DNA of 37,220 bases from Spirochaetia bacterium (GTDB lineage: Bacteria; Spirochaetota; Spirochaetia; PWKH01), in assembly GCA_007116075.1 (NCBI GenBank), contig SKJE01000071.1, positions 1-37,220 on the forward strand, read 5' to 3'. This document shows positions 1-37,220 of this stretch, one piece after another. The translations under genes were made by a program, and so were the position numbers. Position 1 is the first letter of the stretch. The number at the start of each line of letters is the position of its first letter. The notes under the pieces were generated by a model. That model was not told where the DNA came from, searched no databases, and was given only the letters and a program-made list of their open reading frames with translations.

Positions 1-67
1 CTCTTTGAAGACCTGGTGAAGGGTTAATTTAAGTAAATAGTTCTCCCGGAAAAGCTGCAGTTTTCCC

Positions 68-84
68 TGGCACGTATCATGCTT
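68..84 (+). promoter_or_regulatory. Candidate sigma-54 (RpoN) promoter
   Basis: The sequence TGGCACGTATCATGCTT matches the sigma-54 consensus TGGCAC-N5-TTGCW at all but one position (A for the first T of the -12 element). The GG and GC dinucleotides are exactly 12 nt apart, as required. The predicted start is near 94, about 22 nt before the ATG at 116, with GAGGAGG (98-104) between them. No sigma-70-type promoter stands out here. The match is seen directly; use by RpoN is inferred, since rpoN and an enhancer-binding protein are not in the window. Confidence 0.5.
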
Positions 85-115
85 ACAACTTTCCATTGAG
101 GAGGTTACAAGCATC

Positions 116-952
116 ATGTACGTCACTCAACCAAGGCTTACGCTGCTTACCCATCTTGTCATCCGTTATCAGAAGACCGGGAACGGGCGGGAAAGGCTCT
201 TCCAGGAGATGTATCATCGGGTGTATTGGTTTGCCCGGACATCTCTCAATACCAACGAGGATGAGTTATCCGGCTTCTGCGCATTCTTCTTCCCCAAACT
301 CCCCACCATGGTGGAACATTTCACCTACCGGGGTATAACCTTCGACTACTATATTAAGCGCAGTGTCTGTTTCTCCATCAAGACCTTTATCGCCCGGAAG
401 CAGAAACGCAGGCTTGAGCAATCAGCTGTGCTGTGCAGCTATCATGAATCCTCCCCCGAACAGCCCGGAGAATCACTGGCAGTCGAAACACCTCCCTGCC
501 GGTATATTACGCGGCATCGGAAAAGTCTGGAAAAACGGATCCTCATTCTTGTTGCAGTTGAAGCATTTTCCATACCGGTATCACTCTATCCAGTAATAGC
601 TGAAGAAGTAGGATGCTCTCTTGAATATATTTCCGATGTTCTAGGGACCCTGCACTCCCGGGAGCAGAGGAGGTATCAGCGATATCTTAGACTCACCGAA
701 AGACGTGATATCTACTACGGTGACTTGATGGTAGTGCAGCTCAAGCTGTATGCGCACCCCCCTGAGCCGGAATACAGTGAACTGAAGCACCGTGAAAAGC
801 GTCTCAGGGAGCTTCTGGACAGGAGCCGGGATCGGGTTCTCAAGTTCCCCAAGAAAATTCCCCACAGGGTGGTGGCGGAGGTGCTGGGTATTCCAAAAGG
901 GACGGTGGACTCTGCCATCCACTACCTGAAAAAGAATGAACTCAATTCCTAG
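116..952 (+). CDS. Sigma-70-like protein (region 2-like N-terminus, HTH C-terminus)
   Basis: A 278-aa protein with no confident family name. Residues about 20-105 look like sigma-70 region 2: an aromatic-rich helical stretch containing FTYRGITFDYYIKRS followed by a basic KQKRR segment. The last 35 residues contain a clear helix-turn-helix, VAEVLGIPKGTVDSAIHYLKK, in the place and style of sigma region 4. A second HTH-like segment (IAEEVGCSLEYISDVLG) lies near residues 160-176. It is probably a divergent sigma factor or sigma-like DNA-binding regulator acting in the cytoplasm. The ATG at 116 is favoured by GAGGAGG 11 nt upstream; the overlapping 80-aa ORF at 96 is a shadow. The gene sits behind a sigma-54-like promoter. 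rdgB follows after 24 nt, so the two may be cotranscribed. Confidence 0.6.
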   Translation: MYVTQPRLTLLTHLVIRYQKTGNGRERLFQEMYHRVYWFARTSLNTNEDELSGFCAFFFPKLPTMVEHFTYRGITFDYYIKRSVCFSIKTFIARKQKRRLEQSAVLCSYHESSPEQPGESLAVETPPCRYITRHRKSLEKRILILVAVEAFSIPVSLYPVIAEEVGCSLEYISDVLGTLHSREQRRYQRYLRLTERRDIYYGDLMVVQLKLYAHPPEPEYSELKHREKRLRELLDRSRDRVLKFPKKIPHRVVAEVLGIPKGTVDSAIHYLKKNELNS

Positions 953-976
953 ACCGTTTCATGGAAAACCTGTAAG

Positions 977-1585
977 ATGCCCTTCATGAAGATACTACTG
1001 GCAACCAATAACCGTCATAAACTGCGGGAGTTTTCAGATATGTTTGCTCCAGCGCATATTCTTTTCCCCCAGGACGAAGGAACTGACTTTTTCCATGAAG
1101 AGACCGGTTTCACCTTCCACGAAAATGCCCTCGGCAAGGCTCTTACTTTGTACAGGCTAACGGGTTCTCCGGTTCTGGCTGATGATTCCGGCTTGGTTAT
1201 TCCAGCCCTTGACGGGGAACCGGGCATCTTTTCCGCCCGTTACGGGGGAGAACACCTTGAAACCCCTGAACGAAACGCCTACCTTCTGGAACAGATGAAA
1301 GGTATCGACAGCCGGGAGGCATTTTTTGTCTGTTCCCTGGTGCTGCTGATAGATGAATACCGGTTTATTTCCGTCCAGGAGACTGTCGAAGGAGAGATTA
1401 TTCAAAAGATGCAGGGGACCGGGGGATTTGGTTACGATCCGCTGTTCTACCTTCCCCAGATGAACTGCACTATGGCGGAGCTCACTGATGTCCAGAAACA
1501 CCAGATATCCCACCGGGGACGGGCTGCCCGGAGAATCCGGACATGCATGAATGACTTGCTTACCAAGGAGAACCAGGACTTATGA
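977..1585 (+). CDS. rdgB: Non-canonical purine NTP pyrophosphatase (RdgB/HAM1 family)
   Basis: The enzyme hydrolyses dITP, ITP and XTP to monophosphates plus PPi and so keeps deaminated purines out of nucleic acids; cytosolic. The 202-aa length is typical. Family signatures are visible: ATNNRHK at residues 9-15, LADDSGL near 67-73, EPGIFSARYGG near 81-91 and GTGGFGYDPLF near 147-157. The start may be ATG 977 or ATG 986 (MKILLATN, the usual family start); neither has a strong ribosome-binding site. The stop overlaps the pepF start by 4 nt (ATGA), which indicates translational coupling. Confidence 0.93.
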   Translation: MPFMKILLATNNRHKLREFSDMFAPAHILFPQDEGTDFFHEETGFTFHENALGKALTLYRLTGSPVLADDSGLVIPALDGEPGIFSARYGGEHLETPERNAYLLEQMKGIDSREAFFVCSLVLLIDEYRFISVQETVEGEIIQKMQGTGGFGYDPLFYLPQMNCTMAELTDVQKHQISHRGRAARRIRTCMNDLLTKENQDL

Positions 1586-3384
1586 ACAAACAGATACCAA
1601 CTCGGGATCAATTATCACCAGAGGACAAATGGGACCTCAGTTCCCTTTTTACCTCCACCGAAGCGTGGGACCAGGCACTTGAACAGATGAAGGAGATGAT
1701 ACCGAAGATCTCAGCCTATGAAGGCAGTCTTGATTCATCTCCTGAAACCCTGGCATCCTGTCTCAGACTCTTCAATGAAATAGGCATCCTCCATGAACGC
1801 CTGGAATACTATGCATTTCTCAACTATGCAGGGGATGCCAACAGCAGTGAGAACCAGGCACGGATGGGAACCATAACCCAGGTAAGTTCCGAGGCTGCTG
1901 CTGGGTTCAGCTTTTTTGAGCCTGAACTGCTGGCGGTGGATGAACACCGGATGAAGCAGCTCATCACGTCACCGGAGGTCCAGCCCTTTGCAGTCAAACT
2001 GGGAAAACTGCTGCGGTATCGGCCCCATACCCTCTCCCAGAAGGAGGAACGGATCCTCGCACTTCAGAGGGAAACCCAGGACACCCCTTCCAATGCCTTT
2101 GAGGCTCTTACCAATGTCGATATCGACTACGGGACCGTTGTAACCGACGAAGGGGAACTTCCCTTGAGCCAATCAACCCTGGCTTCCTTTTTAACTCATC
2201 CGGACGGAGCCGTCCGAAAGCAAGCCTACGATACATTTTACAGCCGATTTGAGCAGCATCAGCATACTCTTGCAGCCCTCTTTACCGGAAGCGTCAAGCA
2301 GGACGTCTACCAGGCCCGAGTCAGGAACTTCCCTTCCGCCCGGGCGATGGCACTCTTTCCTGACCAGGTAAACGAAGAGGTCTACGACGGCCTGGTTACT
2401 ACGGTGCGAGAAGGGCTTCCCCTGCTGCATCGCTGTTACGAACTCAAGCGCAGGAGGAATAACCTCCCTGAGCTCCGCCACTGCGATCTCTACCTTCCAT
2501 TTGTTCAGGAGGTGAAAACTCACTACCCCTTTGATCAGGCGGTGGATGAGGTCTGCCGGGCGGTCTCTCCTTTGGGAACCGAGTATACCTCAATTCTGAG
2601 GGAGGGACTCACCGGTGGATGGGTCGACAAGTACGAGAACCGGGGCAAACGTTCCGGAGCCTTCTCAGCAGGGAGCTATACCGGATATCCCTATATTCTT
2701 ATGAACTACAAGGAAGATGTCCTGCGGGATCTCTTCACCCTCGCCCATGAGGGCGGACATTCCATGCACAGTTACTACAGTGGACGCAATAATCCCTTCC
2801 AGCACTACAGCTACACTATTTTTGAAGCGGAGGTAGCATCCACCTTCAATGAACAGCTCCTCGGAGCCAGTCTGCTCGAACAGAACGATGATCCCGCCAT
2901 GGAAGCCTATATTATCGGCAAGCAGCTTGATGACATCACCGCAACCATATTCCGTCAGACCATGTTTGCAGAGTTTGAGCAGGTTATTCATGCTGCCTAT
3001 GAGGGGGGAACCCCCCTGACTACGGACCTGCTTCGCAGTTCCTATCGGGACCTCATGACGGACTATCTTGGTGAGAGTGTGGCGCTTGAACCGGTCAGCG
3101 ATCTTGAGGGACTTCGGATTCCCCATTTCTACCGTGCCTTCTATGTATATAAATATGCCACCGGCCTCTCTGCGGCCCTTGCCTTGAGCCGCCAGGTCCT
3201 TCAGGGAGATCGGGATGAGCGGGACCAGTACCTGCAGTTTCTCTCTTCCGGCGGTTCCACCTACCCTATCGATTCCCTCAAGCGAGCCGGAGTTGATATG
3301 TCATCTCCCGAACCGGTAAGGGCTGCTCTCCAGACATTCTCGGACCTGCTGGACCGGATGGAGCTGCTGCTTGGATCCCTTTAA
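1582..3384 (+). CDS. pepF: Oligoendopeptidase F (M3 metallopeptidase)
   Basis: A 600-aa zinc endopeptidase of family M3B that cleaves short peptides in the cytoplasm, typically in peptide turnover. The zinc motif HEGGH is at residues 389-393, with EAEVASTFNE about 25 residues downstream supplying the third ligand. The N-terminus (LSPEDKWDLSSLF) and length are typical of PepF. AAGGAG lies 5-6 nt before the ATG, inside the end of rdgB. The gene overlaps rdgB by 4 nt and is followed by a 40-nt gap before the response regulator. Confidence 0.95.
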   Translation: MNKQIPTRDQLSPEDKWDLSSLFTSTEAWDQALEQMKEMIPKISAYEGSLDSSPETLASCLRLFNEIGILHERLEYYAFLNYAGDANSSENQARMGTITQVSSEAAAGFSFFEPELLAVDEHRMKQLITSPEVQPFAVKLGKLLRYRPHTLSQKEERILALQRETQDTPSNAFEALTNVDIDYGTVVTDEGELPLSQSTLASFLTHPDGAVRKQAYDTFYSRFEQHQHTLAALFTGSVKQDVYQARVRNFPSARAMALFPDQVNEEVYDGLVTTVREGLPLLHRCYELKRRRNNLPELRHCDLYLPFVQEVKTHYPFDQAVDEVCRAVSPLGTEYTSILREGLTGGWVDKYENRGKRSGAFSAGSYTGYPYILMNYKEDVLRDLFTLAHEGGHSMHSYYSGRNNPFQHYSYTIFEAEVASTFNEQLLGASLLEQNDDPAMEAYIIGKQLDDITATIFRQTMFAEFEQVIHAAYEGGTPLTTDLLRSSYRDLMTDYLGESVALEPVSDLEGLRIPHFYRAFYVYKYATGLSAALALSRQVLQGDRDERDQYLQFLSSGGSTYPIDSLKRAGVDMSSPEPVRAALQTFSDLLDRMELLLGSL

Positions 3385-3424
3385 ACTTGCCCGGTGAAGA
3401 TAATGGGTATACCATAGGGACGAT

Positions 3425-5041
3425 ATGTTTAAAGCACTCTTTGTAGATGACGAAATTATAGTACGGGAAGGGGTTGAGCGCCGGGTTGACTGGGAATCCC
3501 ACGGATTCCAGCTGATGGGTACTCTTGCCAATGGTTCACAGGTAGTCTCCTACCTCGAGAAGGACGATGACATCCAGCTGGTCTTCTCAGATATCTCCAT
3601 GCCGAATATGGACGGGCTGGAACTGGCAAAATATCTCCAGGAGCACCATCCGCATATCTATGTGCTGCTGCTTACCGGCTATGATGAGTTCGAGTACGCC
3701 CGGGAGGCGATCAAGTACCATGTGAAAGAACTGCTGCTCAAGCCTATCACTGCCCATGAGATGGGCAGGGTGCTTGACGGAGTGCACCAGGTCCTCGAGG
3801 GGGAGCAGTACCGCAAGCTGGAACAGGAGGAGCTCCAGCGGCTGGCTACTGAGAGTCGTCCGCTGCTGCGGGAGCGTTTCCTTAATTCCCTGGTCAAGGG
3901 GAACAGTTCTCCCGACCAGTTGTCACAGCAGCTGACTGTATACGACCTGCCCCGGATGAAGGGTCCCTGTATCTGCATTGTTCTGGATCCTTATCCGGAG
4001 GGTGACCAGGATGATCCCCAGCAATACTTTATGATATCCCTCCATGAGCTGTGCAGGAAGCATCTCCAGAAGCAGGATATCCTGTTCCAGGACAAGGATG
4101 ACCGACCGGTATACATACTCCAGCAGGAGAGCGCCCAGAGGCTGATCGACCGAAGCCGCCTGATCTGCAGCCAGATCAGGCAGCAGCTGAATCAGCATTA
4201 CCATGCATCGGTCTCCTTCGGTATAGGAAGGGTCTGCAGTGACTTCTCCGAAGTGCACCGCTCCTACCGGGATGCCCTTGCAGCCCTGAAGCACCAGTTC
4301 GTGCTGGGTAAAAACCGGATCATCTCCTATGATGATATATCCCATGACCAGAGCAGCCTCAAGGAGATTCGCAGGGATGTTGAAGAGGAACTGCTGGATT
4401 CCCTGAAGACTCAACCGGCTGATGCCAGCCAGCAGATTGTCAGTCGATTCTTCCAGGAAACCTTCTCCGAACATGTAAATCTCAGACAGGCCCAGCTACA
4501 GACTCACCTGCTCTTCGGGACGCTGCTAACCTTTGCGGAGGAAGCGGGGATAGATCCCTCCCGGGTGATTCCATCCTCCCAGGAGGGGTTGGTGGAAGTA
4601 TTCTCCCTGCGCAGCCGTGAGGAGGTCGAACAGTGGTTTTTTCAATGTATTGAGCAGATTCACCGGCAGGTTTCAACCAGCAGCTTGGATGTAACAGAGC
4701 AGAAAATTCGCCAGGCGGTAGCCTATATTGAGGAGCATTATTCCCTGCCTCAAGTGAATGTCCAGGATGTGTCCCGGGAGCTGCATATTTCACCAAGCCA
4801 TTTCAGTGCCCTGTTCAAACGTCATACCGGTAAGACCTTTGTGGAATACCTTACAGGTGTCCGGGTGCGTCAGGCCTCCATGCTGCTGAAGACTACCAAT
4901 CTCTGTGCCTATGAGGTTTCAGAAGCGGTGGGATACGAAGATTCCCACTATTTCTCTCAAGTTTTTAAGAAAGTGACCGGCATGACCATCAGGGAGTACC
5001 GATCGATGATTGGCTCATCCGAGGAAGGGGGCAAAGGGTGA
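3425..5041 (+). CDS. Response regulator, REC plus AraC-type DNA-binding domain (YesN type)
   Basis: A 538-aa two-component response regulator. The receiver domain is residues 1-120, with acidic pocket DDE at 8-10, phosphoacceptor D56 (FSDISMPNMDG) and conserved K106 (LLLKPI). A long middle region (about 120-420) is typical of YesN proteins. The C-terminal AraC/XylS HTH spans about 430-530 (LHISPSHFSALFKRHTG, then GYEDSHYFSQVFKKVTG). Its stop overlaps the GTG start of the histidine kinase by 4 nt, which pairs them firmly. By analogy with clostridial YesN partners it probably activates the downstream sugar ABC transporter genes; that is inferred from position only. Confidence 0.93.
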   Translation: MFKALFVDDEIIVREGVERRVDWESHGFQLMGTLANGSQVVSYLEKDDDIQLVFSDISMPNMDGLELAKYLQEHHPHIYVLLLTGYDEFEYAREAIKYHVKELLLKPITAHEMGRVLDGVHQVLEGEQYRKLEQEELQRLATESRPLLRERFLNSLVKGNSSPDQLSQQLTVYDLPRMKGPCICIVLDPYPEGDQDDPQQYFMISLHELCRKHLQKQDILFQDKDDRPVYILQQESAQRLIDRSRLICSQIRQQLNQHYHASVSFGIGRVCSDFSEVHRSYRDALAALKHQFVLGKNRIISYDDISHDQSSLKEIRRDVEEELLDSLKTQPADASQQIVSRFFQETFSEHVNLRQAQLQTHLLFGTLLTFAEEAGIDPSRVIPSSQEGLVEVFSLRSREEVEQWFFQCIEQIHRQVSTSSLDVTEQKIRQAVAYIEEHYSLPQVNVQDVSRELHISPSHFSALFKRHTGKTFVEYLTGVRVRQASMLLKTTNLCAYEVSEAVGYEDSHYFSQVFKKVTGMTIREYRSMIGSSEEGGKG

Positions 5042-6816
5042 TCCGCAGGTTTTTTTCCTTCTTCTCCACTCTGGAATCGCGCACATATTACATCTTTACG
5101 CTCCTCATTCTCATGACTATTCTCTCAACCCAGCTGATATCATATAACTACACCCAGCGCTCCCTCATTGATGTAACCAATACCCAGAAGGGATATACCA
5201 TGGAGCGCCTTGCCTACCAGATTGATACCTATATGACAACCATGGAGCAGATTGCCCATACGGTCATCGACTCCGATGAAATCCAGCAGTACTTTACCCG
5301 TTCCGGGCAGAACGACTCTGTCGATGGAGACGCGGTGTCCCAATACCTTGCCTCGTTCCTGCGTGCCCGGGAGGACATCACCACCATAGCATTGTTCGGG
5401 TTCGACGGAACGCGGATCACCAGTTCATCGGATCAGCAGGTCAGTCCCTTTTCCCATGTGGAACAGCAGCAGTGGTATCAGAATGCGGTGCATAACCCGG
5501 GCAGGACAATCATTTCCTCTGCCCATGTACAGAATCTTTTTTTCGGTATCTATCCCTGGGTGGTCTCCATGAGTATGACCTTCCATGACCAGATTACCGA
5601 CGAACCCCTTGGTGTACTTCTGGTTGACCTCAATTTTAACCGAATCAGGGAACTGAGCCAGCCGGTCATGCAGGATCCGCCGGAGTATATCTTCATCCTG
5701 GACAGCCATGGCGATTATGTATTTCATCCCCAGCAGCAGCTGGTCTACAGCGGAATCACCACCGAACCTACTGAATCGCTTATGGAGATGACCGACCGTT
5801 CCGATCCCCTGGAGGTCTCGGGTAAGAGCTATATCACCCGGCAGGCTCAGTCTGCGGACTGGAGGATTGTCTGTGTTACCGAGCTCTACGGGAGCATGGG
5901 CCAATGGCGCTATATCCAGGCAGCCTACGCAACCATTGGTCTGATAGCCTTCATTGTGGTGGGGCTGGTGGCAAACCTGCTTTCCCGCTCAATTACCCAT
6001 CCGATAAAGGAGCTCTGTGCGGTCATGAAATCTGTAGACCGGCACAATTTTAATATCACTGCAGAGATTGACTCCACTGTTGAGATCCAGCAGCTGGCCG
6101 ATGAATTCAATATCATGGTCAGGAAAATCCGGGGCCTGATTGACCAGATCCACCATGAGCAGGAACTGAAACGCAAGAGCGAACTGAAGGCGCTGCAGGC
6201 GCAGATCAACCCGCACTTTCTCTACAATACCCTGGATTCAATTATCTGGATGAGCGAAATGGATCGTAACCGGGAGGTGGTGCTCATGACCTCAGCATTG
6301 GCGCGGCTGTTCCGTATCAGCATCAGCAAGGGCCGGGAGATCATCACCGTCCGAGAAGAGCTGCTTCATGTGGAAAGCTACCTCACCATCCAGAAAATGC
6401 GCTACCGGGATCATTTCTCCTATTCCATTGAAGTTGACGAATCCCTCCATGCCTATCCCTGCCTTAAGATCATCCTCCAGCCCCTGGTGGAAAATGCTAT
6501 CTATCACGGATTAAAGACCGTTGAGTATAAGGGTTTGATCAAAATTTCAGGGTTCATCCAGGATGACCGGATAATCCTGCAGGTGATCGACAACGGTGTA
6601 GGCATGGACCCCCTGCTGCTGGAGCGATTGATTTCAGACAGTTCCGCCAGGAAACAGCTGCGTTCATCCTCAGGAGTCGGCCTGCATAATGTCCACGAGC
6701 GGCTTCGCCTCTACTTCGGTGAGCCCTACGGCCTTACCTGCAGCTGCACCCCTGGAGAACGTACGGTCATATCGGTGATCATGCCTGCTACACCTCCAAT
6801 GGAGGAGGACCTATGA
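5038..6816 (+). CDS. Sensor histidine kinase, YesM/LytS type
   Basis: A 592-aa membrane sensor kinase. TM1 is about residues 19-35, an extracytoplasmic Cache-like domain about 37-290, TM2 about 296-316, HAMP about 317-370, then a His_kinase domain (PF06580 type) with phosphoacceptor H393 in QAQINPHFLYNTLD. The HATPase has the N box LVENAIYHG and a G box near NGVGM. The start is GTG, overlapping the response regulator stop (ATGA-type junction). Its own stop overlaps the next gene by 4 nt, so kinase, regulator and the membrane-anchored binding proteins are translationally chained. It likely receives sugar occupancy signals from those proteins. Confidence 0.93.
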   Translation: MIRRFFSFFSTLESRTYYIFTLLILMTILSTQLISYNYTQRSLIDVTNTQKGYTMERLAYQIDTYMTTMEQIAHTVIDSDEIQQYFTRSGQNDSVDGDAVSQYLASFLRAREDITTIALFGFDGTRITSSSDQQVSPFSHVEQQQWYQNAVHNPGRTIISSAHVQNLFFGIYPWVVSMSMTFHDQITDEPLGVLLVDLNFNRIRELSQPVMQDPPEYIFILDSHGDYVFHPQQQLVYSGITTEPTESLMEMTDRSDPLEVSGKSYITRQAQSADWRIVCVTELYGSMGQWRYIQAAYATIGLIAFIVVGLVANLLSRSITHPIKELCAVMKSVDRHNFNITAEIDSTVEIQQLADEFNIMVRKIRGLIDQIHHEQELKRKSELKALQAQINPHFLYNTLDSIIWMSEMDRNREVVLMTSALARLFRISISKGREIITVREELLHVESYLTIQKMRYRDHFSYSIEVDESLHAYPCLKIILQPLVENAIYHGLKTVEYKGLIKISGFIQDDRIILQVIDNGVGMDPLLLERLISDSSARKQLRSSSGVGLHNVHERLRLYFGEPYGLTCSCTPGERTVISVIMPATPPMEEDL

Positions 6817-7811
6817 GACGGATGAACTGGCTGTATATCAGCGTCATTATTGCCGCGCTGCTCTATCTGCTGCTGCTCAACCTTGACACCAATGGAACCC
6901 CCGACCAGATGAGAAACCGCCATGCGGTGGTGATCCTCAAGGAACATGGGGAGCTCGCGGCTGATTTCTGGCGGGTAGTCCAGGAGGGCATGCAGGAAGC
7001 TGCCCGGGAGAGCGGCCTGCAGCTCAGCATCACCGGTCCTCCCAGGGAGCATATGGTGGATCTGCAGATTCGGCTGGTGCTTGAACAGATCCAGCTGGAG
7101 CCGGACATCATAATACTCGCTGCCACCGATTTTGACCGGCTCAGGGACCCTGTAGCTTGGGCTCATGCCCAAAACATACCGATAATTACCGTTGATTCCG
7201 CAGTGAATTCACGTATACCGGCATCCTTTGTGGCCACCGACAACGTTGAAGCGGGCATGAAGGCAGGGGAGCTGATGAAACAGCTGGTGCCGGAACAGGA
7301 TACCCCTTTGCTTATACTCAGCCAGAGCCGGGAGAGTTCCTCGGCCATCGAACGGGAAAAGGGAGTTCGCATGGCCCTCGAGCACTACACGTCACTGTCG
7401 GTTGCCTACGCAGACGGACAGTACCAGGCAGCCTTCGATCTTGCCACAGAAGCCCTTATCCGGGGGGAGATCAGGGCAATCATATCACTCAATGAAGTAA
7501 CTACCCTTGGAGCCGGAGATGCCCTGGCGCACCTGGGCATGGGAGAGACAATATCCATGGTTGGTTTCGACAACGCCCCAAGAGTACTTGCACACCTCCA
7601 GTCAGGCATCCTTGAGGGAACCGTAGTCCAGCGCCCCTTCACGATGGGTTACCAGGCGGTTAAGCTTGCTGAGGCGGTGCTCAGCGGCCAGGAAGTAGAC
7701 TCCTTTGTGAATACCGGATCAGTGGTGATCACCCGGGAGAATATGTTCGAACAGGAGTACCAGGAACTGCTCTTTCCATTCGATGCACCTTTGCAGGAGC
7801 TCTCACCATGA
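6813..7811 (+). CDS. Membrane-anchored periplasmic sugar-binding protein (XylFII-like receptor), copy 1
   Basis: A 332-aa protein of the type-1 periplasmic binding protein fold (Peripla_BP_4, RbsB/MglB class). One hydrophobic segment at residues 6-22 (LYISVIIAALLYLLLLN) lacks a clear cleavage site or lipobox Cys, so it is probably a permanent anchor. The binding fold follows (ITGPPREHMVDLQ, IILAATDFDRL, FVATDNVEAGMKAGELM, MVGFDN). It overlaps the kinase by 4 nt and its near-identical neighbour by 4 nt. A binding protein anchored in the membrane next to a kinase suggests a receptor role rather than delivery to the ABC permease, as for XylFII with LytS in clostridia. The sugar is not known. Confidence 0.85.
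   Translation: MRRMNWLYISVIIAALLYLLLLNLDTNGTPDQMRNRHAVVILKEHGELAADFWRVVQEGMQEAARESGLQLSITGPPREHMVDLQIRLVLEQIQLEPDIIILAATDFDRLRDPVAWAHAQNIPIITVDSAVNSRIPASFVATDNVEAGMKAGELMKQLVPEQDTPLLILSQSRESSSAIEREKGVRMALEHYTSLSVAYADGQYQAAFDLATEALIRGEIRAIISLNEVTTLGAGDALAHLGMGETISMVGFDNAPRVLAHLQSGILEGTVVQRPFTMGYQAVKLAEAVLSGQEVDSFVNTGSVVITRENMFEQEYQELLFPFDAPLQELSP
7728..7783 (+). repeat. Near-identical 3' segment of tandem paralogues, unit 1
   Basis: This 56-nt stretch near the 3' end of the first anchored binding protein matches 8732-8787 in the second at 52 of 56 positions by direct comparison. The rest of the genes are more diverged at the DNA level. It encodes the conserved ITRENMFE..YQELLFPF tail. Strong codon-level conservation here may mean gene conversion or constraint on this tail. 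Confidence 0.7.
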
Positions 7812-8806
7812 AACGAAGCAGCTGGTTTTTTATAAGCATCATCACCGCAGGCCTTCTATACATTCTGCTGCTGAATGTCGGACTCTACCGAAATCCGGAC
7901 CACCGCCAGGAACACCATGTCATGGTTGTCCTGAAGGCAACGGTACAACCTATGGATTTCTGGGATGTAGTAAAAACCGGTATGGAAGAGGCTGCCCGGG
8001 AGCATACCCTGCAGCTCTCATTCATTGGTCCGCCCCATGAGCAAATGGTTGACCTGCAGGTTGAACTCATGCTGGAGGGTATTGAACAAGAGCCGGATCT
8101 CATCATTCTTGCGGCAGGGGATGTGGATCTGCTCGTAGATCCCATTGCCCGAGCTCATGAGAAAGGCATAGCAGTGATCATTATCGACTCGGGAACAGCA
8201 TCCTCCCTTCCAATCAGTTTTGTTGCCACCGACAATATTGAGGCAGGTATCAGAGCAGGAACATATATGGGACAAGTACTGGAACAAAGGATTCCCGACC
8301 GGCCCGGCAGAATCATGATCATGAGCCACAGCAGAGGAATAACTACGGCCATTGAGCGTGAATCGGGGGTTCGCAGGGCACTTGAAAAGCATGAAATCAT
8401 CGGCACGTGGTACTGTGATATAGATCATCAAGTGGCCTATGATTTGACCCGGGAGGTGCTTTCCATGTATCACATTGACGGCATCATCGGCCTCAATGAG
8501 GTCTCAACCCTCGGAGTAGCCGATGCAGTGTCAGACCTTGGTCTGGGAGGGGTGATTCCTATCGTCGGCTTTGATCATGCGGCCCAGGAAATGGCCTATC
8601 TGGAATCTGGCGTACTGGAAGCTACAGTTGTGCAGCGCCCTTATAACATGGGCTATATTTCTGTTACTCAGGCAGCCCGGCATCTGCAGGGTAAACCGGT
8701 AAAACCGGTGGTTAACACCGGCTCTAAGCTCATCACCCGGGAGAATATGTTCGAACCGAAGTACCAGGAACTGCTCTTCCCCTTCGAAAAGCTGAACGGA
8801 TTATAG
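7808..8806 (+). CDS. Membrane-anchored periplasmic sugar-binding protein (XylFII-like receptor), copy 2
   Basis: A 332-aa tandem paralogue of the preceding gene, the same length and alignable end to end. It has an N-terminal anchor (FFISIITAGLLYILLLN) and matching motifs FIGPPHEQMVDLQ, LIILAAGDVD, FVATDNIEAGIRAGTYM and IVGFDHA, and ends with the same ENMFE..YQELLFPF tail. Several side-chain positions in the fold differ (for example DSGTASSLPIS versus DSAVNSRIPAS), so ligand preference may differ. It overlaps copy 1 by 4 nt. The two may act as a homo- or heteromeric receptor for the kinase. It is followed by a 120-nt gap before the transporter genes. Confidence 0.85.
   Translation: MKRSSWFFISIITAGLLYILLLNVGLYRNPDHRQEHHVMVVLKATVQPMDFWDVVKTGMEEAAREHTLQLSFIGPPHEQMVDLQVELMLEGIEQEPDLIILAAGDVDLLVDPIARAHEKGIAVIIIDSGTASSLPISFVATDNIEAGIRAGTYMGQVLEQRIPDRPGRIMIMSHSRGITTAIERESGVRRALEKHEIIGTWYCDIDHQVAYDLTREVLSMYHIDGIIGLNEVSTLGVADAVSDLGLGGVIPIVGFDHAAQEMAYLESGVLEATVVQRPYNMGYISVTQAARHLQGKPVKPVVNTGSKLITRENMFEPKYQELLFPFEKLNGL
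8732..8787 (+). repeat. Near-identical 3' segment of tandem paralogues, unit 2
   Basis: This is the second copy of the 56-nt segment described at 7728-7783, with 52 of 56 positions identical. It lies at the 3' end of the second anchored sugar-binding protein. Confidence 0.7.
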
Positions 8807-8926
8807 ATATCCTTCTACACATCATAGTTTATTCACACTTCATAAGATTTTTCTCCATGTATTTCTTTCACATCCGACCTCATACTATTGATGTGTGAAA
8901 ACCGAAACAATCAAAGAGGACCGAGA

Positions 8927-10462
8927 ATGGCACAAAAAGAAATCCTGTCCATGAAGAACATTCAAAAAAGCTTTTCCGGTGTCCATGCCCTCAAGGGGGT
9001 ACATTTTGATCTTCTCCAAGGTGAAATCCATGCATTGGTCGGCGAGAACGGTGCAGGTAAATCTACCCTGATGAATGTACTCACCGGAATTCACCCGAAA
9101 GATTCCGGTGAGATCTACTACTACGACCGCCTGCTGAATCCCAGGGGCCCGAAACATGCCATGGAACTCGGTATCGGTATTATCCATCAGGAACTGAATA
9201 TGATGGACCACCTCACGGTGGCTCAGAATATCTTTATCGGCCGGGAATTTACCAAGCAGAAGGGACTCTTCCTTGATGAGAAGACTTTATACCGGGAAAC
9301 CGAAACACTGTTTAAGCGACTGAATGTAAATATCGATCCCACCGAAACTCTGGGTAAACTGACCATTGGGAAACAGCAGATGGTTGAAATCGCCCGGGCT
9401 GTATCCCACGATCTCCGTATACTCATACTTGATGAGCCCACCGCAGCACTCTCAAATCAGGAGATCAATGACCTGTTCAATATCATGAGGGACCTCGCTT
9501 CGAAGGGAGTGGCAATGATCCATATCTCCCATCGCCTTGAGGAAATCGCCCAGATCACAGACCGGGTGACCGTGCTCAGGGACGGAGCCAACGCCGGCTC
9601 ACGAGTGACCAAGGAAGTAGACCGGCAGGAAATCATCAACATGATGGTGGGCCGGGTTATTTACGAACAGCCGAAGCAGGAGAGTACCGTAAAGAAGAAT
9701 GCCCCGGTGGTACTTAAAGTGACAAACCTCAATGCGGGCAAGATGGTGCAGAATGTCTCCTTCGACTTAAAGCAGGGAGAGATTCTTGGATTTGCCGGCC
9801 TCATAGGAGCCGGTCGAACAGAGACTGCCCGGGCAATATTCGGAGCGGACAAGGTGCTCAGCGGATCCATCCAGATTAAGGGACGGCCGGTACTGATCAA
9901 AACCCCTGAGGACGCGGTGAATCACGGACTGGGCTACCTCTCGGAGGACCGAAAGCGTTACGGGCTCGCTATCAGAATGTCCGTGGCGGACAACATGATT
10001 CTGGCAACCATGGAACAGTTTCAGAAAAGACTGCTTATCAATGCAAAGAAGGTTCAGCAGGAAGCTGATGCGTATATCCAAAAGCTGAGCATCAAGACTC
10101 CTTCAATTAACCAGTTAGTGAGGAATCTCTCCGGAGGAAACCAGCAGAAGGTGGTTATCGCAAAATGGCTGATTAAGAACTGCGATATCCTGATCTTTGA
10201 TGAGCCGACCCGGGGAATTGATGTGGGTGCCAAAAGTGAAATCTATACGCTGATGAATGAGCTTGCCGACCAGGGCAAGTCAATCATCATGATCTCCTCC
10301 GAACTTCCGGAGATCCTGCGTATGAGCGACCGGATTATTGTCATGTGCGAAGGGAGAATTACCGGAGAACTGGACATTAAGGGAGCCACCCAGGAAGAAA
10401 TTATCAAATATGCAACTATGAGAAAAACAGGAGCGCAGGCATATGCAGACAGTGCAGAATGA
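8927..10462 (+). CDS. mglA: Sugar ABC transporter, double ATPase subunit (MglA/RbsA family)
   Basis: A 511-aa ATPase with two nucleotide-binding domains that powers import through the adjacent permease. NBD1 has Walker A GENGAGKST, the atypical signature LTIGKQQMVEIARA common in this family, and Walker B ILILDEPTAAL. NBD2 has the usual degenerate P-loop (GAGRTETARAIFG), signature NLSGGNQQKVVIAKWL and Walker B ILIFDEPTRGID. The ORF track begins at a TTG at 8888, but ATG 8927 is preferred: AGAGGA lies 6 nt upstream and MAQKEILSMKNIQKSF is the normal family start. It overlaps the permease gene by 20 nt. The gene symbol follows family resemblance; the sugar is unproven (galactose, ribose and xylose systems look alike). 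Confidence 0.9.
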   Translation: MAQKEILSMKNIQKSFSGVHALKGVHFDLLQGEIHALVGENGAGKSTLMNVLTGIHPKDSGEIYYYDRLLNPRGPKHAMELGIGIIHQELNMMDHLTVAQNIFIGREFTKQKGLFLDEKTLYRETETLFKRLNVNIDPTETLGKLTIGKQQMVEIARAVSHDLRILILDEPTAALSNQEINDLFNIMRDLASKGVAMIHISHRLEEIAQITDRVTVLRDGANAGSRVTKEVDRQEIINMMVGRVIYEQPKQESTVKKNAPVVLKVTNLNAGKMVQNVSFDLKQGEILGFAGLIGAGRTETARAIFGADKVLSGSIQIKGRPVLIKTPEDAVNHGLGYLSEDRKRYGLAIRMSVADNMILATMEQFQKRLLINAKKVQQEADAYIQKLSIKTPSINQLVRNLSGGNQQKVVIAKWLIKNCDILIFDEPTRGIDVGAKSEIYTLMNELADQGKSIIMISSELPEILRMSDRIIVMCEGRITGELDIKGATQEEIIKYATMRKTGAQAYADSAE

Positions 10463-11720
10463 TACCAGTCTCAAGACACAGAAGATAACTCTCAATCTCC
10501 AGAAATTGATGGCTCCGGCCGCCCTGGTGATTATCTACATCTTTTTTGGGTTGTTCGGGAGAAACTTCTTTTCCTACTCAACATTCATCAATATCGTGGA
10601 TTCCGCCTACTACATTGGGTTTGCAGCTATCGGGGTTACCTTCGTGATTATTACTGGTGGAATCGACCTTTCTGTTGGAACGGTCATGATGTGCGCCGCA
10701 GTTATCGGGGGAACCGCATACAGAACCTGGGGATGGCCCATGTGGATATCCCTGGTGCTCATTCTGGTTGTCGGTGTCATCTTTGGTATTTTTAACGGCA
10801 TCATGGTCTCCCGGCTGAAATTGCCGCCCTTTATAGCCACCCTCGGAACAATGATGATATCCATGGGAATCGGCTCAATCGTATCGAATGTGCGAAGTGC
10901 GGCCTTCCCGCCGAGAACTGCCCCTGACGGCTGGTTCAAGAATATCTTCAAGTACATCACAGAGAACCATTTTTCCATTCCTACAGGGCTAATTGTCTTG
11001 CTCGGTGTAACCGTCATCGCCCATATTATCCTGACAAGGACAAAGATGGGCCGCTACATCTTTGCCATCGGCAGCAATAAAGAAGCCGCCCGTCTGTCCG
11101 GGGTGAATATCCAGAAATGGGAGATGATGGCCTATGTGGTTGCCGGAACAACTGCAGGTATCGGAGGTATCTCCTTTGCAGCGGTTTATACCACCATCAT
11201 GCCGGCCCAGGGCCAAGGCTTTGAGCTTTTCGCCATTGCCGGTGCTGTTATCGGTGGAACCTCCCTGGCCGGCGGAGTCGGCTCAGTATTCGGCACCCTC
11301 ATTGGTGTGTTTATTATGGCCGTCCTCCGTTCAGGACTGCCCTCTATGGATCTGCAGGCCCACTATCAGACCTTCTTTACGGGTGTTGTGGTCATCGGTG
11401 CGGTGCTGCTGGATATGTACCGGAATAAGAAGGCTACCGAAGTGAAGCTGATAACCCCTGCGGATCTGTACAAACAGACAATGACCAAGAAAATCTCCGA
11501 GCTGAAACTTGAACAGCGCCAGGCTCAAAAAGCCGGCGATACCGCCAGGGCAAACACACTCTCCGCGCAGCTCAAGGATCTGCAGAGGGAGATGAAGAAG
11601 ACCTTTACGGACATGAAAGCGAAGGAAAAGAGAGAGCTTGAACGGACCCATGCTGAAGAGCGTGCAGCTGAAAAAGAATTCCAGGAGATGCTCAAAAAAG
11701 AGAGCAGCTCCTTGAAGTAA
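10443..11720 (+). CDS. mglC: Sugar ABC transporter permease (MglC/RbsC family) with C-terminal coiled-coil extension
   Basis: A 425-aa inner-membrane permease (BPD_transp_2 family). Residues about 15-345 hold the usual set of membrane helices and family motifs (GGIDLSVGTVMM, LPPFIATLGTMM, IGSNKEAARLSGVNI, GAVIGGTSLAGGVGSVFGTLIG). Typical family members end near residue 330. Here about 75 further residues follow, very rich in K, E, Q, R and A with heptad-like spacing (for example LSAQLKDLQREMKKTF), predicted by eye to form a cytoplasmic coiled coil. AGGAG lies 9 nt before the ATG, inside the ATPase gene. The extension shares the gene's reading frame without a frameshift, so it is a genuine fusion or lineage-specific tail. 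Confidence 0.9.
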   Translation: MQTVQNDTSLKTQKITLNLQKLMAPAALVIIYIFFGLFGRNFFSYSTFINIVDSAYYIGFAAIGVTFVIITGGIDLSVGTVMMCAAVIGGTAYRTWGWPMWISLVLILVVGVIFGIFNGIMVSRLKLPPFIATLGTMMISMGIGSIVSNVRSAAFPPRTAPDGWFKNIFKYITENHFSIPTGLIVLLGVTVIAHIILTRTKMGRYIFAIGSNKEAARLSGVNIQKWEMMAYVVAGTTAGIGGISFAAVYTTIMPAQGQGFELFAIAGAVIGGTSLAGGVGSVFGTLIGVFIMAVLRSGLPSMDLQAHYQTFFTGVVVIGAVLLDMYRNKKATEVKLITPADLYKQTMTKKISELKLEQRQAQKAGDTARANTLSAQLKDLQREMKKTFTDMKAKEKRELERTHAEERAAEKEFQEMLKKESSSLK

Positions 11721-11760
11721 ATCAAACCCTTAACGGGGGAAACACATACAGGAGGTATGT

Positions 11761-12858
11761 ATGAAGACTAATCGAATTTTTATCGTACTGCTGAGCCTGG
11801 TACTGCTTGCGGCATTTGTAATGCCTATAGCAGCCCAGGGACGTGGTGAGGCTAAACCGTATATCGCGGTGGTATCAAAGGGAGAACAGCATGACTTCTG
11901 GCAGACTGTAAAGCTTGGAGCTGAAGCAGCAGCTGAGGAGTACGGTGTGGACATTACCTTTGAGGGACCTCCCTCAGAGAGCGATGTACAGATTCAGGTT
12001 GAAATGTTCAACAGCGCTCTTGCAAAGAATCCCGTAGCAATTGCCCTGGCAGCACTGAATACTGAGTCTGTCATTGACCAGCTTTCTGAAGCGCAGCGGC
12101 GCGGAATCCCTGTAGTCGGATTTGACTCAGGTGTACCTGAAGCTCCCGAAGGATCTATTGTTGCCAATGCTTCCACCAACAACTATGCTGCCGCCGGTAT
12201 GGCCGCAGAGAAGATGTTTGATGAACTGAAGGACAAGATCGATGCAGCAACCTCATCAAATCCTGTGAAGATTGTAGTGATGAACCAGGACGCTTCCGGT
12301 GAATCCCTGCTGAGCCGCGGTCGCGGATTCCGGGACAGAATCGTTGAACTGGTAGCTGAAGAAACAAGACATTCACGGAATAATATCCGCGTCATGGGCA
12401 ACCCTGCATACATTGCCAGTGATTCACCAACCGGTGGAAATGTAGTGTTTATCGAGATGGTAGTACCCGCCTCTGCAGCAGAGCAGGATACCACTGCAGC
12501 AGCACAGAACGTACTCAACAAGGTTCGGGAAGACAATATCCTGGGACTGTTCCTCTCTAATGAAGCAACTGTAAAGGGTATTCTCGCTGCAACCAACGAC
12601 GGAACCACCCTCGGATCAACCTACCAGGACCTCGAAGTGGTCGGGTTTGATGCCGGTCTTGCACAGAAGAACGCTGTCCGCGCAGGCTACTTCCTCGGAT
12701 CAATTACCCAGGATCCCTTTATGATCGGTTTCCGGGCTGTTGAGCTTTCGTCAAAGGCATATCGGGGCGAGCCGGTTGCTGATATTGACACAGGCGCCAA
12801 ATTCTATGACTCTTCCAACATGGATGAAGCTGACATTGCACGCCTATTGTATGATTGA
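11761..12858 (+). CDS. mglB: Periplasmic sugar-binding protein of the ABC importer (MglB/RbsB-like)
   Basis: A 365-aa secreted solute-binding protein. The signal peptide covers about residues 1-24 (IVLLSLVLLAAFVMPIAAQ), with a signal peptidase I type AxA-like site and no lipobox Cys, so it should be soluble in the periplasm. The mature part has the Peripla_BP_4 fold (VVSKGEQHDFWQTVKLG, TFEGPPSESDVQIQVEMF, VVGFDSGVP, VVGFDAGLAQKN). It is related to the two anchored proteins upstream but longer and cleavable. A very strong AGGAGGT site (11750-11756) sits 4-5 nt before the ATG, consistent with the high expression usual for binding proteins. A strong terminator follows 23 nt after the stop. Confidence 0.9.
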   Translation: MKTNRIFIVLLSLVLLAAFVMPIAAQGRGEAKPYIAVVSKGEQHDFWQTVKLGAEAAAEEYGVDITFEGPPSESDVQIQVEMFNSALAKNPVAIALAALNTESVIDQLSEAQRRGIPVVGFDSGVPEAPEGSIVANASTNNYAAAGMAAEKMFDELKDKIDAATSSNPVKIVVMNQDASGESLLSRGRGFRDRIVELVAEETRHSRNNIRVMGNPAYIASDSPTGGNVVFIEMVVPASAAEQDTTAAAQNVLNKVREDNILGLFLSNEATVKGILAATNDGTTLGSTYQDLEVVGFDAGLAQKNAVRAGYFLGSITQDPFMIGFRAVELSSKAYRGEPVADIDTGAKFYDSSNMDEADIARLLYD

Positions 12859-12881
12859 TCTCGTCTGAAATGAGTATACCT

Positions 12882-12916
12882 GCGGCCCGCCAAAATGTTA
12901 CGGCGGGCCGCTTTTT
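12882..12916 (+). terminator. Rho-independent terminator closing the sugar transporter operon
   Basis: There is a perfect 10-bp stem, GCGGCCCGCC (12882-12891) with GGCGGGCCGC (12902-12911), a 10-nt loop and TTTTT immediately after. It lies 23 nt after the binding-protein stop and before the carotenoid genes. Confidence 0.93.
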
Positions 12917-12995
12917 ATATCTCCTCCAGAATTTTTAATTCGACTTTACTGGCGTTTCACACAATTTTCGGGTACACTACCTTTTGAGGTACTGC

Positions 12996-13700
12996 ATGAA
13001 TACCTATGTGTTAATCACCCTGCTCGTGATTGCCGGACCCTTCCTGCTCTCCTTCGATAAAAAAGTTTCCTTCTGGAAACATTGGCGAGGTGTGCTTCTG
13101 GCCACCCTCCCGGTGAGCACCATATACATCATATGGGATATCCTGGTAACCCGCAGAGGTGACTGGTGGTTCAATCCTCAGTATGCCGGAGATGAGAAAC
13201 TGTTCGGCCTGCCTCCCGGTGAGTGGCTCTTTTTTATTACCGTTCCCTATGCATGCATCTTTATCTACGAGGTTGTCAGGGCATATTTCCCCAGAAGGAT
13301 CTATAAAAGTCACGAACAGAAGACGCCAAAACTGGTCATCGATGCTGCCGCAGCAGCGGTCCTGCTGTCAATTTCTTTCATGATTATTTTTTCTCACCTT
13401 GACTACTCGTTTCTGACCCTGCTTGCATTTATAACATGGATTCTTGTAACCCTCCTCTGGAATCCCTGGCTCTTCCGTGATTCCCACACCCTCTGGTTTA
13501 TGCTGCTTTCACAAGTAGCATTTCTCCTGATCAATGGAATTCTTACAGGACTACCTATTGTGCTCTATAATCCCGATGCTATCTGGGGAGTTCGTATTAT
13601 CACCATCCCCCTGGAGGATCTCTTCTATAATATCTCCTTCCTGGGGCTGATACAAAACGTTTATGTAAGGGTAGAAGGGTATGGCATCAGCAGGTCATAA
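12996..13700 (+). CDS. crtYcd: Bi-domain lycopene cyclase (CrtYcd type)
   Basis: A 234-aa integral membrane protein with two lycopene-cyclase-domain repeats, as in the fused CrtYc-CrtYd proteins that cyclise lycopene ends to beta-rings. Repeat 1 carries IIWDILVTRRGDWWFN and LPPGEWLFFITVPYACIFIYE; repeat 2 carries GVRIITIPLEDLFYNISFL. In repeat 1 the usual PLEEWLFF reads PPGEWLFF, so the first Glu of the EE pair is Gly. The ORF track starts at TTG 12984; ATG 12996 is preferred because GAGGT lies 5 nt upstream. It overlaps the desaturase gene by 20 nt. No phytoene synthase (crtB) or GGPP synthase is in the window. Confidence 0.82.
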   Translation: MNTYVLITLLVIAGPFLLSFDKKVSFWKHWRGVLLATLPVSTIYIIWDILVTRRGDWWFNPQYAGDEKLFGLPPGEWLFFITVPYACIFIYEVVRAYFPRRIYKSHEQKTPKLVIDAAAAAVLLSISFMIIFSHLDYSFLTLLAFITWILVTLLWNPWLFRDSHTLWFMLLSQVAFLLINGILTGLPIVLYNPDAIWGVRIITIPLEDLFYNISFLGLIQNVYVRVEGYGISRS

Positions 13701-15165
13701 TGCGGTAGTTATCGGGGGCGGGCTCGGAGGGCTCGCTGCAGCAGTGCATCTTGCTTCCGCAGGACGTCATGTGACGCTCCTGGAACAGTCATCACAGCTT
13801 GGAGGCAAAGCAGGTACCAAAACCGTCGATGGATACCGTTTTGATACCGGACCATCCCTCCTGACTATGCCGCATGTCTTTGATGAACTCTTCTCAAGTG
13901 TCGGCAGATCCCGCAGCGATTATATCACATTTGTCCCCCTCTCTCCCCTCACGGGATACTGGTTCCATGACGGAACCTTCCTGAGATCAGATACTATTGA
14001 ACCCTTTGTCAGCACCCTGGAGGAACAGCTTGGGGTCCCTTCCTATGAGAGCCGGGCATTTTTTTCCTATGCCCGGCGGCTCTATGAACAGGCTGGCACA
14101 GTTTTTCTTAACCATTCACTCCATGAGTGGTCCACATACCGGTCCGCCAGGGTGCTCTCATCACTGCTGCGCATATGGCAGATTGATCCCATGCGCACCA
14201 TGGAGCAGGGAATCCGCCGGTATACTTCCAGCCCCCAAGCATTGCAGCTGTTCTGCAGGTATGCCACCTATAACGGGTCAGATCCGTACCAAGCCCCGGC
14301 TACACTGAACAACATCGCCTATGTGGAGCACGGCCTCGGAGGATATGCCGTCAAGGGCGGTATATACCAGATCGTCAAGGGTCTTGAAACCCTGCTTAAG
14401 GAGCTGGGAGTTACCATCAGGCTCAACAGCCGGGTGGATGAAATCACCACAGTAAAGGGCCGGGTCACCGGTGTGCTATGCGGCAAGGAGGAGATCCCGG
14501 CTTCTGTGGTGATCTCAGATGTCGATGTGCTCACCCTGTATACCGACCTTCTGAAGGATTCTGATGCCCCCCTGGCAAAACGGTATCGCAGGCTCTCTCC
14601 ATCAACGTCCGGAGTGGTGTTTTTCTGGGGCATGGATCGAGTGTTTTCAGATATGGGAGTACATTCAATCTTTTTTTCCAAAGACTATCAGAAGGAGTGC
14701 TACCGGATTCACCGGGAAGCCCAGATTCCTGAGGATCCCACGGTGTATGTGAATATCACCTCGAAGGTAACCCCTTCGGATGCTCCGCCGGGAGGAGAAA
14801 ACTGGTTTGTCCTGGTCAATACACCACCGGATGACGGACGAAGATGGGATGTTGAGGCTCCCCAGCTTCGCAGGCATGTGATCTCTCGAATATCCCGGGA
14901 AGTCGGGTTGGATATCACGCCCCATATCCGCAGTGAATCCCTGCTGACACCGGCAGATATCGCCCGGGAGACCGGCAGCTGGCGGGGCAGTCTCTACGGC
15001 ATCTCATCCAACTCCCGGGCTGCGGCATTCATGCGCCATCCAAACCGGTCCCGCCGATATCGGGGTCTCTATCTCTGCGGAGGAAGCGTACATCCCGGAG
15101 GGGGGATGCCCCTCGCCCTGCTCTCAGGAAAGATTGCCGCCCAGCTTGCCGGCAGGTACAGTTAG
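13681..15165 (+). CDS. Carotenoid desaturase (CrtI/CrtD family flavoprotein)
   Basis: A 494-aa FAD-dependent amine-oxidase-fold enzyme of carotenoid synthesis. The N-terminal dinucleotide fold is VVIGGGLGGLAAAVHLASAG followed by LLEQSSQLGGKAGT and FDTGPSLLTMP. The C-terminal signature is LYLCGGSVHPGGGMPLALLSGKIAAQ, typical of CrtI/CrtD. It could be the main phytoene desaturase or a later-acting desaturase such as a C-3',4'-desaturase; the pairing with a lycopene cyclase does not decide this. AGAAGGGT immediately precedes the ATG, inside the cyclase gene (20-nt overlap). It converges on crtZ with a 4-nt overlap of stop codons, so there is no room for a terminator between them. Confidence 0.87.
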   Translation: MASAGHNAVVIGGGLGGLAAAVHLASAGRHVTLLEQSSQLGGKAGTKTVDGYRFDTGPSLLTMPHVFDELFSSVGRSRSDYITFVPLSPLTGYWFHDGTFLRSDTIEPFVSTLEEQLGVPSYESRAFFSYARRLYEQAGTVFLNHSLHEWSTYRSARVLSSLLRIWQIDPMRTMEQGIRRYTSSPQALQLFCRYATYNGSDPYQAPATLNNIAYVEHGLGGYAVKGGIYQIVKGLETLLKELGVTIRLNSRVDEITTVKGRVTGVLCGKEEIPASVVISDVDVLTLYTDLLKDSDAPLAKRYRRLSPSTSGVVFFWGMDRVFSDMGVHSIFFSKDYQKECYRIHREAQIPEDPTVYVNITSKVTPSDAPPGGENWFVLVNTPPDDGRRWDVEAPQLRRHVISRISREVGLDITPHIRSESLLTPADIARETGSWRGSLYGISSNSRAAAFMRHPNRSRRYRGLYLCGGSVHPGGGMPLALLSGKIAAQLAGRYS

Positions 15166-15701
15166 CCTGAGCGACTGCGTTTCTTGGCCAGTTGGCCCTG
15201 CATCATCTCCCTGATATCCCGGTCCACAGCCTCCTGGTTCTCCGGGTGATAGTACCTCGGAGCCCAGAGAAAGTTGAAGCTCACCGCATCTTCACGGGTT
15301 ACTGCCGCGTGGTGGAGCCTATGGGCATTTATGATCCGTCTGAGATAGGGATGCTTCGGGTTGAGGCGCAGGCGTTTAATTCGTCGATGAAACATGATCT
15401 CATGAAAGAGGATGTACCCGACTCCGTAGAGGGTCGTACCCGCACCTGCTGCAACCATCAGGCTCTGTCCCAAAAGCAGTCCATTATAGATCAATAAAAA
15501 GGATATGAGAGCAAAGAAAAGCGCATAGGCATCGTTTTTCTCGAAGGTATGATTTTTACGGTTGTGGTGATCCTCATGGAGATACCAACCGATCCCGTGC
15601 ATCACATATGTATGCAGCAGGCCGGCGACCCCCTCCATTGCAAGGGCGAAGACCAGCACAACCGCACTATGTAAAACGATACTGACCAATGTCTGATTCA
15701 T
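15162..15701 (-). CDS. crtZ: Beta-carotene hydroxylase (CrtZ type, fatty-acid-hydroxylase superfamily)
   Basis: A 179-aa membrane di-iron hydroxylase expected to add 3-hydroxyl groups to beta-ionone rings, giving zeaxanthin-type products. The histidine clusters are clear: H30, H35, H42, H45 and H46 in HTYVMHGIGWYLHEDHH, then HEIMFHRR and NAHRLHHAAVTRED. Hydrophobic segments flank them. The first residues (MNQTLVSIVLHSAVV) form a membrane helix. No Shine-Dalgarno lies before the ATG. Instead a promoter (TTGACT-17-CATACT) sits so close that transcription would start about 2 nt before the ATG. The gene follows plsC on the same strand after 64 nt. Confidence 0.9.
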   Translation of the reverse strand: MNQTLVSIVLHSAVVLVFALAMEGVAGLLHTYVMHGIGWYLHEDHHNRKNHTFEKNDAYALFFALISFLLIYNGLLLGQSLMVAAGAGTTLYGVGYILFHEIMFHRRIKRLRLNPKHPYLRRIINAHRLHHAAVTREDAVSFNFLWAPRYYHPENQEAVDRDIREMMQGQLAKKRSRSG

Positions 15702-15709
15702 ATTTAATA

Positions 15710-15738
15710 AGTATGATCATATCCTCCGGCACAGTCAA
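15710..15738 (-). promoter_or_regulatory. Promoter of crtZ, apparently giving a leaderless transcript
   Basis: On the minus strand, TTGACT (15733-15738) and CATACT (15710-15715) are separated by 17 nt: 5/6 and 4/6 matches to the -35 and -10 consensus. Transcription is predicted near 15703, 2 nt from the ATG at 15701. Confidence 0.6.
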
Positions 15739-15765
15739 GAAAGATTTGTACCGGGGGGTGCAGCT

Positions 15766-16446
15766 TTAATGAGATGTTTTCCTGTTCCGGGTATACCGAA
15801 ATTCTCTCTTATGATCGGCGTAATACCCCTGAAGAGATTCAGGCATGAGATCGGCCAAATGGACCATCATCTCATCGGTAACCTCCTGACGAATATCATT
15901 GGTAATTCGTCCCGGAGGGGGGATCACATCAAAGGGAATTCCCACTTTGATAGTAATGGGAGTACGCCTCAACCTCCTGATATTCCGGGGAAATGCTTCG
16001 AACCCCATAGTGACCACGGGGATCACCGGGACCTGCTCACGAAGGGAAAAATAGGCGGTCCCCGCCTTCCCCTTCTTGAGTTTCCCCTCTTTGCTCCGGG
16101 TTCCCTCCGGCGCAAGGCAGAGAAAATCTCCCTCTTTCAGAACCTTGAAGCATTGGTCCATAGCCTTCCGGTCCAGCATACCCCGGTCAACCGGGATGGA
16201 CTTCCAGGTCTCCATCATGATCCGGGTAAACCAGTTATTCCAGAGCTGCCGTTTTGCCAGGGCGATGGTTCGTCTCGGCCGAAGGTAGACATAGAGAAAG
16301 GGTCCCTCAAAGACAGATACGTGGTTAGTGATCAGCAGCATCGGTCCCTTCAGGGGAACCTGCTTCAGTGCTGAGGGATCAAACCGGAACAGAGTTCTCA
16401 GTATCCCCCGGATGATAAAGTTTATTATGGATTCTCGAATGCTCAT
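15766..16446 (-). CDS. 1-acylglycerol-3-phosphate acyltransferase-like protein (PlsC family)
   Basis: A 226-aa acyltransferase of the LPLAT/PlsC family, normally esterifying lysophosphatidic acid; membrane-associated. The substrate motif APEGTRSKEGKL is intact, and IPVVTMGFEAFP follows. The catalytic motif reads NHVSVFE, with Glu where most members have Asp (HX4D); an HX4E subfamily does exist, so activity is plausible. Because the gene sits among carotenoid genes it might acylate a carotenoid instead of a glycerolipid; this is inference. No Shine-Dalgarno precedes the ATG, and an extended -10 box (TGATACATT) ends 7 nt upstream, so the mRNA is probably leaderless. Divergent from ubiA. Confidence 0.82.
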   Translation of the reverse strand: MSIRESIINFIIRGILRTLFRFDPSALKQVPLKGPMLLITNHVSVFEGPFLYVYLRPRRTIALAKRQLWNNWFTRIMMETWKSIPVDRGMLDRKAMDQCFKVLKEGDFLCLAPEGTRSKEGKLKKGKAGTAYFSLREQVPVIPVVTMGFEAFPRNIRRLRRTPITIKVGIPFDVIPPPGRITNDIRQEVTDEMMVHLADLMPESLQGYYADHKREFRYTRNRKTSH

Positions 16447-16452
16447 GGACAG

Positions 16453-16461
16453 AATGTATCA
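16453..16461 (-). promoter_or_regulatory. Extended -10 element of the plsC-like gene (leaderless)
   Basis: TGATACATT read on the minus strand is an extended -10 (TGn plus TACATT). Its end lies 7 nt before the ATG at 16446, so the expected start is the A of the ATG. The -35 region (TTCCCT, spacer 17) is weak. Confidence 0.45.
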
Positions 16462-16506
16462 GGAGACGGGGGAAAAGGGAAGATGCTTCTCCAAGGGTTC
16501 GTATAT

Positions 16507-16515
16507 TGGTATACT
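16507..16515 (+). promoter_or_regulatory. Extended -10 element of the ubiA-like gene (leaderless)
   Basis: TGGTATACT is an extended -10 (TGn plus TATACT, 5/6). The hexamer ends at 16515, so transcription is predicted at about 16522, the A of the preferred ATG. No Shine-Dalgarno is present. The -35 is poor, as is tolerated with an extended -10. Confidence 0.5.
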
Positions 16516-16521
16516 GCACGA

Positions 16522-17421
16522 ATGACACTGACTCAATTCAACCGGATCGTAGAGATTCGGACAAAAGTCATCAGCATGGGCACATTTCTCTGCGGTAGTA
16601 CCTTTGCGGCCGTGATGACCGGGAGCTTCTCATGGATACGTTTTGTGCTCATGGGGTGTGCGGTGCTTCTAGTTGATATGGGAACCACCGGGTTCAACAG
16701 TTACTTTGACTACCTCAACGGGACCGATAACAGGCATCTCAACCTTGAACGGGACAAGGTTCTTGTCCATGAGGGTGTGAGTCCCCATCTCGCCCTGGTG
16801 ATATCCCTGGGGCTCTTCGGTGCCGCAGCTTTACTCGGTCTGGTGCTGGCCTGGATGACCAGTTGGACTATCCTTGTCGCAGGGGCGGCCTCCATGGGTG
16901 TCGGTTTCTTTTATACCGGCGGGCCCAGGCCAATCTCCCGGACCCCCTTTGGGGAACTCTTTGCCGGAGGGTTTCTCGGCACCCTGCTGTTCAGTCTCTC
17001 ATATTATATTCAGGCTTCAACCTTTTCAATCAGGATATTCGCCGCTTCCCTACCCTTCTGGATCCTGATTGGGATGATTCTGACGGTCAACAACACCTGC
17101 GATCTTGATGCCGATAGGCAGGCGGGCAGACGAACCCTCTCCATACTGGCAGGGTTGAAGGGCTCTATCCTGATACTCAAAGCCGAACTCGCCTCAGCCT
17201 ATATAATATCCTTTGCCCTTGTGATTTTGGAGATATACCCTTTCTGGGTGCTGCCCTTTCTTATCCTATCACTCATGCTCGCCTTCCGGGAATGGACAGT
17301 CCTGGAGACCAGGGGTCTGACCCTGGCCACAAAGGGAGCTTCCATGGGCAGTATTTCCTTGATCTTCACAAGTTTCTCCTTAAGCCTGCTGCTGGGGTTG
17401 CTGCTTACGTTGCTGTTCTAG
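16522..17421 (+). CDS. UbiA-family prenyltransferase, MenA-like
   Basis: A 299-aa polytopic membrane prenyltransferase. The two Asp-rich magnesium/diphosphate motifs are visible: NSYFDYLNGTDN (N59, D63) and NNTCDLDADRQAGRRTL (about residue 190). Both closely resemble those of MenA (1,4-dihydroxy-2-naphthoate polyprenyltransferase), so a menaquinone-type role is the first guess. A carotenoid elongase or another aromatic acceptor cannot be excluded given the neighbours. The ORF track starts at ATG 16483, but ATG 16522 (MTLTQFNRIVEIRTK) matches the usual family N-terminus and sits where transcription should start. It converges on the next gene with stop codons overlapping by 4 nt. Confidence 0.8.
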   Translation: MTLTQFNRIVEIRTKVISMGTFLCGSTFAAVMTGSFSWIRFVLMGCAVLLVDMGTTGFNSYFDYLNGTDNRHLNLERDKVLVHEGVSPHLALVISLGLFGAAALLGLVLAWMTSWTILVAGAASMGVGFFYTGGPRPISRTPFGELFAGGFLGTLLFSLSYYIQASTFSIRIFAASLPFWILIGMILTVNNTCDLDADRQAGRRTLSILAGLKGSILILKAELASAYIISFALVILEIYPFWVLPFLILSLMLAFREWTVLETRGLTLATKGASMGSISLIFTSFSLSLLLGLLLTLLF

Positions 17422-17780
17422 TCATCCTCATAGAGCTCGTGGATTTCATCCCACGCCTCAGGACTGTCCAGGCGGAGCCGGGCAAGCAGGTCATAGTAGT
17501 ACAGCAGCAGGTTTACCTGTGTGTTCCTAATCTTCTGGGGATCCTTGCTGAATCCGCCGGCCTTCTCAAGTAGGTATGCATCATCCAGGTTGAGGGTTTT
17601 ATCGAGTTCCTTTTCGAGTTTTGCACGGTCCATACTGAGAAAACCCTTAACAGGAAGCAGGAATGCGGGAGTAAAACTTCTCCGTTCGAGATGCTCCCGG
17701 GTCACTGCAATTGCTTCAGGACCGACGTCCTCGGAGAGGGTATCGAGCTGATGCTTCATTTCTTCTCTTGATTCTACCAT
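17418..17780 (-). CDS. Hypothetical acidic protein, 120 aa
   Basis: I do not recognise the family. The protein is small, soluble-looking and acidic at its C-terminus (WDEIHELYEDD). It has two helical-looking halves: MKHQLDTLSEDVGPEAIAVTREHLERR, then FLSMDRAKLEKELDKTLNLDDAYLLEKAG and NLLLYYYDLLARLRL. No signal peptide, membrane helix or Cys cluster is seen. The ORF track begins at 17852, but the ATG at 17780 has AAGGAG 6 nt upstream, which decides the start. It is divergent from the hybrid sensor kinase and convergent with the ubiA-like gene. Confidence 0.75.
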   Translation of the reverse strand: MVESREEMKHQLDTLSEDVGPEAIAVTREHLERRSFTPAFLLPVKGFLSMDRAKLEKELDKTLNLDDAYLLEKAGGFSKDPQKIRNTQVNLLLYYYDLLARLRLDSPEAWDEIHELYEDD

Positions 17781-17866
17781 GGTTGACTCCTTATCAGTGT
17801 TGATCCATCCTAACAAGTGAGGGCATCGAGGGCAAGTAAGAAAACGCCCCAAAGGAGCGCTTTTTG

Positions 17867-17875
17867 TGGTACAGT
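17867..17875 (+). promoter_or_regulatory. Extended -10 element of the hybrid kinase gene
   Basis: TGGTACAGT is an extended -10 (TGn plus TACAGT). The start is expected near 17882, about 25 nt before the preferred GTG. The same TGGTAYA form occurs before other genes in the window. A second -10-like TATACT lies at 17878-17883. Confidence 0.4.
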
Positions 17876-17906
17876 ATCATATACTAACGTGCAACGGAAA
17901 TGTACC

Positions 17907-20312
17907 GTGAAACAGATGATCATCAGTATGATGACACTTTTCTTACTCACCTCAGTCATCCTCGCCGGCACGCCCATTCGAGCCGGCGGGGATGATGCGT
18001 ATCCGCCCTTTGAGTTCATCAATGATGAGGGATTACCCGACGGTTTCACTGTAGATATCGTCCGCGCTGTGGGCGAAGCCATGAGCCTTGACATCGAAAT
18101 CACCCTTGGACGATGGAGTGACGTACGAAGACAGCTGGAGGATGGAGAGATTGACCTAATCACCGGTATGCTCAGGACCACTGAACGGGAAAAGCTCTAT
18201 GATTTCTCCATTCCCTATATCGCCATGAGCTATGCACTGTTTGTCCCGGAGCATACGCTGCTGCATGATCCCGAAGAATTGATACATTCCAGGCTGATTG
18301 TCCAGCAAGGTGATGCCGCCCACGAATTCGCCCTGAAGCATAACATAGCCAGAGAGCTCGTCCTGGCAGACAGCTACCCGGAAGCCCTGAGGATGCTGGT
18401 TGAAGGTGTTGGAGAAGGAATCATCATGCCCCGCATCCAGGGGATGCTGCTGGTTAGGGATCTGGACGGCCTCGATATCAAGCCCGTTGGTGACAGTCTT
18501 TTTCAGAAAAACTATGGTCTGGCGGTTAGTAAAGGAAATTCCGACCTGCTCTATCTATTGAATGAGGGACTGAGCATCATCAAGGGAGAGGGCATCTTCG
18601 ACGAAATCTATCTCAAATGGTTCGATCTCTCTCCCAATCAGGGTGTCACCTTTCAGGACATAGCAACCCATATGCTCTGGGTGGCAGTTCCCCTGGGTAT
18701 CATCATCCTGCTTATACTGCTCTGGTCCTGGTCTCTTCGCCGACAGATACAGTACAAGTCCATTGATCTTGAAAGAGAACTCACAGAACGTGCCACGGCC
18801 CAGCGGGAGCTCGATACCAGCAGGGAGACACTCAATACTGTGGTCAGCCTCATCCCCCACTTGATCTTTCTGGCAGATCGGTCAAGGCGGCTGCTTCTGG
18901 TAAACAAAGCGCTATGCGAAACTGCAGGAAGGACCTTGGAAACACCGCCGAAGCATGTCAGGGAGCTGAATATCAAACCTGAAGAACTGATGGTGCTTAC
19001 TGATACTGCCCGGGAGGTGTTCACCACCGGTGAGCGGAGAGAAATATCCCGTCACCAGTTCACCGACTTTACCGGAGTGAAACGTTGGATGCATACCTAT
19101 ATGCTGCCCTTTACCAATACATCCAATGGAGAGACCAACCTTCTGGGTATATCTATGGATATAACGAAACTGCTGGACCTAGAGGAACAGCTGATGCAGT
19201 CCAGAAAGCTTGAAGCTGTGGGACAGCTGGCCGGAGGCATTGCCCACGATTTCAACAACCAGCTCACCGGGGTACTGGGGTTTGCTGAGCTGCTTCATGC
19301 TGAACTGCATGAACCACAGCATCAGGAATATGCCCGCTATATCCTTGAAGCTGCCGGAAACGCAGCGGAGCTTACGAAGAAACTGCTCTCCTTTGCCCGC
19401 AGGGGCCATTACCGTGCACAATATATCTCCCTTCACGACATAGTGAGGCAGGTGACTTCTATTATGAGTCACACCATTGACAAGCGGATCACCATCAAGG
19501 TACATCTCCATGCGCAGTCAGATATTCTCTTTGCAGATCCCACCCATGTGCAGAACATGCTGCTGAACATCGTCATAAATGCCCGGGATGCCATGCCGTC
19601 AGGAGGTGATCTGACGCTTTCATCCTGGAATGAAGATATCCCTATCCAGGATGATGAGGATCTTGCAGGGCCGGTTATCATGCTTGAAATCAGCGATACC
19701 GGCATCGGCATGTCAGAATCGGTGCAGAAACGGATCTTTGAGCCCTTCTACACGACTAAACAGCAGGGTAAGGGAACAGGAATGGGACTGGCCTCGGTGT
19801 ATGGATCAATTCAGCAGCTGGGAGGTGTTATCACTGTAGCAAGCACTCCTGGTCAGGGCAGTACCTTTCTTCTCAAGCTTCCCCTGGCCAGCGACCCTCA
19901 GCTGCTGGAAGAAATTGCTCCCCATGAGCACAGTGCTGCACCGTTTAAAAAACGTATGATCCTGGTCATAGACGACGAACAGGTATTCCAGCAGGCCCTG
20001 ATGGCAATGCTGACTGCTATGGGATGCAGGGTAGTTGGTCTGCTGGATCCCCTGGAGGGTATCAGGTACTACCGTGAGCATCAAGAAGAAATCGATGTGG
20101 TAATCCTTGATATGCTCATGCCGGTACTTAATGGTCAGGAGACTTTTCACGAACTGAAGCGAATTAATCCTGATATCAAGGTCGTTATTGCCTCGGGATA
20201 TTCCCCAGATGATTCCATTGAGCGGATGTACAGCCATGGAGTTTCCGGTTTTATCCTGAAGCCCTTCCAGCGGGATGAATTGATCCGGCTGCTCGAGGAA
20301 GTTCTGCCGTGA
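17907..20312 (+). CDS. Hybrid sensor histidine kinase with solute-binding sensor, PAS, HATPase and REC domains
   Basis: About 801 aa from GTG 17907. Domains in order: export signal or anchor (1-24), SBP_bac_3 amino-acid-binding-like domain (about 28-245, DAYPPFEF and GFTVDIVRAVGEAMSLDI), TM helix (about 255-274), PAS (about 300-430), HisKA with H447 (GGIAHDFNNQLTGVLG), HATPase (DTGIGMSE, KGTGMGLASV) and a C-terminal receiver with D735 (VVILDMLMPVLNGQE) and LKPF. It should bind a small polar ligand outside the cell and phosphorylate itself. The ORF track start at 17817 is too early: it would include a hairpin-like segment and the promoter, and hide the signal peptide. GTG 17907 gives VKQMIISMMTLFLL; ATG 17916 is the alternative. 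The next gene overlaps by 4 nt. Confidence 0.88.
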   Translation: MKQMIISMMTLFLLTSVILAGTPIRAGGDDAYPPFEFINDEGLPDGFTVDIVRAVGEAMSLDIEITLGRWSDVRRQLEDGEIDLITGMLRTTEREKLYDFSIPYIAMSYALFVPEHTLLHDPEELIHSRLIVQQGDAAHEFALKHNIARELVLADSYPEALRMLVEGVGEGIIMPRIQGMLLVRDLDGLDIKPVGDSLFQKNYGLAVSKGNSDLLYLLNEGLSIIKGEGIFDEIYLKWFDLSPNQGVTFQDIATHMLWVAVPLGIIILLILLWSWSLRRQIQYKSIDLERELTERATAQRELDTSRETLNTVVSLIPHLIFLADRSRRLLLVNKALCETAGRTLETPPKHVRELNIKPEELMVLTDTAREVFTTGERREISRHQFTDFTGVKRWMHTYMLPFTNTSNGETNLLGISMDITKLLDLEEQLMQSRKLEAVGQLAGGIAHDFNNQLTGVLGFAELLHAELHEPQHQEYARYILEAAGNAAELTKKLLSFARRGHYRAQYISLHDIVRQVTSIMSHTIDKRITIKVHLHAQSDILFADPTHVQNMLLNIVINARDAMPSGGDLTLSSWNEDIPIQDDEDLAGPVIMLEISDTGIGMSESVQKRIFEPFYTTKQQGKGTGMGLASVYGSIQQLGGVITVASTPGQGSTFLLKLPLASDPQLLEEIAPHEHSAAPFKKRMILVIDDEQVFQQALMAMLTAMGCRVVGLLDPLEGIRYYREHQEEIDVVILDMLMPVLNGQETFHELKRINPDIKVVIASGYSPDDSIERMYSHGVSGFILKPFQRDELIRLLEEVLP

Positions 20313-21073
20313 GCAATGCACCCTTCGGGATCATAGAACAGCCGGGCAGGTCCAGATTGCTGCTTCTGTGTGATCACGCTTCCTGGGCGGTCCCGGCATC
20401 ACTGCACCATCTCGGACTGGATGTCCGGATACTTTCATCACATCACGGCTGGGATATCGGTGCTCTCGATGTAGCTTCCCAGCTCTCGGGCAGGCTCGCT
20501 GCACCGCTGATCTATACACGCTGTTCCCGGCTGGTGATCGACTGCAACAGACCTTTGGGCCACAGGGATCTGATCAGGTCGAGTATGAACGGAGATATAA
20601 TCCCCGGTAATCAGCATCTCAGTGACGAAGAGAGAAGGAATCGGATCAGGAGCTATTTTGATCCCTACCACCAGGCTGTGACGGCACACCTGCAGGGCCA
20701 GCTGGAAGTTTCTCCTGGGGTCCTGACAGCTGCAATTCACAGTTTCACCCCCGCCCTGGGGGGGATGCTACGGCCCTGGCACATCGGCATCACCTACCAT
20801 CAGCGCACCCCCTTTATAGACTGCCTGTTTGATTATATGGGTACATCCAGCGATCTGGTGGTGGGAGACAATCTTCCCTATCCGGTCACCAACGAGGGAG
20901 ATTTTACCCTGCCCCATCATTGCAGCAGTTCACAGACTCCTTCGGTGCTGGTGGAGATGAGACAGGATCTGCTCAGTTCTGCTGCTTCCCGACGCAGGAT
21001 CAGTCGTCTGATCGGTGACGCGCTGTATTACGCACTGAATCGGGCAGATCTCCAAGGGTGGTGGAAATCTTGA
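20309..21073 (+). CDS. N-formylglutamate amidohydrolase family protein
   Basis: A 254-aa member of the FGase family (PF05013), metal-dependent amidohydrolases best known for HutG, which splits N-formylglutamate in histidine breakdown. Visible signs are LLCDHASWAVPASL, HHGWDIGALDVASQL, SRLVIDCNRP, and HSFTPALGG near the middle. No other hut gene is nearby, so the actual substrate may be a different N-acyl amino acid. The GTG start overlaps the hybrid kinase stop by 4 nt (GTGA), which implies coupled synthesis, perhaps of a sensor with the enzyme for its ligand. The 3' end runs 74 nt into the convergent RpiR gene. Confidence 0.8.
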   Translation: MSNAPFGIIEQPGRSRLLLLCDHASWAVPASLHHLGLDVRILSSHHGWDIGALDVASQLSGRLAAPLIYTRCSRLVIDCNRPLGHRDLIRSSMNGDIIPGNQHLSDEERRNRIRSYFDPYHQAVTAHLQGQLEVSPGVLTAAIHSFTPALGGMLRPWHIGITYHQRTPFIDCLFDYMGTSSDLVVGDNLPYPVTNEGDFTLPHHCSSSQTPSVLVEMRQDLLSSAASRRRISRLIGDALYYALNRADLQGWWKS

Positions 21074-21929
21074 AAATTTCATCCCGGGCTTCCTCAATCT
21101 GCTGAAGCCGTTTCTGCACTACCGGCCAGTTGCGGTCCATCACCTCTGAAATAAGCGCCTCCACAACAGCACACATTGATACTAGGCTGTCCCAGCGGCT
21201 CGGCGAGGATACCTTACAGGACAGCACATGGTCTGAGATTTTTGCTATTGGAGAGAGCCACTCATCGGTGATGAGAATAATCTGGTCAACCTGTTCAGCA
21301 GCCCGGGTAATCAGCTCCAGCATATCCATCTGGTAGCGGCGTACATCAAAGACCACCAGTACATCCTTCTTTCCTAAATCCAGCAGGAGGTCAATCCGGG
21401 AAACCGTCTGGCCAAAGATCATGGAGACCCCGGGACGCATTTTTCGAAGATGGAAATAGAGATACTGGGCAATAGCCTCGGTGAACTGCCCGCCCATAAT
21501 ATGAATACGTTTTTTTTCGTTGGAAAATACCTCCAGGATGGCATCAACTTCAGAAGGTGAAATAGAGTTGAAGGTCTCCTCAATATTTTTGCGCAACTCC
21601 CGGGAGTAATGAGCAAAGTAGGACTGGGGGTCCTTCGGGTCGGCAGAGCTGTCTTGGGGAACAATGGCTAAGGGTCCTTTGATCCGCTGGTCCAGGTCCT
21701 TCTTGAGATATAGCTGAAAATCGGCATACCGGGTATAGCCCAATTTATAGATAAACCGAAGCACCGTCGGATCACTTACGTGGGCTTTTCTGGCCACCTT
21801 TGAGATCGGCTCAAGTCCCGACAGGGGGTAGTCTGAAAGAATAATTCTGGCTACCCGCTTCTCAGAGGGACTCAACAGGGCGAAACAGCTGTTTATCCGA
21901 GCGTATACATCATGAGTTTCTTGCTTCAT
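21000..21929 (-). CDS. RpiR/MurR-family transcriptional regulator (HTH plus SIS domain)
   Basis: A 309-aa regulator. The N-terminal HTH_6 domain covers about residues 1-77 (FALLSPSEKRVARIILSDYP, VARKAHVSDPTVLRFIYKLGY). A SIS sugar-phosphate-binding domain covers about 120-260 (KRIHIMGGQFTEAIAQYL, KDVLVVFDVRRYQMDMLEL, ILITDEWLSPIA). Such proteins sense phosphosugars and control neighbouring catabolic genes. The start overlaps the stop of the GH3-family gene upstream by 20 nt, so the two form an operon. Its target could be the inverted repeat at the operon promoter (23489-23509); this is inferred. The 3' end overlaps the convergent amidohydrolase gene by 74 nt. Confidence 0.9.
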   Translation of the reverse strand: MKQETHDVYARINSCFALLSPSEKRVARIILSDYPLSGLEPISKVARKAHVSDPTVLRFIYKLGYTRYADFQLYLKKDLDQRIKGPLAIVPQDSSADPKDPQSYFAHYSRELRKNIEETFNSISPSEVDAILEVFSNEKKRIHIMGGQFTEAIAQYLYFHLRKMRPGVSMIFGQTVSRIDLLLDLGKKDVLVVFDVRRYQMDMLELITRAAEQVDQIILITDEWLSPIAKISDHVLSCKVSSPSRWDSLVSMCAVVEALISEVMDRNWPVVQKRLQQIEEARDEIFKISTTLGDLPDSVRNTARHRSDD

Positions 21930-23460
21930 ATGAACCTACTATCGTGAAATGGTCCCGGAAGGCGGGATCCTTAGCAATATGGATATACTTCGGCTGGCCC
22001 GCACGCACGATACGGAGGGAATTGAGTTCCTGCCAGCTGTTCTCCTTGATCTGGGAGATCACCGGCGTATCAAGCCTGCCGAACTCATGACGCATCTGCC
22101 GATAGTCGTTGATACCCTCCATGAGATTCTGGTCAAGGAGGGAAGCAAATGTTTCTGAAAGGGGCGCACTTTCCTGGGCCGGTTCAACGAGCACCTCATA
22201 GCGGGGACGTTGATTCCCCGATTTGTAACAGGGAATATAGGTAAAGCCTTCCACCCGGACCCCGCTCTGTTCCATAGTCCGCTCCATGGCCTTTACCAGC
22301 TCCCGTTCACTGGCTAATTCTCCGACAATATTGAGGAAGAAATCCCGCTCAAAGAACCTGATCTGGGGAAGCTGATTCTTGAAACCTGTCACTTCCACGA
22401 CATCCCCTGTCTGATAGCGGTAAAGTCCTTCACTGGTAGTGAGTATAATCTTATATCGTCTTCCCTTTTCAAGATCATGTATCAGCCGTATCTGTTCGGG
22501 GTGGTCATAGTCCTGGAATTCAAAGAAGGTATTATAAACCGCAGGATATCCAGATATCTGATCATCACAGATTCCCAGGGAGATCCGTCCTTCGCTGGCA
22601 TTGATGCCGGGATCCCTGACGACGATATCCCGGCCGATCACATCCATGAGGGTCTGCATATAGATTTTGCTGGTCTCGGTCATGAAACAGTTAGCAAGGT
22701 GCAGTTTTGGCCAGATCATTCCCGGTTTCGGGTCACTGATGCTGCGGAGTTTCTTGGCCCTCCTTGGATTCATCTGCTCTATCTCCTGCACCAGCTGATC
22801 CCAGTGCTCCCTGATGTAGTCAAAGAGCAGCAGCACCTCGATACTGGTGGTGAATCCAAGGTGTGTCACATTACTCTGAAGAGCATGAATCGACATGAGG
22901 TGCAGCTTCTTTTCAAAGTCAAACTCATTAAATACCTCTATGGGAATAGCGAGGCGTTTTTTAGCCCAGTCAGGCCCTTTGTAGAGGAGATATCCCGAAA
23001 TACTTCCGTAGGGCGTACCACCCTCGGTGTACCCTTCGTGGTAGGGTCCGGCAATATAGAGAATCTTGCCCAGGGCATCCTTAAGATGACCCTTCAATGT
23101 CAGGCGCATCCAGATGATAAACTCCGTCTTGAGCGCCTGTACCCGTTCTTTCGTGACCGGCACCAGTTTCACCCCGCTGGTGGTCCCGGAGGTGGAAGCA
23201 AAGTACTCCACCGGGGCGGTGGTGAGCACCCCCTGCTTTCCCCGCTTGAGTTCCTCTATCTCAGGTATTATGTCTTCATATTCAATGATCGGCACCTGCT
23301 GCTGGTACCTCTCCACCGACGAGATTGAGCTGAAACGATGACGCATTCCGTAGATGCTCTGCTGGTTTTTTTTCAGAATACGCATGAGCGTTTGGGACTG
23401 TACCTTTTCGGGATCCTTGAATGCCTGAATAAAACGCTTTGTATATACTATTGATTTCAT
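21910..23460 (-). CDS. GH3-family acyl-adenylate-forming enzyme
   Basis: About 516 aa. The GH3 family (named from auxin-responsive plant genes) activates carboxylic acids as adenylates and joins them to amino acids; the bacterial members are mostly uncharacterised. Adenylate-forming motifs are visible: STSGTTSGVKLVPVT near the N-terminus, YGSISGYLLYKGP, and EGLYRYQTGDVVEVTGF. The ORF track starts at TTG 23472; ATG 23460 (MKSIVYTKRF) is preferred, though its ribosome-binding site is poorly spaced (AAGGG one nt away, AAAAGG further up). It forms an operon with the RpiR regulator and is divergent from the GyrI-like gene. The substrate cannot be read from the sequence. Confidence 0.85.
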   Translation of the reverse strand: MKSIVYTKRFIQAFKDPEKVQSQTLMRILKKNQQSIYGMRHRFSSISSVERYQQQVPIIEYEDIIPEIEELKRGKQGVLTTAPVEYFASTSGTTSGVKLVPVTKERVQALKTEFIIWMRLTLKGHLKDALGKILYIAGPYHEGYTEGGTPYGSISGYLLYKGPDWAKKRLAIPIEVFNEFDFEKKLHLMSIHALQSNVTHLGFTTSIEVLLLFDYIREHWDQLVQEIEQMNPRRAKKLRSISDPKPGMIWPKLHLANCFMTETSKIYMQTLMDVIGRDIVVRDPGINASEGRISLGICDDQISGYPAVYNTFFEFQDYDHPEQIRLIHDLEKGRRYKIILTTSEGLYRYQTGDVVEVTGFKNQLPQIRFFERDFFLNIVGELASERELVKAMERTMEQSGVRVEGFTYIPCYKSGNQRPRYEVLVEPAQESAPLSETFASLLDQNLMEGINDYRQMRHEFGRLDTPVISQIKENSWQELNSLRIVRAGQPKYIHIAKDPAFRDHFTIVGSYEARNS

Positions 23461-23488
23461 CCCTTGTGGCAACCTTTTCTCTGCTTAA

Positions 23489-23509
23489 GATATATTTGTA
23501 TAATATATC
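23489..23509. promoter_or_regulatory. Perfect inverted repeat, candidate operator of the GH3-RpiR operon
   Basis: GATATATT and AATATATC form a perfect 8-bp inverted repeat with a 5-nt spacer. On the minus strand it covers the predicted -10 box (TATATT, 23502-23507) and the start region of the GH3-family gene, a typical repressor position. The encoded RpiR protein is the obvious candidate binder, but AT-rich promoter sequence can also produce such symmetry by chance. Confidence 0.45.
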
Positions 23510-23530
23510 CAATAATCTTCGACAATGCAA
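23502..23530 (-). promoter_or_regulatory. Candidate promoter of the GH3-RpiR operon
   Basis: On the minus strand, TTGCAT (23525-23530) and TATATT (23502-23507) are separated by 17 nt. The -10 matches 5/6 and the -35 only 3/6. Transcription is expected about 35 nt before the ATG at 23460. Confidence 0.4.
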
Positions 23531-23571
23531 ACAATTCTACCCGCCATATTTAATAATGGTTTTATTTGCTA

Positions 23572-23600
23572 TTCACATCTGCCCGGTTTGGCTGTAGTAT
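23572..23600 (+). promoter_or_regulatory. Candidate promoter of the GyrI-like/NimA-like operon
   Basis: TTCACA (5/6) and TAGTAT (4/6) are separated by exactly 17 nt. The predicted start near 23607 is followed by GGGAG and the ATG at 23624. Confidence 0.5.
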
Positions 23601-23623
23601 GTACATAGAGCGGGAGTGTGCTC

Positions 23624-24199
23624 ATGATAAAAAAAGTTGATCTCAGAAAGACCTATAAAGAACTGTTTCATGCGCAGCAGCATGAATTTACCCTTATTAC
23701 AGTACCTCACCTGCAGTACATTACCATTGATACTGTCCTTGAGGATATGAGCAGCGCTCTTATGCTGCTGAAAGCCATGAACAGTGCGCTTATGGAGCTC
23801 TCTGCTGAAATGCTCCGTATTGAGTATATACCTTCCTACCTGGAGGGCTGCTGCGGGGATGACCTGGATATGTGGACCATGATGATTCTCCAACCTTCCT
23901 GGATTGACCGAAGCCTCTATAACCGTGCCCAGCAGCAGTTGGAAGCCAATGATATAAACCCTGAGGAACTGAAGTTTCAGGTCTTCCATGAAGGCACTTC
24001 AGTCCAGACCCTCCATACCGGAAGCTGGGACGAGATACCTGCTATCAGAAATTTTATTGAGGATGAATGGATCATCCGGCAGGGGTATCTTCCAGGTGCA
24101 TCCCACCATGAAATTTACCTCATAGAGGATCTGCCTCTTCATCCCGCTGAAGCTGAAAAATATATAATTCGACGGGGTGTGGCCAAGGAGAAACAGTGA
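23624..24199 (+). CDS. GyrI-like small-molecule-binding domain protein
   Basis: A 191-aa protein resembling the stand-alone GyrI-like (SHS2/SOUL-type ligand-binding) proteins. Recognisable parts are the start MIKKVDLRKTYKELFHA, ITVPHLQYITID, DMWTMMILQPSWID, KFQVFHEGTSVQTLHTGSW and the tail HHEIYLIEDLPLHPAEAEKYIIRRGV. Members bind small, often drug-like molecules, and some hydrolyse them; the role here is unknown. ATG 23624 has GGGAG 7 nt upstream; GTG 23618 in the ORF track is less likely. It overlaps the NimA-like gene by 4 nt, so the pair may serve a common detoxification or sensing task. Confidence 0.75.
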   Translation: MIKKVDLRKTYKELFHAQQHEFTLITVPHLQYITIDTVLEDMSSALMLLKAMNSALMELSAEMLRIEYIPSYLEGCCGDDLDMWTMMILQPSWIDRSLYNRAQQQLEANDINPEELKFQVFHEGTSVQTLHTGSWDEIPAIRNFIEDEWIIRQGYLPGASHHEIYLIEDLPLHPAEAEKYIIRRGVAKEKQ

Positions 24200-24648
24200 G
24201 ACGAGAGGATAAACAGATGAAGGATGACCGGGAGCTTGAACTGGTGCTCAATCAAGCTCTATTCATCCATATTGCTCTTGCGGACCAGGGCATTCCCTAT
24301 GTGGTGCCCCTCTGTTTTGGATACCGCAACCGCTGCATCTATCTCCATGGTGCCCCCGGAGGGAAAAAGCACCAGATTATGGATCGCCACAATGTGGTCA
24401 GTTTCAACTGTGTAGCAGATGCTGCTGTAGTACCCGGTGAACATGCATGCTCCTGGACCATGAACTTCCGGAGCGTCTCCGGAATAGGACGGGCCAGGTT
24501 CATCACCTGTCCTGAAGAGAAACACGAAGCCCTCACCTGTATTATGGAACACTACGGCCATGTAGGAGAGGTTCATTTCCCCGATATAGACAGAATTGAA
24601 GTCATCTGCATCCATGTGGATACGATGACCGGCAAACAGCGGCTATGA
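24196..24648 (+). CDS. Pyridoxamine 5'-phosphate oxidase-fold protein, NimA-like
   Basis: A 150-aa flavin-binding split-barrel protein of the type annotated as nitroimidazole-resistance (NimA-like). Typical features are the start MRREDKQMKDDRELELVLNQA, IPYVVPLCFGYRNRCIYLHG, GGKKHQIMDRHNVVSFN and a mid-protein WTMNFRSVSGIGRARFI. Many such proteins are general flavin- or heme-binding reductases rather than resistance factors. The GTG start at 24196 overlaps the upstream stop by 4 nt and gives the MRR start seen in the family. It ends with a 6-nt convergent overlap with the next gene. Confidence 0.8.
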   Translation: MRREDKQMKDDRELELVLNQALFIHIALADQGIPYVVPLCFGYRNRCIYLHGAPGGKKHQIMDRHNVVSFNCVADAAVVPGEHACSWTMNFRSVSGIGRARFITCPEEKHEALTCIMEHYGHVGEVHFPDIDRIEVICIHVDTMTGKQRL

Positions 24649-26187
24649 TCCGAGGGGTGTGAGAAGCCGCCGGCCCGTGACAAGGTTAGCCGCCAGTCGA
24701 CCGCTCAGTGCCGCAGAGATAACACCTCCCGGCCACAACGCATAGTGCCCGCTGGCATAGAGGTTCTCCACCGGAGTGTGAAGCATATTGAGCTTCCTGT
24801 TGCGGTATACGGGGGAAACTTTGTCATGGTAGCACCATCCTCCTGAAGCACCATGGGAATTCCGGGAAAATCGTATGAGCGATAGGGGTGTGCCGCAGTC
24901 GAAGAAATCTATTCTACGATCCAGGTCCGGAAGAATCGCCTTAGCGGTCTCCACCAATTCCCTGCCTGCCTGTTCCTTCAGCTGTCTGTAGGCATCACTG
25001 CGCTGCAGTGATTCGCTGCCGTTTTTCCAGAACTGCTGCCAGTCATAGGAGGAATAGGTCTGCAGTACCATACTGGATTTGCCGGGAGGGGCGGAGAGTG
25101 TGCTGTGCTGCTCTCCGAAAAAGTTGATCACCATCCACATGGAGCGATGTATATCCTCTGGGGAATTCCTGTCAGGAAAGACCGCCTCGAAGTTGGGAAA
25201 GTAGAACACATGGTGCCCTCCCGAGAGCTGCGCCTCAAGGTCCCGGGGTTCATAATTCACCCCCAGATACACGCTCAGCAGTGCTTCGGTAAGCCTGGCC
25301 TCACGGACGGTTTTGACAAGCCGGGGAGAGAAATGGTGCTCAGGGACTATATTTCCAATTAACCGTTTGTAGTCACCTGCATAGACCACATGGCGAGCGG
25401 AAATCTCCTCTCCTGTATCTATTCGTACACCAGTGGCTTGCCCTGAACTGATAAGCACCTTCTCAACTGAGGTGTTGAATCTCACCTCTCCTCCCCGGTC
25501 GGTAAAGGCTGCAGTGAGCCTGTCGAGAAAGGGCTGCATACCCCCGACAGGATACCAGTAATCCTTTGACCAAATATGCCAGAATCCGCTGAAGAAGAGA
25601 TACGGCATTTTATAGTAACCAATATGGGTAAACCAGCTGCGCAGGGCGGGGTCCTTGATCACCGAACAGGCCTTCTCACGGTACTCAAAGGTGAGCCAAC
25701 GCTTGAGTTTCGGCAGCCATTTAGCATTGGCAAGCAGTTTTCCCAGGGAGAAGTCATGAATCAGGGGAAATGAGTTTGGTGTGTAATTGTATGAGAGAAA
25801 CCGGGAGACCTCCTTTATCTCCTTGAACATCGTGCGGATCCCAGGCTCCTCATGTGGAAAAGAACCGATCAGGCTCTCCTCAACTTCTTCGATAGAGTCT
25901 ACGAAGAAATCAAAATCCCTGGAGATCATTCGGTATCGGACCTTCAGCCACTCCTGCTGGTCATACACACCAAGTTCCTCCAGCAGCGGGAATACCAGCC
26001 CGAGGCTTTCAAAGGACTGGTCTCCCCCGTCAAAGTAGTACCCCCGGCGGCGAAAGCCGGACATATTTCCCCCTGCATGATGGTTTTGTTCCACCAGCAG
26101 CACCTTTTGTCCGTATTTGGCGAGGAAATTCGCACAGATAAGACCGGAGATACCCGCCCCCACTACAATTGAATCATAAGAACTCAT
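24643..26187 (-). CDS. CrtI/CrtISO-like FAD-dependent oxidoreductase
   Basis: A 514-aa flavoprotein of the phytoene desaturase / carotenoid isomerase / retinol saturase group. The N-terminal FAD fold is IVVGAGISGLICANFLAKYG, then LLVEQNHHAGGNMSGF and YYFDGGDQSFESLG. The C-terminal part is NLYASGHYALWPGGVISAALSGRLAANLV. It lacks the GGSVHPGGG form seen in the first desaturase, so it likely does a different step or acts outside carotenoid synthesis. The ORF track starts at 26220, but the ATG at 26187 has AAGGAG 6 nt upstream, which sets the start. It is divergent from the EIIA-DAC gene. Confidence 0.82.
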   Translation of the reverse strand: MSSYDSIVVGAGISGLICANFLAKYGQKVLLVEQNHHAGGNMSGFRRRGYYFDGGDQSFESLGLVFPLLEELGVYDQQEWLKVRYRMISRDFDFFVDSIEEVEESLIGSFPHEEPGIRTMFKEIKEVSRFLSYNYTPNSFPLIHDFSLGKLLANAKWLPKLKRWLTFEYREKACSVIKDPALRSWFTHIGYYKMPYLFFSGFWHIWSKDYWYPVGGMQPFLDRLTAAFTDRGGEVRFNTSVEKVLISSGQATGVRIDTGEEISARHVVYAGDYKRLIGNIVPEHHFSPRLVKTVREARLTEALLSVYLGVNYEPRDLEAQLSGGHHVFYFPNFEAVFPDRNSPEDIHRSMWMVINFFGEQHSTLSAPPGKSSMVLQTYSSYDWQQFWKNGSESLQRSDAYRQLKEQAGRELVETAKAILPDLDRRIDFFDCGTPLSLIRFSRNSHGASGGWCYHDKVSPVYRNRKLNMLHTPVENLYASGHYALWPGGVISAALSGRLAANLVTGRRLLTPLGS

Positions 26188-26281
26188 ATCCACTCCTTCA
26201 GGATCACAGCATACCCTCAATATGAGCAGGTGCGCAAGAAAAAAAGAGCTGACGGGATGCTGTTATCGCTATGATAAATTG

Positions 26282-26290
26282 TGGTACAAT
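26282..26290 (+). promoter_or_regulatory. Extended -10 promoter element of the EIIA-DAC gene
   Basis: TGGTACAAT is a near-perfect extended -10 (TGn plus TACAAT, 5/6). The start is expected near 26297, 16 nt before the ATG, with GGGGG as ribosome-binding site. The -35 region is weak, which fits an extended -10 promoter. Confidence 0.6.
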
Positions 26291-26312
26291 AGGGATACTA
26301 TGAGGGGGTGTT

Positions 26313-27638
26313 ATGGCATTTTCTGATTATCTGCATGAACAGCACATTCTGTTTTTCCAGGACGTATCAAAGAACGAGGCAATTCACCAGCTTGCCCAGA
26401 CGGTCAGTGAGCGGGTCCCGAATAGTGATACGGATACCATAATAAAGGCTGTTTGGGACCGTGAATCCCAGCTTTCCACCCGGATAGCTCCAGGGATAGC
26501 CATTCCCCACGCCACCTTTCCCCATCTCAACACTACCTACATATCAGTCGGGGTCAGTCATAAGGGAATCCTTTACGATGCAAAGGAGGACGGGATAGTT
26601 CACCTGATCATTATGCTTGTGGGAGATGAGGCGAACCACCTCAAGGCACTCAGTGAAATGGCTATCCGGCTCCAGATTCCCGGCATCTATGAGCGAATCA
26701 TTGAATCAGAAAGCTCCCGTGAAATCTACAGCCTGCTTACCAGTCCCTCCCCTGACCTCCTAACCTCAATGGAATCGATTCATACCTCCCGCAAGATCTG
26801 CCGCCAGGCGGTGGAGCTTGCCCGGTCTCTCGAAGCTACCACAGTCATCATCCATGGGAATGACACTCTCATTTCCGGTGTGCGCTGCAGCCACCAGGAT
26901 ATCAGAATGCTCTATGTCGCTTCTGACACAAATGAACCCGTAGAAGAGAGCGTCAAGAATCCGAAGGAAAATACCCAGGTTATCACCATGCCCTTCAGGG
27001 GACTGAACCGCTCAAGCCAGGTGGAGATAAGTCTGCTTCTTGCCCTGTCAAAGGGGCTGCTTAAGCGTGAAGAGCGGGTGGTGAGCGTATTCGGACTCAA
27101 CTCACTGAAACGCCTTGACACTATCGTGTATACAGATGTACAGAGGGAGTTCAAGCGTTTTTTCTCCACCTCCATCGATAATGCGTCCAATGACATCCAG
27201 CAGCAGGTGTTCATTCGGGTGATGCAGCTTGCCTCCGAGATTGCCCATGAGGGACGGGAGGGAAAAGCGGTGGGAACCCTGTTTGTGATCGGGGAATACG
27301 AAGAAGTATCCCAACACTGCCAGCAGATGATTGCAAATCCCTTCAAGGGCTACGAAGATCATGAACGTAATATTCTTGACCCAGGGCTCTCTGAGACTAT
27401 CAAGGAGTTTGCCCAGATAGATGGTGCGATTATCATAAAGGGAAACGGGGTCATCGCCTCGGCAGGCACCTATCTTCGGGTTAAGCATCCGATTAAAAAT
27501 TTTCCCTCAGGACTTGGAGCCCGCCATGCAGCTGCTGCAGGTATAACCGCAGCAACCGAAGCGGTGGCTATTGCGATATCTGAATCAACCCGGAAACTGA
27601 GTCTCTTCAGTTCCGGGGAACGTATCATGGAAGTCTAG
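26313..27638 (+). CDS. PTS EIIA (type 2) fused to a DacZ-like diadenylate cyclase
   Basis: A 441-aa fusion. Residues 1-150 form a fructose/nitrogen-type PTS EIIA domain with phosphoacceptor H66 in GIAIPHA and LIIMLVGDEANHLKALSEMA. Residues about 155-290 (ICRQAVELARSLEATTVIIHG, FSTS) resemble the N-terminal alpha/beta domain of archaeal-type DacZ. Residues about 295-430 are a DAC (DisA_N) domain: IAHEGREGKAVGTLFVIGE, the DGA motif at 370-372, and GLGARHAAAAGITAATEAVAIAISES with R404-H405. The second motif is RHAAA rather than the RHR of DisA/CdaA, as in the DacZ group. Expected activity is synthesis of c-di-AMP from two ATP, possibly controlled by phosphorylation of the EIIA domain. No transmembrane segment is present. 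The nucleotidase gene follows after 18 nt. Confidence 0.85.
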   Translation: MAFSDYLHEQHILFFQDVSKNEAIHQLAQTVSERVPNSDTDTIIKAVWDRESQLSTRIAPGIAIPHATFPHLNTTYISVGVSHKGILYDAKEDGIVHLIIMLVGDEANHLKALSEMAIRLQIPGIYERIIESESSREIYSLLTSPSPDLLTSMESIHTSRKICRQAVELARSLEATTVIIHGNDTLISGVRCSHQDIRMLYVASDTNEPVEESVKNPKENTQVITMPFRGLNRSSQVEISLLLALSKGLLKREERVVSVFGLNSLKRLDTIVYTDVQREFKRFFSTSIDNASNDIQQQVFIRVMQLASEIAHEGREGKAVGTLFVIGEYEEVSQHCQQMIANPFKGYEDHERNILDPGLSETIKEFAQIDGAIIIKGNGVIASAGTYLRVKHPIKNFPSGLGARHAAAAGITAATEAVAIAISESTRKLSLFSSGERIMEV

Positions 27639-27656
27639 CAACTGAGGAGTAATTAC

Positions 27657-29048
27657 ATGCCGGTATTTGTGAACCGCACCCTGAATATGAAGAAGATCAA
27701 GCTGATCGGTTTTGACATGGACTATACCCTGGTCCCTTACCACACCGATGCATTTGAGGGACTCACCTATAAGATGGCCCTCACCAAACTTGTTGATGTA
27801 CTGGGCTATCCGAAGGAGATACACAGGCAGCAATTCGACCTCCAACGGGCTGTAGTGGGATTGGTGATAGATCGACGGACCGGGTATATACTGCAGCTGA
27901 GCCGCTATAACAAGGTAAAAACCTCCTACTACGGCCTGGATCAGGTTCACTACCGGGAACAGGATCGAATCTATGGAAACATGACCATAGACCTGAAATC
28001 GACAGACTACATCAGTCTTGACACCTACTTCGCTATATCCCATGGGGTGCTCTTCAGCCAGCTTGTGCAGCTGAAAAAGGAGGGGCTGGATCTGCCGGAC
28101 TACAGTACTCTCGAACAGGACATCCGTGACATGATCGACCTTATCCACCGGGATGGATCCCTCAAACGGGAGATTAAGCAGGATTTTTCCCGGTTCGTTA
28201 TCCAGGACGAAAAAACTGCCCAGGTGCTGGAACGGTACCGGGCGTACCGCAAGCAGCTCATGGTCATCACCAATTCTGACTACTCCTATACCAAGGCGCT
28301 TCTCGATTATGCCATCAATCCGTTTCTCCGTCATCATACCAGCTGGGAGGAGCTCTTCGATATCGTCATTACCCTGGCGGACAAGCCGCTGTTCTTTGAA
28401 CGGACCTCCCGATTTCTCTCCATTGATCCTGCAACAGGGCTCATGAGCAACCATGAAGCACCGGTCACCTCGGGCATTTTTCAGGGGGGATGCTCCCGAA
28501 TCCTGGAGCGGGATCTGAAACTCAAGGGCAATGAGATTCTTTACCTGGGAGATCACATATACGGGGATGTTGTCTCCATCAAGCGACGGTGCAACTGGAG
28601 AACCGCCCTGGTACTGGGAGAGCTGGAACGTGAGCGGGAGAGTCTGAGATTTTCACAACCGATCCAGCGGCAGATTGACCGGCTCATGGACCAGAAGGAC
28701 CACCTGGAACAGCGCATCAACACTATCGATATTCTCTCCTATGAAGGAACAAAGAGGGATCACCAGGAGCTCGATGAACTGTACCAGGACATCGACCGGC
28801 TCAATGAACAGATCTCCTCGCTGATCGCCTCCTATACATCCTATTTCAATCCCTACTGGGGACAGGTGCTCCGTGCCGGATTTGAGGAGAGCCTCTATGC
28901 AGAGCAGGTTGAGAAATATGCATGCATATATATGACCCGGGTATCAGATCTTTATGAATATTCTCCGAAAACCTATTTCCGGCCGAAACGGCGGATTCTC
29001 CCCCACGAACGGGACATCCTGCTGAGCACTCTCCCTGACCATGAATAA
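27657..29048 (+). CDS. HAD-superfamily 5'-nucleotidase (cytosolic IMP/GMP-type, PF05761)
   Basis: A 463-aa cytosolic purine 5'-nucleotidase-like HAD enzyme that removes phosphate from nucleoside monophosphates. Motif I is GFDMDYTLVPYH with nucleophile D20 and acid/base D22. Motif II is LMVITNSDYSYTKALLDYAI. Motif IV is EILYLGDHIYGDVVSIKRRCNWRTALV. A helical, charged insertion (FSQPIQRQIDRLMDQKDHLEQR onward) is typical of the cN-II family. GAGGAG lies 8 nt before the ATG. It probably shares an mRNA with the EIIA-diadenylate cyclase, which may mean it handles AMP or related products of nucleotide signalling; that is inference. Confidence 0.87.
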   Translation: MPVFVNRTLNMKKIKLIGFDMDYTLVPYHTDAFEGLTYKMALTKLVDVLGYPKEIHRQQFDLQRAVVGLVIDRRTGYILQLSRYNKVKTSYYGLDQVHYREQDRIYGNMTIDLKSTDYISLDTYFAISHGVLFSQLVQLKKEGLDLPDYSTLEQDIRDMIDLIHRDGSLKREIKQDFSRFVIQDEKTAQVLERYRAYRKQLMVITNSDYSYTKALLDYAINPFLRHHTSWEELFDIVITLADKPLFFERTSRFLSIDPATGLMSNHEAPVTSGIFQGGCSRILERDLKLKGNEILYLGDHIYGDVVSIKRRCNWRTALVLGELERERESLRFSQPIQRQIDRLMDQKDHLEQRINTIDILSYEGTKRDHQELDELYQDIDRLNEQISSLIASYTSYFNPYWGQVLRAGFEESLYAEQVEKYACIYMTRVSDLYEYSPKTYFRPKRRILPHERDILLSTLPDHE

Positions 29049-29104
29049 GTATGCATCTTTTTACATACAATATGCATAAAATGGTTTCGGACCTGAATAA
29101 AATG

Positions 29105-29113
29105 TGATATATT
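29105..29113 (+). promoter_or_regulatory. Candidate extended -10 promoter of the NSS symporter gene
   Basis: TGATATATT is an extended -10 (TGn plus TATATT, 5/6), with a weak TTCGGA -35 at a 16-nt spacer. The start is expected near 29120. The rest of the 107-nt gap is AT-rich without another clear signal. Confidence 0.4.
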
Positions 29114-29154
29114 TTGTACAACATATGTCTTAAACCTATTAGAGGAGGATTAGC

Positions 29155-30495
29155 ATGAAAGCACCACGTGAGCTGTGGACTTCAAGAGTGGCATTTATCC
29201 TTGCCGCTGCTGGTTCTGCCGTCGGACTCGGTAACATTTGGCGTTTCTCCTATGTTGTCGGAACGAATGGTGGAGCTGCATTTATCATTGTGTATCTTAT
29301 TATTATTGCTGTTATCGGTTATCCGATGATGGTTACGGAAATCGCATTGGGGAGAAAAACCCATAAGAATGCGATCGGGGCATTTAAGGCTCTGGCTCCC
29401 AACACCCCCTGGTGGCTGGTCGGAGCGCTGGGTGTCCTTGCTGGGTTCGTCATTCTCTCCTTCTATTCGGTCGTAGCCGGCTGGTCTGTATCCTATATCT
29501 TCAAGACCATCGGAGGAAGCCTTGGTGCTGATGCTGACTTTGCGGGAGTGTTCGTCGGACATATTACCAGTGCCTGGGCACCAGTAATCTGGCATGCAGT
29601 TTTCATGGCCATCACATTGGGCATTATTGCAGCAGGAGTCGTAGGCGGAATCGGACGGGCTGTTCGTATTCTTATGCCCGCCCTGTTTGTACTGCTGATC
29701 ATTCTGGTTCTGCGTTCACTTACCCTGCCAGGAGCCGGAGCTGGTGTTGCATTTATCCTGCAGCCAGACTTCAGTGAACTAACCGCCCAGTCAATCCTTG
29801 GTGCCGTAGGACAGGCGTTCTTTACCCTCTCTCTCGGTATGGGATGTATGATTACCTACGGAAGTTACCTGAATGACAAGGACGACGTACCAGACAACGG
29901 CGCATGGGTTGTCGCTCTTGATACTGGTGTAGCCCTGCTTGCAGGTTTTGCCATCTTCCCTGCTGTGTTCGCCCTCGGGTTTGACCCCGCAGCTGGTGCT
30001 GGTCTGGCATTTATTACCCTGCCCGCAGTATTTGCATCCATGCCCGGAGGAGTACTGTTTGGCGTGCTGTTCTTTGTTCTGCTGAGTATTGCAGCTCTTA
30101 CCTCAGCGATTTCGCTGCTGGAAGTAGTAGTTGCATGGCTGGTAGATGAATATGACTGGAGCAGAAAGAAAGCTTCACTGATTATCGGTGTGCTGATTTT
30201 CCTCGTTGGTGTCCCCGCAAGTCTTAGTAACGGAGCAATCTCTTTCAATATCGCAGGAATGCCCTTCTTTGACTTTCTCGACTTCCTGCAGGAAAGTATT
30301 CTGCTGCCCCTGGGTGGTCTGCTGACTGCTGTATTTGCAGGACATGTCTGGACTGCTAAAAAGACCAGAGAATACGCAAATACTGAACGCGGCAAGATCG
30401 TTCTCGGCGGATGGTATGATGTACTGATCAAGTACATTGTTCCCATTGCTATCGCGGTCGTTATGATCTTCGGTCTCATCGACAAGTTCAGTTAA
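29155..30495 (+). CDS. Sodium:neurotransmitter symporter family transporter (NSS/SNF)
   Basis: A 446-aa inner-membrane Na+-coupled transporter with 11-12 hydrophobic helices. The family hallmark is in TM1: FILAAAGSAVGLGNIWRFSYVVGTNGGAAF, followed by MMVTEIALGRKTHKNAIGAF. Bacterial members mostly import amino acids (tryptophan, tyrosine, leucine and other hydrophobic types); the substrate here is not predictable by eye. GAGGAGG lies 6 nt before the ATG. The gene has its own candidate promoter and is followed by a hairpin, so it is probably monocistronic. Confidence 0.92.
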   Translation: MKAPRELWTSRVAFILAAAGSAVGLGNIWRFSYVVGTNGGAAFIIVYLIIIAVIGYPMMVTEIALGRKTHKNAIGAFKALAPNTPWWLVGALGVLAGFVILSFYSVVAGWSVSYIFKTIGGSLGADADFAGVFVGHITSAWAPVIWHAVFMAITLGIIAAGVVGGIGRAVRILMPALFVLLIILVLRSLTLPGAGAGVAFILQPDFSELTAQSILGAVGQAFFTLSLGMGCMITYGSYLNDKDDVPDNGAWVVALDTGVALLAGFAIFPAVFALGFDPAAGAGLAFITLPAVFASMPGGVLFGVLFFVLLSIAALTSAISLLEVVVAWLVDEYDWSRKKASLIIGVLIFLVGVPASLSNGAISFNIAGMPFFDFLDFLQESILLPLGGLLTAVFAGHVWTAKKTREYANTERGKIVLGGWYDVLIKYIVPIAIAVVMIFGLIDKFS

Positions 30496-30511
30496 GCACC
30501 ATGATGTGATA

Positions 30512-30538
30512 TGAGGGTCCCTCCAACGGGGACCCTCA
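30512..30538 (+). terminator. Hairpin after the NSS gene (possible terminator without U-tract)
   Basis: TGAGGGTCCC (30512-30521) pairs perfectly with GGGACCCTCA (30529-30538) around a 7-nt loop, 17 nt after the stop codon. The following AATACTTTCC is not a good U-tract, so it may be a rho-dependent or mRNA-stabilising 3' structure. The stretch from here to 30672 holds nothing else I can name. Confidence 0.55.
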
Positions 30539-30672
30539 ATACTTTCCTACCTCGCCAAAGCTGAGCACCTTCAGCAGGAAATTATGCAACCAATAGATGA
30601 TCAAAGCGGTTAACTATATATACGGTAATGTATTATCAGTTATTTTTTATATATCAAGATAGGCTTTTTTAT

Positions 30673-30701
30673 TTGACATTGCACTCAGAGTCAAGTAGAC
30701 T
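30673..30701 (+). promoter_or_regulatory. Promoter of the 57-aa protein gene
   Basis: A perfect TTGACA (30673-30678) and TAGACT (30696-30701, 4/6) are separated by 17 nt. The start is expected near 30708. The short palindrome AAGTAGACTT (30693-30702, outer 4 bp pairing) overlaps the -10 and could be an operator. Confidence 0.6.
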
Positions 30702-30736
30702 TAATTATCTTATATACTCATCAAAGGGGTAAAATA

Positions 30737-30910
30737 ATGCAGGAATTATCATTCTATGACGTAAAATCCAAGTCCAAATTTAATGCTTCCCAGTATGATA
30801 TTCGGGAAAAGAACGGGAGATTCTTTGCCGTAACCAAGTCTCTCACCGGGACCCATGAATGCTGGAGAGTTATCAGCAAGGCTCAGGCTGCGGAACTGAA
30901 AGACCAGTAA
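30737..30910 (+). CDS. Small hypothetical protein, 57 aa (absent from the ORF track)
   Basis: The reading frame from ATG 30737 gives a 57-aa soluble, basic protein beginning MQELSFYDVKSKSKFNASQY and ending KAQAAELKDQ. The centre has FFAVTKSLTGTHECWRVISK, alternating strand-like segments with an aromatic W. AAGGGG is 6-10 nt before the start. It is flanked by its own promoter (TTGACA-17-TAGACT) and a strong terminator, so it is an independent small gene. I do not recognise a named family. The residue pattern suggests a small beta-rich fold, perhaps nucleic-acid- or protein-binding; that is only an impression. Confidence 0.8.
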   Translation: MQELSFYDVKSKSKFNASQYDIREKNGRFFAVTKSLTGTHECWRVISKAQAAELKDQ

Positions 30911-30927
30911 GACTGGTGTAAGGTATG

Positions 30928-30962
30928 CGCCTCCCTCTCTGGAAAAGAGAAGGAGGCGTTTT
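30928..30962 (+). terminator. Rho-independent terminator after the 57-aa protein gene
   Basis: CGCCTCC pairs with GGAGGCG, then a C/A mismatch, then TCTCT with AGAGA around a GGAAA loop, followed by TTTTC. It lies 18 nt after the stop codon and between convergent genes. The minus-strand side lacks a T-run, so it mainly serves the small gene. Confidence 0.85.
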
Positions 30963-30980
30963 CTCTCTTAGCTGTACTTT

Positions 30981-32996
30981 CTACAGTGCTATCAGCACGA
31001 AGAACACCGGACCAAATATTACTGCAACCTTTCCAACCAGCTTGATCAGGATGTTCAATGACGGCCCTGCAGTATCCTTGAAGGGGTCACCCACAGTATC
31101 TCCAATCACTGATGCACTGTGAGCTTCACTTCCTTTACCTCCAAAATTTCCTGCCTCAATATACTTTTTGGCGTTGTCCCATGCACCGCCGGCGTTTGCC
31201 ATCATCACAGCCATGATGAAACCGGTCAGGAGAGACCCGAGCAGGAGTCCTGCAACAGCGTTGGGACCGAGGGTAAACCCAATGGCCAGTGGAGTAAGGA
31301 TTACCAGTACTCCCGGCAGCAGCATGGAGCGCAGGGCGCTCTTGGTCGCGATATCCACGCAGGATACATAATCAGGCTTCTCACTGCCATCCATGATACC
31401 CTTGATCTCAGCAAACTGTCGGCGAACCTCCGTGACAATTTCAAAACTCCCCTTCCCTACACTCTTCAAGGCTAAGGAGCTGAAGAGGAACGTGAGCATA
31501 CCGCCGATCATCACTCCAATAATGACATCCAGGTTGGTCAGGCTCGCAGTATCGATTTCTGCAACTTCAAAATAGGTAGCCAACCAGGCCAGGGAGGCTA
31601 AAGCAGCAGAACCGACAGCAAATCCCTTGCCCAATGCAGCAGTGGTGTTGCCTACCGCATCAAGGGCTTCACAGCGTCCGCGAACCTTGCTGCCGAGTCC
31701 TGCCATCTGGCTGATACCCGCTGCGTTATCAGCTATGGGACCGTAGCAGTCCATGGCAAGCAGCATACCTAAGTTTATCAGCATACCCAGAGCTGCTATC
31801 GCGATACCAAGCAAACCGCCCAGGAGGAATGAGATGAGGGTTGCCATGATCACCAGCAGTACCGGAAGAACGGTACTCATCATGCCGGTGGCCATCCCTT
31901 CGATGATGAGAATAGCTGATCCGTTTTCAGCACTGCGGGCTATATCCCGGGTTGGCTTATGGTCTGCGGAAGTAAAATATTCTGTAGACAGCGATATAAG
32001 GAATCCAGCTGCAAGACCGGCTATCAGTGCCCAGAAGAGCTCCAGGGATCCGATCATGTTCTTGATGATGAAAAAACTCACCGCCACCATCAGGATATTG
32101 CTGACATACACCCCCCGGTTCATTGCACCGTGAGCTTTGGATACCTGCTGATCGAAGTCTTCGGTCTCCAGTTCCCGGGGATTCACGCTGAGCGCTCCAA
32201 TGATTGATACAACAATACCCGAAGCGGCAAGCAGCAGCGGAAGGTACTTTCCTGTCTGGTGTCCGAATACTGAAATACCTAGCACCATTGCTGCGGCAAT
32301 AGATGATACGTAGGACTCAAAAAGGTCAGAGCCCATGCCTGCAACATCACCGACGTTATCACCGACGTTATCAGCTATGACTGCGGGATTGCGCGGATCA
32401 TCTTCAGGAATATTGCGCTCTACCTTCCCTACCAGATCGGCACCAACATCGGCACTCTTGGTGAAGATTCCTCCTCCGGCGCGCAGGAAAAGCGCTACCG
32501 ATGAGGCTCCAAAGGCAAAACCGAGCCATACGTAACTCTCATCCCATATAAAAGCAACCACCGAGAGCCCGATCAGCCCGAGTCCGACCACACAGAACCC
32601 CATAACTGCCCCGCTTTTAAATGCGATTCTGAGAGCCTTTGCCCAGCTTCCTACCGACGCCTGGGCAGTCCTCCCGTTGGCCAGGGTAGCAATATTCATG
32701 CCGAGCCACCCAGCCAGTGCTGAGGTCAGGGTCCCCGCCACATATGAAATTGCTACATAGGGCTTCGGTTCAATGAACAGCGCCAGAGCTATAGTGACTA
32801 CCAGGGTAAACACTGCCAGGGAGCGGTACTCCCTGCGAAGAAATGCCATAGATCCGGTACGTATTGCACGGGAGAGCTCCTGCATCACCTCAGATCCCTG
32901 ATCCTCTTTAAGAATTGACTTGATGAGATACACTACAAAGAGCAGGGCGAGAACTCCTCCCCCCAGAACAAATACACGTAGGATTATCAGACTCAT
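30981..32996 (-). CDS. hppA: Membrane-bound ion-translocating pyrophosphatase (HppA)
   Basis: A 671-aa polytopic enzyme that couples PPi hydrolysis to pumping of H+ or Na+ across the membrane. The active-site signature [11 protein letters not shown] is at residues 183-193, followed by [29 protein letters not shown], and a second acidic cluster ([17 protein letters not shown]) near the C-terminus. [18 protein letters not shown] carries Ala at the position that separates K+-dependent (Ala) from K+-independent (Lys) enzymes, so K+ dependence is predicted. Whether H+ or Na+ is pumped is not decided here. GGAGGTG lies 7 nt before the ATG, and a clear promoter lies upstream. Confidence 0.95.
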
Positions 32997-33020
32997 GGGT
33001 ACACCTCCAAATGTCAGAGT

Positions 33021-33049
33021 AGTGTAACCTGAGTGTGTTGTGAGGTCAA
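33021..33049 (-). promoter_or_regulatory. Promoter of hppA
   Basis: On the minus strand, TTGACC (33044-33049, 5/6) and TACACT (33021-33026, 4/6) are 17 nt apart. The start is expected near 33014, giving a leader of about 18 nt with GGAGGTG. A run of nine A residues lies just upstream of the -35, like an UP element. Confidence 0.65.
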
Positions 33050-33095
33050 TTTTTTTTTCTACATCCCATACTTGACAACAGGCAGAAAACCGTTA

Positions 33096-35498
33096 CTAGC
33101 TGGTAACATCAGTATGTTGAAGCAGCACCGGCGAGGTATAGATTTTCCCGTTTACCTCAATCTGGTATTCCTGTTCCTCCATCCGGGTGATCGATATGTC
33201 GTACCAGCGGTCTCTGAACAACCGTCGAACCCGGGCAGAAGAGAGCCATGAGGGAAGTGCCGGATCGATAAGAAGCCCGTCGAATTCGGGCCGGATACCG
33301 AGCATATAGTGATGGGATACCAGCACATTCCATGAGGCGGTACCGGTCAGCCAGGAGTTTTTCGCCTCGCCGAATCGGGGTGCATCGGGTCCTGCAATCA
33401 TCTGGGAGTATACATAGGGCTCTGCCCGATGTATCTCGCTGATGGATTCACGGTAGGCGGGATTGATCAGCCGGTAGTAGGCATAGGCCTGGTCGGGATC
33501 TCCCTGGAGAATCTCTGCGATCATCACCCAGGGATTATTGTGGCAGAATATTCCTGCATTCTCCTTATATCCCGGTGGATATGAGGAGATTTCTCCGTAC
33601 TCCCGCCTGTAGCTGGTGAACGCCGGGGTATTGAGCTGGATGCCATGGTCACTGACCAGCAGCTGTTTCACCGCATCCAGGGCCCTCCTGGGATACCCCT
33701 CCTCCTCACCGATTCGAGCCATGGAACAGAACCCCTGGGGTTCAATAAAGATTTTTCCTTCTGAGTCTTCACTCGTACCAACAGGATTCATGTGGTCATC
33801 ATAGGCTCTCAGATACCATGAGCCATCCCATCCGTGGTCGATCACAGCTTTTTCGGTCAACTCAAGTTCCCGTTCAATACGAGCAGATTCCTCCAATCTT
33901 CCAGTTCTTCGACACAGCTCCGCCCAGTCCGGGGCAATGAAGGCAAAGATTCCTGCGATCAGGACACTTTCGGCCCGGTTTCCTCCCCGATTCTCACAGG
34001 TCTGGAATGACTCATCCGGATCATCGGAATACGCATTGAGGTTGAGACAGTCATTCCAGTCAGCTCGTCCAATAAGCGGCAGTCCATGGACTCCCTTGCT
34101 GCTGCTATAGTGCTCAAGCACGGCATGAAGATGATCCCAGAACTGCACAGGGGTATCCGGTTCATCAGCGAAGGTCACCGGTTCATCAAGGATAGTCCAG
34201 TCACCGGTCTCCTTGATATATGAAACCGCTGCATAGACCAGCCAGAGAGGATCATCATTGAATCCGGTACCGACATCTCCGTTACCTCTTTTGGTCATGG
34301 GCTGGTACTGATGGTATGCGCTTCCGTCGGTAAACTGAATTGAAGCAACGTCCAAAATACGCTGACGGCATTCGTCGGGTAGAAGGTGCATCACCCCAAG
34401 CATATCCTGGTTGGTATCCCTGAAACCTATCCCCCGTCCGATACCCGATTCATAGTAGGAGGCACTTCTGGACAGATAAAAGTTCTGGACGCACTGATAC
34501 TGATTCCATGTTGATGCCATACGGTCAAACGGGTCTTCACCTGTTTCTGCCTGAAATCGGCTGAGCAGCCGGTCCCAGTGGATACTCAAGTCTTCAAAAG
34601 CGCGGTCGACCTCTGACGGATTGCTGAAGCGATCCAGAACTCGCCGGGCATCTGAGGTCTCCGGTATTCCCGGGGAAGCCCATTTATTTTTATCCCGTTG
34701 ACTTTGGTAGCCGAGCATAAAGACAATCCGTCTGGATTCACCCGGTTCCAGGTGCAGACTGACCCGAAACGCCCCGATGGGGAACCACCCGCTCACTATG
34801 CTGTTCTCCGAACCGCCGCTGCGTGGTACCGCCGGGTCCCGATAGTCTCCGTCCGGGCCGAGGAATACTTCCCGATCGGTATCAAATCCGGAGGGGTCAC
34901 AGTTGACTCCGTACCAGCTGTAATGGTCTCTCCGTTCCCGGTACTCCGTGGTATGGCAGATCATGCTCGGTTCAAGATGCACCTCCCCAATATTGAGGTT
35001 TCTCTGGAAATTGGTCATATCATCAAGGGCATTGTAGTTACTAAACTCAACGCAGCTGTAGAATTCCATATCCCGTACGCTTTCGCTGACATTTTCCACA
35101 AGCACATCCTGGAGTTCAACCTGCTCGTCCCGGGGTATGCACCAGCGCAGACGAACCCTGATACCGTTGCGGGAAGAGGTAATCTCTGTAGTTCCCATTC
35201 CATGGCGGCAGGTAAAATCATCGAGGGTATATTTCATCGGTTTGTACAGTGGACTCCAGAGATCGCCTGCCTCATTAATATAGACATTCCTAGCACCCAC
35301 ATCCCGGGGTACCTGATGATACCGATACCGGGTCAGCCTGCGCAGCCGTGCATCCTGGTAGAACGTGTACCCGCCGCCCGTGTGGGAGATCAGGGAGAAA
35401 AGAGTACCGTTACCCAGGTAGTTAATCCAGGGACGTGGTGTATTGGGGGTTGTAATGACATATTCCCGTCGTTTGTCGTCAAAGTGTCCGTACTGCAT
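33096..35498 (-). CDS. GH94-family disaccharide phosphorylase (cellobiose/chitobiose phosphorylase-like)
   Basis: An 800-aa cytoplasmic phosphorylase that would cleave a beta-linked disaccharide with phosphate to give a sugar 1-phosphate and a free sugar. The start MQYGHFDDKRREYVITTPNTPRPWINYLG and GGYTFYQDARLRRLTRYRYH are diagnostic of GH94. The catalytic region GRADWNDCLNLN has its DWND at about residues 480-483, and KENAGIFCHNNPWVM lies downstream. The length matches cellobiose and N,N'-diacetylchitobiose phosphorylases (about 800 aa); the choice between them, or laminaribiose, is open. No signal peptide is present. AAGGAG lies 9 nt before the ATG. The gene is 25 nt downstream of the GH2-like gene, so they form an operon, probably under the ROK regulator. 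Confidence 0.92.
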   Translation of the reverse strand: MQYGHFDDKRREYVITTPNTPRPWINYLGNGTLFSLISHTGGGYTFYQDARLRRLTRYRYHQVPRDVGARNVYINEAGDLWSPLYKPMKYTLDDFTCRHGMGTTEITSSRNGIRVRLRWCIPRDEQVELQDVLVENVSESVRDMEFYSCVEFSNYNALDDMTNFQRNLNIGEVHLEPSMICHTTEYRERRDHYSWYGVNCDPSGFDTDREVFLGPDGDYRDPAVPRSGGSENSIVSGWFPIGAFRVSLHLEPGESRRIVFMLGYQSQRDKNKWASPGIPETSDARRVLDRFSNPSEVDRAFEDLSIHWDRLLSRFQAETGEDPFDRMASTWNQYQCVQNFYLSRSASYYESGIGRGIGFRDTNQDMLGVMHLLPDECRQRILDVASIQFTDGSAYHQYQPMTKRGNGDVGTGFNDDPLWLVYAAVSYIKETGDWTILDEPVTFADEPDTPVQFWDHLHAVLEHYSSSKGVHGLPLIGRADWNDCLNLNAYSDDPDESFQTCENRGGNRAESVLIAGIFAFIAPDWAELCRRTGRLEESARIERELELTEKAVIDHGWDGSWYLRAYDDHMNPVGTSEDSEGKIFIEPQGFCSMARIGEEEGYPRRALDAVKQLLVSDHGIQLNTPAFTSYRREYGEISSYPPGYKENAGIFCHNNPWVMIAEILQGDPDQAYAYYRLINPAYRESISEIHRAEPYVYSQMIAGPDAPRFGEAKNSWLTGTASWNVLVSHHYMLGIRPEFDGLLIDPALPSWLSSARVRRLFRDRWYDISITRMEEQEYQIEVNGKIYTSPVLLQHTDVTS

Positions 35499-35523
35499 GA
35501 TGTCGGCTCCTTGCTGTATGACA

Positions 35524-36123
35524 TTACATTACCAGCGGATCAGCCACTAAGCCGGGTACGCTGATACTTCCTGAAGTCCTTCCCATGACAGGGGAATAAT
35601 CGGGCTGAATATCCGGAAGCTCTACGGTAAGGGTAAAGGGAGTCTGGTCCTCTGTATGCTGAGGGACGTGAATATCTGATCCCGTCAATTGCTGCTCCAC
35701 TCCGCCGGGTTGTGCCAGATAGATCTTTCCGAATATCCCAGGACGATATGCCGCATCGCCTGGAATCCTGTGAAAGATGATACTCATATGGTTTTCCCCG
35801 TTCACAAGAAACGAGCCGACCGGGAACCGGTACTCCCGGAGGGTATGGGCAGCCCCTCCGATCAAGTATCCATTGAGAAACAGGTCGACGTCACCATGCA
35901 CCTTGGAAAGCAGGAGGAGTGCATCCCGGAATGAAGTGCAGTCATTGACCTGAAACGTTCTGGACAGTTCCCAGCCGGACTCAAGGAGGCAGGTAACCCG
36001 ATCCCCCGATACTGAGGGGATCGGGTCTTTGTGGATGTATCCCGGCAGCGTGCAGAGACAGGGCGGCATGGAGTCGGATAAATCCTGAACACTCCAAAAT
36101 CCGTTGAGCTGCACCGTTATCAT
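35524..36123 (-). CDS. Stand-alone GH2-type sugar-binding domain protein (beta-mannosidase N-terminal-like)
   Basis: A 199-aa protein matching the N-terminal jelly-roll domain of GH2 enzymes, especially beta-mannosidases: QLNGFWSVQDL, CTLPGYIHKDPI (VPGxVHxDL-like), ESGWELSRTFQV, then DVDLFLNGYLIGGAAHTLREYRF and VNGENHMSIIFHRIPGD. The immunoglobulin-like and TIM-barrel catalytic domains are absent. The ORF is closed by a proper stop 25 nt before the GH94 start, with no downstream frame that continues a GH2 enzyme, so this is not a simple frameshift. It lacks a signal peptide. GGAGG lies 6 nt before the ATG. It could be a carbohydrate-binding partner of the phosphorylase or a decayed enzyme; the intact frame and good start signals favour a functional protein. 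Confidence 0.7.
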   Translation of the reverse strand: MITVQLNGFWSVQDLSDSMPPCLCTLPGYIHKDPIPSVSGDRVTCLLESGWELSRTFQVNDCTSFRDALLLLSKVHGDVDLFLNGYLIGGAAHTLREYRFPVGSFLVNGENHMSIIFHRIPGDAAYRPGIFGKIYLAQPGGVEQQLTGSDIHVPQHTEDQTPFTLTVELPDIQPDYSPVMGRTSGSISVPGLVADPLVM

Positions 36124-36154
36124 AGATACCTCCAGAAACCATCTTGTATGGATC

Positions 36155-36176
36155 GTTAGTTTATTTTTGTACTAAC
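36155..36176. promoter_or_regulatory. Candidate ROK operator at the GH2-like/GH94 promoter
   Basis: GTTAGT (36155-36160) and ACTAAC (36171-36176) form a perfect inverted repeat with a 10-nt AT-rich spacer. It covers the predicted start of the minus-strand operon, just downstream of its -10. The ACTAAC half occurs again beside the ROK gene. XylR-type ROK operators contain a similar TTAGT...ACTAA arrangement (family knowledge). Confidence 0.55.
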
Positions 36177-36179
36177 TTA

Positions 36180-36208
36180 ACTATCGCATGGGAATCACAC
36201 ACCGTCAA
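36180..36208 (-). promoter_or_regulatory. Promoter of the GH2-like/GH94 operon
   Basis: On the minus strand, TTGACG (36203-36208, 5/6) and GATAGT (36180-36185, 4/6) are separated by 17 nt. Transcription is expected near 36173, inside the inverted repeat at 36155-36176. Confidence 0.6.
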
Positions 36209-36245
36209 GGAACTTTCTTTTCCTTTTTCACAGAGAATAATCATA

Positions 36246-36275
36246 TTGACTGCACCTTATATTCATGTAAATATT
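36246..36275 (+). promoter_or_regulatory. Candidate promoter of the ROK regulator gene
   Basis: TTGACT (36246-36251, 5/6) and AATATT (36270-36275, 4/6) are 18 nt apart. The start is expected near 36282, inside the inverted repeat at 36280-36302, suggesting autoregulation. Confidence 0.45.
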
Positions 36276-36279
36276 AACA

Positions 36280-36302
36280 AGTTGTTCTATTTTACAACTA
36301 AC
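36280..36302. promoter_or_regulatory. Candidate ROK operator beside the ROK gene
   Basis: AGTTGT (36280-36285) and ACAACT (36294-36299) form an inverted repeat, and the right arm runs into ACTAAC (36297-36302), the same half-site as in the operator at 36155-36176. It overlaps the predicted start of the ROK gene. Confidence 0.45.
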
Positions 36303-36313
36303 AAGGATAATTC

Positions 36314-37220
36314 ATGAATCGAACCAGGATCATTAACGCAACAAGAATACTCAACACCATCTGGATACACCGAACCGTCAGCAGAGTCGATATTGCACGG
36401 CTTCTGGATTTAAACAAGTCAACCGTTTCTCATATTATCGGAGAGTTTATGGAGGCCGGTATTCTTGTGGAGGACTCCATTGGTGAGTCATCCACCCAGG
36501 GAGGGCGAAGGCCCATCAACCTGCGCATGAACAGCTATTACGGCTGTGTCATCGGCCTGGAACTGAGACCTGATTCCTATACTGCCATAGGAACGGACCT
36601 GCAGGGAGTCATTCTCTTTGTGAAGACAGAACAGATGACCATCTCCGGGGATCGGCTCAAGGATGTTTTCTTTGAAATTATCCGAAGAATAGAACCTGAA
36701 TGCCTCCGGGTCCATCGTCCTATCCTCGGAATCGGGGTGGGTATAGCCGGCCCCCTAGATCCCTTCCGCCAAATCATCAGGTACTCGATTCCTATGGGGA
36801 TCGAGAGCCACTTTGATTTCTTTGATACCGTATCGAGGCATATGCCCCTTCCGGTTTTTCTCGACAACGATGCCAACTGCGGTGCCTGGGGGGAACTTGC
36901 CTTCCATCGCCAGAGGGAATTGAAAAACTTCATATTTACCCTGGTGGAATTTCGAGACATGGATCAGCAGCGAATCCGTGAAAAAACATCCGTCGGTCTC
37001 GGTATTGTGATAAACGGCAGTGTCTATTACGGACATGACTATTCAGCAGGAGAGTTCAGCAGCATCTTTCGGAAACCCGAGGACCAGGGGCAATTCTCTT
37101 TATCCAAGGGTGAAATCAATCGTCTGGAAGAGGATCCGGAACTTCTGGAACGGTTTATCCGGGAGCTTTCCAGGAATCTTGCCCTGCTGATCAACACCTT
37201 AAATATGAAGCGGATTTTTC
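36314..37220 (+). CDS. ROK-family transcriptional regulator (partial, cut by window end)
   Basis: The frame is open from ATG 36314 to the window edge (302 codons), so it is missing from the ORF track. The N-terminal winged HTH is visible (RVDIARLLDLNKSTVSHIIGEFMEAGILVE), followed by the linker GGRRPINLRM. The ROK kinase-like fold follows (GCVIGLELRP, GIGVGIAGPLDP, FLDNDANCGAWGELAFH), then GIVINGSVYYGHDYSAGEF. AAGGAT lies 5 nt before the start. It resembles XylR/NagC-type repressors that respond to a sugar. It is divergent from the GH2-like/GH94 operon, with paired candidate operators between, so it most likely represses that operon and itself. Confidence 0.9.
   Translation, partial: MNRTRIINATRILNTIWIHRTVSRVDIARLLDLNKSTVSHIIGEFMEAGILVEDSIGESSTQGGRRPINLRMNSYYGCVIGLELRPDSYTAIGTDLQGVILFVKTEQMTISGDRLKDVFFEIIRRIEPECLRVHRPILGIGVGIAGPLDPFRQIIRYSIPMGIESHFDFFDTVSRHMPLPVFLDNDANCGAWGELAFHRQRELKNFIFTLVEFRDMDQQRIREKTSVGLGIVINGSVYYGHDYSAGEFSSIFRKPEDQGQFSLSKGEINRLEEDPELLERFIRELSRNLALLINTLNMKRIF

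Follow-up and report, generated by a model that had tools for sequence, protein, structure and literature searches.

Among the closest described counterparts of the locus analysed here is the XylFII-LytS-YesN system of Clostridium beijerinckii, which combines a Peripla_BP_4 receptor, a LytS/YesM kinase and a YesN regulator by a CUT2 importer that has its own sugar-binding protein (SBP); the receptor gene lies upstream of the kinase. A sensory role also belongs to GanP (6gq0) and AraP (6sw4) of Geobacillus stearothermophilus, which are of the same protein family. In another setting, LuxP binds AI-2, and LuxQ is a hybrid kinase with a receiver domain. That an SBP can act on a dCache receptor, or on a kinase such as LuxQ, has precedents (PMC6321045). 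Finally, in CuaDSR of Ruminiclostridium cellulolyticum one SBP is reserved for sensing and another serves uptake, and the sensing SBP works with a two-component pair (PMC10384115).

The window, by which is meant the whole stretch of 37,220 nucleotides of Spirochaetia DNA that was analysed, carries a locus to be set beside these systems (Table 1). It is probably a three-component sugar sensor that controls the adjacent CUT2 importer, derived from a one-receptor ancestor by a duplication within the genus, and with L-fucose, or another substrate of L-fucose isomerase (FucI), as its likely ligand. In a literature search, which covered mostly papers available without subscription, neither a YesM/YesN three-component system for L-fucose nor a kinase with tandem receptors came to light.

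Table 1. Sensor genes, putative operator and importer genes (positions in the window)
Feature	Positions	Strand	Basis and remarks
YesN-type response regulator, 538 aa	3425..5041	+	ORF; Pfam Response_reg, GGDEF_2 and HTH_18 (AraC HTH)
YesM-type sensor kinase, 592 aa, GTG start	5038..6816	+	TM, dCache_1 (residues 54-278), HAMP, His_kinase, HATPase_c
SBP1, RbsB-like receptor anchored in the membrane; the fast-evolving copy, with Ala as the M49 equivalent	6813..7811	+	Pfam Peripla_BP_4, 1.6e-43
SBP2, membrane-anchored RbsB-like receptor, with the ancestral pocket	7808..8806	+	Pfam Peripla_BP_4, 1.1e-49
Putative YesN operator TTTTCTCCATGTATTT	8849..8864	+	Diverged counterpart of CCGtAAaATtcTCgATTTCGcGAT in relatives; presumed function
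CUT2 sugar importer ATPase (RbsA/MglA type)	8927..10462	+	ABC_tran; likely start ATG 8927, frame open from TTG 8888
CUT2 importer permease	10443..11720	+	BPD_transp_2
SBP3, transport SBP, secreted (signal peptide)	11761..12858	+	Peripla_BP_4

Layout of the locus and comparison with described systems

As a preliminary description of this DNA had recognized, YesN, YesM and two tandem SBPs are chained by a 4-nt overlap at each junction, and all four ORFs are intact. By Pfam, the His_kinase domain (PF06580) of YesM and the AraC-type regulator YesN make up a two-component pair. The operon had been placed directly upstream of the importer; it does lie upstream, but a gap of 120 nt (8807-8926), with an apparent importer promoter inside it, separates the two. 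Pairwise alignment of SBP1 with SBP2 gives 52% identity over 328 aa, and SBP3 is 25-27% identical to each of them. An assembly repeat was considered as the source of the tandem and was ruled out, since the identity is only 52%; the tandem is neither an assembly artefact nor a product of chance.

Both receptors have a hydrophobic N-terminal helix, and a motif check for an AxA-type site or a lipobox found none in either protein. In the AlphaFold model of SBP1 (pLDDT 93), a continuous helix at residues 2-28 is followed by the globular SBP fold. These results fit the earlier view that both receptors keep an uncleaved N-terminal helix, unlike the secreted SBP3 at 11761. Across loci, a cleavage-like motif occurs in 31 of 38 SBP3s versus 19 of 60 receptors, as counted by the strict AxA pattern, a crude test for signal peptides that this share of the receptors also matches. 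In the tree, the receptors and the transport SBPs form separate clades (support 100/100); in the alignment, 34 receptor-specific positions separate receptors from SBP3s, and the receptor clade has its own C-terminal signature, YQELLFPF. Clades and synteny together show that the receptor SBP is a dedicated one, apart from that of the importer, as in an SBP-dependent three-component sensor. Of what had been proposed, the analysis supports the three-component sensor, the anchored receptors distinct from the secreted importer SBP, the CUT2 linkage, and two receptors for one kinase.

The ectodomain of the kinase belongs to the dCache type (dCache_1, E 6e-18 in Pfam). When the AlphaFold model of YesM residues 18-372 (pLDDT 86) is compared by Foldseek, the matches are dCache domains; among the 50 matches listed many are liganded chemoreceptors, and LuxQ was not found among them. 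The nearest solved kinase domain is that of 6swj, a "Histidine kinase" entry, in a match limited to the catalytic region.

How close, then, is the locus to XylFII-LytS-YesN, with which its layout had been equated? The families of the receptor, kinase and regulator and the neighboring CUT2 importer with its own SBP are alike, and an anchored, uncleaved receptor is found here as well, judged on the side of SBP1 and SBP2 alone. However, the window kinase has a dCache ectodomain in place of the four-helix bundle of LytS (PMC9769921), the receptors follow the kinase (YesN-YesM-SBP-SBP), and there are two of them. Moreover, a closer XylFII-like locus is present in the same genome on contig C45 (L009:6171-12439), where the receptor precedes the kinase: the order is SBP-LytS-YesN, then a lipoprotein SBP, a XylF-like SBP, and a CUT2 ATPase and permease. 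Among solved structures, the anchored SBP of that locus matches GanP and XylFII best, while the window receptors are nearer to 3brs, 4rxt and GanP than to XylFII (for SBP2, 1.3e-50 with 3brs versus 3.5e-18 with XylFII). The dCache kinase, the different gene order and the nearer locus on C45 therefore place the window outside the XylFII-LytS-YesN family, and the equation does not hold: the locus would work like a XylFII-type three-component sensor while falling outside that group. The lipoprotein SBP on C45, which matches D-xylose-binding proteins, lies next to YesN and could be a second receptor there.

GanP and AraP are among the closest solved relatives, and they are 24% and 21% identical to SBP1, respectively. 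The likeness to CuaDSR lies in a dedicated sensing SBP apart from the uptake SBP; the differences are that CuaD is a cellobiose lipoprotein, that the CuaS ectodomain has no predicted domain, and that there is a single receptor (PMC10384115). With LuxPQ and the dCache chemoreceptors the locus would share the action of an SBP on an extracytoplasmic kinase or dCache domain (PMC6321045). Unlike LuxPQ, it has a YesM-family kinase without a receiver domain (by Pfam), an AraC-type regulator and an anchored receptor.

Distribution and history of the duplicated receptor

Homologues of both the kinase and the receptor are spread across the class. In the 60 loci fetched, the block of YesN, YesM and anchored SBP is strongly conserved (about 60 spirochaete loci), and genes for a CUT2 ATPase, a permease and SBP3 usually come after it. 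Scanning named genomes gave 80 loci with the same block, overlapping with the 60 fetched ones, in Spirochaetaceae, Treponema, Paenibacillus, Cohnella, Petroclostridium and Clostridia MAGs. In most of these loci the importer and SBP3 lie alongside and the receptor gene starts near the kinase stop, frequently with a 4-nt overlap.

Two receptors in tandem after the kinase are another matter: among the loci compared, they occur only in the window and in L106 (genome G051). Both same-genus genomes, G001 and G002, have a single receptor between kinase and importer. A comparison of gene order in related spirochaetes, which had been suggested as a check, thus bears out the block and not the double receptor. 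One receptor is the rule, also within the genus, and therefore the duplication is a derived, lineage-specific state of a one-receptor system. In the same-genus locus of G002 (L070:6202-8984), the kinase gene is interrupted by an in-frame TAG and the receptor match by a TAA, either by sequencing error or by decay.

When did the duplication occur? SBP1 and SBP2 share a clade with the two receptors from the same genus (99/99), and within it the tree joins SBP1 to those two (98/85). A topology with SBP1 and SBP2 as sister copies is not rejected in an AU test (p 0.36), and set against the grouping in the tree this means that the event can be dated only to within the genus. The branch of SBP1 is long, 0.77 compared with 0.34 for SBP2 and 0.25-0.27 for the same-genus receptors, and SBP1 is off consensus at 12 of 76 near-invariant columns, SBP2 at 5. 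Its pN of 0.32 versus a pS of 0.72-0.77 denotes purifying selection; SBP1 evolves 2-3 times faster while still being constrained.

The pair in L106 (7513-9534), 50% identical, follows a dCache YesM kinase and has no CUT2 importer directly downstream. Its two receptors are each other's nearest relatives (100/97), so tandem receptors arose at least twice. Collectively, the window holds a member of a real and conserved class of sugar sensors with a lineage-specific receptor duplication.

Ligand pocket and candidate operator

To map the pocket, RbsB contact positions (14 in all) were transferred by remote alignment. K43, F51, W52, D127, S128, T141, R184, N230, F255, D256 and Q276 are near-invariant in the receptors and largely common to the SBP3s. 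The position of RbsB N13 differs: it is Met in 50 of 59 receptors, His in all 35 aligned transport SBPs, and Ala in SBP1. In all, SBP1 and SBP2 are identical at 12 of the 14 mapped positions versus 170 of 328 overall; the second difference, at the RbsB F164 position, falls in a poorly aligned stretch. SBP2 and the same-genus single receptor are alike at 14 of 14. SBP1 has further changes at receptor-specific positions 174, 180, 261, 266 and 280, including H174Q, T180S and N280T. The divergence around the pocket that had been claimed for the two receptors thus amounts to one first-shell change, Met to Ala, along with some receptor-specific substitutions, and does not extend to the pocket as a whole, which is the conserved part. 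SBP2 has kept the ancestral pocket, and SBP1 has one altered mapped first-shell position.

Another point concerns the control of the importer. In most relatives, an element with the consensus CCGtAAaATtcTCgATTTCGcGAT (~22 bits) stands between the receptor gene and the ATPase gene, and a -10-like GGGTGATAAT often comes after it. Of the 34 training loci, 31 have the element ahead of the importer at 11 bits or more. Outside the training set it precedes the importer again in L076, L081, L087 and L110, even though in two of these ~2.6 kb separates the receptor gene from the importer. This conserved element is a candidate YesN operator. In the window, the class operator model gives no match at the equivalent place, and its best scores, 11-12 bits elsewhere, look like chance. 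The variant TTTTCTCCATGTATTT, read by eye as the genus-level version and below the class-model threshold, is followed by a -10-like CATACTATT at 8881-8889. Its one exact occurrence in this genome is that at 8849-8864, with none upstream of FucI; the sequence scans covered the fetched stretches of genomes.

Likely sugar and the role of two receptors

Which sugar is sensed? FucI is encoded in the fetched flank of 11 of the 60 loci, in several families, and also near the receptor in Paenibacillus abyssi, Clostridia MAG and Treponema loci; its identity was confirmed by Pfam or NCBIfam at L083, L198 and L127. With phylogeny ignored, FucI is found in 57 of 65 receptor genomes versus 80 of 282 others (Fisher p 6e-19), and it lies within ~12 kb at ~13 loci, counted by eye, versus a roughly estimated ~0.5 expected. 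This context has no pointer to xylose genes. That FucI is close to the receptor across many families, Firmicutes included, makes L-fucose or a similar sugar the likely ligand, with L-fucose as the best guess and D-arabinose as the main alternative. That the sugar is an aldose other than L-fucose, such as D-arabinose or D-allose, is a real possibility that falls somewhat short of probable. Enzymes of the FucI family can act on D-arabinose too, SBP1, SBP2 and SBP3 all fit the D-allose SBP best among NCBIfam models (far under its cut-off), and in the genus of the window FucI is not adjacent to the receptor locus, being on contig C156 in this genome. However, the L-fuconolactonase-like and rhamnulokinase-like genes found beside some loci, where an aldo/keto reductase gene also occurs, favor a 6-deoxy sugar.

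In the proposed mechanism, the anchored RbsB-like receptors would bind the sugar outside the inner membrane and act on the dCache ectodomain of YesM; YesM would phosphorylate YesN, which would in turn activate the importer promoter at 8807-8926. After the duplication, SBP2 would have retained the ancestral pocket, and SBP1 would be the constrained, accelerated copy. We infer the receptor-kinase contact, the ligand, the operator function and the role of SBP1; comparative support is good for the mechanism, the ligand and the operator. One fact counts against a receptor-mediated mechanism: dCache domains often bind ligands directly, commonly small molecules. Could SBP1 and SBP2 then be tethered transport SBPs for the importer, with the kinase relying for sensing on a pocket in its own dCache domain? 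They are of the same superfamily as SBP3, with a largely similar pocket, but the importer has its own secreted SBP3 in most loci, the receptors are the separate clade with the signature described above, and in Treponema loci L175, L179 and L195 the receptor stays by the kinase gene with no CUT2 gene in the fetched flank; such a role is improbable.

What does SBP1 contribute? It may bind a different sugar from SBP2, or form a heteromeric receptor with it, so that one kinase integrates both. Two constrained receptors on one apparent transcript speak for this, as do the Ala of SBP1 at a position that is mostly Met in receptors and His in transport SBPs, its additional receptor-specific changes, and the independent L106 pair, which differs at the same position (Phe versus Ile). 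Yet the mapped pockets are nearly identical, on a map that is itself a remote alignment, one receptor suffices in same-genus relatives, and the kinase is single copy; this division of labor is conceivable, though on the unlikely side. A more specific form, in which SBP2 would read the ancestral sugar (probably L-fucose) and SBP1 a second sugar or serve as a modulating partner, a two-input design that would have arisen independently at least twice, is more doubtful. Rather unlikely, too, is that SBP1 has no role of its own and is redundant or in decay: its long branch and its departures from near-invariant columns would suit decay, but the ORF is intact with 4-nt overlaps on both sides, selection is purifying, the predicted fold is good, and every invariant pocket residue is kept.

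The preferred reading, a one-receptor sensor with a duplicated receptor, would describe a form of SBP-dependent sugar sensing that uses a dCache kinase and is widespread among spirochaetes and Firmicutes, with a likely sugar and a candidate operator. The duplicated receptor tied to one kinase offers a natural experiment in receptor divergence.

Other genes in the window deserve mention. At 17817-20312 there is a hybrid histidine kinase carrying its own SBP_bac_3 domain, which overlaps an N-formylglutamate amidohydrolase gene at 20309, and at 33096-35498 a phosphorylase of the GH94 family. A PTS EIIA_2 domain is fused to a DAC (diadenylate cyclase) domain at 26313-27638, a fusion that might couple c-di-AMP to the state of the PTS.
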